NCBI GenBank assembly: GCA_001553355.1
Contig: KQ960844.1
Location: 1-47,648, forward strand
Direction of reading: 5' to 3'
DNA length: 47,648 nt
Origin: Veillonellaceae bacterium DNF00626
GTDB taxonomy: Bacteria > Bacillota > Negativicutes > Veillonellales > Dialisteraceae
Below the pieces are notes generated by a model. The model did no database searches, was not told where the DNA came from, and was given only the letters and a program-made list of their open reading frames with translations. Position 1 is the first letter of the stretch. Each line of letters opens with the position of its first letter. The position numbers and the translations under genes were made by a program. This document shows positions 1-47,648 of the stretch, piece after piece.

Positions 1-42
1 CCGTAGAAAAAGAATAACATACCAATACAAAAAAAGAAGCCC
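1..42. repeat. Left copy of a 40-bp sequence found at both ends of the window
   Basis: This stretch matches 47543-47582 in the same orientation with two single-base length differences and a single terminal mismatch. On the minus strand it reads as a GGGCTTC arm followed by a T-run and a shared tail ending in TACGG. At the right edge the same sequence forms the 3' half of a terminator hairpin; here the other half is replaced by the end of an IS3-type element. Function unknown. Confidence 0.7.
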
Positions 43-46
43 ATCA

Positions 47-71
47 TGATGTGTACTCTAAAGATTGGGCA
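47..71. repeat. Probable terminal inverted repeat of an IS3-family element
   Basis: Reading inward on the plus strand the sequence starts TGATGTGTACTC and continues with an AAAG...TTGGGCA core. IS3-family ends typically have the form TGAa(g/c)TG(a/t)(a/c)CCC followed by AAAAGTTGGACA. It lies seven bases beyond the final stop codon of the transposase remnant, where the right terminal repeat should be. The partner end is not in the window. The match is by eye and imperfect. Confidence 0.5.
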
Positions 72-77
72 TAATTA

Positions 78-260
78 TTAAATTTTCTGCGTTATGGATG
101 CTAACTTATATTTTGTAAGTGGCATCCATTTTATTTTCTTTTAAATCGGTTCGTTATAATAATTAATGTAGTCCTTTATTTCTTTTGCAAATACTTTAAA
201 ACTTTTATATTCTTTTTTGTAATCATAATAAATATCATTTTTCAATCTACCGAAAATATT
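78..260 (-). mobile_element. Remnant of an IS3-family transposase (OrfB C-terminus)
   Basis: The minus strand, read from 260, encodes about 60 residues with the hallmark end of an IS3-family OrfB integrase: FGRLKNDIYY, then KEYKSF, EIKDYINYYN, a block of lysines, KWMPL and KLAS, ending in a stop at 78-80. An in-frame TAA at 141-143 and a one-codon deletion sit where family members have the conserved RI(K) of the YYNxxRIK motif, so it is dead. The DDE catalytic core and everything upstream is missing; the remnant begins directly after the stop codon of nnr, suggesting that deletion joined the element to that gene. It was found by translating the gap; no intact reading frame spans it. Confidence 0.8.
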
Positions 261-1823
261 TTATATCATGATTTTTTCCTTGAATTTATCCATTTTCTGT
301 CGAGCTGTTCTTACATTTTCTGCCACTTCGTCAGCTGTCATGCCTATGTATTTCTTTTTGCTTAATAGATCAGCTGAGTATCCATGCATGTAAACGCCTA
401 TCATGGTGGCACCGGCTACGGTTAGTATGGTTTTATCGTAATGGGCATTTAACCCTTGCCCGATATAGGAGGCAATAATTCCTGTGAGAACGTCTCCCAT
501 GCCACCGGTCGCCATACCGGGATTTCCTGTGGGATTTATCCAAATTTCCCCACTGGGGCAGGCGATTACGGTGGGTGCTCCTTTAAGTACGACGATAATT
601 TGATTTTCTACTGCATAGTTTCGCGCCACGTCAATTCTATTTTTTTCTATTTCTTCTGCACTCAGTCCAGTCAGGCGTGCCATTTCGCCTACGTGGGGTG
701 TGATGACGATATTTTTATTGTCCCATTTTATTTTTTGCATGGCTGCTGCATAGAGTGCATCAGCGTCTACGACCATCGGGCCTTTATGGTTTTTTATGAA
801 GGAAATAATAAATTTCTGTGTTTCTTCATCACGTCCCATGCCGGGGCCTATGGCGATGACGTCAAAGTTTTGTATTTCTTTTTGTAGAATAGCGTTGCTG
901 TCTTTTGTCAGGCATGTTCCTTTTTCTATGGGTTTTACCATCGCTTCGGGTATACGACCAGCTATTTTTTCTGCCACTTTTTCGGCGGTAAGAATGGTGG
1001 TTTTCCCGGCACCGCTGTATAGTGATCCGGCCGCTGCCAAGAGTGCCGCGCCTTCCATGCCTTCGCTTCCGGCAATGATACCAACAGTGCCGTTATTTCC
1101 TTTGTGCGCATCTAAAAGCCGCCGAGGGAGGCATTTGGCCACTTTTTCTTTTGTGGTCAGTGTGACCGGATAGTTGCGCCGTAATGTATCGGGGATGCCA
1201 ATGGATGAATAGAACAATTTTCCTACGTATTCAATGGCAGGGTAAAGTACGTGACAGCGTTTGAGTGAGCCCATCGCTACTGTCATATCAGCGCAAACAG
1301 TCGTATCTTTGTATTCTCCGGTATCACTCCACATTCCACTGGGGAGATCGATGGAGATAATAATGGCTTTTGTCATATTCATGGCTGTTATGACAGCTAC
1401 TTTTTCATCGGATAATTCTTTTGTCAGTCCTGTCCCGATGAGGGCGTCAATAATGATATCTGCATGGAACAAGTAGGGTTCTATATCGTCTGATTTATCG
1501 GCGTGCAATATAAGAATTTCTGCTTCCTCCGCTATTTTTTTGTAAAGTTTTGCTATCGGTTTTCTATGGTCTTCATTTCCAATGGTGATCACCATGACGG
1601 ATGCACCGGCTGCTTTGGCATACCGTGCAGCTACAAAGCCGTCTCCGCCGTTATTTCCTGTACCGGCAACAACTACAACGGATGCGCCTTGCCAGATTAT
1701 TTCGTCTTTGGTTAGTTCTATCACGGCACGACCGGCGTTTTCCATCAGCACTTCTTCGGTAAGTCCTATATCCATGGCTTTTTTGTCTAATTGTCTTGCT
1801 TCTTCTGCTGTGGTTATTATCAT
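261..1823 (-). CDS. nnr: Bifunctional NAD(P)H-hydrate epimerase / ADP-dependent dehydratase
   Basis: Repairs NADH and NADPH that have been hydrated at the nicotinamide ring: the N-terminal YjeF_N domain epimerises R- to S-hydrate and the C-terminal ribokinase-like domain dehydrates it using ADP. At 520 residues it has the usual length of the fused form. The epimerase glycine loop GTGNNGGDG is at residues 54-62; the kinase-like half starts near residue 240 and carries the catalytic GGMGDVLTG at 440-448 with the aspartate at 444. The start overlaps the acpS stop as ATGA, so the two are translationally coupled, an arrangement common in Firmicutes. Its stop codon is immediately followed by IS3 debris, and the last few residues could be altered by that junction. 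Confidence 0.96.
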   Translation of the reverse strand: MIITTAEEARQLDKKAMDIGLTEEVLMENAGRAVIELTKDEIIWQGASVVVVAGTGNNGGDGFVAARYAKAAGASVMVITIGNEDHRKPIAKLYKKIAEEAEILILHADKSDDIEPYLFHADIIIDALIGTGLTKELSDEKVAVITAMNMTKAIIISIDLPSGMWSDTGEYKDTTVCADMTVAMGSLKRCHVLYPAIEYVGKLFYSSIGIPDTLRRNYPVTLTTKEKVAKCLPRRLLDAHKGNNGTVGIIAGSEGMEGAALLAAAGSLYSGAGKTTILTAEKVAEKIAGRIPEAMVKPIEKGTCLTKDSNAILQKEIQNFDVIAIGPGMGRDEETQKFIISFIKNHKGPMVVDADALYAAAMQKIKWDNKNIVITPHVGEMARLTGLSAEEIEKNRIDVARNYAVENQIIVVLKGAPTVIACPSGEIWINPTGNPGMATGGMGDVLTGIIASYIGQGLNAHYDKTILTVAGATMIGVYMHGYSADLLSKKKYIGMTADEVAENVRTARQKMDKFKEKIMI

Positions 1824-2194
1824 TTTTCCGCCTCCATCACGACAAACGCTACTGCCATTCCTCCATCGTGCGATAGGGAGATAGCGGTATGATTAATTTT
1901 CTTTTTTCGGATAATTTCCTTCATTTTTCCGTCAAAATTCAATTCAGGTGCGCCTTGTTCTGTCCAAGTAAGATGCACATCTTTTAGCATTTTCATGGAA
2001 ATACCAACGCCCAATGCTTTTCCGCAGGCTTCTTTTGCCGCCCATAATCCGGCATAGGTTTCATAAATGTGTTTTTCTTTTCTTTCTGCATGGGCTATTT
2101 CTTCTTTTGTAAAAATACGCGCCAACCGATGAGGATAGGTTTTTCTCATTTTTTCCCATCGGGAAACTTGCACTAAATCGACTCCGATGTACAT
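1820..2194 (-). CDS. acpS: Holo-[acyl-carrier-protein] synthase
   Basis: Transfers 4'-phosphopantetheine from coenzyme A to the serine of acyl carrier protein, activating it for fatty acid synthesis in the cytoplasm. The 124-residue length is normal. The two magnesium-binding signatures are visible: GVDLV with Asp6 at the N-terminus, and WAAKEACGKAL with Glu55, at the spacing expected for AcpS. A good ribosome site (AAGGAG) precedes the ATG. It lies 21 bases after the SDR gene and overlaps nnr by four bases, so SDR, acpS and nnr are probably one transcript. Confidence 0.97.
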   Translation of the reverse strand: MYIGVDLVQVSRWEKMRKTYPHRLARIFTKEEIAHAERKEKHIYETYAGLWAAKEACGKALGVGISMKMLKDVHLTWTEQGAPELNFDGKMKEIIRKKKINHTAISLSHDGGMAVAFVVMEAEK

Positions 2195-2215
2195 ATTTAC
2201 TCCTTTTAAGAAATA

Positions 2216-2944
2216 TCACCAATCCGTGAGTCCGCCGTCTACGGGAATGGCTGCGCCGGTGATAAATGATGCTTTCGATGATAATAAAAAGGCAATCACT
2301 TCGCCTATTTCTTCAGGCTTGGCTATACGGGAAAGAGGATACCAATCATTCATTTCTTTTTTTGTTCCGCCGTATTTTTTGATTTGTTCATCCAGAAGCG
2401 GTGTGTCTACATCGCCGGGGCAGACGGTATTCACTCGAACGCCGTCTGTGGCAAGTTCGATGGCTAAGGATTTGGCAAAGGCTGTCACTGCACCTTTTGT
2501 CGCTCCATATAGGCTGCATTGTGTATTTCCTTGTAGCGCCACATCGGATGACACGACTACTATTGATCCTTTATTTTTTTCAATGTACGGTAATATGTCA
2601 CGAATAAGTCTAATCGTTCCATAAACATTAACAGCAAAAATATTTTCCATATCTTCGTCGGTACTGCCTTCCAATAGGCCTTCGATATATTGGCCGGCAG
2701 AGGCTACAACACCGGTAATTTTTCCGTAAGTAGTAGCCTTTTTTATAGCGCTTTGTAATGAGTTTTCTGATGTCACATCACAGGAAATATACCTACTTCC
2801 CGGCACCATTTTCATGGCTTGTTCTCCCCGCACTTCATCTCGTCCGAGCAGTATGGGGCATTTCCCTTCGCTTGCTATGATTTTTGCCGTAGCTAATCCG
2901 ATCCCTGATGTGCCACCGGAAATAATCACTATTTCTTTTTCCAT
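2216..2944 (-). CDS. Short-chain dehydrogenase/reductase (FabG-like)
   Basis: A classical SDR oxidoreductase of 242 residues. The nucleotide-binding glycine motif SGGTSGIG is at residues 9-16, and the catalytic set is complete: Asn106, Ser133, Tyr146 and Lys150 (YGATK), the 13-residue Ser-Tyr spacing being typical. The C-terminus ends in the common GGLTDW-type tail. FabG (3-oxoacyl-ACP reductase) is the closest recognisable type, and the neighbouring acpS makes an acyl-chain role attractive, but SDR substrates cannot be read from sequence and there are no other fab genes here. ATG follows AGGAGA closely. Confidence 0.9.
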   Translation of the reverse strand: MEKEIVIISGGTSGIGLATAKIIASEGKCPILLGRDEVRGEQAMKMVPGSRYISCDVTSENSLQSAIKKATTYGKITGVVASAGQYIEGLLEGSTDEDMENIFAVNVYGTIRLIRDILPYIEKNKGSIVVVSSDVALQGNTQCSLYGATKGAVTAFAKSLAIELATDGVRVNTVCPGDVDTPLLDEQIKKYGGTKKEMNDWYPLSRIAKPEEIGEVIAFLLSSKASFITGAAIPVDGGLTDW

Positions 2945-2954
2945 AAGAAATCTC

Positions 2955-3956
2955 CTATTTCACCAAAGAGGATACATAAATAAACTGAATGCCTTCTTGC
3001 AAGAGTTCCGGTACCATGTCACGAAAAGCCGCCGCCGTATGCGGTCGACAATGTCCGATAATAATATATGTACCGTGTGCTTTTGCTCGTTCAGCCCCTT
3101 CGCGAATCATCTGCCGTATTTCGCTTTCATTTGTCGAATTGTCCACAAAAAGTTGATTTCGTGCATAGGGAACGCCAAAAGCTAAACAAGTTTTGTCTGC
3201 CACTGTAGTCGTATTCGTATGGCTATCCAAGAAAAACAGATGCCTTTTAGCTAATTCTTCCGATACGATACTCATCACTCGATAGTCAATCGTTGCTTTC
3301 GATCCTTGATGGTTGTTAATACCGATAACTTCCGGCACTTGGTTCAATGATTCATTCAACATGTTTCGTATGTCATCATCACTCATGGACGTCAAAATAG
3401 TTTTGTCTTCCATGCCCGCGCCGGAAACAGGTTCCATCGGCTGATGCAAAATGACTTCCATGCCATGAGCCACCCATTCTTTGGCTGCCGTACCGGTATC
3501 ATTTTTATTCGGCATGACCGCTAAGGTAAAGGGCACACCTAAACTTTCGTACACCCTTTGAGATGCTAAGTCATAACCGGCATCATCAATGACCACGGCT
3601 AATTTCCCTGTCACTTCTCCCTTAGGCTGTGTGAGTGGGTTCCCCGATTCTTTTGCTCGTGGTATTTCTTTTGTCAATGATTTCTCATTCGTTACCGATG
3701 TCCTATTATCGTCCTTATGCCCCGGAGATAACACTTTTTCAATCCACTGTGTCACTGTGCCTTTTTCTTCGCCACCATTTTTCTCTTGCCACAATGATTC
3801 CACTTCTGAAGAAGCAGTCACCTTTTCCGTTCCTCGTTCTTCCGGCGCGACCATCCACAATGCACCGGCTAATAGAATAAATATAAAGAAAAGGGCTTTT
3901 AAAGAAATACCACTGCCGGTTTGTGTTTTTCTCTTTCGTCTTTTGGTTGCCATCAT
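2955..3956 (-). CDS. Divergent polysaccharide deacetylase family protein (YibQ / COG2861)
   Basis: Exported or membrane-anchored protein of 333 residues. After a basic start (KRRKRK) there is one hydrophobic segment at about residues 19-37, then a polar low-complexity stretch to about 115, then the conserved domain opening with VVIDDAGYD near 121. Later family motifs LHQPMEP, DSHTN and GHCRPHT are present. The family has the NodB-like barrel of polysaccharide deacetylases; its substrate is not established, and a cell-envelope glycan role is inference. Two consecutive ATGs are possible starts; the second (3953) is better spaced from AAAGGAG. It leads the SDR-acpS-nnr group with a 10-base gap. 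Confidence 0.88.
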   Translation of the reverse strand: MMATKRRKRKTQTGSGISLKALFFIFILLAGALWMVAPEERGTEKVTASSEVESLWQEKNGGEEKGTVTQWIEKVLSPGHKDDNRTSVTNEKSLTKEIPRAKESGNPLTQPKGEVTGKLAVVIDDAGYDLASQRVYESLGVPFTLAVMPNKNDTGTAAKEWVAHGMEVILHQPMEPVSGAGMEDKTILTSMSDDDIRNMLNESLNQVPEVIGINNHQGSKATIDYRVMSIVSEELAKRHLFFLDSHTNTTTVADKTCLAFGVPYARNQLFVDNSTNESEIRQMIREGAERAKAHGTYIIIGHCRPHTAAAFRDMVPELLQEGIQFIYVSSLVK

Positions 3957-4022
3957 AAGCTCCTTTGTTTTTCTTTTATTATACGATATCTGAAATACAA
4001 AGGGCTATAAAAATCATCGAAC

Positions 4023-4051
4023 AAAAAAGGTGAGACTTTTCACGGTCTCAC
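4023..4051 (-). terminator. Rho-independent terminator after the YkvI-type gene
   Basis: Seven-base stem GTGAGAC/GTCTCAC (4030-4036 with 4045-4051) followed on the minus strand by a run of six T. It lies 15 bases past the stop at 4066. Confidence 0.85.
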
Positions 4052-4065
4052 TCCTTTTGCATTTT

Positions 4066-5169
4066 TTATTTCTTTAGTCCTCGCATAATAATCACGGGTA
4101 TCATGATAATTCCTAATTGTCCTGCCAGAGGATAGAGAAGTCCAATCAGATTACCAAAGCCGATTTTTGCTCCAAAAAAGGTAATAATTGCCAGAATAAT
4201 ACTTATGACATACATCGCTTTCTTTGGAATACCAAAGCCACCGATATAGTCAACGACTGACCAGAACATAGGAGCAGCCGTGGAGTAAATGCCTAAAAGC
4301 AAAATCACTGAGAAAATAAGGGATAAAATAGGCGCTGTCTGATCAGCTAAGAATAGATTTGGCACTTCCAGTGTAGCTATTTTATCGGGATAGCATAACA
4401 TTGCTAAAATCAAAATAATCACAGGGATCATAAGGAATACGCCACCCGCAATACCGCCATAAATGGCTTCCATTTTTGTTTTAGCAGATGCTCCCAATCC
4501 GCTTAAGAAAGGGATACCGCCTAAAATCATACATGCCGCATACAGAATACCGCTGAAAGCTGCTGTATTGCAAATGCCATATTCACTGAACCACCATCCA
4601 TTTGTCGCACGAAGTTTTGATAGTGCTCCTAATTGTGTCGTTGTCACTTCACCGGGAATTCCTCCTGCCATGATCAACGTTTGTATCCCAATGAGCAGCG
4701 TGAAAACAATAATCACCGGGCCGATAGATCCTATAATATCCACCATGTGACGTAATCCTAATAAAATCGTAACAAGGCAAATAATGGCCATAAGCATACC
4801 GCCCACTTCCGGACTGATTCCGAAATATTCTCGACTCACTGCGCCCGTACCGGCAACCATAATGGATACCACACAGAATAGCAATACGACAGTAAATATT
4901 TCTAATGCAATGCCTACATATTTCCCACAGTAGTAACGAAACGCTGTGGCTTGTATTTTTAATTTCAAGTCATAACCTTTTGCCATAAGAATAGCGCCTA
5001 ACGCGGAAAAGAGTAGCATGCTTACTAAAGCTCCAATGATACCGTCCATACCAAAGGCGGTAAAAAATTGCATCACTTCCTGTCCGGTAGCAAACCCTGA
5101 GCCGATAGTAAAAGCAATATAGGCTCCGGCTAATTTAATGACATTCATCAAACTCCAACTTTTCTCCAT
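4066..5169 (-). CDS. YkvI-type membrane transporter (COG3949)
   Basis: Polytopic inner-membrane protein of 367 residues with about ten hydrophobic segments. The opening GAYIAFTIGSGFATGQE, a first helix broken by glycines and followed by a conserved polar TGQE, is the hallmark of the YkvI family, which belongs to the amino acid/polyamine/organocation type of transporters. Its substrate has not been established to my knowledge. It starts 13 bases after the HisC-like aminotransferase with a strong GGGGAGG site, so the two are co-transcribed; amino acid or keto acid transport is therefore the natural inference, and an aromatic one would fit the leader upstream. Confidence 0.85.
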   Translation of the reverse strand: MEKSWSLMNVIKLAGAYIAFTIGSGFATGQEVMQFFTAFGMDGIIGALVSMLLFSALGAILMAKGYDLKLKIQATAFRYYCGKYVGIALEIFTVVLLFCVVSIMVAGTGAVSREYFGISPEVGGMLMAIICLVTILLGLRHMVDIIGSIGPVIIVFTLLIGIQTLIMAGGIPGEVTTTQLGALSKLRATNGWWFSEYGICNTAAFSGILYAACMILGGIPFLSGLGASAKTKMEAIYGGIAGGVFLMIPVIILILAMLCYPDKIATLEVPNLFLADQTAPILSLIFSVILLLGIYSTAAPMFWSVVDYIGGFGIPKKAMYVISIILAIITFFGAKIGFGNLIGLLYPLAGQLGIIMIPVIIMRGLKK

Positions 5170-5182
5170 AATAATCCTCCCC

Positions 5183-6283
5183 TTATTTCAACTCCAACTC
5201 TACCTGTTTCAATCGACGAATACATTCCTCCGGTTCTGACGGTATACGCAGTCTCACATGACGTTGTCCGATAGCGTCAAAATCTTCGCCTCGTTCGGCT
5301 TTTATTCCATATTTCATGAGCAGTTGATACAAATTCACGTCTTTCTCTGTATATAGAAGAACAATAGGTACTGATAAGTCGCTCACTGACGCATGTAAGA
5401 CAGTCAAACTGTCCAATACTTTCTTCTTATTTACTGCCAATTTCTGCCGACTTATTTCTATATGCTCCCGATCTGCCAACGCCATGGGAATAATTTTTGT
5501 CGCTACCCCGTTTACTGTCATTTCTCCGGGGTATAATGCCATATACGGTTCAAAGTCTTTATGCATCACTAAGTATCCTACACGGAGACCTGCCAAGCCA
5601 AATCCCTTAGAGAATGTCTTAATAGCAATAACATTGGGATAATCATTCACTAAAGTCACGGCAGAATTGGATAAATCCATGAAATCACCATAGGCTTCGT
5701 CAATTATCAGATAAGTATCTTGCGCCAGTGCTTTTTTGGCTATTTTCTCTATGTCTGAAATTGCCATAATTTGTCCGGTGGGATTATTGGGATTATCTAA
5801 GTAGATCACATGATGCTTAGGCGAAAGTCTATTCACTATTTCTTCTACATTCACACGGAAGTGTTCTTTTTCTGAAAGTTCTATCATGTCAATGTGTCCG
5901 CCTAAGGAACGCATATCGCTCAGCGTGGATGAGAAAGTGGGCGCCACTGCGAGAATATTCGTTTCTTCATCAATAATCATCTTATCCAAATTCCAAATGA
6001 CACCCATCGAACCGCCATGAAGTGCCACTTGATCTGCTTTGACGTGCACTATCGGTGATAGATAATCACAAATCACCTGTCTCAACTTTTCATAAGGAAA
6101 ATCGGGATACGCAGAAATGGCATCATACGCTTCTGCAAAGACCTCTTTTGTAATTTTCGGACTAAATCCAAAAGGATTAATTCCGAGTGAGCAGTCAATC
6201 AAATTTTCAGGAAATACTTCATCAGCATGTACATAACTTGTGATTTCATAATGTTCAAGAGACTTACGAATCCTATATTTCAT
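5183..6283 (-). CDS. HisC-like class I/II aminotransferase (histidinol-phosphate / aromatic type)
   Basis: PLP-dependent aminotransferase of 366 residues. The PLP-binding set is intact: NPNNPTG at 164-170, Asp195 and Tyr198 in IIDEAYGDF, and the Schiff-base Lys226 in TFSKGFGLAGLRVGY. A longer reading frame extends to 6346, but AAGGAGGAG just before the ATG at 6283 decides the start. The family covers histidinol-phosphate, aromatic and CobD-type enzymes; no his or cob genes are nearby. It is followed by a YkvI-type transporter and preceded by a leader peptide rich in Phe, Trp and Tyr plus a terminator (6357-6391), so control by aromatic amino acid supply, and hence an aromatic substrate, is my inference. 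Confidence 0.85.
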   Translation of the reverse strand: MKYRIRKSLEHYEITSYVHADEVFPENLIDCSLGINPFGFSPKITKEVFAEAYDAISAYPDFPYEKLRQVICDYLSPIVHVKADQVALHGGSMGVIWNLDKMIIDEETNILAVAPTFSSTLSDMRSLGGHIDMIELSEKEHFRVNVEEIVNRLSPKHHVIYLDNPNNPTGQIMAISDIEKIAKKALAQDTYLIIDEAYGDFMDLSNSAVTLVNDYPNVIAIKTFSKGFGLAGLRVGYLVMHKDFEPYMALYPGEMTVNGVATKIIPMALADREHIEISRQKLAVNKKKVLDSLTVLHASVSDLSVPIVLLYTEKDVNLYQLLMKYGIKAERGEDFDAIGQRHVRLRIPSEPEECIRRLKQVELELK

Positions 6284-6356
6284 AACAACTCCTCCTTCCA
6301 AAATGCATGAAATACTCCAACGGTAAACTACTTGGGACTCATTCAATAATGACGAT

Positions 6357-6391
6357 AAAAAAGGACAATACCCGAATGGATACTGTCCTTT
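6357..6391 (-). terminator. Leader terminator (attenuator) before the aminotransferase
   Basis: On the minus strand the arms AAGGACAGTATCC (6390-6378) and GGGTATTGTCCTT (6373-6361) pair over 13 positions, two of them G-U, around a four-base loop, followed by T residues to 6357. It stands between the leader peptide stop (6432) and the aminotransferase start (6283), the position of a classical attenuator. Confidence 0.8.
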
Positions 6392-6431
6392 AAATCATCT
6401 GTCATTTCATCAAAAGCGTTTACTTTGCTTT

Positions 6432-6617
6432 TCAAATAAAAGTTACTCTTTCTAAGGACAACACCCATTGAGATTTAGCACTATAAAAATAGGCAAAGTC
6501 AAAAGGCCACCAAAAAAAGGTAACTTTAAAAAATCTCCGCAAAGTGGAGAGCTTAAAATTTTCATCACGCAAAGAGAGTGTCTGTAATTTTTGAAGCGTA
6601 TTCATTGACTTATCCAT
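6432..6617 (-). CDS. Aromatic-rich leader peptide, 61 residues
   Basis: Small gene with a very good ribosome site (AAGGAGGG, six bases before ATG) just downstream of a near-consensus promoter. Residues 29-51 contain 12 aromatic amino acids out of 23, including FFWW and YFY runs, mixed with charged residues, so it is not a simple membrane helix. I do not recognise it as a protein family. Its place before a terminator and an aminotransferase gene suggests a translated leader that senses charged tRNA-Phe, -Trp or -Tyr. At 61 residues it is longer than textbook leader peptides, so an independent small protein is the alternative. Confidence 0.65.
   Translation of the reverse strand: MDKSMNTLQKLQTLSLRDENFKLSTLRRFFKVTFFWWPFDFAYFYSAKSQWVLSLERVTFI
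6454..6466 (-). promoter_or_regulatory. Candidate antiterminator arm inside the leader peptide gene
   Basis: The segment GGGTGTTGTCCTT differs by one base from the terminator's 3' arm at 6373-6361. It can pair with the terminator's 5' arm over the same 13 positions (three G-U), so it could compete and prevent termination. It begins at the last Trp codon of the aromatic cluster, the position expected if a stalled ribosome leaves it free. Confidence 0.6.
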
Positions 6618-6650
6618 CACAATCCCTCCTTGTAAATGAAAATTTCATAT

Positions 6651-6679
6651 ATTATATACGATACTTTTCTGATTTGCAA
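6651..6679 (-). promoter_or_regulatory. Promoter of the leader-aminotransferase-transporter operon
   Basis: TTGCAA (6674-6679) and TATAAT (6651-6656) on the minus strand with an optimal 17-base spacer. Transcription would start near 6644, about 27 bases before the leader peptide ATG. Confidence 0.75.
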
Positions 6680-6805
6680 TACTTTGTTGAAATTTTTTCT
6701 TCATTGTCAATATCAAAGGCATTTATCTTCTATCGCCCTTCAAGAGACGGATCATCTTTTCACTATCTTATTTCGCCGGTATTTTCTTCTTCGAACGATT
6801 CCTTT

Positions 6806-7729
6806 TCAGGCACGGGATACTATTTCTTTGGCGCTTTGTATATCTTTTTGTATTTGCACCTTTAATGCTTCTATGGTGTCGAAACGTTTTTCATCACGCA
6901 GTTTTTCTAACCACTCAATGGTTATGTCGTCACCTCGAATATTGCCGGTGAAGGAAATAATAAACGTTTCAATGCTTCTTTCTTTATTTCCAAAGGTGGG
7001 ATTTTTGCCCACGTTTGTCACCGCTCCATAGGTTTTTCCGCCGACTCTGACTTTTGTCGCGTAAACGCCGTCACCGGGAATGACTCTGCTTGTGTCATAA
7101 GCCAAATTGGCGGTAGGGCAAGCCAGGAGTGCTTCACCGCGGCGAAATCCACCGATGACTTGACCGCTTGTCATCAAAGGACGTGTCAAAAGTTCGTTGG
7201 CTTCTTTTATCTTTCCTTGAATGATTTTATCTCGTATGAATGTACTGGAAATAATAGCGCCGTGCGCGGTTCTAAGGGGTACGGTAACTATTTCTGTATC
7301 CGTTCCCTGAAAATATTCCCTCAGTAATGTAATATTTCCTTTCGCGTCTCTGCCGAAGGTGAAATTTTCTCCGGTCACAATACCTTTGATTGTCGATAGT
7401 TCTTTCAATTTCTTTAGAAATATATGTGCTTCTTCGTTTAAAAATTCTTTGGTGGGTCGCATGACGATAATGGTCGAAATTCCCGATTTTTCTATCAACT
7501 TTTCTTTTTCTTTCTCTGTGGTAAGTAGGGAAATCTTTATATCAGGCTTCAAGACGGTGAGCGGATGGGGATAAAAAGTGAAAACGACCGGCGTGGCATT
7601 TTTCTTTTCAGCCATCGCCCGAGCCGCTTGCAGTACATCTTGATGTCCTTGGTGCAATCCATCGAAAAAGCCCATCGCCAAAATGACTCGTTTTTCTTTT
7701 AGTTGTTCTATTTGATTAATAATTTGCAT
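6806..7729 (-). CDS. ribF: Bifunctional riboflavin kinase / FAD synthetase
   Basis: Makes FMN from riboflavin and then FAD from FMN. The 307-residue length is usual. The N-terminal nucleotidyltransferase domain shows GFFDGLHQGH at residues 20-29 and TFYPHP further on; the C-terminal flavokinase domain shows CPTANL and the DGVYA...GKNPTFG motifs. Start ATG follows GAGGAATT, six bases after the truB stop. It is the last gene of the nusA-infB operon, a standard position in Firmicutes. I see no clear terminator after it. Confidence 0.97.
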   Translation of the reverse strand: MQIINQIEQLKEKRVILAMGFFDGLHQGHQDVLQAARAMAEKKNATPVVFTFYPHPLTVLKPDIKISLLTTEKEKEKLIEKSGISTIIVMRPTKEFLNEEAHIFLKKLKELSTIKGIVTGENFTFGRDAKGNITLLREYFQGTDTEIVTVPLRTAHGAIISSTFIRDKIIQGKIKEANELLTRPLMTSGQVIGGFRRGEALLACPTANLAYDTSRVIPGDGVYATKVRVGGKTYGAVTNVGKNPTFGNKERSIETFIISFTGNIRGDDITIEWLEKLRDEKRFDTIEALKVQIQKDIQSAKEIVSRA

Positions 7730-7735
7730 AATTCC

Positions 7736-8587
7736 TCACGAAAAAACTTTTTGGGGATATAATACATGGTCTTTCACCAGCGCCATACCTAAGAACGTAT
7801 TCTCATGAAATACGGCTACATGGTCATGATCGTCTTCGTTCACCGGAAATCGCTTTCCATGGAGAAAATCGTCCTGCCTATTGTCATCTACCATCATCGA
7901 CGGACATTCAGAAAGAAGAGGACGGAAGTCTTTTGTCAAAACGTCTTCTTTGGCTTTTTCTATTTCTTCTAAAGTATATGAATTTTCTATATCAAAAATG
8001 CCCATTTGCGTACGTAAAAGAAATGATAAAGTCAAAGGCGTGCCTACTGTCCGTCCGATATCTCGTCCCAATGCTCGAATATATGTACCGGCAGAGCAGG
8101 TAATGGACAGTCTCACATAGGGGATAGCTATTTCTCGGATATGAATTTGAAATATATGTATTTTTCTCGGCGGAAGTTGCACGTCTTCGCCCCGCCGGGC
8201 TAATTCATAGGCTCGTTTTCCGTTTACGGATATGGCCGAATAAATGGATGGCACTTGTTCTATATCGCCTTCATAGGATTTGATAGCCTGTGTCCATCGT
8301 TCTATATTTCTTTCTATCTTTCCTTTTTGAATAATTTCTCCGGTCATATCTTCCGTATCGGTTTCAATACCCATGACAAATTCCGCTTCATAGGTTTTCG
8401 TATGAATAGGCGCATATTCAATAAGCCGTGTAGTTCGTCCTAAAAAAACGGGAAGCACACCGGCTGCCATAGGATCTAAAGTGCCGCCGTGCCCGATTTT
8501 TTTCTGTCCATATATACGACGGAGTTTAGCAATAACGTCAAAAGAGGTCATTCCCGATGGCTTTAGTACATTAATAATTCCATCCAT
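7736..8587 (-). CDS. truB: tRNA pseudouridine(55) synthase
   Basis: Converts U55 of the T-loop of tRNAs to pseudouridine. The product is 283 residues from the ATG at 8587, which overlaps the nrnA stop as TAATG; a longer frame reaching back into nrnA is unlikely because the family starts with the (D)GIINVLKPSGMTS motif seen here. The catalytic aspartate is Asp38 in GHGGTLDPMAAG. A C-terminal PUA-like region follows from about residue 230. Coupled to nrnA upstream and ribF downstream. Confidence 0.97.
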   Translation of the reverse strand: MDGIINVLKPSGMTSFDVIAKLRRIYGQKKIGHGGTLDPMAAGVLPVFLGRTTRLIEYAPIHTKTYEAEFVMGIETDTEDMTGEIIQKGKIERNIERWTQAIKSYEGDIEQVPSIYSAISVNGKRAYELARRGEDVQLPPRKIHIFQIHIREIAIPYVRLSITCSAGTYIRALGRDIGRTVGTPLTLSFLLRTQMGIFDIENSYTLEEIEKAKEDVLTKDFRPLLSECPSMMVDDNRQDDFLHGKRFPVNEDDHDHVAVFHENTFLGMALVKDHVLYPQKVFS

Positions 8588-9552
8588 TATAAATAACGCG
8601 CCATCGCTTCTACCAAACGGCTTCGGCAATCTTCAAAAGTTCCCTTCATTTTGCAACCTGCCGCTCTGGCGTGACCGCCGCCGCCAAATTCCCCTGCCAA
8701 CTTAGCCACATTGGCATATCGAACGGAACGCAAAGAAATACGATAAGAATTTTCTCCTTCGTACTTGAATAATCCGGCTATTTCTACCCCTTTTAGGCAA
8801 CGAGGAATGGAAGCATAGGAATCTGCATTTTCTCCGTCTAACGCCATCGCTTTTTCGTCCATGCAGGCAATGGCGATTTGCCCCTTTTCATAGGTCTTAA
8901 GTGTTTCTACTACCCGCTGATGACATTTCATCGCCTCTTCGGTTTTTTCGTCAATTTTGGCTGAAATATAGGCCGGTTCAGCGCCTAATTTCACTAATTG
9001 ACTTGCCATGAGAAGGGTATTTGCAGAGGTACAACTAAATTTGAAAAATCCACTATCTGTGGCAATGCCCATGTAAAGAGCATTGCAAGTGTCTTTATCT
9101 AATGAAATACCCATAGCAAAAAGCATTTCTGCCACCACTTCCGCCGCCGCTGCATATTCTCCTTTCAAATAAAGAAAATCTGCATAGCCTTCATTCGTTT
9201 CATGATGATCGATACAAAGACTTGGCACGTCCGGGAAATCAAAATCACCGGCTCTTTCGATATTGGCCAAATCGGCAAATATGAGGGCATCATATGTCTT
9301 CCCTTTGGGAATTTCTGTCGTTATTTTGCTTGCCGCTTCAATAGTCGTGTATGCCTCCGGCACCGGATCGGCCAATATCATATCGGCTTCTTTCCCCATA
9401 CTCCTGATGACATTATGCAACGCACAAATAGATCCGATAGCATCTCCATCGGGATGATGGTGACCTACTACCAAAAACGATTGATGTCCTTGAATGAAAT
9501 GAATGGCTTCATCCATTCCTATAGAAATAGCGTGTCCCGGTTTAAGACTCAT
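8587..9552 (-). CDS. nrnA: Bifunctional oligoribonuclease / pAp phosphatase (DHH family)
   Basis: Degrades very short RNA fragments and dephosphorylates 3',5'-adenosine bisphosphate. At 321 residues it has a complete DHH domain, with the metal-binding HHHPDGDA at residues 31-38 and IDHHETN at about 115, and a C-terminal DHHA1 domain with GGGGHARAAGC. The ATG at 9552 lies inside the end of rbfA (11-base overlap) behind AAGGAGGG. The rbfA-nrnA-truB-ribF order is standard. Confidence 0.95.
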   Translation of the reverse strand: MSLKPGHAISIGMDEAIHFIQGHQSFLVVGHHHPDGDAIGSICALHNVIRSMGKEADMILADPVPEAYTTIEAASKITTEIPKGKTYDALIFADLANIERAGDFDFPDVPSLCIDHHETNEGYADFLYLKGEYAAAAEVVAEMLFAMGISLDKDTCNALYMGIATDSGFFKFSCTSANTLLMASQLVKLGAEPAYISAKIDEKTEEAMKCHQRVVETLKTYEKGQIAIACMDEKAMALDGENADSYASIPRCLKGVEIAGLFKYEGENSYRISLRSVRYANVAKLAGEFGGGGHARAAGCKMKGTFEDCRSRLVEAMARYL

Positions 9553-9901
9553 GTGATCCCTCCTTGTTCACTTTCTTCAATAAGTTATCTATATGCATGC
9601 CGTAGTCCAAAGAGGTATCTTCTTTAAAGCAGATATCCGGTGTATGGTAAATTTTCATTCGTTTCCCTAATTCACTGCGAATAAACCCTTTTGAACTTTG
9701 CAACGCTGACATGGATTCTTTTTTCTGTTCTTCTTTTCCGAAAAGACTCACATATACCGTGGCTTCTCGAAGGTCACCGGTGAGATGCACTTCAGTGACT
9801 GTAACAAAGCCCAATCGAGGATCTTTTAATTCTCGAAGAAGCATATTCCCTATTTCTTGTTTCATAAATTCTTGTATTTTTCTGACTCGTAATTCTGACA
9901 T
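9542..9901 (-). CDS. rbfA: 30S ribosome-binding factor RbfA
   Basis: Assembly factor for the 30S subunit that binds near helix 1 of 16S rRNA during late maturation. Its 119 residues form one KH-type domain; the opening RVRKIQEFMKQEIGNMLLREL and the DPRLGFVTVTEV block are family hallmarks. It follows infB, but a terminator hairpin (9919-9949) sits between them, so expression relative to infB may be reduced. Confidence 0.96.
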   Translation of the reverse strand: MSELRVRKIQEFMKQEIGNMLLRELKDPRLGFVTVTEVHLTGDLREATVYVSLFGKEEQKKESMSALQSSKGFIRSELGKRMKIYHTPDICFKEDTSLDYGMHIDNLLKKVNKEGSHES

Positions 9902-9918
9902 ATTAACCTACCTATACT

Positions 9919-9949
9919 AAAAAACGACACAGAGGAATGTGCCGTTTTT
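9919..9949 (-). terminator. Intra-operon terminator between infB and rbfA
   Basis: On the minus strand a stem formed by AAAACGGCACA and TGTGTCGTTTT (one mismatch) ends in a T-run, within the 52 bases separating infB from rbfA. Full termination would cut off rbfA-nrnA-truB-ribF, so partial readthrough is expected. Confidence 0.7.
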
Positions 9950-9953
9950 CCTA

Positions 9954-12764
9954 TTATTCCAATTCAGCGGCTTCTTCCACCTGTTTAAAGGCTTCCAATT
10001 GGTCGCCTTCTTTCACGTCACGGTATGAATCAATAGATATACCGCATTCAAAGCCTTCTGTTACTTCTTTTACATCATCTTTAAACCGCCGTAAGGACGC
10101 GATTTTCCCTTCATGAATAACGATGCCGTCTCTCACAATACGAAGCATGCAATTATTCGTTATCTTTCCGTCTTGAACATAGCATCCGGCGACAATTACT
10201 TTCGGTGTATGAATGACTTGTCTGATTTCTGCATGTCCTAATACGACTTCTTTAATAGTCGGCGAGAGTAAGCCTGCCATCGCTGCTTTTACGTCATCAA
10301 TAGCATCATAAATGACACGATAAGTTCTGATATCTACACCATCTCTTTCGGCTATCGCTCTGGCATTGGCATCAGGACGTACATTAAATCCGATAATAAG
10401 CGCATTAGATGCATCGGCAAGCATCACGTCAGATTCATTAATACCCCCTACGGCAGAATGAACAATGGATATACGAACTTCTTCATTCTTAATGGCTTGG
10501 AAGGATTGAACTAAGGCTTCTACTGAGCCTTGTACATCGGCTTTGACGATGATATCTAATTGTTTCATTTCTCCTTCTTTTATTTTATCAAAGATATTAT
10601 CCAATGTCACTTTTTGTACATTTCTTTGTTCTTCTTCTTTGGCTCTCGATGCACGAAGTTCCGCTATATGTCTGGCTCTTCCTGCGTCCATAACATAGAA
10701 ATGATCGCCGGCTTCCGGAACACTGTCCATACCTAATATTTCTACCGGTACAGAAGGTTCGGCGCTTTTCATTTTTCGTCCTACTTCATTCGTCATCGCG
10801 CGAACACGTCCCCAACTTTTACCTGCCAATATGCCATCTCCTACACGAAGCGTACCATTTTGCACAAGTACATTCATGACCGGGCCCCTGCCTTTATCCA
10901 ATTCGGCTTCTACGACAACGCCGTAAGCTTCGCGATTCGGATTGGCTTTAAGTTCTTGTATTTCTGCCACAAGAAGAATATTATCCAGCAAATCGTCAAG
11001 GCCTTCTTTTTTCTTGGCTGAAATGGGAACCATGATGATGTCACCGCCCCAATCTTCCGCCAAAAGTCCTTCGTGTGACAATTCTTCTTTGATACGATCC
11101 GGATTAGCCCCGGGTTTATCAATTTTATTAATGGCTACAATAATCGGTACGCCGGCGCTCTTTGCGTGATGAATAGCTTCTACGGTTTGCGGCATAACAC
11201 CGTCATCGGCAGCTACAATCAGTACGGCAATATCTGTAAGTTGCGCACCGCGAGAACGCATAGCGGTAAAAGCTTCATGTCCCGGAGTGTCCAAGAAGGT
11301 GATTTTCCTATTATTGTAACGAATTTGATAAGCCCCGATACTCTGCGTAATGCCGCCGGCTTCATGCATGGCTACATTAGTAGAGCGAAGAGCATCCAAG
11401 AGCGTCGTTTTCCCGTGGTCAACGTGCCCCATAATGGTAACGATAGGCGGACGTTCTTTCAAGAAACGACTGTCATCTTCTTCCGGTACATATTCCGTCG
11501 GATCTTCCGGTGCTGCCGCTTCGACCACAGTAACGCCAAATTCTTCCGCTAAAATAGTGATGGTATCTTCATCCAAATTTTGGTTAATCGTCGCCATGAC
11601 GCCGTCCGTCATAAGCTGCTTAATTAATTCAGATACTTCTCTACCCATTTTTTCTGCCAATTCTTTTACCGTAAGACTTCCGGATATTTGAATTTCCGTC
11701 GGATAAGAAGCGGCTTTCTTTTCGCTATTTCTTTTCTTCTTTTTATCTTGATTAAGCGATCTCGCCATCAGCGAACTGCCTTCTTTTTCCTGACGACTTC
11801 TTTCATAATCTTTTCTCGTCTTTTTCTTTTCCGGACGTTCTCTTCTACTTGGCAATACTACCGGTGCTTCATCTAATACCGGAAGCCCCGATTTTTTCCG
11901 ATCATTGTGCTTCCCATTCCGATCATTTCGCGAGCGATCTCCTTGAGAATGATTCATGCGATCATTATCTCTTCCTTGACGGTTACCATAATTGGAACGC
12001 TCTGTTCTTTCTCCATACGGTCTATTACTCCCGTTTCGACGATCATTGTCTCTCCGATTTCTATCATTTCTTTGAGACCGTTCACCGCCATGAGATGATC
12101 TATCCCCTCGTTCATTACGTTCATTACGGTCATTTCGTCCATTCCGATCATTCCGCATATTTCGATCATTTCTCTGCGGTCGCTCATTTCCTGCCGTTCG
12201 GTTGCTTTTTTTGTTTTGTCCTTGGGTTTGTCCCTGTTCTTTCTTTTGATTCATAGGTTCACTTTGTGCCGATTGATTTTTCTTATTATCTTTCAAGATG
12301 GAATCTTTACTCTCTTTTTGATTAACAACTTTGGAATTTTCATGATTTGATGCATCATTCTTTTTTACTTCACTGACTGCCTTTTCCGGCTTTTCTGCCG
12401 CCGGTGCAACAACTTTAGGTGTCTCTTGCGGCTTTGCTTCCTTCTCTTTTACTACCGGTGCCTTTGGTTTTTCCGATTCATCCACGTAAGAGGAATACGA
12501 TTTCTTTTGCTCCGTTCCCTGCTCTGTCCCCTTCGGTCTGCCTTGCGTATCAAAACGCACCGTTCTAAACATTGGTTTTTTCTTTACTTCCTTCGAAACT
12601 TCCTTCGAAGGCGTCAATGCCTTCATCACAATAAAACGAGCTTTTTCATCCACACTATTCAAACTGTTTTTCACTTCAATTCCATTTTTTTGCAATATTT
12701 CCATGACTTTTTCATTAGTGGTCTTCAATTCTTTTGACAATTCATATACCCTAAATTTCTTCAT
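9954..12764 (-). CDS. infB: Translation initiation factor IF-2
   Basis: GTPase that brings fMet-tRNA to the 30S subunit and promotes subunit joining. 936 residues from the ATG six bases after AGGAGG. Order: short N-terminal IF2_N helix domain (1-55), a long disordered linker (about 60-350), a second IF2_N domain, then the G domain with [16 protein letters not shown] and [11 protein letters not shown], domain II, and the C-terminal domains. The linker is unusual: roughly residues 190-285 are dominated by Arg, Asn, Asp and Gly in RNDRN-like repeats, flanked by Lys/Glu/Pro-rich sequence. Length is at the upper end for Firmicutes but not exceptional. Confidence 0.98.
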
Positions 12765-12774
12765 AAGCAACCTC

Positions 12775-13086
12775 CTATCTTATGTTACCATGTATCTTCT
12801 CCTGAATCGCTTGACTAAATCCTTTATCCATAATTAAAAGTGCCGTTCGTACTTCTTTTCCTACTGCTTGTCCTAATTTCTCTTTCTCGCCCCAAAGTAT
12901 ATGAAATATGTTCTTGCGCTCGGCTAATTCCACATACTCTTTCCTTGTCCTTTCGGAACTGTCTTCCGCCACAATAAGAAATATTCCTTTCCCTTTTCTC
13001 ATAGCGTCTGAAATTTGTTCATGCCCCGACAAAAGGCGACCGGCTTTCATGCATAAACCGATAAGTTTATAAATGCCCTCACTCAT
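12775..13086 (-). CDS. ylxQ: YlxQ, L7Ae-type K-turn RNA-binding protein
   Basis: Small (103 residues) member of the L7Ae/L30e/S12e/Gadd45 family found in the nusA-infB operon of Firmicutes. The family binds kink-turn RNA; the target of YlxQ is not established. The fold is suggested by the [18 protein letters not shown] opening and the [15 protein letters not shown] loop. It overlaps ylxR by eight bases and ends 10 bases before infB. Confidence 0.93.
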
Positions 13087-13345
13087 TTTCTATTTCTACC
13101 TTCAAAGCATCATACACTTCAGAAGACACCGGGCGTTTCAACGAACGCTCCAACCCGTGAGAAGAAAACGCTTTTTCAAAACAATTGATGTTATTACATA
13201 CGTACACCCCTCTGCCGGATTTTTTCCCCGTATTATCGACCTCGATTTCTCCTGTCGGGAGCGCGACAATGCGAAGTAATTCCTTTTTCACCTTCAATTC
13301 CTTACATCCCACGCACATGCGCATAGGAATTTTTCTTACTTTCAC
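13079..13345 (-). CDS. rnpM: YlxR / RnpM family RNA-binding protein
   Basis: DUF448 protein of 88 residues. The family signatures RMCVGCKELK and GRGVYVCNN are both present. In Bacillus subtilis this protein has been reported to bind and modulate RNase P RNA; the name RnpM follows that report. Start is a GTG that overlaps the nusA stop (GTGA) behind AGGGGGATGAGG, so it is coupled to nusA translation. Confidence 0.93.
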   Translation of the reverse strand: MKVRKIPMRMCVGCKELKVKKELLRIVALPTGEIEVDNTGKKSGRGVYVCNNINCFEKAFSSHGLERSLKRPVSSEVYDALKVEIENE

Positions 13346-14478
13346 GCCTCATCCCCCTTTTCATCATCTGTCGCTTCAATATCTTCTAAAATACTATCAT
13401 TTTCTAATTCCTCATCGTCATCAAAACCTTCTGCTGCCGCTTGAGATTCACTTTTAATATCAATTTTCCAATTCGTCAATCGTGCTGCCAATCTTGCATT
13501 CTGCCCGGCTTTACCGATAGCCAATGACAACTGATGATCAGGCACAATAACATAAGATGATTGTTCTTCATCCCATACAGATACAGAAATAACTTTTGCC
13601 GGAGAAAGTGCATTCGCTATATAAATAGCCGGATCTTCATCCCACCGAACAATATCTATTTTTTCATCATGTAATTCATTTACAATAGTTTGTACTCTTT
13701 GTCCTTTTGGCCCCACACAAGCTCCTACCGGATCAAGATTAGGATCCATAGCATACACAGCGATTTTCGATCTCGAACCGGCTTCACGTACCACCGATTT
13801 AATTTCTACCACACCGCTATAAATTTCCGGTACTGCCAACTCAAAAAGACGCTTCAAAAAATTCGGATGCGTACGAGAAAGCATAATTTCAGGTCCTTTT
13901 GTCGTTTTCCGAACCTCCTGAATATAACATTTAATTTTTTGATTAGGCTCAAAAGTTTCCCCCTCTATCTGATCTTGATGCGCCAAAATACCTTCTGCCC
14001 GACCTAAATCTACAATAACCGTTCTTGAAGCACTCCACTTCACCACGCCGGTGATAATATCCCCTGCGCGACCGGAAAACTCATCATAAATAGAACCCCG
14101 TTCCGCCTCACGAAGACGATTCATTAATACCTGCTTAGCTGCTTGCGCCGCCACACGGCCAAAATCCTTCGGTGTCACTTCCACACGCAGCAAATCACCG
14201 ACCTCATAATCCTTACTTATTTTTTTCGCATCAGCCACAGAAATTTCATTCACACTATTATCAGAATCAGGATTAACTTCCTCTACCACTTCTTTTTCCT
14301 CATAAATCTTATACTCCCCGGTTTCTCTATTGACAGAAATAGAAATTTTCGCATTACTTCCCGATTCCTTTTTATACGCAGTGAGCAATAACATTTCTAA
14401 CGCATCAAAAACTACATTCTCATCAACTTTTTTGATTTTGACCAATCCCTTTACGGCTTCCAACAAATTAATATTCAC
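13342..14478 (-). CDS. nusA: Transcription termination/antitermination factor NusA
   Basis: Binds RNA polymerase and nascent RNA, enhancing pausing and hairpin-dependent termination. 378 residues: N-terminal polymerase-binding domain (1-125), S1 domain (about 135-205, opening GDIITGVVKW), two KH domains (about 210-345, with GACVGPKGQRV and LAIGKAGQNARLA), and a strongly acidic tail (about 350-378). It lacks the extra C-terminal repeats of Escherichia coli NusA, as usual in Firmicutes. Start is GTG, with AGGAGG about 11 bases upstream. The leader terminator at 14986-15011 makes feedback by NusA on its own operon plausible. Confidence 0.97.
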   Translation of the reverse strand: MNINLLEAVKGLVKIKKVDENVVFDALEMLLLTAYKKESGSNAKISISVNRETGEYKIYEEKEVVEEVNPDSDNSVNEISVADAKKISKDYEVGDLLRVEVTPKDFGRVAAQAAKQVLMNRLREAERGSIYDEFSGRAGDIITGVVKWSASRTVIVDLGRAEGILAHQDQIEGETFEPNQKIKCYIQEVRKTTKGPEIMLSRTHPNFLKRLFELAVPEIYSGVVEIKSVVREAGSRSKIAVYAMDPNLDPVGACVGPKGQRVQTIVNELHDEKIDIVRWDEDPAIYIANALSPAKVISVSVWDEEQSSYVIVPDHQLSLAIGKAGQNARLAARLTNWKIDIKSESQAAAEGFDDDEELENDSILEDIEATDDEKGDEA

Positions 14479-14497
14479 GATTTCTCTTTCCTCCTAA

Positions 14498-14971
14498 TTA
14501 AAATGAAAAATGCAACCTAACCTGTGCGATTTTATTTCTTTCTACCACCATAGATTTCTCATTTGCCAAACGCAACTTCAAATCTCCTTCATCCGTAAGC
14601 CCGTCCAATACGGCGGTAAACTCTTTTTTCCCTTCCGTCATTTCCGTCGAAGCGAATAATTTCACATCCACTTCTTCTCCGGTATAGCGAATAAAATCCT
14701 TATCCTTCTTCAACACCCGATCAAGGCCCGGCGACGAAACTTCCAGCATATAATTATCCGAAATCAAATCTGCCTCATCCAAAAGCACGCCTACCTTTTC
14801 ACTGACTTCTTGACAATCATTCAAATCAACGCCACCGTCTTTGTCAATATAAATACGGAGAAACCAATTCCGCTCACGAACATATTCCACATCCGTCAAC
14901 TCCAATCCACTCTCCGCAAGTACCGGTGTCAGCAAGGCTTCCACTGATTCTTCAATATCTTTTCTCGCCAT
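14498..14971 (-). CDS. rimP: Ribosome maturation factor RimP
   Basis: Needed for 30S subunit maturation. 157 residues from the ATG at 14971, chosen because AGGAGGG stands just before it; a longer frame would run through the leader hairpin. Two domains are visible: the N-terminal alpha/beta domain with VEYVRERNWFLRIYID and DCQEVSEKV, then YMLEVSSPGLDR joining to the SH3-like C-terminal domain. First gene of the nusA-infB operon. Confidence 0.96.
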   Translation of the reverse strand: MARKDIEESVEALLTPVLAESGLELTDVEYVRERNWFLRIYIDKDGGVDLNDCQEVSEKVGVLLDEADLISDNYMLEVSSPGLDRVLKKDKDFIRYTGEEVDVKLFASTEMTEGKKEFTAVLDGLTDEGDLKLRLANEKSMVVERNKIAQVRLHFSF

Positions 14972-14985
14972 TTTCCCTCCTACTA

Positions 14986-15011
14986 TAAGAAAAAGTGAGC
15001 CGCGGCTCACT
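14986..15011 (-). terminator. Leader terminator of the rimP-nusA operon
   Basis: Nearly perfect palindrome AGTGAGC-CGCG-GCTCACT on the minus strand followed by TTTTTCTT, ending about 15 bases before the rimP start and roughly 25 bases after the predicted transcription start. Its position in a leader rather than after a gene points to premature termination as a control step. Confidence 0.75.
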
Positions 15012-15041
15012 CCATAGGAAACTATAAAAACTTACGCAAAA

Positions 15042-15072
15042 ATTATACCATATCCGATAATATTTTTGCAAA
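15042..15072 (-). promoter_or_regulatory. Promoter of the rimP-nusA-infB operon
   Basis: Minus-strand TATAAT (15042-15047) preceded by TGG, an extended -10 element, with TTGCAA (15067-15072) 19 bases upstream. The start would be near 15035. Confidence 0.7.
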
Positions 15073-15090
15073 TTTTTTATAAATAATACG

Positions 15091-15130
15091 AAAAACAAAA
15101 AGACCGGCAAGCATTTCTTGCCGATCTTTG
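15091..15130 (-). terminator. Terminator after the LysR-HTH/repeat gene
   Basis: Stem CGGCAAG/CTTGCCG (15106-15112 with 15118-15124), extended by further pairs, and a T-rich tail on the minus strand. Confidence 0.85.
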
Positions 15131-15150
15131 ATCCGTTCAATAAAGAAATA

Positions 15151-16197
15151 TTAGCTCTTTCTTCCCTTACATAACCCGGTTCCTTCCATAACCTTCTTGA
15201 AAAGTTCATGAATCTCTTCCGTCGATTTTCCTTCTTCTCTTGCCTTTTCTACATGACGCATAGCACTTTGATAACGCTTTCTTCCTTCCTCATCTTCCGG
15301 AATCTCAAACGTCTTATCCTTAGCTGTGCATTTACGCTTTGCTCCGCAAACGCCCTTACCTTCCATTACTTTCTTGAAAATTTCATGGATTTCGTCAGAA
15401 GATTTTCCGTCTTCTCTTGCCTTTTCTACATGACGCATAGCCACTTGATAACGCTTTCTTCCTTCCTCATCTTCCGGAATCTCAAACGTCTTATCCTTAG
15501 CTGTGCATTTACGCTTTGCTCCGCAAACGCCCTTACCTTCCATTACCTTCTTGAAAATTTCATGAATTTCATCCGTAGATTTTCCTTGCTCCTCTGCCAA
15601 ACGAGCATGCTTCTTAGCATTCTCATAACGCTTTCTCCCCTCTTCATCTTCCGGGATTTCAAACGTCTTATGCTTTGACGTACATTTACTCTTCCGTCCA
15701 CCGCAAGTACCGGTTCCGGTACCTTCTAAAACAGTCTTAAAAATTTCTTCCGCTTCCGCTTCAGATTTTCCTGCATCCAATGCTAATTCCGCATGACGCT
15801 TAGCACTTTCATAACGCTTCTTTCCTTCTTCATCCTGAGGTATTTCAAATTTTTCAAAATTCATAATATGTTCTCTCCTTTCAACACAAACTTGTTTTTG
15901 CTTTCTTCTACTACATACTCCCGGTCTCGGTACTTCTCCGGCTGCCACCTGTGCACGCTCCATAGCACGCCTTGTATAACGCAAAATCGTACGCGCATCC
16001 CGATAAAATGATTGGCCGGCCTCTGTCAAAGTAATACCTTGACTGGTTCTGTGAAATAATTCCACACCTATACTTCTTTCCAATGCATTCATTTGCTTCA
16101 TCACCGCCGGTGCAGAAATTGATAAACGATCTGCGGCTTTATTAAAACTCCCCTCTTTTGCAACAGAAATAAAACTGTGCAATACTTCATTAATCAT
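15151..16197 (-). CDS. LysR-type DNA-binding domain fused to four Cys-containing helical repeats
   Basis: One uninterrupted frame of 348 residues. Residues 1-87 are the N-terminal part of a LysR-type regulator: winged helix-turn-helix (SFNKAADRLSISAPAVMKQ, then LERSIGVELFHRTSQGITLTEAG in two parts) and linker helix. The usual 200-residue effector domain is absent. Residues 91-111 form a basic linker with Cys95 and Cys104, and residues 112-348 are four repeats of about 59 residues, each two predicted helices plus a basic loop usually with two cysteines. A GAGGGGAG site serves the ATG at 16197; a second site (15873-15881) precedes an internal ATG at 15864 that would give the repeats alone (237 residues). 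I recognise no family for the repeats. Either a true fusion regulator with two products, or a LysR gene truncated by deletion onto its neighbour. Confidence 0.75.
   Translation of the reverse strand: MINEVLHSFISVAKEGSFNKAADRLSISAPAVMKQMNALERSIGVELFHRTSQGITLTEAGQSFYRDARTILRYTRRAMERAQVAAGEVPRPGVCSRRKQKQVCVERREHIMNFEKFEIPQDEEGKKRYESAKRHAELALDAGKSEAEAEEIFKTVLEGTGTGTCGGRKSKCTSKHKTFEIPEDEEGRKRYENAKKHARLAEEQGKSTDEIHEIFKKVMEGKGVCGAKRKCTAKDKTFEIPEDEEGRKRYQVAMRHVEKAREDGKSSDEIHEIFKKVMEGKGVCGAKRKCTAKDKTFEIPEDEEGRKRYQSAMRHVEKAREEGKSTEEIHELFKKVMEGTGLCKGRKS
15154..15864 (-). repeat. Four tandem 177-bp coding repeats
   Basis: Unit 1 is 15864-15667 (66 residues, divergent), unit 2 15666-15490, unit 3 15489-15313 and unit 4 15312-15154 (53 residues). 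Units 2 and 3 are nearly identical in DNA over their second halves. Each unit reads FEIPxDEEGxKRY, a helix, GKS turn, a second helix ending FKKVMEG, then a basic loop. Loop cysteines are C-x6-C in unit 1, C-x5-C in units 2 and 3, and a single Cys in unit 4. Confidence 0.95.
15873..15881 (-). promoter_or_regulatory. Internal ribosome binding site before the repeat region
   Basis: AAAGGAGAG eight bases upstream of the in-frame ATG at 15864. It is as good as any site in the window and implies that the repeat region can be made without the DNA-binding domain. Confidence 0.65.
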
Positions 16198-16217
16198 GGC
16201 ATCACTCCCCTCGCATC

Positions 16218-16238
16218 GTATTAACTATCGGTTAATAC
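16218..16238 (-). promoter_or_regulatory. LysR-type operator dyad at the transcription start
   Basis: Perfect inverted repeat GTATTAAC-TATCG-GTTAATAC, an interrupted dyad of the T-N11-A class bound by LysR-type regulators. It covers roughly +3 to +23 of the transcript of the LysR-HTH fusion gene, a position that suits autorepression. Confidence 0.7.
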
Positions 16239-16240
16239 AA

Positions 16241-16269
16241 ATTATAGATTCCATTTCTACTTTTGTCAA
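16241..16269 (-). promoter_or_regulatory. Consensus promoter of the LysR-HTH/repeat gene
   Basis: TTGACA (16264-16269), 17 bases, TATAAT (16241-16246) on the minus strand: a full consensus sigma-70 type promoter. Such a strong promoter on a regulator gene fits the overlapping operator and suggests high output when derepressed. Confidence 0.85.
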
Positions 16270-16356
16270 TACATTTGCTATAAAAACTTTCTATCGAACA
16301 TCTTCGATGTGCTTTTACCCCTATTTATTTCTGTACGATACTTTTATTTTTCCATC

Positions 16357-16382
16357 AAAAAAATCCGCCTTGTAAGCGGATT
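16357..16382 (-). terminator. Terminator after upp
   Basis: AATCCGC/GCGGATT stem (16362-16368 with 16376-16382) followed by seven T on the minus strand, 18 bases past the upp stop. Confidence 0.85.
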
Positions 16383-16399
16383 CTTTGAGTATTTCAATT

Positions 16400-17023
16400 T
16401 TATTTTGTTCCGAAAATTCGATCGCCGGCATCACCTAATCCCGGAAGAATATATTTCTTTTCATTAAGCTGTCTATCAAGAGCAGCGGTGTATATCGGTA
16501 CATCGGGATGGTGTTTATTTACTTCTGCTACCCCTTCCGGCGCAGCTACAAGGCACATGAATTTAATATTTTTAGCCCCTTTCGCTTTCATCATGTCAAT
16601 GGCCGCTATGGCACTTCCACCGGTGGCGAGCATGGGATCGATAAGGATGAAGCTTCGCCCTTCCACGCCCGGTAGTTTGCAATAGTATTCTACCGGTTTT
16701 GCTGTAACCGGATCACGATACAGGCCAATGACACCGATGCGAGCGGACGGCATTAATTCCGTTAAGCCTTCTACCATGCCGAAGCCGGCGCGAAGGATAG
16801 GCACAATACCTACCTTTTTCCCTGCGACGCGTTTTCCTACCATCTTCTCTAAAGGCGTTTCAATTTCAATGTCTTCCATCGCCAAATCACGAGTAATTTC
16901 ATAGCCCATAAGCAAGGTAATTTCTTTCAAAAGCTTACGGAAATCATTGGAGCTGGTTTCTTTTTTCCTCATCAAAGTCAATTTGTGCTGTATAAGCGGA
17001 TGATTAATAACGTGTATGTCCAT
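16400..17023 (-). CDS. upp: Uracil phosphoribosyltransferase
   Basis: Salvages uracil to UMP with PRPP. 207 residues, the standard length. The PRPP-binding loop [13 protein letters not shown] and the C-terminal uracil-binding [14 protein letters not shown] are both present; the N-terminal [15 protein letters not shown] is the usual start. AGGAGG precedes the ATG closely. It appears to be transcribed alone, ending at its own terminator. Confidence 0.97.
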
Positions 17024-17112
17024 CTGAAGCCTCCTATCAAATCAATTCTATTTTTTATTTTATCACTTTTATTTTTTTCTGTCTGTATCATTTCATAAAA
17101 TATCATCACGTC

Positions 17113-17991
17113 TTATCTTGTCACCGCGATAACGGCCGCAATAATAAGTACCATTCCCATAAGTTCAAACGTACCGAAAGTCATACCTAATATGAGGAAG
17201 GAAAATAAAATCGTTGAGAGCGGTTCAAGGGAGGCAATAATGCCTGTTTCTCCCGGCTCAATGTATCGTATACTCGCCAGATAAAGAACGAATGATAGTA
17301 CTGTGCCAAAAATGACCACGTATAAAAATGCCATCAATGTATATATATCAATAGTCCCGGTAAACGGCGTGGTACATACTAAGGGTATCATCGTGCATCC
17401 GCCGATAATCATGCCCCATCCCACGACTAAGGGCGACGGATATTTTTTTATGATACGCTGAGGATGTAATGTATAAAAGGCTGCGCCTACCGCGCTTAGA
17501 AGTCCAAATATCAACGCATTTTTTGATATGGCTAAGCTATCAAAATGGCCATGTGTTGCAATAAAAGTCGTCCCCAAGACTGCGCATAAAGCACAAAATA
17601 TTTCTTTCTTTTTAGGTAATCTTTTTTGAATAAAGCAAATCCAGCCGATGATAAAAATAGGCATAAGATATTGAATCACCGTAGCTGTGGCAGCATTACT
17701 GTGTTTAATAGTGACGAAATACATATATTGTGTCATAACCATACCGACAGCGCCAAACCAAAAAATGGACATGGCGTCTTTTTTATTTTTCCATAGCGCA
17801 AAAAGGGCACCGCCGGTGATAGCGTGCCATAAAAGTAAAATAAACCCGGCCGTAAAAAGGCGAAAGAGTGCGAGCCATTCCGCATTCAATGCCGCATCAG
17901 ATAATAAATATTGTCCGGCAATGCCTGAGCTTCCCCATAAAATAGATCCTACGGCAGAGAGGATAATCCCTTTCGTGCGCATTGATTTCAT
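17113..17991 (-). CDS. EamA/DMT family transporter
   Basis: Inner-membrane protein of 292 residues with about ten hydrophobic segments in two EamA halves (roughly 8-140 and 150-290). The opening SAVGSILWGSSGIAGQYLL and the later EPLSTILFSFLILG segment are typical of the drug/metabolite transporter superfamily. Substrate unknown; many relatives export amino acids or small metabolites. The start follows TGAGG at a slightly long spacing. Confidence 0.9.
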   Translation of the reverse strand: MKSMRTKGIILSAVGSILWGSSGIAGQYLLSDAALNAEWLALFRLFTAGFILLLWHAITGGALFALWKNKKDAMSIFWFGAVGMVMTQYMYFVTIKHSNAATATVIQYLMPIFIIGWICFIQKRLPKKKEIFCALCAVLGTTFIATHGHFDSLAISKNALIFGLLSAVGAAFYTLHPQRIIKKYPSPLVVGWGMIIGGCTMIPLVCTTPFTGTIDIYTLMAFLYVVIFGTVLSFVLYLASIRYIEPGETGIIASLEPLSTILFSFLILGMTFGTFELMGMVLIIAAVIAVTR

Positions 17992-18051
17992 ATGTTAATC
18001 CTCACTTCATTTTTTTATATTATCAATCATATTTTCCCGCCATTCAACCAT

Positions 18052-18086
18052 AAAAAAATACAGTACATCGCTATTGATGTACTGTA
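18052..18086 (-). terminator. Terminator of the tct operon
   Basis: Perfect 11-base stem TACAGTACATC/GATGTACTGTA (18059-18069 with 18076-18086) and seven T on the minus strand, just after tctA. Confidence 0.9.
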
Positions 18087-18094
18087 CATATTTC

Positions 18095-19606
18095 TTAGTT
18101 CTTCCCAAAAACCTGTTTACTTTTTTTTAGCCAGTCCATCAGAAGCGGCGAGAAGGCGGAAAGAATACAAAGCGCAATCAGTACACAACAGATTGGTGTA
18201 GAGAAAAGTATGGAAATATCATCTCCTGACAGCGTCAGACTTCTTCGTAATCCTCTCTCACCAAGGGGCCCTAAAATGAGTGCCAATACCACCGCGGCCG
18301 TATTAAGTCCCATTTTTCGCATAAGATAGCCGATAACGCCAAATATGAACATAATCACTACATCAACGAAACTATTATTTATCGCAAAAGAACCGACTAC
18401 GCATAGAATAAAAATACAGGGAATCAAAATAGCATCGGAAAGTTTGGCAATATGTGCAAAAATACGGCAACCGCCTAACCCGATAAGAAGCATTAAAAAT
18501 TGAATAATAACAAACCCTGCAAAGAATGTATACGTCATGGGTGCATACTTGGTAAAAAGTTCCGGTCCCGGTTGAAGACCTTGAATAATAAGTCCTCCCA
18601 TGAGTACTGCCGTCACAGACTCTCCGGGAATGCCCAATGTCAATGTAGGTATCAAAGAACCGCCGGTGACTGCATTATTCGCTGCTTCAGATCCTGCCAC
18701 GCCTTCGATAGCCCCTTCCCCAAATTTCTCCGGTGTCTTAGAAAACTGTTTAGCCGTATTATATCCCAAAAAACAAGCAATAGATGCACCGGCGCCGGGT
18801 AGTATTCCGATAATATTTCCTATCAACCATGAACGAATCACTGTCGGAGTAATTTTTTTCAACTCATGAAATTTAAGAAATACCGAGTCATGGAATGATA
18901 TAACATTCCCTCTTTCCCGAATAGCTTTTTCTGCCAAAATAAATACTTGAGATAAGGAAAATAGCCCGATAAGCGCACAAGTGACACTAATACCGTTATA
19001 AAGTTCGTCAACACCAAACATAAAGCGCGGCGTTCCTTCCATCGGATCCATCCCGATAGTGGAAAGAATCAGTCCAAAAGCCCCACTCATAAGTCCTTTT
19101 ACCATCGATCCTGTCGTGACACCGGCAATAATGGTAAGCCCAAAAAGAGCCAACCAAAAATATTCCGGACTCCCGAACTTCATGGCCAATTCTGCCAATA
19201 AGGGAGCAAAGAAATACAAAGAAATACAAGACAGAAGACCGCCGAAGAACGATGCAATGCAAGCTGTCCCTAATGCTTTCCCGGCCTTTCCTTGTTTCGT
19301 CAGTTGATATCCGTCCAAAGCCGTCGCCGCTGATGCCGGCGTACCGGGTGTATGAATCAAAATAGCTGAGATTGATCCGCCAAAAATAGCTCCGCAATAA
19401 ATACCACCAAGCATAATAAGCCCGGTTTCCGGTTCCATACCGAAAGTAAGCGGAAGCAAGAGTGCCACGCCCATAGCGGCGGACAAACCCGGCATACAGC
19501 CCACGATAATTCCGATCGTCACACCGATAACCATCATGAGCAGATTAGACGGAATAAGCGCATGGCCAAAACCGGCTGCCATAAGTTCTAATGTATTTAC
19601 ATCCAT
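18095..19606 (-). CDS. tctA: Tripartite tricarboxylate transporter, large permease subunit TctA
   Basis: Main membrane channel of a binding-protein-dependent secondary transporter for carboxylates. 503 residues, normal length, with about 11-12 hydrophobic segments. The family signature GCMPGLSAAMGVALLLP is near residue 37 and a second GILPGAGASIACFLGY motif is in the middle, reflecting the internal duplication of the family. GGAGG precedes the ATG. Third gene of tctC-tctB-tctA. The carried substrate (citrate, other di- or tricarboxylates) cannot be told from sequence. Confidence 0.95.
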   Translation of the reverse strand: MDVNTLELMAAGFGHALIPSNLLMMVIGVTIGIIVGCMPGLSAAMGVALLLPLTFGMEPETGLIMLGGIYCGAIFGGSISAILIHTPGTPASAATALDGYQLTKQGKAGKALGTACIASFFGGLLSCISLYFFAPLLAELAMKFGSPEYFWLALFGLTIIAGVTTGSMVKGLMSGAFGLILSTIGMDPMEGTPRFMFGVDELYNGISVTCALIGLFSLSQVFILAEKAIRERGNVISFHDSVFLKFHELKKITPTVIRSWLIGNIIGILPGAGASIACFLGYNTAKQFSKTPEKFGEGAIEGVAGSEAANNAVTGGSLIPTLTLGIPGESVTAVLMGGLIIQGLQPGPELFTKYAPMTYTFFAGFVIIQFLMLLIGLGGCRIFAHIAKLSDAILIPCIFILCVVGSFAINNSFVDVVIMFIFGVIGYLMRKMGLNTAAVVLALILGPLGERGLRRSLTLSGDDISILFSTPICCVLIALCILSAFSPLLMDWLKKSKQVFGKN

Positions 19607-19621
19607 TGATAAAGCCTCCGA

Positions 19622-20080
19622 TTATAAAAACTTTTCTACAATAATTCCCTCAGGAAGGGGAACATTTAAGAAAACATCAAAAGTGCCATAAACAAGCATT
19701 GCCATCCCCACCAAAACGAAAACTATATAACGAATAGGGATATGGAAAAAACGAAGGCAAATCAAAATATAACAAAAAGCGGCCGGATAAAATCCGATAA
19801 AATACATCAAAACAAAGAATAAAAGAAAAGCGAAAACCATGATAAAAAATTGCTTGGCTAAAAAGCCCTCAAAAACAATTCCCATATCATTGATAACCTT
19901 ATGTTCTCTTCGATAATCTCGTACAATATGACTTACACGCACTGTGGTCAATATCAGAAGAAGCCCGATAACAAAATACGGATACTTACGAGCAGGCGGC
20001 GGAAAATCCATCGTTAAATACAGAAAAAAGAAAGAGAAAAGATACATAAATCCACAGATAAAAATATCTGATTTTTTCAT
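19622..20080 (-). CDS. tctB: Tripartite tricarboxylate transporter, small subunit TctB
   Basis: 152-residue membrane protein with four hydrophobic segments (about 8-24, 31-46, 73-100, 108-132), the layout of TctB. The family is poorly conserved in sequence; the assignment rests on size, topology, the FPPPARKYPYFV motif and its place between tctC and tctA. It partners TctA in the inner membrane. AAGGAG precedes the ATG. Confidence 0.92.
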   Translation of the reverse strand: MKKSDIFICGFMYLFSFFFLYLTMDFPPPARKYPYFVIGLLLILTTVRVSHIVRDYRREHKVINDMGIVFEGFLAKQFFIMVFAFLLFFVLMYFIGFYPAAFCYILICLRFFHIPIRYIVFVLVGMAMLVYGTFDVFLNVPLPEGIIVEKFL

Positions 20081-20127
20081 TCCAAACTCCTTTTGTGAAG
20101 CGATTTAATAAAATACAGAATACATAA

Positions 20128-20157
20128 AGGAATCCACTCCACTTTGAGCGGATTCCT
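20128..20157 (-). terminator. Intercistronic hairpin between tctC and tctB
   Basis: Stem AGGAATCC...GGATTCCT with an inner CTC/GAG extension, without a proper T-run on the minus strand. More likely a 3' stabilising or weak attenuating structure that favours the binding-protein message over the permease genes than a full terminator. Confidence 0.6.
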
Positions 20158-20171
20158 CTTTCTCCGATTTT

Positions 20172-21167
20172 TTATTTTTCATACAATTTAGAAACAACAT
20201 TTTTGCAGAAATCATATTGTTCTTTAATAAGTTCTGCCAAACTCTTGCTGTCTTTGAAATCTATTTGCATTCCGGCCTTTTCATGAGCTGCTATTACTTC
20301 CGGATCTTCCATTGTTTTCTTGAAAGCATCTTCATAGAACTTAATAATATTTTCCGGCGTTCCCTTTGGTGCTACCAATGCGCGAGCAGATCCATACCAT
20401 TTACCATAATATCCTAATTCGCCTAAGGTCGGTACATCAGGTAATAATTTGGAGCGCTTCTCATCAAAAACACCCAATACACGAAGTTCAGCTTTATCGC
20501 CGGTAATTAATTTTGATACATCCGCAATTTTTACACAAGCAAAGTCTACTTCACCCTGACGAAGTGCCAAGAGCTGATCAGCCGTACCGCCATATGGAAT
20601 TGCATTATAAGTAAAGTTCGCTGATTTTGCCAAAAGTTGTGTAGCTGTATGATTAGAGGCCTGTACCCCATTAGTAGACGCCTTAAGTTCGCCCGGATGT
20701 GCCTGAGCATCTGACACCAGTTCCTTCAAATCTTTCCATTTTGCATCTTTTTTCACTACTACCACTGCAGTTTCCGTCAAATGATTACAAATAGGTACTA
20801 TGGACTGTTCATTAAAAGCTGATCCCTTTTGTGATGCCAATGTAGTATACGTAGGAAGATTAATAAATCCCAAAGTATATCCATCAGGTTTTGACTTACT
20901 CAATTCCGTCCAACCGATTTTCCCATCTGCGCCCGGCTTATTTTCAATCACAAGAGTCTGACCCACATATTTCTTTGCACTATTCGCCAAGAGACGTGCT
21001 CCGGTGTCAGTTCCGGAACCGGCTTTATAAGCCACAATAATTTTTACATCCTTTTCCGGTTTCCACGCACCGGATGCATCGCTTTTCGTTGCGCCCTTTC
21101 CGCAACCCCCAACCAAAAGACCTGCTGCCACTACAGCGGCTGCCAATAGAACCAATTTCTTTTTCAT
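20172..21167 (-). CDS. tctC: Tripartite tricarboxylate transporter substrate-binding protein TctC
   Basis: Lipoprotein of 331 residues that captures the carboxylate in the periplasm and delivers it to TctAB. The start at 21167 is set by AAGGAGG; upstream in-frame Met codons would spoil the signal peptide. The signal MKKKLVLLAAAVVAAGLL ends in the lipobox VGGC. The mature part shows the Bug-family features KIIVAYKAGSGTDTGAR, NKPGADGKIGW and the GKWYGSARALVAPKGTP region. First gene of the operon. Confidence 0.95.
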   Translation of the reverse strand: MKKKLVLLAAAVVAAGLLVGGCGKGATKSDASGAWKPEKDVKIIVAYKAGSGTDTGARLLANSAKKYVGQTLVIENKPGADGKIGWTELSKSKPDGYTLGFINLPTYTTLASQKGSAFNEQSIVPICNHLTETAVVVVKKDAKWKDLKELVSDAQAHPGELKASTNGVQASNHTATQLLAKSANFTYNAIPYGGTADQLLALRQGEVDFACVKIADVSKLITGDKAELRVLGVFDEKRSKLLPDVPTLGELGYYGKWYGSARALVAPKGTPENIIKFYEDAFKKTMEDPEVIAAHEKAGMQIDFKDSKSLAELIKEQYDFCKNVVSKLYEK

Positions 21168-21223
21168 AAGGAACCTCCTTAACATCATCATCAGATACTA
21201 TGACATAACAAATTTCCGATTTA

Positions 21224-21252
21224 ATTGTAACATTTTAAACGGATATCAACAA
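21224..21252 (-). promoter_or_regulatory. Promoter of tctCBA
   Basis: TTGTTG (21247-21252), 17 bases, TACAAT (21224-21229) on the minus strand, about 50 bases before the tctC start. The rest of the 21192-21371 gap is AT-rich and shows nothing else I can support. Confidence 0.55.
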
Positions 21253-21371
21253 TGTAAAATATGATTAAATTTTTATCATTTCAAAATAAGTGTATCCTCT
21301 TCGTTTTTAGATGTACATTATTAGTAATAAAAGCAATAACAAAATAGAAATGCAATAATAAAAAGTGATAC

Positions 21372-21405
21372 AAAAGGACAGCCATCATCATAAATAGCTG
21401 TCCTT
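21372..21405 (-). terminator. Terminator after the TonB-receptor gene pair
   Basis: Nine-base stem AAGGACAGC/GCTGTCCTT (21374-21382 with 21397-21405) just after the stop at 21414, with a short T-run on the minus strand. Confidence 0.8.
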
Positions 21406-21413
21406 GTTATGCT

Positions 21414-21863
21414 TTATATTTCTTTTTGATTTTCCTTCTGTTTTAGATAATAACGAGTACCTTTGTCTGAATCATGAAGAATATTCATAATTTCTTTCGC
21501 GCGTTCCAAAGAAAATCCGCAATGATCAGCAAATTCCGCCAAAGGATTCTCTCTAAGCATCCGTTTTTGTCTCATCACGGCACGTCGCTTTTCTATATCA
21601 AGACCTTCTACTTCTGCTAAATCCTGTGTACGTCGAGCATATCTGAATATCATATACACTTCAATGCGATTTGCTTCATCCGCAGTAAGTTTCCGTTGTT
21701 TCACAAATTCTTCCAAATAGTACCTCGCTACAACGGGTTGATGCGGTGATGTTCCTTTCAAAGCCTCCGGAATCGTCAACGGTTCCGGCACTCTCGCCTC
21801 TACACCGCCCATACTGAAAAGTATTCCTATCAAAAGAAATATTCCACTTACATATGTTTTCAT
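21414..21863 (-). CDS. Small exported helical protein of unknown function, downstream of the TonB receptor
   Basis: 149 residues. A signal peptide covers about residues 1-23 (MKTYVSGIFLLIGILFSMGG, cleavage near VEA-R). The mature part is strongly helical and charged: a segment from YYLEEFVKQRKLTADEA through VYMIFRYARRTQDL, a basic block around KRRAVMRQKRM, and ADHCGFSLERAKEIMNIL with a single Cys. I do not recognise the family. Its ATG is two bases after the stop of the receptor, whose last codons supply the ribosome site, so it is tightly coupled. Periplasmic location and a role with the receptor are inferred from that. Confidence 0.8.
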   Translation of the reverse strand: MKTYVSGIFLLIGILFSMGGVEARVPEPLTIPEALKGTSPHQPVVARYYLEEFVKQRKLTADEANRIEVYMIFRYARRTQDLAEVEGLDIEKRRAVMRQKRMLRENPLAEFADHCGFSLERAKEIMNILHDSDKGTRYYLKQKENQKEI

Positions 21864-21865
21864 GC

Positions 21866-24109
21866 TTACATCCTATAACGGAATCCTAAGGTATAAGTGC
21901 GCCTTGCTGTCGCTTCTTTACTGTAATATACTTTATCGAATAAATTATCAATGCCGAATTGCAATGTACCCCCGGGCATGATTTCATAATTAATCCCTAC
22001 ATTCACCAAGAAATAAGAATCATAAGCCCCAAACTCTTCTATGGCTTTCTCCGGGCTCATGCGTTTCCCCACATATTCACAATCCAAAATTCCTGTCCAC
22101 TTATTCTTTTGATAACTAATACCGGCATGCATGATATAGTTTGGAATATCATAATCTATCTCATCTTTAAAATCTTTTTTCCTATTTGTCTTCGGAATCC
22201 CTTTGCCTGAAATCCATCCTTTTTGCCAAGACACATTAAAATATCCCGAAATTTCATCTGTGAACCGACTGTTAATATCTAATTCCACGCCTTTTCGTTT
22301 TTCTTCGCTAAAATTAATATATTGCTTGTATTGTACCTTATCTGTTTTAGGTGCTTCTGCCGGATCATCCTTTTTACGATAGAAATATGTATAAGCAATC
22401 TTATCCTTCGTATTAATACAATAAGCATTGACTCCAATAGTTGTACGCTTATTTATTTCTTTCTTCAACCCTATCTCCCAAGTATCTGAACGCTCCGGAT
22501 CAAGATTAGGATTTGGAATGACAGATCCCATACCGCCACCGCCATAACGATAAACCTGCGTCATAGGTGGTGGATTAAAAGAATGACCATAAGAAATATA
22601 ATAATTCGTTCCATCCCGACTCTTAAAATCCAAAGCCACTTTCGGACTCAACTCGTGATAGGTTTGTGATGGAGATTTCTCATCAAATCCCTTCTCTCCT
22701 ATTTCCACAAAATGACCCTCCCCTTTCTTGAACCTATCATATCGAAGGCCCAAGTATGTAGTCATATTATCAGAAACTTTATATTCATCTTGTAAATAAA
22801 ATGCGGTATTTGTCATATTGCCGGAATCATACGCATACCGATTTGTCTTACTGTTCTTATCTTTCCATTTCGCTAAAACATACCGATCTTGATACATGAA
22901 TTCTTTTTTGTAATTTACCCCGACAAGGACCGTATGTTGATTTAATGTCCAAGCCTTCTGCGCATCAAATCCATATACCTTTTCCGGATGAACGGAGTAA
23001 TCCCCTTTTCCTTCCCAATCGGTTTTTGTATATCCCTCCGGTAGCGACTCTGAACTAAATCCATTGTAATTGTCTTTGGAATGGAAGAATAAAATCTCCG
23101 CATTGTTTTTATTATCTCTATATAATAAAGACTGCCGTTGTTTATCTGCTCCCCCTACATATCCATAAAAGTTGGATGTAGACAAAGAAATAATATCTCC
23201 GGTTTGTGTCTTTACCAAACCGCTAAATACCATGTTCCCATTTTTATCTTTGACATAACTGAAAGGATTATTATAAGCATACGTCGACTTTGTATGCGTA
23301 AATTTATAAGTAATAGATTCGTAATCATTTAATTCATAGTTCACGAATAAATTCAATCCTTTATGACTCCAAGATTTTTCACCTCGTCCGCCGTACACAT
23401 ACGTTCCATCAGACAAACGGGGTAATTCTGCGGTATACTCAAAATTTTTGGCGTCTTTCTCTTTCTTTGCTACACGATAAAGACCCCGATAACCGTCAGA
23501 AATTTTATCTTCCCAACCGACGCCAAGTGTTAAAGGCCCTTTTGTATGATTCACATAAAAAGATTTATGTTTTGTATGATAAGTACCATAAGATCCCTGC
23601 AACTCAAAATGAGTTCCTTCTACATCTTTTTTCTTTGTTGTAATATTAATCACTCCGGCAACCGCATGACCGCCATAAATAGAAGAAGCTGCTCCACGAA
23701 GCACCTCAATACGTTCCACATTATTGACGGGAATATCATTCACATCTACTACGCTATTATAGGTACTATTCATAGGTACTCCATCTACCAGAATTAAAAT
23801 ATTTTCGGTAGACATACCGCGCATAGTGATGGTATCACCATCTTTTCCTTCCCCTCTCTTATCCATCGTCATCCCCGGTAATTGAGAAATAACCTGACGA
23901 AGCGTCTTTACGTTTTTCGCCTGTATTTCCTCCCCTTTGATTACATGAATGGCCGACGGTACTTCTTGAATTTCTTTTAAGGTACGAGTAGCTGTCACTA
24001 CCACTTCCCCAAATTCATATACCGGCATTTCCGCGGAAACTGATCCGACAAGAACACCGGCACTCATAACTCCAAATATACCGGCTTTAATCAAAATAGA
24101 TGATTTCAT
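21866..24109 (-). CDS. TonB-dependent outer-membrane receptor
   Basis: 747-residue outer-membrane importer energised by TonB. Signal peptide about 1-26; TonB-box region around EVVVTATRT (33-42); plug domain about 45-165 with IHVIKGEEI, TITMRGMS, ILVDGVPMN and IEVLRGAASSIYGG; then a 22-strand barrel region ending in TYTLGFRYRM. The NPNLDPERSDTWEIGLK motif is typical of siderophore, haem and cobalamin receptors, but the ligand cannot be told. It shows the cell has an outer membrane. AAAGGAG precedes the ATG. No TonB-ExbBD genes are in the window. I could not make out a convincing Fur box upstream. Confidence 0.95.
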   Translation of the reverse strand: MKSSILIKAGIFGVMSAGVLVGSVSAEMPVYEFGEVVVTATRTLKEIQEVPSAIHVIKGEEIQAKNVKTLRQVISQLPGMTMDKRGEGKDGDTITMRGMSTENILILVDGVPMNSTYNSVVDVNDIPVNNVERIEVLRGAASSIYGGHAVAGVINITTKKKDVEGTHFELQGSYGTYHTKHKSFYVNHTKGPLTLGVGWEDKISDGYRGLYRVAKKEKDAKNFEYTAELPRLSDGTYVYGGRGEKSWSHKGLNLFVNYELNDYESITYKFTHTKSTYAYNNPFSYVKDKNGNMVFSGLVKTQTGDIISLSTSNFYGYVGGADKQRQSLLYRDNKNNAEILFFHSKDNYNGFSSESLPEGYTKTDWEGKGDYSVHPEKVYGFDAQKAWTLNQHTVLVGVNYKKEFMYQDRYVLAKWKDKNSKTNRYAYDSGNMTNTAFYLQDEYKVSDNMTTYLGLRYDRFKKGEGHFVEIGEKGFDEKSPSQTYHELSPKVALDFKSRDGTNYYISYGHSFNPPPMTQVYRYGGGGMGSVIPNPNLDPERSDTWEIGLKKEINKRTTIGVNAYCINTKDKIAYTYFYRKKDDPAEAPKTDKVQYKQYINFSEEKRKGVELDINSRFTDEISGYFNVSWQKGWISGKGIPKTNRKKDFKDEIDYDIPNYIMHAGISYQKNKWTGILDCEYVGKRMSPEKAIEEFGAYDSYFLVNVGINYEIMPGGTLQFGIDNLFDKVYYSKEATARRTYTLGFRYRM

Positions 24110-24241
24110 ATTATGCTCCTTTCTTGCAATACATTGTTATCTCTATTGTAACAAATTTGTTTTATTTTTTAAATAATAATAACAAATACACTTGAAATAA
24201 ATCTTTCAGCAAAAAGAATCCTATTAATATGTTTTGCCCAT

Positions 24242-24281
24242 AAAAAATGCGCAATCCTTTTTATGAAGGGTTTACGCATTT
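24242..24281 (-). terminator. Terminator after purA
   Basis: AAATGCG/CGCATTT stem (24245-24251 with 24275-24281), with internal pairing, followed by T residues on the minus strand. Confidence 0.8.
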
Positions 24282-24295
24282 TCATTGAAAATTTT

Positions 24296-25579
24296 TTAGA
24301 ATACTTTTTTGAGTACGATGGTTTCTTCTCTCTCAGGGCCTACGGAAATAATTCCTAACGGTACGCCGATGATGCGGGATATATCTTCTAAATATGCTTT
24401 ACATTTTTCGGGTAGTTCGTCATAGTCTCTTATGTCGCTGATTTTTTCTTTCCAGCCTTCGTAGGTTTTATATATGGGTGTGACTTTTTCTAAGAATTTC
24501 AAATCAGCCGGATATTCTTTAATTTCTTTTCCTTCGTATTCGTAGCCGACGCAAACTTTTATTTCTTCTAAACTGTCAAGGATATCTAAGCGTGTAATGG
24601 CTAAATAGTCAAAGGAGGATAATGCAGCTGCATATTTCACGGCTCTTGCATCAAGCCAGCCTACGCGCCGTGGGCGACCTGTGACTGTTCCGTATTCATG
24701 AGCCAGTTCGCGGATGCGATTTCCTGTTTCATTTTTTTGTTCTGTCGGGAATGGTCCTTCTCCTACGCGAGTGGAGTATGCTTTCACTACACCGAAAATG
24801 TTTTTCATCATGTGCGGCCCGATGCCTGCGCCGATGCACGCACCGCCGGCGGTCGGGTGACTGGATGTAACGAAGGGGTAAGTTCCATTGTCGCAGTCGA
24901 GCATAGATGCTTGTGCTCCTTCAAATAGTACATTTTTCCCTTCTGATACTAATGTTTGTACTAGGTAATTGGTGTCTGTTACATAGGGTCGAATTTTTTC
25001 GGCATAGTTTAAGTAGTCGGACAGCATTTTTTCGTAGTCAAATCCTTCTACTCCATATAGTTTTTCTAACAGCATATTTTTTTGTTCTACGTTGTATTTG
25101 AGTTTTTCTGCAAAAACTTCTTTGTCCATCAGATCACATATGCGAATACCGATACGATTAATTTTATCAGCATAGCAAGGGCCGATACCGTTCTTTGTGG
25201 TACCGATTTTGCGACTCCCCTTTCTCGCTTCTTCTGCTTCGTCTAAGCGAATATGATAGGGAAATACAACTTGCGCGCGTGTGGAAATACAAAGATGTTT
25301 TGCATCAATGCCTTGATCTTCTAATTTCTTCATTTCTTCTAAGAGGCTTTTGGGATCTACTACCACGCCGGTACCGATAATGCAAATTGTACCGGGATAA
25401 AGAATTCCACTGGGCATCAGTCGAAGCGGATATGCTTTTCCCCCGGTCACTACCGTATGTCCGGCATTATTTCCTCCTTGTGAGCGTACGACTACATCAG
25501 CTTTTGCTGCTAAGTAATCGACTATTTTTCCTTTTCCTTCGTCGCCCCATTGAGCGCCTATAACCATTGCTGTTGCCAT
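24296..25579 (-). CDS. purA: Adenylosuccinate synthetase
   Basis: Joins IMP and aspartate using GTP, the first committed step to AMP. 427 residues, standard. The GTP-binding GAQWGDEGKGKIVDYLA is at residues 8-24, NNAGHTVV follows, and IMP-binding motifs GTTKNGIGPCYADK and TGRPRRVGWLD are present. It is 15 bases after purB, so the two enzymes of the AMP branch that share adenylosuccinate form one operon. Confidence 0.98.
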   Translation of the reverse strand: MATAMVIGAQWGDEGKGKIVDYLAAKADVVVRSQGGNNAGHTVVTGGKAYPLRLMPSGILYPGTICIIGTGVVVDPKSLLEEMKKLEDQGIDAKHLCISTRAQVVFPYHIRLDEAEEARKGSRKIGTTKNGIGPCYADKINRIGIRICDLMDKEVFAEKLKYNVEQKNMLLEKLYGVEGFDYEKMLSDYLNYAEKIRPYVTDTNYLVQTLVSEGKNVLFEGAQASMLDCDNGTYPFVTSSHPTAGGACIGAGIGPHMMKNIFGVVKAYSTRVGEGPFPTEQKNETGNRIRELAHEYGTVTGRPRRVGWLDARAVKYAAALSSFDYLAITRLDILDSLEEIKVCVGYEYEGKEIKEYPADLKFLEKVTPIYKTYEGWKEKISDIRDYDELPEKCKAYLEDISRIIGVPLGIISVGPEREETIVLKKVF

Positions 25580-25594
25580 TTTTCTTCCTTTCTT

Positions 25595-26887
25595 TTATAA
25601 ACCAAAACGAGCAAATATTTCATCTACATGCGTAAGCATGGGTTTATAGTCAAAACATTCTTTTATTTCTTCCGGTGTTAAATACTTCTGTACATCTTCA
25701 TCTTTGCAAAGATTTTCATAGAAGTCTTCTCCGTCTATCCACCGTTTCATGGCGTTTCTTTGTACCCAACGGTAAGCAATGTCACGATAAGCGCCTTTTG
25801 CCACTAATGCCAAAAGTACACGTGGGCTGTAAATTAATCCGCCGGTCATGTTCAAATCTTCCAGCATTTTGTCCGGATATACTAAGAGTTTGTCAATAAG
25901 ATCTGTCGTTTGTGTCAAAATGTAATCCAATGCTGTGGTGGCATCGGGAATAATCACACGTTCCACTGATGAATGTGAAATATCCCGTTCGTGCCAAAGG
26001 GGTATATTTTCAAACGCCGGAAGGCTGTATCCTTGAATAAGTCGTGCCATACCGCAAATGCGTTCTGATTTTACGGGATTTCTTTTATGTGGCATAGCGG
26101 AAGATCCTTTTTGTTTCGGGCTGAAATATTCTTCTGCTTCACGCACTTCCGTACGTTGCAAGTGTCTTACTTCTAAAGCTATTTGAGAAAGGGTACCGGC
26201 AATAATGCCTAATGTGGTAATGTATTCTGCATGATGATCTCTTTGCACTACTTGTGTGGCAATGGGTTCTCTTTGTAATCCTAATTTTTCGCATACATAT
26301 TTTTCTACATAGGGATCGATATCGGCATAAGTACCTACGGCGCCTGAGAGTTTGCCTACTGCCATTTGTCGTGCAGCATGATCCATCCGTTCTATATTTC
26401 TTTGAATTTCGCTATACCAAAGAAGAAGTTTAAGTCCAAAAGTAGTCGGTTCGGCATGCACACCGTGGGTGCGTCCGATGGTCGGTGTATATTTAAATTC
26501 TACCGCTCTCCGTTTCAATACTTCTGATAATCTTACTAAATCATTGAGCAATATATCCGATGCTTGCTTGATTTGCACATTGAGTGCTGTATCTTTTACG
26601 TCAGTGGATGTAAGTCCCATATGTATGTATTTCGCTTCGTCACCTACATATTCACCTACATTCGTAAGAAAAGCAATGATGTCATGATTGATTTCCCTGT
26701 CAATTTCGTGAATACGATGAACATCAAAGTTTGCTTTTTCTTTAATAACTTCCACTGCTTCTTTCGGAATACGACCTAATTCGGCATTAGCTTCGCATGC
26801 AGCAATTTCCACGTCCAACATGGTTTGCCATTCGTTTCTTTCATTCCAAATCCGCTCCATCTCCGAGCGCGTATATCGTTCAATCAT
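25595..26887 (-). CDS. purB: Adenylosuccinate lyase
   Basis: Releases fumarate from adenylosuccinate (to AMP) and from SAICAR in the inosinate pathway. 430 residues of the fumarase/aspartase superfamily; the signature SSAMPHKRNPVKSE is at about residue 262, with the flexible-loop serine just before it, and GRTHGVHAEPTTFG carries the catalytic histidine. GGGGGATAAGGA precedes the ATG. First gene of purBA, behind a leader with its own terminator-like hairpin. Confidence 0.97.
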   Translation of the reverse strand: MIERYTRSEMERIWNERNEWQTMLDVEIAACEANAELGRIPKEAVEVIKEKANFDVHRIHEIDREINHDIIAFLTNVGEYVGDEAKYIHMGLTSTDVKDTALNVQIKQASDILLNDLVRLSEVLKRRAVEFKYTPTIGRTHGVHAEPTTFGLKLLLWYSEIQRNIERMDHAARQMAVGKLSGAVGTYADIDPYVEKYVCEKLGLQREPIATQVVQRDHHAEYITTLGIIAGTLSQIALEVRHLQRTEVREAEEYFSPKQKGSSAMPHKRNPVKSERICGMARLIQGYSLPAFENIPLWHERDISHSSVERVIIPDATTALDYILTQTTDLIDKLLVYPDKMLEDLNMTGGLIYSPRVLLALVAKGAYRDIAYRWVQRNAMKRWIDGEDFYENLCKDEDVQKYLTPEEIKECFDYKPMLTHVDEIFARFGL

Positions 26888-26951
26888 TCCTTATCCCCCT
26901 TCAAATTTTCCTAAGTTTTTCAGGAAATATATTTTCTTTAGAAAACGGCAT

Positions 26952-26972
26952 AAAAAAATCCCCCCTCGGGGG
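26952..26972 (-). terminator. Terminator-like hairpin in the purBA leader
   Basis: A C5/G5 stem with a three-base loop, followed on the minus strand by seven T. It sits about 20 bases downstream of the predicted transcription start and about 65 bases before purB, and no gene ends here, so it is a leader element rather than a gene-end terminator. Confidence 0.7.
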
Positions 26973-26998
26973 TGAAGATATGTCATATCCCTTATTGA

Positions 26999-27027
26999 AT
27001 TTTACAGGATAGATACTACCTTGTCAA
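26999..27027 (-). promoter_or_regulatory. Promoter of purBA
   Basis: TTGACA (27022-27027), 17 bases, TAAAAT (26999-27004) on the minus strand. A GATAT-GAC-ATATC dyad lies at about +12 of the transcript. Confidence 0.8.
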
Positions 27028-27053
27028 ACTAAATAAATGATGTTCAATAGTAT

Positions 27054-27112
27054 AAAAAATATCACCCTTATTTATAGCACTTATTTCCGTCCATAAATAA
27101 GAGTGATTTTTT
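27054..27112 (-). terminator. Terminator after yebC
   Basis: Long stem: ATCAC (27061-27065) and CTTATTTAT (27067-27075) pair with ATAAATAAG (27093-27101) and GTGAT (27103-27107), one mismatch, with T-runs on both strands. It ends the transcript running from ylxM to yebC and insulates the purBA promoter. Confidence 0.85.
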
Positions 27113-27129
27113 GCTTACCAATTATTTCT

Positions 27130-27861
27130 TTATTCTTCATCAGGAAGTTCAGCATTGTGATAAACTTCTTGAATATCGTCTAAGTCTTCTAACTCACCGG
27201 TAAGTTTATTCATTTTTTCTGCTGCGTCGCCTTCAAGTACCACCGTATTATCCGGAATGAGTGACACTTCAGATGCTTCTACGGCGATGCCTTCTTTTTC
27301 TAAGGCTTCTGAAACGGTGAGGAAATCTTCCGGCGCAGTGGTTATTTCGTAGCTGTCTTCGCCTACATTTACATCTTCAGCACCGGCATCAAGAGCAATC
27401 ATCATGATTGTGTCTTCATCGGTAGCTTCTTTGTCTACTACGATGGTTCCTTTTTTCTTGAACATCCATGAAACACATCCGGGTGTCCCTATACTTCCGC
27501 CATGATGGGTAAATGCATGTCGCACATCAGCAGCCGCTCTATTTCTATTATCTGTATTGCAGATAGCAATTACTGCTGCTCCGCCGGGCCCGTATCCTTC
27601 ATAGGTTACTTCGTCAAAACCTGCCCCTGATGCAGCACCTACGCCTTTAGCAATGGCTCTTTGTATATTTTCTTTCGGCACATTATTCTGTTTTGCTTTA
27701 GTAAGCGCCAATTTCAGTCGCATATTTCCGGTGGGATCTCCGCCGCCCATACGAGCTGCTATGGTTATTTCTTTTGATATTTTTGTGGTTATCTTGGCAC
27801 GAATGGCATCTGTTTTGCCTTTCTTACGTCTGATATTTTCCCACTTAGAATGTCCGGACAT
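27130..27861 (-). CDS. yebC: YebC/PmpR/TACO1 family translation or transcription regulator
   Basis: 243 residues from the ATG at 27861, which follows GGAGGAAATAT and begins the family's invariant MSGHSKWENIRRKKGK. Three domains of mixed helix and strand are typical. Older work describes family members as DNA-binding regulators; newer work links YebC to relief of ribosome stalling at proline runs. Which applies here cannot be told. The start overlaps the upstream methyltransferase stop as TAATG. Confidence 0.95.
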   Translation of the reverse strand: MSGHSKWENIRRKKGKTDAIRAKITTKISKEITIAARMGGGDPTGNMRLKLALTKAKQNNVPKENIQRAIAKGVGAASGAGFDEVTYEGYGPGGAAVIAICNTDNRNRAAADVRHAFTHHGGSIGTPGCVSWMFKKKGTIVVDKEATDEDTIMMIALDAGAEDVNVGEDSYEITTAPEDFLTVSEALEKEGIAVEASEVSLIPDNTVVLEGDAAEKMNKLTGELEDLDDIQEVYHNAELPDEE

Positions 27862-28445
27862 TATATTTCCTCCTTTTTCTGCCACCACGCTTCACCTAAA
27901 AGTCTATCTAAGATAATGGCAACTGCGCTGCGCACGCATAAATGATTATAACTACCGGCGCCATAAATCGGTTCGATAATATAGTCAAATTGCTGCATCA
28001 TTTCCTTTGTCATACCAAATCCTGTTCCAAAAAGTATCAATATGGGCTTTGCATCGTCATGTATTTTTTGCCGCATAGCTTTATAGGAAATGGTATTCGG
28101 GTACACTCTTGCATCTGTGGTGACAATGATAGGTTTTTCTCCCTCTTCGTTTTCAATCCATTGAAGAACATCGTCCAACGTGGGGACTAATTCTGTTTCT
28201 TCAAAGGCTTCTTTTCGATTGGGATTGTATGCAACGCCACCGCCGGTTTTCCAGTGATTCATAATGCGTAATGCCATTTCTCTTTGTGCTTCTACGGGAT
28301 GCACGATGAAATAGCGTTTCACGTTATAGGTTTTCGCTGTTCGAGCGATGTCGTGAAGGTCGTAATTAGTAAGGGCTGTGGTCACTATTTCCATATGTTT
28401 ATTGTAAATGGGATAGTGTATCAGTCCTATATATACAGGAGCCAC
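27861..28445 (-). CDS. SPOUT-type RNA methyltransferase (PF09936-like)
   Basis: 194 residues from a GTG at 28445 that overlaps the trmD stop (TAGTG). A longer frame exists, but the family starts at PVYIGLIHYP, directly after this GTG. Visible motifs: ALTNYDLHDIARTA near the start, and the knotted SAM-binding region LILFGTGFGMTKEM followed by GAGSYNHLCVRSAVAIILDRL. This is the small SPOUT family usually encoded next to trmD in clostridia and Thermotoga. Its RNA target is not established to my knowledge. Confidence 0.85.
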   Translation of the reverse strand: MAPVYIGLIHYPIYNKHMEIVTTALTNYDLHDIARTAKTYNVKRYFIVHPVEAQREMALRIMNHWKTGGGVAYNPNRKEAFEETELVPTLDDVLQWIENEEGEKPIIVTTDARVYPNTISYKAMRQKIHDDAKPILILFGTGFGMTKEMMQQFDYIIEPIYGAGSYNHLCVRSAVAIILDRLLGEAWWQKKEEI

Positions 28446-29191
28446 TATGTTTTGTCCCTCTCTTCCTGTATTTCTTGTAAAATTTTTTTCTCTTCGTCTG
28501 TAAGTATGCGTTTGTCCAAAAGATCCGGCCGATTTTCCAGTGTGCGACGTAGGGCTTCTTTTTTCCGCCAAGCATCTATTTTTTCATGGTGTCCGCTCAA
28601 CAGTATATCCGGTACTTTCCAGCCTTTGTATTCTGCCGGTTTCGTGTATTGCGGATATTCTAAAAGCGGTTCATAAAAAGAATCACTTACTGCACTTCCG
28701 GCATCACCTAAAACACCGGGTACCATTCGTGCCACCGCATCGGCAATGACCATTGCGCCTAATTCTCCGCCTGTCAAAACGTAATCGCCAATGGAAATAA
28801 GTTCATCAGCTACTTCCGTTTCAATACGGTGATCAATGCCTTCATAATGTCCGCAAATCAAAACCAAATGGTCATATTTCTTATACAATTCTTTGGCTTT
28901 GTCTTGCGTAAAGGGTGTCCCTGCCGGAGATAGACAGATAATTCGTGCATTTTCTTTCTTTTCGGGTAATACCGCATGACAGGCTTCGTCAATAGGGCCG
29001 CATTTCATGAGCATACCTGCACCGCCGCCATAAATCGTATCATCCACATGGCGATGTTTATCATGTGAAAAGTCTCTCGGATCTGTGACCTTCATAGAAA
29101 TCAATTGATTATCTATGGCTCTTTTAATCATACTTTGATTGAAAAATGCTTCAATAAATTCGGGAAATAAAGATAATATATCAATATGCAT
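28445..29191 (-). CDS. trmD: tRNA (guanine(37)-N1)-methyltransferase
   Basis: Methylates G37 next to the anticodon of tRNAs reading CNN and some other codons, preventing frameshifts. 248 residues from ATG 29191, two bases after the rimM stop; family members begin MxIDILSLFPE as here. The trefoil-knot SAM site is visible as ICGHYEGIDHR and SIGDYVLTGGE. Part of the rimM-trmD pair conserved across bacteria. Confidence 0.97.
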   Translation of the reverse strand: MHIDILSLFPEFIEAFFNQSMIKRAIDNQLISMKVTDPRDFSHDKHRHVDDTIYGGGAGMLMKCGPIDEACHAVLPEKKENARIICLSPAGTPFTQDKAKELYKKYDHLVLICGHYEGIDHRIETEVADELISIGDYVLTGGELGAMVIADAVARMVPGVLGDAGSAVSDSFYEPLLEYPQYTKPAEYKGWKVPDILLSGHHEKIDAWRKKEALRRTLENRPDLLDKRILTDEEKKILQEIQEERDKT

Positions 29192-29193
29192 GA

Positions 29194-29688
29194 TTATTCC
29201 CATTCCGGCAGTGCCACCTTCATTTCTTCCCGTTCGATGTCAATGGAAAGGATGCATGAAGGAATCGCCGGAAGGCATATTTCTTTACCTTTCGGTACTG
29301 CCACTACATATACATCATTTGCGCCTGTCTTGATGATTTCTTTGATTTCTCCTATGTTTTTCCCTTCAGCTATCACTGAAAGTCCTAAGAGTTGGAAATA
29401 GTAATATTCCCCATCGGGGAGACGGGGCAAATCTTTTTCTTCCATAGTTACAGGTAAATTGATGAGCGTTTCCGCTGTATTTCTATCCTCTACCCCTTTT
29501 AGATGTAGGATGTAAATATTTTTATGCGGCTTCGCCATTATAACGGTGTATAATCGCTTCCCGACAAAGAGCGCCCGGCATTGTTTGAGTATCTCCGGTC
29601 GCTCGATATCAGGGCGAATACGCAAATCACCCCGCACACCATGCGGAGCGACTATCCGGCCCAAAGTAATCATTGTTCCGGTTTTCAT
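29194..29688 (-). CDS. rimM: Ribosome maturation factor RimM
   Basis: Binds S19 and 16S rRNA head during 30S maturation. 164 residues: N-terminal RimM barrel opening ITLGRIVAPHGVRGDLRI, and a C-terminal PRC-barrel with LPDGEYYYFQLLGLSV. The start is at 29688, giving a TGATATG overlap with ylqD; an in-frame GTG at 29697 is a less likely start. Confidence 0.95.
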   Translation of the reverse strand: MKTGTMITLGRIVAPHGVRGDLRIRPDIERPEILKQCRALFVGKRLYTVIMAKPHKNIYILHLKGVEDRNTAETLINLPVTMEEKDLPRLPDGEYYYFQLLGLSVIAEGKNIGEIKEIIKTGANDVYVVAVPKGKEICLPAIPSCILSIDIEREEMKVALPEWE

Positions 29689-29689
29689 A

Positions 29690-30097
29690 TCATTCACGGA
29701 AAGCCACGATTTTCCCGTCTTCTACCAAAATTTCTCCACCGGTCACTTGATTCATGTCATCACCGACATGAAGTGTCACTAAGCGATTAAAAGGCTGACG
29801 AGGAATTTCTGCACCAATGGTCAATTTTTCCAAATGTTCCTTATCTTCCGTGAGTTTGTCTTTCATTTGCTGCATACGTGCTTTCTGCTCTTCATACTGT
29901 GCACGAAGAGGAGCTACTGCCTGCATATTGAACTTCGCTTGCTCAGCTAACTTCGGCTTCACTTCCAAATCCAATTGTGTCATTTCATTTTCCACATTTT
30001 TAATATTCTGATTGATCTGATTCAAAAGTGTAGTTTTCAAAGCTTCTGTTAATTTAGATTTCACTACAACCGGTACTAATACTTGAATTTCATCCAT
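29690..30097 (-). CDS. ylqD: YlqD family protein
   Basis: 135 residues from ATG 30097 (AGAGGTG upstream; an in-frame GTG lies inside that ribosome site). The central part, about residues 20-95, is a charged coiled coil (LLNQINQNIKNVENEMTQLD and further); the C-terminal 40 residues form a small beta-rich domain (RLVTLHVGDDMNQVTGGEILVEDG). It matches the YlqD family of Firmicutes in sequence type and in its place between khpA and rimM. Function unknown; a ribosome-related role is suggested by neighbours only. Confidence 0.88.
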   Translation of the reverse strand: MDEIQVLVPVVVKSKLTEALKTTLLNQINQNIKNVENEMTQLDLEVKPKLAEQAKFNMQAVAPLRAQYEEQKARMQQMKDKLTEDKEHLEKLTIGAEIPRQPFNRLVTLHVGDDMNQVTGGEILVEDGKIVAFRE

Positions 30098-30109
30098 TTC
30101 GGGCACCTC

Positions 30110-30337
30110 TTATAGAATATCGACAGCGACTTTCTTATTTTCCCTTAAAGCCCCTGCTTTTACAACTGTACGAATCGCATTAGCAATGCGACCTTTTCTG
30201 CCAATAACCTTACCCATGTCTTCTTGGTCTACTTTCACCTGATATATTTCCAGATTTCCTTTATGGACAACGGATATGGAGACAGCGTCGGGGTTCCTCA
30301 CAAGAGCCCTTATGATGTTTTCCACAAGTTCCTGCAT
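30110..30337 (-). CDS. khpA: KH-domain RNA-binding protein KhpA
   Basis: 75-residue single KH domain with the GxxG loop in the form GKVIGRKGRIANAIRTVVKA. In streptococci and others KhpA pairs with KhpB and affects cell elongation and small RNAs. AAGGGGG precedes the ATG, 10 bases after the rpsP stop, a conserved position. Confidence 0.95.
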   Translation of the reverse strand: MQELVENIIRALVRNPDAVSISVVHKGNLEIYQVKVDQEDMGKVIGRKGRIANAIRTVVKAGALRENKKVAVDIL

Positions 30338-30347
30338 AGCAACCCCC

Positions 30348-30611
30348 TTACTTCTTTGCTTCTGCAAACTTTGTCATAATTCCATTCTTCTTTAAAATGG
30401 AACGAACAGTGTCGGTAGGCTGTGCGCCAACTTCCAACCAGTGAAGAATTTCTTCTTCGTTGAGCTTAACCGGTGCATCTTTCTTAGCCGGATCATACCA
30501 GCCTACGGTTGCTACCGGTGTACCATTACGAGCCTCTTTAGAGTCAATAACAACTACGCGATAAAAAGGATTCTTCTTTGCGCCCAAACGTGTTAAACGA
30601 ATTTTTAACAT
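30348..30611 (-). CDS. rpsP: 30S ribosomal protein S16
   Basis: 87 residues from ATG 30611 behind AAGGAGGTG. The opening [20 protein letters not shown] and [17 protein letters not shown] are characteristic of S16. Part of the ffh-rpsP-khpA-ylqD-rimM-trmD run. Confidence 0.98.
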
Positions 30612-30687
30612 ATCATTCACCTCCTTGAATGTATTTCTTTACTACTTTATGAAATAAACGGCTTAGAAATATCCGCTACTTCCGTCA

Positions 30688-32058
30688 TTACCGGAATAAT
30701 CCGGGAAAACCGCCCATGCCGCCAAAGCCGCCAAAGCCGCCCGGTTTACGCATTTTACCGATTTTCATCTTCTTCATCTGCTTTTGCATCTCTTTGAATT
30801 GCTTCATCATCCGGTTCACTTCCTGTATTTGGACACCGGCGCCATCAGCAATTCTCTTTCTTCTACTTCCATTAAGAACATCTACATTTTGTCTTTCCTG
30901 CGGCGTCATAGAAAGGATAATCGCTTCAATATGCTTCACTTCTTTGCCGTCAAGATCGATATTTTTGAGCTGTTCTTTATATTTTCCCATCCCCGGTATC
31001 ATACCTAAGATACCGGACATGGAACCCATTTTTTGTATTTGCTTCAACTGTTTCAAGAAATCTTCCAAGGAAAATTCCCCTTTTTGAAGACGTTTCATAC
31101 CTTCTTTTACGGTGTCTTCATCCATCGTGCGTTGAGCTTGTTCAATAAGCGATTCTAAATCACCTAAATCTAAGATACGGCCTGCCATGCGATCCGGATA
31201 GAAGTCTTCCAATCCGCCGTCTAACTTTTCACTGACGCCTACCATCTTGATAGGTTTTCCGGTAACGGATTTAATGGAAAGTGCAGCACCGCCGCGAGCG
31301 TCGCCGTCCAATTTCGTTAAAATCGTACCATCTATACCCAAACTGTCATCAAAAGCTTTCGCCGTAGTCACCGCATCTTGACCTGTCATAGAATCCAACA
31401 CAAGTAATATTTCATGCGGTTTCACACCGGATTTAATATTTCTTAATTCTTCCATGAGCTTTTCGTCAATCGTCAGACGTCCTGCGGTATCCAAAATCAC
31501 AATATCCGCACCATGCGTCCGAGCAGAATCAATGGCACAACTTGCAATTTTCACCGGATCTGTATTATCAGGCATGGTATACACCGGCACACCTACCTGC
31601 TCACCCAAGACACGAAGCTGCTCCACAGCCGCCGGACGATATACGTCACAAGCAGCCAATAAAGGATGTTTGCCTCTCTTCTTCATCATAAGTGCCAGCT
31701 TACCGGCTGTCGTCGTCTTCCCTGCCCCTTGAAGTCCCACAAGCATGATCACCGTCATGCCGGTAGAGGAAAGCGTAATTTTACTCTGTGTACCACCGAG
31801 AAGATCCGTAAGCTCGTCACGAACAATCTTAATAACCGTCTGATCCGGTTTCAAACTACCGAATACATCACTTCCCAAAGCCTTTTCACGCACATGAGAA
31901 ATAAAATCTTTCGCTACTTTGAAATTTACATCCGCTTCCAAAAGCCCACGACGAACTTCCCGAAGAGCCGCATCAATATCACTTTCAGATAATTTCCCCT
32001 TGCCGCGTAAATCCTTAAACGCCGCTTGGAGCTTATCTCCTAAACTTTCAAATGCCAT
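30688..32058 (-). CDS. ffh: Signal recognition particle protein Ffh (SRP54)
   Basis: Binds signal sequences on ribosomes and delivers them to FtsY at the membrane. 456 residues from ATG 32058. N domain (1-85), G domain with GLQGAGKTTTAGKLA, DTAGRL and TKLDGDARGG, then the methionine-rich M domain (about 300-440) with GMIPGMGKYKEQ, and a Gly/Phe/Met-rich tail. Eight bases after ylxM, as in other Firmicutes. Confidence 0.98.
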   Translation of the reverse strand: MAFESLGDKLQAAFKDLRGKGKLSESDIDAALREVRRGLLEADVNFKVAKDFISHVREKALGSDVFGSLKPDQTVIKIVRDELTDLLGGTQSKITLSSTGMTVIMLVGLQGAGKTTTAGKLALMMKKRGKHPLLAACDVYRPAAVEQLRVLGEQVGVPVYTMPDNTDPVKIASCAIDSARTHGADIVILDTAGRLTIDEKLMEELRNIKSGVKPHEILLVLDSMTGQDAVTTAKAFDDSLGIDGTILTKLDGDARGGAALSIKSVTGKPIKMVGVSEKLDGGLEDFYPDRMAGRILDLGDLESLIEQAQRTMDEDTVKEGMKRLQKGEFSLEDFLKQLKQIQKMGSMSGILGMIPGMGKYKEQLKNIDLDGKEVKHIEAIILSMTPQERQNVDVLNGSRRKRIADGAGVQIQEVNRMMKQFKEMQKQMKKMKIGKMRKPGGFGGFGGMGGFPGLFR

Positions 32059-32066
32059 AATCCACC

Positions 32067-32390
32067 TCAATCAGAAAGAATCTTCAATAAAGACTCGACT
32101 CGCTCTCGAATCTCTTCAGGCAACTCACCCCGAAGCCGCTCGATAACGTCCTTATGCTTCCGGCGCTTCTCCGCCAAATGAAGAGCCTCCTCGTACATCA
32201 AAAGCTGCTCCTCACCATGACGCATTGCATCATGCACCGCCTGCCGAGAAATATGGAAATAGTCAGCAATTTCCGCCAACGTCAAATTTTCATAATAATA
32301 AAGCTCCAAACATTCCTTCTGTCGCTTTGTCAACAAGGCACTATAACAATCAAGCCATTCGCCTTTTTCTATCAATTTCTCTAAAGACAT
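32067..32390 (-). CDS. ylxM: YlxM, putative helix-turn-helix protein (UPF0122)
   Basis: 107 residues. A sigma-region-4-like helix-turn-helix is visible: LTKRQKECLELYYYENLTL then AEIADYFHISRQAVHDAM (about 22-58), followed by a charged coiled C-terminus. In Gram-positive bacteria it lies just before ffh and has been linked to SRP function. AAGGTGATGCT precedes the ATG. Confidence 0.93.
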   Translation of the reverse strand: MSLEKLIEKGEWLDCYSALLTKRQKECLELYYYENLTLAEIADYFHISRQAVHDAMRHGEEQLLMYEEALHLAEKRRKHKDVIERLRGELPEEIRERVESLLKILSD

Positions 32391-32491
32391 AGCATCACCT
32401 TATGAAAGAATTATAAAAGAAATAAAATTTCTTGTCAAGCATTTTTACTTTACAGATAATTCTCCCATGAAACCTATGCCCTCATCCCATC

Positions 32492-32517
32492 AAAAAATCG
32501 CCTCCCACAGAAGCGAT
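32492..32517 (-). terminator. Terminator after the first nitroreductase
   Basis: ATCGC/GCGAT stem (32497-32501 with 32513-32517), extended by further pairs, then six T on the minus strand. Confidence 0.75.
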
Positions 32518-32530
32518 CTTTTCATTTCAA

Positions 32531-33154
32531 CTATTCTTTTTCCTTTATACAAGTTCCCCGATACTCGATAAGACTCTCCAAAGGTTTCCGCGGCAACGGC
32601 TTCACCTCTCGATCCGTATAACCGAAAGCGATGGCAGCCACCATTTCGCCGTCGCTGTGAATCCACTCTTTGATTTCATCATAAGCGAAAAAGATATTAC
32701 AAGTCCAAAGACTTCCGATTCCGCGAGCCGTCGCCTCAAGACACATATTTTGTATAGCCGCACTAATAGACTCTATATCCGTAAGCTCCATTAAATATTC
32801 CGCCACCGAACGCGGTTTATGATAATCTTGTCCCTTCCCATTCATAACGAAAATAATCACCGGCGCCTGCTCCAATATACGAGCCGTATAAATCGCTGCC
32901 GGAATATATTTCTCATAACCGTCTCCAAAAATAGCATCCTTTTCACTGCGATTTTTCTGTATCCCCTTTTTTAACGCGCGAACTAAATTTTTTCGCTCAT
33001 CTCCACGAATAACGATAAATCGCCAAGGTTGCTCATTATGTTCCGATGGTGCCCACATGCCGGCTTCAATGATGCCTTTAATATTTTCATCGGATACTTC
33101 CTTTGAAATAAAATGTCGTATACTCCGTCGCGTGACAATCTCAGATATTTTCAT
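32531..33154 (-). CDS. Nitroreductase family protein (first of three)
   Basis: FMN-dependent oxidoreductase of about 207 residues. RRSIRHF near the start and WAPSEHNEQPWRFIVIRG at about 31-49 are FMN-contact motifs; EATARGIGSLWTCNI and AIAFGY follow. The start is uncertain: 33154 matches its paralogue and has AAGGA 11 bases upstream, while an ATG at 33184 is possible. It is a clear paralogue of the next gene at 33304, probably a tandem duplication. Substrate unknown. Confidence 0.88.
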   Translation of the reverse strand: MKISEIVTRRSIRHFISKEVSDENIKGIIEAGMWAPSEHNEQPWRFIVIRGDERKNLVRALKKGIQKNRSEKDAIFGDGYEKYIPAAIYTARILEQAPVIIFVMNGKGQDYHKPRSVAEYLMELTDIESISAAIQNMCLEATARGIGSLWTCNIFFAYDEIKEWIHSDGEMVAAIAFGYTDREVKPLPRKPLESLIEYRGTCIKEKE

Positions 33155-33303
33155 ACTACAACCATCTTCCTTAATCATAATCATATACGCAATTTATTAT
33201 ACCCAACTGTCTCTTCTTTCGCAAGGAGATATGACCGCAAGTCATAAAAACCCACTTCGTCCATATAAAGAAAGAATATCCTCTTGTACCAATTTTTAAC
33301 ATG

Positions 33304-33894
33304 TCAATCTCGATACGTCACCAATTCTTTAAGCGGTTTACGATATCCTTTATCCGGAACCTTTTGAGGATAACCAAAACTCATAGCTAATACCATTTCT
33401 CCATCGCCTATCCACGATTTCAATTCTTCATAGGCAAAAAATATATTCCCTATCCAAAGACTTCCCACGCCTTTTTCCAATGCCCTGAGTGCCATATTTT
33501 GCGCCACAGCACCAATGGCTTGTATATCGCTCATTTCTCGCATCTTTTCTTCTACATCCCATGAAAATCGCAAGTCTTTTCCTTCAGGATTGACAAGAAA
33601 TATGGTGACCGGTGCGTCTTGCATGATATGTATGGTACGGTAGGCATCGGCTATCCATTCTTTGGGTACATTAATCAGCCCTTCGCCCTTTTCCGTCCTC
33701 TCCACTCCTTTTTGCATAAGGATGAGCATTTCTTTTTTCGCATCTCCACGGACAACGATAAAATGCCAATGCTGCCTATTTTTCGGCGATGGTGCCCATC
33801 TACCGGCTTCTAAAATATCTTTGACAATATCATCAGATAACTCTTCCTTTTTGAAATGCCTCACACTTCTTCTTTTTTTAATAAGCTCATTCAT
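33304..33894 (-). CDS. Nitroreductase family protein (second of three)
   Basis: 196 residues, same architecture as its neighbour: RRSVRHF, WAPSPKNRQHWHFIVVRG, LEKGVGSLWIGNIFFAYEEL and the closing RKPLKELV. It has its own AGGAGAG site. The 118 bases separating it from the neighbour at 33154 hold nothing else I can support. Substrate unknown. Confidence 0.9.
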   Translation of the reverse strand: MNELIKKRRSVRHFKKEELSDDIVKDILEAGRWAPSPKNRQHWHFIVVRGDAKKEMLILMQKGVERTEKGEGLINVPKEWIADAYRTIHIMQDAPVTIFLVNPEGKDLRFSWDVEEKMREMSDIQAIGAVAQNMALRALEKGVGSLWIGNIFFAYEELKSWIGDGEMVLAMSFGYPQKVPDKGYRKPLKELVTYRD

Positions 33895-33942
33895 GTTCTC
33901 TCCTATTTATAAGCATCATTAGATTGGCTAAAAATATACAAT

Positions 33943-33964
33943 AAAACCGACTTACGTCGGTTTT
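33943..33964 (-). terminator. Terminator after the CorA-like gene
   Basis: Perfect nine-base stem AAAACCGAC/GTCGGTTTT with a four-base loop; the tail on the minus strand is the T-rich arm itself. Confidence 0.85.
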
Positions 33965-33979
33965 ACCTCTTCTATAAAA

Positions 33980-34930
33980 TTACATCATACCTCGTTTCCA
34001 AAGGAAAAAGGCTGTCAGCAAAGTACACACGAAACCAAAAAGACTAACTACGGTAAAGCCTATTTCCATTCCCTGCCATGGTACGGGGACATTGACTCCC
34101 CACCAACTGAATATAAATGTCGGCACGGCGAGCAAAATGGTCACAGATGTTAAAAATTTCATAATTTGCGCCAATCGATTGGAAATGATATAGGAGAATG
34201 AATCCATCATAGACATCAATATGTTGGTATAGATTTCCACCATTTCTAATGCCTGCTTATTTTCTATGATTACATCTTCAAGCAAGTCTTCGTCTTCTTC
34301 ATACATTTTAAGTAACGGTTGCACCGGGCTATTTCTCAGTCGCAAAAGCCGTTCCATCACATTTTCATTGGAATGAAGTGCGAAATTAAAATACGTCAAA
34401 GATTTTTGCAATTCCAGTAAGCGGAAAAGTTCTTTATTCTGCAAAGATTTTCGCACTACCGTTTCAATACCATCGGTTTTCTTATAGATTTGTTGCAAAA
34501 AATATAAAAATGACGATGAAGCCGCTGATAATATCTGGAAAAGAAATCGTGTTTTCTTATATGTATGGAATGACGGATCATGACTCTTTTTAAATTTTTC
34601 AATCACCGTATTGGTTTCAAGGCAAAGGGTAAGTAAATATTGTTTCGTGATAAATATCCCCAAAGGCAAAGCGTCATAAGCATCTGTTTCCAATACTACC
34701 GGCGTATTGATTACGACAAAAATATAGTCATCTTCCAATTCCACGTGCGAACGTTCTTCTCGGTCAAGCGCCGTCTGCAATGTATCTACGGGAATACCTG
34801 TAATTTCCTCTAATGTCTGCAATTCTTTTTCATCGGGTGCAGCACAATTAATCCACGACCCTTTATCTAAGCGATATAAATCTGCCGGGCAAAGGTTATG
34901 ATTTTCATCGTGTTTATAAGCATAAATCAT
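33980..34930 (-). CDS. CorA-like divalent cation channel with a GVN motif
   Basis: 316 residues from ATG 34930, chosen for the AAAGGGGG site; a frame extending to 35017 has no better start. Layout as in CorA: cytoplasmic alpha/beta domain (about 1-140), long helices (140-260), two membrane helices at about 258-280 and 293-311. The loop between the helices, at the pore mouth, normally carries GMN; here it reads SWWGVNVP, a Val for Met change. CorA relatives with altered motifs may have different ion preference or direction; whether it carries magnesium is unknown. Confidence 0.88.
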   Translation of the reverse strand: MIYAYKHDENHNLCPADLYRLDKGSWINCAAPDEKELQTLEEITGIPVDTLQTALDREERSHVELEDDYIFVVINTPVVLETDAYDALPLGIFITKQYLLTLCLETNTVIEKFKKSHDPSFHTYKKTRFLFQILSAASSSFLYFLQQIYKKTDGIETVVRKSLQNKELFRLLELQKSLTYFNFALHSNENVMERLLRLRNSPVQPLLKMYEEDEDLLEDVIIENKQALEMVEIYTNILMSMMDSFSYIISNRLAQIMKFLTSVTILLAVPTFIFSWWGVNVPVPWQGMEIGFTVVSLFGFVCTLLTAFFLWKRGMM

Positions 34931-35111
34931 TTGAGCGCCCCCTTTTAAATAATCTCTATTCTTTAATATAGTAATTCCCTTGCTATCTGTCAATGTATTT
35001 CTTTTTCTCGTGGTCATGAAAATGAAAAATCCTTAAGACATATCATGTATAGTAGTTCCATTTCCACTCGCTACGTATTTTGATTTTGTATGCTAAATTT
35101 CCTTTACAATA

Positions 35112-35135
35112 AAAAAACGCATGTTTTTTCATGCG
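35112..35135 (-). terminator. Terminator after brnQ
   Basis: CGCATG/CATGCG stem (35118-35123 with 35130-35135) then seven T on the minus strand. Confidence 0.85.
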
Positions 35136-35156
35136 CTTTTTACATATCATTTTTTA

Positions 35157-36491
35157 TTATGCTTCTTCAGCTACTCTATTTTTCTCTTTTGTTGCAAGCA
35201 TCCATACCACACCAATAACAGCACCGACAATAGCAAAGGAAATCCAACCCATACTATATTTGGCTAAAGGAAGCAAAGAAAGTAAATTATCTACTTCTCC
35301 TAACTTTAATCCTGCGCCGTGAAGTCCGTCACATAATGCCGGAATTATCGTGCATGCGGTAGTCCATGCATAAACACATTGACGTCCGTGGAATAAATGA
35401 TCGGTAAAAGCCAGTATCATCAAAGAAACAGCTAACGGATACAGGAACAGTAATACCGGTACAGCATTGCTTATAATTGCGGTAAGTCCAAAGAGTGCTA
35501 CAAAATAGCAAAGTACACAGAAAATAGTAACAAATGTCTTTGGCGATATTTTCGGCAAAAGTAAATGGAAATATGCTGCACAAGATGCCGCCAAACCTAT
35601 ACTCGTAGTAAGACAAGCTAAGATAACGATAATTCCTAAAATGATTGCGCCGATATTACCAAAATAATAAAGTGATGTTTTTACCAATACAGGAGCCCCA
35701 TTTTGTTGAACGCCGATAGCTTCTACACTATTAGCCCCTACATAACAAAGTGTTCCGTAAATAATAGCCATGAATAAAGTGGATAATAAACCCGACTTCA
35801 GTGTACTACTTGCAATTTCCTTATACGTAGTAGCACCGTACATTCTTACTGCTTCAACAACGATAATACCAAAAACTAAACCTGCAAGACCGTCCATCGT
35901 ATTGTAACCATCGACTACGGCTTGTCCAAAAGCCTTTTCCCAAGTGTTATAAGCTGCTGCAGGTGCTTGCCATGTGCCCATAGGATGAGCAAAAGCACTA
36001 ATGATAAGCAGCGCTAAAAATAACAGCAATATAGGTGTCATGATTTTCCCTACTCGCTCAACCATTTTGGACGGTGTTACAGCAAACCACCAAGTCAATG
36101 CAAAGAATACGGCAGAAAAAATATAAAGTCCTGTACTTACCATATCTGCCGGAATCTGCTGTGCTATCGCAATTTCATAAGATACTGTGGCCGTACGTGG
36201 TGCTGCAAAGAATGGTCCGATGGTTAAATATAAAGCGGTACAAAAAAACAAACTATATGCCGGGTGAATACGTGCTGCCAATTCTCTTAAATTTACTCCG
36301 GCATAACAAATAGCCAAAACACCCAAAAGAGGAAGGCCCACGCCGGTAATCAAAAATCCAACAGTAGCCGGAATAGTATTCAAACCGGAATTCTGTCCTA
36401 AAAACACGGGGAAAATCAAGTTGCCTGCTCCAAAAAATAAAGCAAACAGCATGAGTCCAATGGCGATAAATCCATTTTTTGATTGGTTCAT
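35157..36491 (-). CDS. brnQ: Branched-chain amino acid:cation symporter BrnQ
   Basis: Imports leucine, isoleucine and valine with a sodium ion or proton. 444 residues from ATG 36491 behind AAAGGAGGG. About 12 hydrophobic segments; GLMLFALFFGAGNLIFP in the first is the LIVCS family hallmark, and GYNTMDGLAGLVFGIIV is another conserved block. Single-gene transcript with an unusually structured leader (36492-36615) and its own terminator. Confidence 0.95.
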   Translation of the reverse strand: MNQSKNGFIAIGLMLFALFFGAGNLIFPVFLGQNSGLNTIPATVGFLITGVGLPLLGVLAICYAGVNLRELAARIHPAYSLFFCTALYLTIGPFFAAPRTATVSYEIAIAQQIPADMVSTGLYIFSAVFFALTWWFAVTPSKMVERVGKIMTPILLLFLALLIISAFAHPMGTWQAPAAAYNTWEKAFGQAVVDGYNTMDGLAGLVFGIIVVEAVRMYGATTYKEIASSTLKSGLLSTLFMAIIYGTLCYVGANSVEAIGVQQNGAPVLVKTSLYYFGNIGAIILGIIVILACLTTSIGLAASCAAYFHLLLPKISPKTFVTIFCVLCYFVALFGLTAIISNAVPVLLFLYPLAVSLMILAFTDHLFHGRQCVYAWTTACTIIPALCDGLHGAGLKLGEVDNLLSLLPLAKYSMGWISFAIVGAVIGVVWMLATKEKNRVAEEA

Positions 36492-36615
36492 AAAAAGCCC
36501 TCCTTTTTCTACTTTACACAAACAATTCCTTTTAGCAGGTGCGGCGATCGCATTTTCGCACTTGCCTAAAGAAAACCTATATCATCGGTTTTTCTTAACC
36601 ATTTTGATATATGAC
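36492..36615 (-). promoter_or_regulatory. Structured 5' leader of brnQ
   Basis: About 120 transcribed bases with two tandem hairpins: AAGAAAAACC with GGTTTTCTT (about 36598-36573), then TTTAGGCAAGTGCG with CGCACCTGCTAAA (about 36572-36532), the second carrying a self-complementary GCGATCGC at its loop. Neither ends in a T-run. The T-box signature is absent. I cannot match it to a known riboswitch class. Confidence 0.5.
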
Positions 36616-36619
36616 AAAC

Positions 36620-36648
36620 ATTATACCACTCGAAAGAAAAAATGTTAA
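36620..36648 (-). promoter_or_regulatory. Promoter of brnQ
   Basis: TTAACA (36643-36648), 17 bases, TATAAT (36620-36625) on the minus strand, with TGG directly before the -10 (extended -10). Confidence 0.75.
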
Positions 36649-36710
36649 TATGATATTCAAAAAAAATTTTGTTATCAAACACCAAAAACATACTTTATTT
36701 TTTCCGCATA

Positions 36711-36743
36711 AAAACAAGGAACCTTTTACAGTTCCTTGTTTTT
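36711..36743 (-). terminator. Terminator after the cyclase-family gene
   Basis: Twelve-base stem AAAACAAGGAAC/GTTCCTTGTTTT, 11 bases past the stop at 36754. Confidence 0.85.
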
Positions 36744-36753
36744 ATTTTTATTC

Positions 36754-37521
36754 TTATTTTTTCTTTGGTGTAATGGCAATCACACGTGCCGGAAGACCGG
36801 TTGCTTTTTCAATGCGCGGCCATGTAACGATAACAATGGCCCCTGCTTCTGCCACTTTGTCCAAATTCTGCATAACCTCTACTTGCATTTTTCCTTGACG
36901 CAGAACATAACGTTCACATGCCAAATCACCGGCTTTGATGGTTTCTTTCGATGCATCTGTATCTAACGCTTCGTGTCCGTTGGCATTGGCTTTTCTTGTT
37001 TCATAAATATATTTCAATGCATCCAGTGACCAACCGGGAAAATGTTCTCCCCCGTCTTTGTCTACACCGGACATAGTTTCATTATCCGGCCATGCTTTGG
37101 ATATATCTGTACGCAATGCCACAAAAGCACCGTCAGGGATATTGCCATACTTCTTTTCCCATTCTTTCACGTCTTCAGCAGTAGCCGCATATTCTCTATC
37201 TTTCTTGACTTTTTCTGTAATATCAATGACTACCAAAGGATAAAACATAGATTCTGTGCCAAAAGTTTCGGATAACGGCATACCTTTGACAAAATGTCCG
37301 GGGAAATCTACATGCGTGCCAAATTGTCCCGGGAATTTATATGTTTCAATAAGGCATTCCAACATCGGATTGCCCCAATCGAAAGCCGTTTTATTTAATT
37401 CCACAACGCCATCAGGCATCCCCGACCAAATAGGCGTATCGTTATTCAATGAATGCGATAACTCTACAAATTCATACTCTTTTTTCAACTCACTTAAAAT
37501 GTTCCACAATGCAAATGACAT
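36754..37521 (-). CDS. Cyclase family protein (kynurenine formamidase-like, PF04199)
   Basis: Metal-dependent hydrolase of 255 residues, start 37521 behind GAGAGGTG. The family's metal motif HxGTHxDxPxH is recognisable as QFGTHVDFPGHF at about 79-90, with SHSLNNDTPIW earlier and GDLACERYVLRQGKMQVEVM late. Members include kynurenine formamidase, isatin hydrolase and many uncharacterised enzymes; here the substrate is unknown and no tryptophan-degradation genes are nearby. Confidence 0.88.
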   Translation of the reverse strand: MSFALWNILSELKKEYEFVELSHSLNNDTPIWSGMPDGVVELNKTAFDWGNPMLECLIETYKFPGQFGTHVDFPGHFVKGMPLSETFGTESMFYPLVVIDITEKVKKDREYAATAEDVKEWEKKYGNIPDGAFVALRTDISKAWPDNETMSGVDKDGGEHFPGWSLDALKYIYETRKANANGHEALDTDASKETIKAGDLACERYVLRQGKMQVEVMQNLDKVAEAGAIVIVTWPRIEKATGLPARVIAITPKKK

Positions 37522-37594
37522 TTCCATCACCTCTCTGATAATTTCTCATTATATTTTATCGTTTATATGAAAGGTGCCAACGAATGTCATTTCT

Positions 37595-38140
37595 TTATTC
37601 TTTAATCAATAGCACTTCTTTCAAAGGTTTACGCTCACTCGCGGCAGGTACCAATTTCGGATAGCCTAAGGCTATGATACATGAAATATCGTAATTCTCC
37701 GGAAGATGTAATATCATTCGGATTTTTTCTTCATCATAACGTCCCATAATTAGTGTACCCACGCCCATCGTTCGCGCTGCCAGGCAAAAATGATCCGCCG
37801 CCATTCCGGCATCGAAAGATTGCCAATGAGTTCCTTTCGTGGTAGATGGTGTGCCATCTTTTTCATAGCCTGATAAGCCCTTTATGGTACAAATAATCAT
37901 TAACGCCGGAGCGGCATGAATATTTTCTGTATTCCACGGATAAGGTTTTGTACACTCATCGGCTATTTGATTTTTCAACTCCTTTTCCAACACCGCCACG
38001 TATCGTATAGGTTGTGTATTTTCCCAACACGATACCATTTGGGCTATTTCCACCATGTTTTCTATATCTTGCTTAGATACGTTTTCTTCCCTGTATTCAC
38101 GAATACTCCGTCGTGTAATTAAACATTCAATGGCGTCCAT
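37595..38140 (-). CDS. Nitroreductase family protein (third of three)
   Basis: 181 residues. RRSIREYREENVSKQDIENM, then WENTQPIRYVAVLEKE, ARTMGVGTLIMGRYDEEKIR and IALGYPKL are nitroreductase features. It is shorter and more distant from the two neighbours at 32531 and 33304 than those are from each other. ATG behind GGGAGGACTT. FMN cofactor is expected from the family; substrate unknown. Confidence 0.9.
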   Translation of the reverse strand: MDAIECLITRRSIREYREENVSKQDIENMVEIAQMVSCWENTQPIRYVAVLEKELKNQIADECTKPYPWNTENIHAAPALMIICTIKGLSGYEKDGTPSTTKGTHWQSFDAGMAADHFCLAARTMGVGTLIMGRYDEEKIRMILHLPENYDISCIIALGYPKLVPAASERKPLKEVLLIKE

Positions 38141-38236
38141 AAGTCCTCCCGTATAAACGATTAATAAATGTATTATACAAAATCACAACAAGCTTGTCAT
38201 TATTTTTATGTAAAAAATTAAACATTTGTTTATTCA

Positions 38237-38572
38237 TCATATGCCGGATGATATATCCCACAAAGGAATAATATGTATCACCGGCTCTTCGTAAGGATGC
38301 ATCGCGCAAATAGCATCATAAGTAGCTTGTAATTTCTCCTTTGTGACCACTACCTCCGCTTTGATTTCTTTTTCTTCGGTGATTTCATTTTCTTTCCCTT
38401 TATAAGGATGCGCGCCAGTCAATGTGCGCCATGTGCCGGTCACCACACTGTATGAAAGACAGCTGTCATAATCCCCGATATGCCCTGCATCTACTTGTTG
38501 CAATGTCTTCTGCAATGCCTTTAAGTGACTTTCAGGAATAAATATTTCTAACTTAAATCGCTTTATATCCAT
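38237..38572 (-). CDS. Stand-alone NIF3-type PII-like domain protein (YqfO-like)
   Basis: 111 residues matching the PII/CutA-like domain that is inserted in some NIF3 proteins and also occurs alone: KLEIFIPESHLKALQ, AGHIGDYDSCLSYS, GAHPYKGK, and HPYEEPVIHIIPL near the end. A metal or small-molecule binding role is suggested for such domains, but none is established. GAGGTGAAT precedes the ATG. It lies after agcS and before the third nitroreductase. Confidence 0.82.
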   Translation of the reverse strand: MDIKRFKLEIFIPESHLKALQKTLQQVDAGHIGDYDSCLSYSVVTGTWRTLTGAHPYKGKENEITEEKEIKAEVVVTKEKLQATYDAICAMHPYEEPVIHIIPLWDISSGI

Positions 38573-38603
38573 ACATTCACCTCATTTTCTTATTGTCCCA
38601 CAG

Positions 38604-38638
38604 GAAAAGAAAAACCGCAAGGCGTTCCTCACGGTTTT
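38604..38638 (-). terminator. Terminator after agcS
   Basis: AAAACCG/CGGTTTT stem (38611-38617 with 38632-38638), plus inner AGG/CCT, followed by TTTTTCTTTT on the minus strand. Confidence 0.8.
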
Positions 38639-38654
38639 ATCATTTATGGAAATA

Positions 38655-40100
38655 TTAAGATTTATTGTATTTCTTTTCATCATAGTTATTTTCATCATCC
38701 CACCAGTATACGCCTTGTTCTTTCGGCAATACTTTTCTGTGGAACATCGGCACTTTGATTCCGTCTTTGATTTGTTTTTCATAATCAAGCAATGCTGCAC
38801 GCGCTTGAGGGAAAAGTATCAAAATAGCGGTAACGTTGGTGAGTACCATGAATGCCATGAATAAGTCCGCTAAATTCCATACCAAGGGCAAATCTGCCAT
38901 AGCGCCCCAAAATACCATGACACCGATAAGGCAACGGAACAAATTGAGCGGCCATTTCTTATGTGTCAAATGTCCGATATTAATTTCTCCGTAATAGTAA
39001 TTGCCGATAAGCGAACTGAAGGCAAAGATAAAGATTAATACAGATACTAAATGCGGTGCATAAGGCCCGAAATATTGTGCCAAATCCCACTGAATAAGCT
39101 CAATACCGGTTAATCCTGACGCATGATAGTCTTCGGAAAGAAGAACAATAAAGGCAGAAGATGAGCAGATAAATAAGGTATCTACATATACACCAAAAGA
39201 TTGGATAAGGCCTTGTACGACCGGATGACTGGCATCCGCTGATGCCGCTGCATTCGGTACAGATCCTTCACCGGCTTCATTGGAGAAAAGTCCTCGTTTA
39301 AAGCCTGTCAGAATAGCTGCCCCCATACCACCGCCAAAAACGGCATTGATATCAAAAGCATCTCTAAAAATAACAGTAAATACTCGTGGAAGTTCAGTAA
39401 CATTCATCACCATAATCGAAATTGCTGTAATAAGGTAAATACCTGCCATTAATGGCACCATCCACTCCGTCACACGAGCAATACGACCGATGCCGCCCCA
39501 AATAATGACTAAGGCTAAGACTGTTACCACACCGCCTACTACCATACGATCCACGCCAAATGCTGTATTCAACGCTAATGCAATAGTATTAGACTGCACA
39601 GAGTTATAAATCATACCATACGTCACAGAAATCAAGATGGCAAAAACAGCGGCCCAAATACCGTGGCCCAATCCATTTTTCAAATAATACGCAGGACCTC
39701 CGCGGAATCCGGCTTCCCCATTTTCTCGGGGCACTTTATAAATTTGTGCCAAGGTACTTTCTACAAATCCGGTGGCAGAGCCGATAATGGCGATAAACCA
39801 CATCCAAAAAATCGCTCCGGGTCCCCCTGCGACTATAGCAATGGCGATGCCGGCGATATTTCCTACCCCTACACGGGATGCGGTACTCACACAAAAAGCC
39901 TGAAAAGGAGATACTTCATTTCCTTCTGTTTTCGTTCCTGCCGTGCCTACTACTAATTTGAACATATCCACAATGTAGCGAATTTGTACCGCTCCGGTGC
40001 GGAAAGTGAAATAAAACCCCGCACCTACCAAAAGTGCAATGATCACCGTAGACCAAAGAACGCCATTAATGTCTGAAACAATGCTGTTAAGTGTTTCCAT
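38655..40100 (-). CDS. Alanine/glycine:cation symporter (AgcS family)
   Basis: 481 residues, about 11 hydrophobic segments, with the family blocks FQAFCVSTASRVGVGNIAGIA and GGPGAIFWMWFIAIIGSATGF, and FSNEAGEGSVPNAAA, all typical of sodium-coupled alanine or glycine importers. AGAAAGGATATTT precedes the ATG. Inner membrane; substrate choice between alanine and glycine cannot be made. Confidence 0.95.
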   Translation of the reverse strand: METLNSIVSDINGVLWSTVIIALLVGAGFYFTFRTGAVQIRYIVDMFKLVVGTAGTKTEGNEVSPFQAFCVSTASRVGVGNIAGIAIAIVAGGPGAIFWMWFIAIIGSATGFVESTLAQIYKVPRENGEAGFRGGPAYYLKNGLGHGIWAAVFAILISVTYGMIYNSVQSNTIALALNTAFGVDRMVVGGVVTVLALVIIWGGIGRIARVTEWMVPLMAGIYLITAISIMVMNVTELPRVFTVIFRDAFDINAVFGGGMGAAILTGFKRGLFSNEAGEGSVPNAAASADASHPVVQGLIQSFGVYVDTLFICSSSAFIVLLSEDYHASGLTGIELIQWDLAQYFGPYAPHLVSVLIFIFAFSSLIGNYYYGEINIGHLTHKKWPLNLFRCLIGVMVFWGAMADLPLVWNLADLFMAFMVLTNVTAILILFPQARAALLDYEKQIKDGIKVPMFHRKVLPKEQGVYWWDDENNYDEKKYNKS

Positions 40101-40194
40101 AAATATCCTTTCTTATAAACCATCTCTTGTTAACATAAAATATATAACGTCATTATACACTTATTTTTCCCATCCGTACAGTTAAAATCGTACA

Positions 40195-41688
40195 TTAGTT
40201 GCTAAAGTCAATGCCATATATTTCCTTAAAGATACTCCCTACTGTACACGAAAGCTCATGAACTTTTTTCACTTCCTTCCCTTCTCTATAGGAAATATCA
40301 ACCACTTTCGTGATTCCTTTTACATCACTTCTATTTGGCGGAATGATCAAAATATATCCGTCTTTCAATTCATTGAGTTTCTCTTTCGCGTAAAACGGCA
40401 TGACATTTTTGGCATCCCATGATAAGGTACCGGGGCGAGAATTTTCTATTTCCTTCATGCTCGAAAGTGACTCAATGGGATAACCGCTGTAAAAAGCCGT
40501 TGATATACGATATTTCCTTTCGTAAATCACTTTCTTGTCTCCTATATTCATTTGCGCTATATAATTTCCCACGCCTTTTCCGGATGTCATATATGTCACC
40601 GGTGGCACGACGGCAAATGTAAGCACCAAATAAACGGCGGCTGTGATTCCTCCGACTTTCATGACAAAATAGGTTTTTTCTCTAAAAAGCTTGGCTAAGA
40701 GTAGGGAAATAGCAAATAGCGACGGAAATGTGTAAGTGGTATATTTCGTCGCCATCAGTGTAAAGGCGATGATAACGGTGACTGCCCAAATCAAAAGGTA
40801 TTCCGTCAGTTCATCCATATGTTTCAATGTGAGCGCTTTCCGTTTTTTCCAAAAGAGAGGCAAGGCTATGAAACTCCACGGACAAAAACCCACTAAGTAA
40901 ATCATTATATAATACCACCATTGCCCGGCGTTACCATGCTCCGACACGGTGGCGCGAAGGAAGTTATGCACACCGAAAAAGTTCAGCAGAAAATCACTTC
41001 CATGCACTAAATACATATATCCGTACCACGGCAATGCAAGAAGGAGAAATATAGCAAATCCGCTCAGCATATGCACATGGGCTATTTCTTTATAATCTTT
41101 TTTCCGAAGGATAAGAAAGATGAATATCGCAAGGCCGGGTAGTAAAAGTCCGATAGGCCCTTTCGTGAGTACGGCTAAGGCAGACGCTGCATAGCAAAGG
41201 AAATAGTAATGACGGTTTTTCCGATAGCCTAAGTAGAATGATCCGATGGTCACAGACATAAAGAGAAAGAGGGATAAGTCCGTGATAATAGATTTCGATA
41301 AAAACCAAAATTCAAAAGATGTACCCAAAAGAATGACAGCCACCGTAGCTATTTTTCGATCATAGACTTTTGATGCAAACCAATAGAGATAACAGAGCGA
41401 CGCTACGGCAAAAACTCCACCGGGCAGTCGAGACGACCATTCAGAGATACCAAAAAGGGAAAATGATAAAAGCAATTCCCAATAGTAGAAAATCGGCTTA
41501 TCATACCAATAATTTCCAAAAATCACCGGCGAGAAAAAATCTCCTGATGTGAGCATTTCTTTCGCCGTTAATACGTAATTTGATTCTGTCGTATCTGTGA
41601 CAGCTGCTAAATTATTTCCTATGAGAAATAGAATTCCAAAAGAAATAATAATGGCTATATAGGGATGTTTTTTTAAAAACGTTTGCAT
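40195..41688 (-). CDS. Glycosyltransferase family 39 protein (ArnT-like)
   Basis: 497 residues with about 10-12 membrane helices followed by a soluble C-terminal part from about 390. The catalytic-type first loop reads TDTTESNYVLTAKEM, and YDKPIFYYWELLLSF and EWSSRLPGG are typical of the ArnT/PMT branch, which transfers sugars from undecaprenyl phosphate at the outer face of the inner membrane, often to lipid A. In a diderm Firmicute this fits lipopolysaccharide modification, but the acceptor is inference. CGAGGT precedes the ATG. Confidence 0.88.
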   Translation of the reverse strand: MQTFLKKHPYIAIIISFGILFLIGNNLAAVTDTTESNYVLTAKEMLTSGDFFSPVIFGNYWYDKPIFYYWELLLSFSLFGISEWSSRLPGGVFAVASLCYLYWFASKVYDRKIATVAVILLGTSFEFWFLSKSIITDLSLFLFMSVTIGSFYLGYRKNRHYYFLCYAASALAVLTKGPIGLLLPGLAIFIFLILRKKDYKEIAHVHMLSGFAIFLLLALPWYGYMYLVHGSDFLLNFFGVHNFLRATVSEHGNAGQWWYYIMIYLVGFCPWSFIALPLFWKKRKALTLKHMDELTEYLLIWAVTVIIAFTLMATKYTTYTFPSLFAISLLLAKLFREKTYFVMKVGGITAAVYLVLTFAVVPPVTYMTSGKGVGNYIAQMNIGDKKVIYERKYRISTAFYSGYPIESLSSMKEIENSRPGTLSWDAKNVMPFYAKEKLNELKDGYILIIPPNRSDVKGITKVVDISYREGKEVKKVHELSCTVGSIFKEIYGIDFSN

Positions 41689-41811
41689 ATTTACCTCGTT
41701 CTACCAAAAGAGGGACAATGAACAGTGTATTTCCTCTTTCAAGTTGTATATAATAAAAACAAAAATATACTTTATTGTACCATAATCATATTATTTTAAT
41801 GAGGAGGATTT

Positions 41812-42144
41812 ATGAAAAAAATTTTTCTTATCACTCTTGCTTTGGTTTCGGTAATGGCTATCGTCTTTTCCGTTCATGCGGCCAATCCCATCAGTCGTGA
41901 CGGGTATTTCAATGGCGTGCGTCTTGCCGGAAAGATTCGTATCGTTGACTATAATGGCGATTTTCGCATCCGTATTACCAATTCTTTTCCGGATTTAGAT
42001 GTAAAACTAGTGGACATGTTCCCGGATAAAGTGGGTGAATGGCAAATCGTTGATTATGGCGAAGATTTCACCGTAGAAATTGTCGATTATAATGAGGATT
42101 TTTCTGTCAGATTTGTTTCTTCTTTCCCGGGTGTCTCCAATTAA
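41812..42144 (+). CDS. Small secreted beta-repeat protein, candidate 7(1)-knot (Septknot-like)
   Basis: 110 residues, one of two plus-strand genes. Signal peptide about 1-23 (KKIFLITLALVSVMAIVFS, cleavage near HAA). The mature part is a run of about six 11-residue units of alternating hydrophobic residues followed by D-(Y/M/S)-x-x-D/F, for example IVDYNGDF, NSFPDLD, VDMFPD, IVDYGEDF, IVDYNEDF and SSFPGV, with a short insertion (KVGEW) after the third. This layout matches my memory of the bacterial family with a 7(1) septoil knot. Function unknown. GAGGAGG precedes the ATG; own terminator at 42205. A plain beta-solenoid is the alternative. Confidence 0.7.
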   Translation: MKKIFLITLALVSVMAIVFSVHAANPISRDGYFNGVRLAGKIRIVDYNGDFRIRITNSFPDLDVKLVDMFPDKVGEWQIVDYGEDFTVEIVDYNEDFSVRFVSSFPGVSN

Positions 42145-42197
42145 ACTTTCAAAAATTACATCACATATCCGAACTTAGAGGATGTATATTTCCTTTT

Positions 42198-43313
42198 CTA
42201 TATAGAAATGCTTTTTCCGGGCATTTCTTTTTTTATACTTCTTCTTCTCTGCCGCCGCACACGATTGATATGCCTTTCAAAATCGCCATTATCCAAAAGC
42301 TCTGCTAAAACGAGCTGTTCCAATACGGGTACGGTGCAAGAATAAAAGCCGATGCGATTTTTAAATTTCTTTTCTAATCCCCTTGGTATCACGACATAGC
42401 CGATACGCACTGACGGTGCAATGGTTTGTGAAAAAGTATTCATGTATACAACTCGGCCTTCGGATGCTAAGGCGAATAAAGTGTCTTCTGCTTTCGTTAA
42501 AAGGGTAAATTCTGAATCAAAATCGTCTTCTATAATCAATCCGTCACGATCTTCTGCCCACCGAATATATTCTTGCCTTTTAGATGCCGTAGCAGTGATG
42601 CCTGTGGGATAGCTATGAAACGGGGTGACGTGCAAAATTTTCGCCTTTGACGTTCTAAGGGCTTCACTCACAATGCCTTCTTTTCCCATAGCAAGTGCTT
42701 CTGTCTTTATGTGATGCGCTTCATAAATTTCTCTTGCCTTTGGATATCCCGGTGATTCTATCGCCACACTTTCCCCTTCTACAATACCTTGAATAATCAA
42801 ATGATACACATATTCAGCACCGGCGCCAATCCATATACGATCAGGCGGAACCATCATGCCCCGGCTTCGTGCCAAATAATGAGACAAGGCATCCCGAAGT
42901 TCTTTCATTCCTTCATGAGGAGAAGACTCCCACAATGTATCGCCCCATCGTGAAAGCACCGTACGCACCGCTCGGGCATAAACGGAAAAAGGAAATATTT
43001 CTTTCCCCCTTGTCCTTTTTAATAATGTCGGTACCGGCCTCTCTCCTTTCACCCCCGTAGAGAAAGAGACTTCTTCTTTATAGCTGACAAAATATCCGCT
43101 CCGCTCCCGGGCTTCCAAATATCCTTCTTCCATAAGCAAATCATAAGCATGCTCCACGGTAATCACACTTACACCTGTACGCTCCGCCATTTGTCTTTTA
43201 GACGGGATACGCGTGCCGTAGGCATACACACCTGACACGATATCCTCTCGAACACGGCGATACAAAATCATATACGCCTTATCCTTTCCTTTCGTTTCGA
43301 TATGATATTTCAT
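42198..43313 (-). CDS. MocR-family regulator, truncated and lacking the PLP lysine
   Basis: 371 residues: GntR-type winged helix (about 12-76, KRQMAERTGVSVITVEHAYDLL), then an aminotransferase-like domain. Relatives have about 450-480 residues; this one stops after FERHINRVRRQRR, so the small C-terminal subdomain and its substrate-binding Arg are missing. The PLP-binding Lys (SFSK-T in relatives) is Gln296 in TFSQTIAPSVRIGY, and the Tyr of EDDYDSEF is Phe265. The helix-turn-helix looks intact. The last residues are encoded in the terminator of the convergent gene, a sign of deletion. It is divergent to an ECF transporter component, so it may regulate vitamin B6 uptake, but it is unlikely to bind PLP covalently. 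Confidence 0.88.
   Translation of the reverse strand: MKYHIETKGKDKAYMILYRRVREDIVSGVYAYGTRIPSKRQMAERTGVSVITVEHAYDLLMEEGYLEARERSGYFVSYKEEVSFSTGVKGERPVPTLLKRTRGKEIFPFSVYARAVRTVLSRWGDTLWESSPHEGMKELRDALSHYLARSRGMMVPPDRIWIGAGAEYVYHLIIQGIVEGESVAIESPGYPKAREIYEAHHIKTEALAMGKEGIVSEALRTSKAKILHVTPFHSYPTGITATASKRQEYIRWAEDRDGLIIEDDFDSEFTLLTKAEDTLFALASEGRVVYMNTFSQTIAPSVRIGYVVIPRGLEKKFKNRIGFYSCTVPVLEQLVLAELLDNGDFERHINRVRRQRRRSIKKEMPGKSISI
42205..42234 (+). terminator. Terminator after the secreted repeat protein
   Basis: GAAATGC/GCATTTC stem (42205-42211 with 42221-42227) and seven to eight T on the plus strand. The convergent MocR gene reads through this hairpin and stops in it, taking its last residues from it. 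Confidence 0.85.
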
Positions 43314-43364
43314 TTGTCACTCCTTTTCGCCTCAAAAAGAAATATTTCTTTCAACCTAAACAAA

Positions 43365-43424
43365 CTGGTTATATTTTTTATTTCCATTCTGGTGATTTTC
43401 ATGTTATCAGATTACCTCTATAAT
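43365..43424 (+). promoter_or_regulatory. Possible promoter and direct repeats before the ECF gene
   Basis: TATAAT at 43419-43424 with no good -35. Two direct repeats, CTGGTTAT (43365-43372) and CTGGTGAT (43389-43396), lie 24 bases apart just upstream. MocR/PdxR regulators usually bind direct repeats, so these are candidate operators. Confidence 0.35.
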
Positions 43425-43454
43425 ACCATTAATAGAATGAAAAAGGAGTATATC

Positions 43455-43979
43455 ATGACAAACAATACGGAAAATATCTCACGCCACGTACGATGGATCA
43501 CTGTATGCGGACTCTTTATGGCTATCAATATCGCCCTTTCCTCTATTGGCGTACCTGTACCGGGCGGACATTTCTATCTTAATGACATCATCATCGTAGC
43601 TGCCGCCCTCTATCTCAATCCCTTAGGCGCTTTCTTAGTCGGTGGCGTCGGTGCCTTCTTAGGCGATTTCTTCTTTTATCCTGCCCCGATGTTTGTATCC
43701 CTTGTGACACACGGCTTAGAAGCTGCCGCTATTTCCTATATCGCACGCTTAGGCCATCACAAACTCTCATCCATCATTACCGGTGGTATCATTGGCGCCA
43801 TCATCATGGTCATCGGATACTCCATCGGTCGTGCTTACATATACAGCACCCCGGAATACGCTATCATTAAACTCCCCATGGAAATACTCCAAGCCGGCAT
43901 CGGTGTCGTATTCGGTATCATCCTCTACCGCTACGCTCCACTTTATCAAGTCATCCAAAAAGTATTACAAGAAAAATAA
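43455..43979 (+). CDS. ECF transporter S component (vitamin uptake)
   Basis: 174 residues from ATG 43455 behind AAGGAG; an in-frame extension upstream has no ribosome site. Five to six hydrophobic segments with the family features WITVCGLFMAINIALS, GGHFYLNDIIIVAAALYLNP and GVGAFLGDFFFYP. S components bind the vitamin and share a common ATPase/EcfT module encoded elsewhere. The ligand is not readable from sequence; divergent placement from a MocR/PdxR-type gene suggests vitamin B6, as proposed for PdxU-type proteins. Confidence 0.85.
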   Translation: MTNNTENISRHVRWITVCGLFMAINIALSSIGVPVPGGHFYLNDIIIVAAALYLNPLGAFLVGGVGAFLGDFFFYPAPMFVSLVTHGLEAAAISYIARLGHHKLSSIITGGIIGAIIMVIGYSIGRAYIYSTPEYAIIKLPMEILQAGIGVVFGIILYRYAPLYQVIQKVLQEK

Positions 43980-44044
43980 CAAATACCAAGTAATCATATT
44001 TCCTTTATAGACAAGACTTTCGACAAATTCATAAAATAAATCAT

Positions 44045-44083
44045 AAAAAAAGCGAACTTTCCCATAATAAGTCCGCTTTTTTA
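44045..44083 (+). terminator. Bidirectional terminator between ECF and DUF4911 genes
   Basis: AAAAAAGCG...CGCTTTTTT with inner ACTT/AAGT pairing; T-runs on both strands serve the convergent genes ending at 43979 and 44116. Confidence 0.85.
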
Positions 44084-44115
44084 TTTCTATGAAAACACTG
44101 CCCATGCAACGATTT

Positions 44116-44358
44116 CTATTTCTTTGTCCCGACGCCTTCAGCCTCTTCCCAACCGGACAGAAAACGAATAGGAATATTTTTCAACTTGGACAATAAGAAA
44201 ATAACCTCTTCCCGCGTATCTTCCGTAGACCAAATCATGCAAGTAGCTCGTTTCGGATTAATAGTCGTAAGCACGCCCAAGTACTCATAGCCTTCCAAAA
44301 TACGATTGACATAATTCACCTCAGACGGTGGAATTTCGATATATACCCGACTATCCAT
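44116..44358 (-). CDS. DUF4911 domain protein
   Basis: 80 residues from ATG 44358, chosen for TTAGGAGGCGACGCA just upstream. Visible features: DSRVYIEIPPSEVNYVNRIL, GVLTTINPKRATCMIWST and a C-terminal helix. DUF4911 proteins are small and uncharacterised and are typically found beside U32 peptidase genes in Firmicutes, as here, where it overlaps the U32 gene by eight bases. Related in type to the sporulation-independent ACT-like small domains, but no function is known. Confidence 0.78.
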   Translation of the reverse strand: MDSRVYIEIPPSEVNYVNRILEGYEYLGVLTTINPKRATCMIWSTEDTREEVIFLLSKLKNIPIRFLSGWEEAEGVGTKK

Positions 44359-45577
44359 TGCGTCGCCTCCTAAGAATGGTGTACGCCGGAAGATCTGCCG
44401 ATGTTTCCAGGGAAAGCTTCTCCAGAGGATGCGGTGCTGCCAATACGTCTTCACCATCCGCATTTCTAAGATGTCCGATAGCCAAAGGAAATACATCTCC
44501 CCGTGGTGTTAATACTTCTACCACCTCGCCCACCTTAAAATGATTTCTCTGCTCAACAATCACACGATGCTCTCCATCACGAGACATAACAAGCCCAATA
44601 AAATCATACGGCTGCTCCGGTTGAGATTTTTCATACTCCTGCGCCGTATGATCCGGCAATTGATACGCAAAAGCCGTCGTATAAGGACGATGAGACACCT
44701 TTTCAAGCTCATCACGCCACTCCGGACGCATATGAAAATCCTTTCCTTCCCGATAATACGCATCAATAACCTTTCGATAAGCAGACACCACCGCCGCCAC
44801 ATAATACACACTCTTCATGCGCCCTTCAATCTTCAGCGACGACACACCGGCCTCCACCAATTCCGGCACATGATCAATCATGCACAAATCCTTACTATTA
44901 AAAATATACGTACCATGCTCATCCTCTTCCACAGGAAAATACTCTCCCGGTCGCGATTCCTCTACCACCGAATACTTAAATCGGCACGCCTGAATACACT
45001 CACCCCGATTAGACTGACGCTTTCCATGAGTGAAATAATTCGACAACAAACAACGTCCACTCCAAGAAATACAAAGCGCTCCATGAGCAAACATCTCAAG
45101 CTCGATATCCACCTTCTCACGGAAAGTGCGCACCTCCGCCAAAGACACCTCTCTGGCTAATACCACTCGAGAAGCCCCCATTTCCTTCCATCGCTTCACC
45201 GTACGCCAATTGGCCGAACTTGCCTGTGTACTGATATGAATTTGTAAATTTGGCGCAGCCTCGCGGCAAATATCAAAAACACCCAAATCCGACACCAAAA
45301 CAGCATCCACACCAATACTCTCTAAATAGGCGACATACTCATCCAAGCCTTCCAAATCCTCATTCCTTGGAATAATATTAACCGTTACGTAAACCTTTTT
45401 CCCCATACTATGAGCATAAGACACAGCCTGCTTCAACTCGTCCCGATCAAAATTACCGCCATACGCCCGAAGGCCAAAAGCCTTTCCTGCTAAATATACT
45501 GCATCAGCACCATACAAAAGAGCCATCTTCAACTTCTCCATATTTCCTGCCGGTGCCAACAACTCAATTTTTTTCAT
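44351..45577 (-). CDS. U32 family peptidase / tRNA hydroxylation protein TrhP-like
   Basis: 408 residues. ELLAPAGNMEKLKMAL at the start and the U32 signature EMFAHGALCISWSGRCLLS, followed by GECIQACRFKY, supply the conserved cysteines. The family was named for collagenase activity, but the bacterial TrhP/YrrO branch is required for 5-hydroxyuridine formation at position 34 of tRNA. Context with an O-methyltransferase of the YrrM type, as in Bacillus (YrrM, TrmR, methylates that hydroxyl), supports the tRNA role. AAGGAAAGG precedes the ATG. Confidence 0.9.
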   Translation of the reverse strand: MKKIELLAPAGNMEKLKMALLYGADAVYLAGKAFGLRAYGGNFDRDELKQAVSYAHSMGKKVYVTVNIIPRNEDLEGLDEYVAYLESIGVDAVLVSDLGVFDICREAAPNLQIHISTQASSANWRTVKRWKEMGASRVVLAREVSLAEVRTFREKVDIELEMFAHGALCISWSGRCLLSNYFTHGKRQSNRGECIQACRFKYSVVEESRPGEYFPVEEDEHGTYIFNSKDLCMIDHVPELVEAGVSSLKIEGRMKSVYYVAAVVSAYRKVIDAYYREGKDFHMRPEWRDELEKVSHRPYTTAFAYQLPDHTAQEYEKSQPEQPYDFIGLVMSRDGEHRVIVEQRNHFKVGEVVEVLTPRGDVFPLAIGHLRNADGEDVLAAPHPLEKLSLETSADLPAYTILRRRRNG

Positions 45578-45642
45578 CCAAAAAACCTTTCCTTCCTATT
45601 TTCTCTCCCTCTACTTAATCACATATATCGAAAAAAATCAAA

Positions 45643-46242
45643 TTAGATTTTCCTATTTCCTTTCAAAGAAACAGCCAACCCATCCCCGGCTGCATAAATA
45701 GTCGTTTCATAATGACTTTTCATATACGAAATATACTCCCGCAAACGAAGAACAATCGTACGATAACGATGAGGCGGATACTCATTCCCTACTACCATTC
45801 CACGGAAAAGCACATTATCCGCCACCACTACAGCCTCATCAGCCAAAAGCGGCTCAATGAGCTTAATATAAGTCATATACTGCCCCTTAGGCCCATCCAA
45901 AAAAATAAAATCATAACCGGGAAACAACGTAGGAATCACCTGAGCCGCATCCCCCAAATGACAATGCACCCGACAAGACAACCCCAAATCATTCACCACC
46001 GACATAGCTCGTTTATAACGACCTTCATCTATCTCCACCGTATCAATCACCGCCTGCGGTGCATGAGCTGCCAAAAGAAGCATCGAATACCCGATAGCCG
46101 TACCTATTTCCAAAATCCTTACCGGTTTTGACTTCTCCAGCACAGAAAGAAATAACGCCCGCTCCGCTTCCCGAAGAATCGGCACATGATGACTTTCCGC
46201 CTCAGCCTCTAATATTTCCTTATACCTCTCTACCTTATCCAT
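45643..46242 (-). CDS. SAM-dependent O-methyltransferase (YrrM/TrmR-like)
   Basis: 199 residues from ATG 46242 (GGGAG upstream), overlapping the mltG stop by eight bases. Motifs: VRILEIGTAIGYSMLLLA (SAM loop), DTVEIDEGRYKRA, and DFIFLDGPKGQY with the metal-binding Asp, then VVVADNVLFRG. Its position between mltG and a U32 gene is that of Bacillus yrrM (trmR), which methylates 5-hydroxyuridine in tRNA to mo5U; this is inferred from context and family. Confidence 0.9.
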   Translation of the reverse strand: MDKVERYKEILEAEAESHHVPILREAERALFLSVLEKSKPVRILEIGTAIGYSMLLLAAHAPQAVIDTVEIDEGRYKRAMSVVNDLGLSCRVHCHLGDAAQVIPTLFPGYDFIFLDGPKGQYMTYIKLIEPLLADEAVVVADNVLFRGMVVGNEYPPHRYRTIVLRLREYISYMKSHYETTIYAAGDGLAVSLKGNRKI

Positions 46243-47251
46243 AAATCTCCCGTATCGCCGCCTCATGCTCCTCAAACGTCTTTGTAAACACATGATGCCC
46301 ATCAGACTTAGCCACGTAATACAAATAATCCCCCGGCACAGCAGTCAAAACTGCCTCCACCGCATCGATCCCCGGACTGGCAATAGGCCCCGGCGGAAGT
46401 CCGGGATAAAGATACGTATTATACGGCGAATCCACCTTCGTATCCCCAATAGACAACTCCGCCTTATTCTCACCCAAAGCATACTGCACCGTCGCATCAA
46501 TCTGAAGCGGCATCCCCTTTTCAAGACGAGCCAACATCACCGACGCAATCGGCACCTGATCCTCCTTAAACCGTGCCTCACGTTCCACCATAGACGCAAG
46601 AGTCATCAAATCATAAAGAGAAATACCCTTTGCCTCAGCCCTCTTCCGAATATCCGCCGTCAGCATCTTATCCGTATGCTCATACATCATCCGGCAAACC
46701 TGTTTCGCACTATAATTCCTGGGAATATAATACGTATCCGCAAACAAAAATCCCTCACCGCGGAAACGCACACCCGATCGATCCTCCATATAAGACAACG
46801 GCGCATACGTCTGTGCCACCTCATCAAAATGATTCCCATCAGCCACCCCTGCCTTGACAAGAATATCCCTAATCTGCAACACCGTCGCACCCTCAGGCAC
46901 AGTGACAGACACCATCTCACCCTTCCCTGACTTCATCTCAGCAATCACATCACGAACAGACAAACCGGGCCGAAAGAAATAATAACCACTCTGAAGCCCT
47001 TTTGACTCACCGGTAAACCAAAGCGCCGCACGAAAAACCGTAGCACTACGAATCACACCCTTCTCTCGAAGCGAAATCGCAATCTCCCTACCGGTCGTAT
47101 CATTAGACACTTCCATCACCACAGCACCATCCCGCGCCGGTCGATCAAAAGCATAAAGAAAAACACCGACAAACAAAAGAACAACAAAAACAACCAAAGC
47201 GATTTCATATCCCCAAAACCGCCGCTGCTTCATATATTCATACCATTTCAT
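46235..47251 (-). CDS. mltG: Endolytic peptidoglycan transglycosylase MltG
   Basis: Cuts nascent glycan strands, setting their length. 338 residues from ATG 47251 (GTGGAGTG upstream). One membrane anchor at about 16-36, a LysM-like region (about 45-110, VTVPEGATVLQIRDIL), then the YceG catalytic domain with SMVEREARFKED carrying the catalytic Glu, QIDATVQYALG, and SPYNTYLYPGLPPGPIASPG near the end. Standard partner of the yrrM and U32 genes. Confidence 0.96.
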   Translation of the reverse strand: MKWYEYMKQRRFWGYEIALVVFVVLLFVGVFLYAFDRPARDGAVVMEVSNDTTGREIAISLREKGVIRSATVFRAALWFTGESKGLQSGYYFFRPGLSVRDVIAEMKSGKGEMVSVTVPEGATVLQIRDILVKAGVADGNHFDEVAQTYAPLSYMEDRSGVRFRGEGFLFADTYYIPRNYSAKQVCRMMYEHTDKMLTADIRKRAEAKGISLYDLMTLASMVEREARFKEDQVPIASVMLARLEKGMPLQIDATVQYALGENKAELSIGDTKVDSPYNTYLYPGLPPGPIASPGIDAVEAVLTAVPGDYLYYVAKSDGHHVFTKTFEEHEAAIREIYG

Positions 47252-47305
47252 AAACACTCCACTAATAAGAATACAGTTAAATAAAATACGCCATATGATG
47301 TGAAT

Positions 47306-47311
47306 ATTATA
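47306..47311 (-). promoter_or_regulatory. Extended -10 promoter of the mltG operon
   Basis: TATAAT on the minus strand preceded by TGC (TGnTATAAT), about 50 bases before the mltG start. I see no good -35. Confidence 0.55.
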
Positions 47312-47542
47312 GCATATACACCCTATTTCATAAAAAAAGAACCCAAAAGACCACTATCCTTCAAGTTCCCTTACATTTATCATCCAAACTCACTCTGCAT
47401 ATATTGGAATTATTCTTGAACATCCGCAAACATACCATCAGTATCCCGAGCAAAACCAAGTAATTGCCAATACTCAAATTAAATAAAAACATCTATAAAC
47501 CGCCCTGCGTGTGCGGAAAAAACTGTGAAACAGAAATCATTA
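47312..47542. other. Gap upstream of mltG
   Basis: The only open frame of note is minus-strand 47361-47492, 43 codons with one hydrophobic stretch (YLVLLGILMVCL), without a convincing ribosome site; directly upstream in the same frame, after a stop, is another hydrophobic stretch that runs into the 40-bp repeat. This could be a decayed small membrane protein or chance. Nothing else is supported here. Confidence 0.3.
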
Positions 47543-47582
47543 CCGTAAAAAAGAATAACATACCAATACAAAAAAGAAGCCC
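47543..47582. repeat. Right copy of the 40-bp end sequence
   Basis: Same orientation as 1-42. Here the GGGCTTCTTTTTT part is the 3' half of a complete terminator hairpin (47569-47599). Confidence 0.7.
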
Positions 47583-47599
47583 TCAAAAGGCCTCTTTTC
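47569..47599 (-). terminator. Terminator after the gene at the right edge
   Basis: AGAGGCC/GGCTTCT (one G-U pair) then TTTTTT on the minus strand, three bases after the stop codon at 47599. Confidence 0.75.
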
Positions 47600-47648
47600 T
47601 AATGATAACGATGATTTCGATAAAATTCACTTTTCCCACGAATCAAAT
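47599..47648 (-). CDS. C-terminal end of an unidentified gene entering from the right
   Basis: The last 15 codons (LIRGKSEFYRNHRYH, stop TAG at 47599-47601) run off the right edge and are followed at once by a good terminator. Too short to identify; the His/Arg-rich end is not diagnostic. Confidence 0.5.
   Translation of the reverse strand, partial: LIRGKSEFYRNHRYH

Follow-up and report, generated by a model that had tools for sequence, protein, structure and literature searches.

The window, by which we mean the whole stretch of DNA that was analysed (47,648 nucleotides, a contig of a Dialister species), carries a putative attenuator upstream of two genes that encode an aminotransferase and a transporter. 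The features of this putative attenuator are all on the minus strand, between a ribF-like gene (named by eye) that ends at 6806 and the aminotransferase gene at 6283-5183. In the direction of transcription, the features and the two genes are:

6651-6679, minus strand: candidate sigma-70-type promoter, TTGCAA-17-TATAAT (consensus match only)
6554-6647, minus strand: 5' hairpin in which the leader Shine-Dalgarno (SD) and start region are predicted to pair with codons of the peptide itself (-26.9 kcal/mol, z -4.1)
6624-6630, minus strand: SD sequence of the leader peptide, AGGAGGG (anti-SD duplex -12.1 kcal/mol)
6432-6617, minus strand: leader peptide ORF, 61 codons (ATG at 6617, stop codon TGA at 6434-6432)
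6483-6533, minus strand: candidate control codons F29 to Y45, FFKVTFFWWPFDFAYFY (from sequence; in the ribosome-position model a stall here leaves arm 2b free)
6512-6524, minus strand: arm 1, GTTACCTTTTTTT, within the aromatic codons (covariation and arm-position comparison)
6454-6470, minus strand: arm 2b, the antiterminator arm, CAATGGGTGTTGTCCTT (includes the segment 6466-6454 singled out by an initial annotation of this DNA)
6442-6453, minus strand: arm 2a, the partner of arm 1, AGAAAGAGTAAC (11 of 11 pairs hold in three leaders, 3 of them changed on both sides)
6378-6391, minus strand: arm 3, the terminator 5' arm (terminator prediction and covariation)
6360-6373, minus strand: arm 4, the terminator 3' arm, then a T run (terminator prediction and covariation)
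5183-6283, minus strand: class I/II PLP aminotransferase, HisC/CobD-like, 366 aa (PF00155)
4066-5169, minus strand: APC/LeuT-fold transporter, 367 aa (AlphaFold2 model and Foldseek)

The initial annotation had read this region as a leader-peptide attenuator, and the promoter, the well-initiated 61-codon leader ORF and the terminator that it described are all where it had placed them. An in-frame GTG at 6620 lies ahead of the leader ATG. TATAAT is also found 41-42 nt upstream of the start codon, together with TTG-type -35 boxes, in both related leaders of Dialister micraerophilus that are introduced below; promoter-like sites in a scan of the region showed no excess over shuffled sequences. The terminator stem (6391-6360) comprises 14 bp with a predicted energy of -18.8 kcal/mol and is followed by a T run, and the leader RNA as a whole folds with a z of -7.0.

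Twelve aromatic codons fall within a stretch of 23 (codons 29-51, 6533-6465), as the initial annotation had counted. This density was reached by 1 of 2000 dinucleotide shuffles of the window ORF, and the other two frames of the ORF hold at best 4 and 6 aromatic codons in 23. The segment 6466-6454 (GGGTGTTGTCCTT) shares 12 of its 13 positions with the terminator 3' arm (GGGTATTGTCCTT), a likeness that the initial annotation had also pointed out; at least 12 matches to the 14-nt 3' arm were found in 2 of 2000 shuffled leaders. The proposed ability of this segment to pair with the terminator 5' arm is borne out by the predicted duplex between the post-cluster zone and the terminator 5' half, at -20.2 kcal/mol (3 of 5000 shuffles as strong), and among foreign arms taken from 68 terminator-like hairpins, in the window and at other loci, none reached this energy (best, -17.8). 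Two details had to be revised. The segment had been placed right after the last Trp codon; it overlaps that codon instead, because TGG occupies 6467-6465. The second detail concerns the role of this Trp codon (codon 51), which belongs to the switch arm: because it lies within arm 2b, and because a ribosome at this position gives a value of 0.03 in the model described below, it cannot be a control codon.

Two further leaders were found in D. micraerophilus. An operon with an aminotransferase 69% identical and a transporter 67% identical to those of the window, in the same order, is preceded by a leader of 64 codons (leader A), and a leader of 61 codons (leader B) precedes a paralogous stand-alone transporter directly upstream of this operon and its leader (L015:3008-3240 and 3386-4486). 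The aromatic clusters are FFKVTFFWWPFDFAYFY in the window, VFSVAFFGFFNMAYYYYFY in leader A and VFSVAFSSFFSVFNF in leader B, and the peptides are otherwise dissimilar. In its best 23-codon stretch leader A has 11 aromatic codons (reached by 11 of 2000 shuffles) and leader B has 8 (72 of 2000). Because both D. micraerophilus clusters are free of Trp codons, the conserved signal appears to be Phe plus Tyr. Of the three amino acids whose joint sensing the initial annotation envisaged, Phe and Tyr are thus shared by all three leaders, and Trp occurs in that of the window only. Counted from the start codon, arms 1, 2b, 2a and 3 begin at +94, +148, +165 and +227 in the window and at +94, +150, +166 and +225 in leader A, positions that differ by at most 2 nt.

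A small hairpin at about 6534-6552 (CTCTCC...GGAGA) lies directly 5' of the aromatic cluster of the window. Leader A has a counterpart, CTCTCTC...GCAGAGAG (L015 about 4718-4745), before its own cluster, and the version in leader B is CTTTC...GAAAG. This hairpin is possibly a pause hairpin.

Aligning orthologous leaders and looking for covariation between the arms had been proposed as a check on the attenuation reading. The three leaders, from two species, were aligned and the structure was drawn on those same sequences; both the 1:2a hairpin and the terminator pass. All cells of the 1:2a helix (11 pairs) are paired, with changes on both sides at 3 pairs, and the terminator helix (12 pairs) has such changes at 5, giving 8 of 23 pairs for the 1:2 hairpin and terminator together; with three leaders and two species, this covariation rests on few events. 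Counting both helices, 98.6% of cells are paired, and shifting the partners by 1-3 columns lowers this to 58% or less.

Arm 2b is out of register between leaders, so the antiterminator could not be scored on the alignment, and duplex energies were compared instead. An ungapped identity test missed the arm of leader A because of a one-base gap; the duplex test over the full terminator 5' half found it. The post-cluster zone of the window, at -20.2 kcal/mol with its own arm, reached -13.6 with the arm of leader A and -14.8 with that of leader B. The zone of leader A gave -21.6 with its own arm (4 of 5000 shuffles as strong) and -6.6 and -12.2 with the arms of the other leaders, and the zone of leader B gave -14.3 (118 of 5000) as compared with -7.7 and -7.6. 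The arm of the window pairs with the terminator of leader B as well as B's own arm does. The predicted antiterminator pairing is thus convincing for the window and leader A, and weak for leader B.

The reading frame through arm 2a differs between the two species (GAA AGA GTA ACT as compared with GAA AAA AGT AAC), and between leaders A and B the changes in arm 2a are synonymous while the pairing with arm 1 is preserved. A peptide conserved while the pairing is destroyed had been named as the outcome that would speak against attenuation; the reverse was seen, with the RNA arms kept and the frame of arm 2 different. This comparison indicates that the RNA, not the peptide, is what has been kept across the three leaders. 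It bears directly on the view that the leader ORF encodes a functional small hydrophobic protein and that the terminator is an ordinary one, merely separating the next gene. The good SD, the length of 61 codons and the motifs VFSVAF and EKSNLC, common to the two D. micraerophilus peptides, would fit such a protein; however, the peptides align poorly across species, the frame of arm 2 is shifted while the RNA is kept, the arm 2a changes between A and B are silent and maintain the pairing with arm 1, and the leader peptide has no match in Pfam or NCBIfam. We regard a functional small protein as very unlikely.

The cluster itself is not conserved as a peptide across species (FFWWPFDFAYFY, FFGFFNMAYYYYFY, FSSFFSVFNF), and arrest peptides need specific residues. 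It is thus highly unlikely that the ribosome is stalled by a nascent chain of the TnaC kind, one in which the peptide itself detects a free aromatic amino acid within the exit tunnel, even though an aromatic-rich peptide does lie 5' of a terminator and such a stall would act on the same arms.

A sensor that reads tRNA or a metabolite directly, a T-box for example, would make the ORF incidental. T-boxes are common in the host genome, with 12 matches, one of them before pheST (gene named by eye). Yet Rfam gave no match for the window leader or for those of D. micraerophilus, neither to the T-box (RF00230) nor, at gathering score, to the attenuator families (Trp, Phe, His, Thr and Leu leaders), and in all three leaders the arms lie within the ORF and the codon cluster lies over arm 1. 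Direct RNA sensing at this operon is, in our judgement, extremely unlikely. With 12 T-box matches in the same genome, T-box and leader-peptide sensing of tRNA would coexist in the host. Two of its T-boxes precede membrane proteins: one (L117, G000:C24:40483-40712) lies before a permease that by eye is bile-acid/sodium symporter-like, followed by an alcohol-dehydrogenase-like gene, and the other (L119, G000:C24:18518-18747) before a membrane protein that by eye resembles a TrpP-type tryptophan transporter.

Returning to attenuation by a translating ribosome, we modelled the RNA with a ribosome at each codon, folding the RNA 3' of the ribosome and recording, at equilibrium, the probability of arm 3 being paired to upstream RNA while arm 4 is still to be made. 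In the window this probability stayed near 0.9 for all codons up to 47, a range in which the cluster is being read, and dropped to 0.02-0.03 at codons 51-55. Leader A gave about 0.2-0.5 for most positions 5' of its cluster, rose to 0.85-0.86 at codons 32-48 and was down to 0.25 by codon 55; the high stretch coincides with the cluster (codons 34-47). That a stall frees the antiterminator and passage does not is clear in the model for the window and leader A, and weak for leader B. The E. coli trpL control, run in the same model, gave 0.71 with the ribosome at the Trp pair and 0 with it at the stop codon. A ribosome stalled at codons 29-45 of the window would cover arm 1 wholly or partly, thereby freeing arm 2.

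Once complete, the terminator wins at equilibrium at nearly all ribosome positions, in E. coli trpL too, and the predicted switch must therefore be kinetic. With no ribosome on the RNA, before arm 4 is made, equilibrium folding gave the antiterminator a probability of 0.91 in the window, 0.54 in leader A, 0.49 in leader B and 0.06 in E. coli trpL; given the value of 0.91 in the window, equilibrium folding does not account for default termination. When the stop codon occupies the A site, and on the assumption that the footprint reaches 15 nt behind the P site, the rear edge of the ribosome has passed arm 2b by a single nt in the window, by 9 nt in leader A and by 21 nt in leader B. The initial caveat, that a ribosome at the stop codon would only just be clear of the competing arm, was thus apt for the window, and the ribosome is past arm 2b in all three leaders. 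Because a ribosome at the stop codon would leave 2b unmasked in each of them, the reset probably consists of the 1:2 hairpin reforming.

All three leaders also have a 5' hairpin in which the SD is sequestered through base-pairing with approximately codons 13-17 of the ORF that it serves. Its predicted energies in the window, leader A and leader B are -26.9, -21.3 and -16.7 kcal/mol, respectively (z -4.1, -3.7 and -3.3). In D. micraerophilus the two hairpins are located at about 4648-4710 and about 2989-3058 of L015; the structure is kept and the sequence differs. The hairpin probably closes after the first ribosome has passed and would thereby limit re-initiation.

Taken as a whole, the arms, the antiterminator pairing, the covariation and the same layout in D. 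micraerophilus support the attenuation reading of the initial annotation. On the strength of sequence comparison and modelling, the window leader is very probably a ribosome-mediated transcription attenuator with the aminotransferase-transporter operon as its target. In the mechanism that we propose, RNA polymerase would start near 6644, and a ribosome would start on the leader ORF while the SD is not yet covered by the 5' hairpin. When charged tRNA-Phe or tRNA-Tyr (in the window species also tRNA-Trp) is short, the ribosome would stall at codons 29-45, on arm 1; arm 2 would then be free, 2b would pair with arm 3 as it emerges, no terminator would form and the operon would be transcribed. When the aromatic tRNAs are charged, the ribosome would traverse arm 2 during the synthesis of arm 3, arms 1 and 2a would re-pair behind it and the 3:4 terminator would stop transcription. 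Further initiations would probably be limited by the SD-burying hairpin.

The products of the putative target operon are poorly annotated. The aminotransferase falls below the cut-off for both the HisC and the CobD models, its closest solved relatives by sequence are HisC-type enzymes, and its specificity may be for aromatic substrates. The transporter has no match in Pfam or NCBIfam; its AlphaFold2 model (pLDDT 88.9) yielded Foldseek matches to APC/LeuT-fold amino-acid transporters, among them BasC, AgcS, AdiC, MhsT and LAT1, and we take it to resemble the YkvI type. We infer that the operon handles aromatic compounds. Chorismate synthase, prephenate dehydratase and prephenate dehydrogenase were sought in the host (G000) and in D. 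micraerophilus (G004), and none was found above cut-off in either genome; both Dialister hosts look like aromatic auxotrophs. Across the order (G000-G060), close orthologues of the aminotransferase (at least 52% identity) are present in 6 of the 7 genomes that lack chorismate synthase and in 1 of the 54 that have it (Fisher p 9e-7, kinship ignored; 4 of the 6 orthologue carriers without chorismate synthase are one family). The seventh genome without chorismate synthase, G005, is also without an aminotransferase orthologue. Since key genes of aromatic biosynthesis are missing in both hosts, the operon probably serves salvage or uptake, and most likely it would import aromatic amino acids or their keto acids and interconvert them. 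In G016, a ZMP/ZTP riboswitch (L007:2663-2740) lies just 3' of the aminotransferase orthologue, and a close homologue of the usual partner transporter was not found there.

A covariance model of the three leaders, run against 380 Negativicutes genomes, gave strong scores only for those three, in two species. Judging from five that were inspected, the other matches (G043 and G049, E 4e-4; G071, 0.018; and weaker ones within the family) look like plain terminators or chance matches that have no aromatic ORFs. The aromatic leader was absent at the orthologous operons of the ERR1855540 MAG, Negativicoccus, the SUG113 MAG and G014-G016, G019 and G025 (Veillonellales). An aromatic-looking ORF at -155 in L006 was set aside; it overlaps an apparent promoter directly before the gene and is without a terminator. 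Of 17 transporter loci whose upstream regions were inspected, the D. micraerophilus paralogue is the only one with a separate leader. We found no report of the window leader in the open-licence papers that were searched.

The sequence comparisons and the model give good support to placing the window leader among the leader-peptide attenuators as a new, aromatic-specific member, whose geometry is unusual and whose setting is an apparent auxotroph. We also think it possible, if on balance doubtful, that the three leaders represent an undescribed attenuator family of the Negativicutes. Such a family would read Phe and Tyr (and Trp in one species) jointly, would control aromatic uptake or keto-acid salvage in the absence of a shikimate route, would reset by a protector hairpin that closes behind the ribosome, not by masking at the stop codon, and would use the conserved hairpin to admit about one ribosome per transcript.

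The window leader would add a covariation-supported aromatic attenuator to a bacterial class whose genomes are rich in T-boxes, and its regulation would give a clue to what two poorly annotated genes do, the aminotransferase and the APC-fold transporter. It also suggests a way in which Dialister species that cannot synthesize aromatic amino acids might react when these run short, and would be a case of attenuation governing scavenging rather than synthesis.

In its overall plan, the window leader resembles the enterobacterial attenuators (trpL and pheL, and the multivalent thrL and ilvL), which likewise combine a control-codon cluster in a leader ORF with protector, antiterminator and terminator arms, and the shape of its modelled ribosome-position profile is the same as that of E. 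coli trpL. It differs from them in that it would read an aromatic mixture, Phe and Tyr (and Trp), and in its target, an aminotransferase-transporter operon in an apparent auxotroph. The geometry differs too: arm 2 of the Dialister leaders lies inside the ORF, 5' of the stop codon, whereas the segment-2 bases of trpL lie just past the stop, and a ribosome at the stop codon masks the switch arm in trpL but would leave 2b unmasked in the Dialister leaders. The host T-boxes detect a lack of amino acids by way of tRNA charging, as the window leader would, and T-boxes commonly act on a terminator; unlike the leader, they bind tRNA directly, without translation of a leader, and none was found at the window operon.

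The initial annotation had called such attenuation rare in Firmicutes, which is fair, yet attenuator peptides are known or proposed elsewhere in the phylum (PMC9413887, PMC5794164). They include his attenuator peptides in the B. cereus group, Peptostreptococcaceae and Erysipelotrichales (PMC9413887) and a Leu-rich ilv leader in Staphylococcus aureus (PMC5794164); for Negativicutes his genes, HisR is described and no attenuator is reported (PMC9413887). These his and ilv systems share with the window leader the phylum and the combination of a leader peptide with alternative terminator and antiterminator, but concern other amino acids and lineages, and their targets are histidine or branched-chain genes. 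Where salvage is concerned, the closest parallel is the trpL of Chlamydia trachomatis, a leader of 59 residues that includes a Trp-rich segment and lies upstream of trpBA (described in PMC3937554). It controls a salvage route for an aromatic amino acid, as the window leader probably does; unlike the window leader, the chlamydial leader responds to Trp only, acts together with TrpR and precedes unrelated genes.
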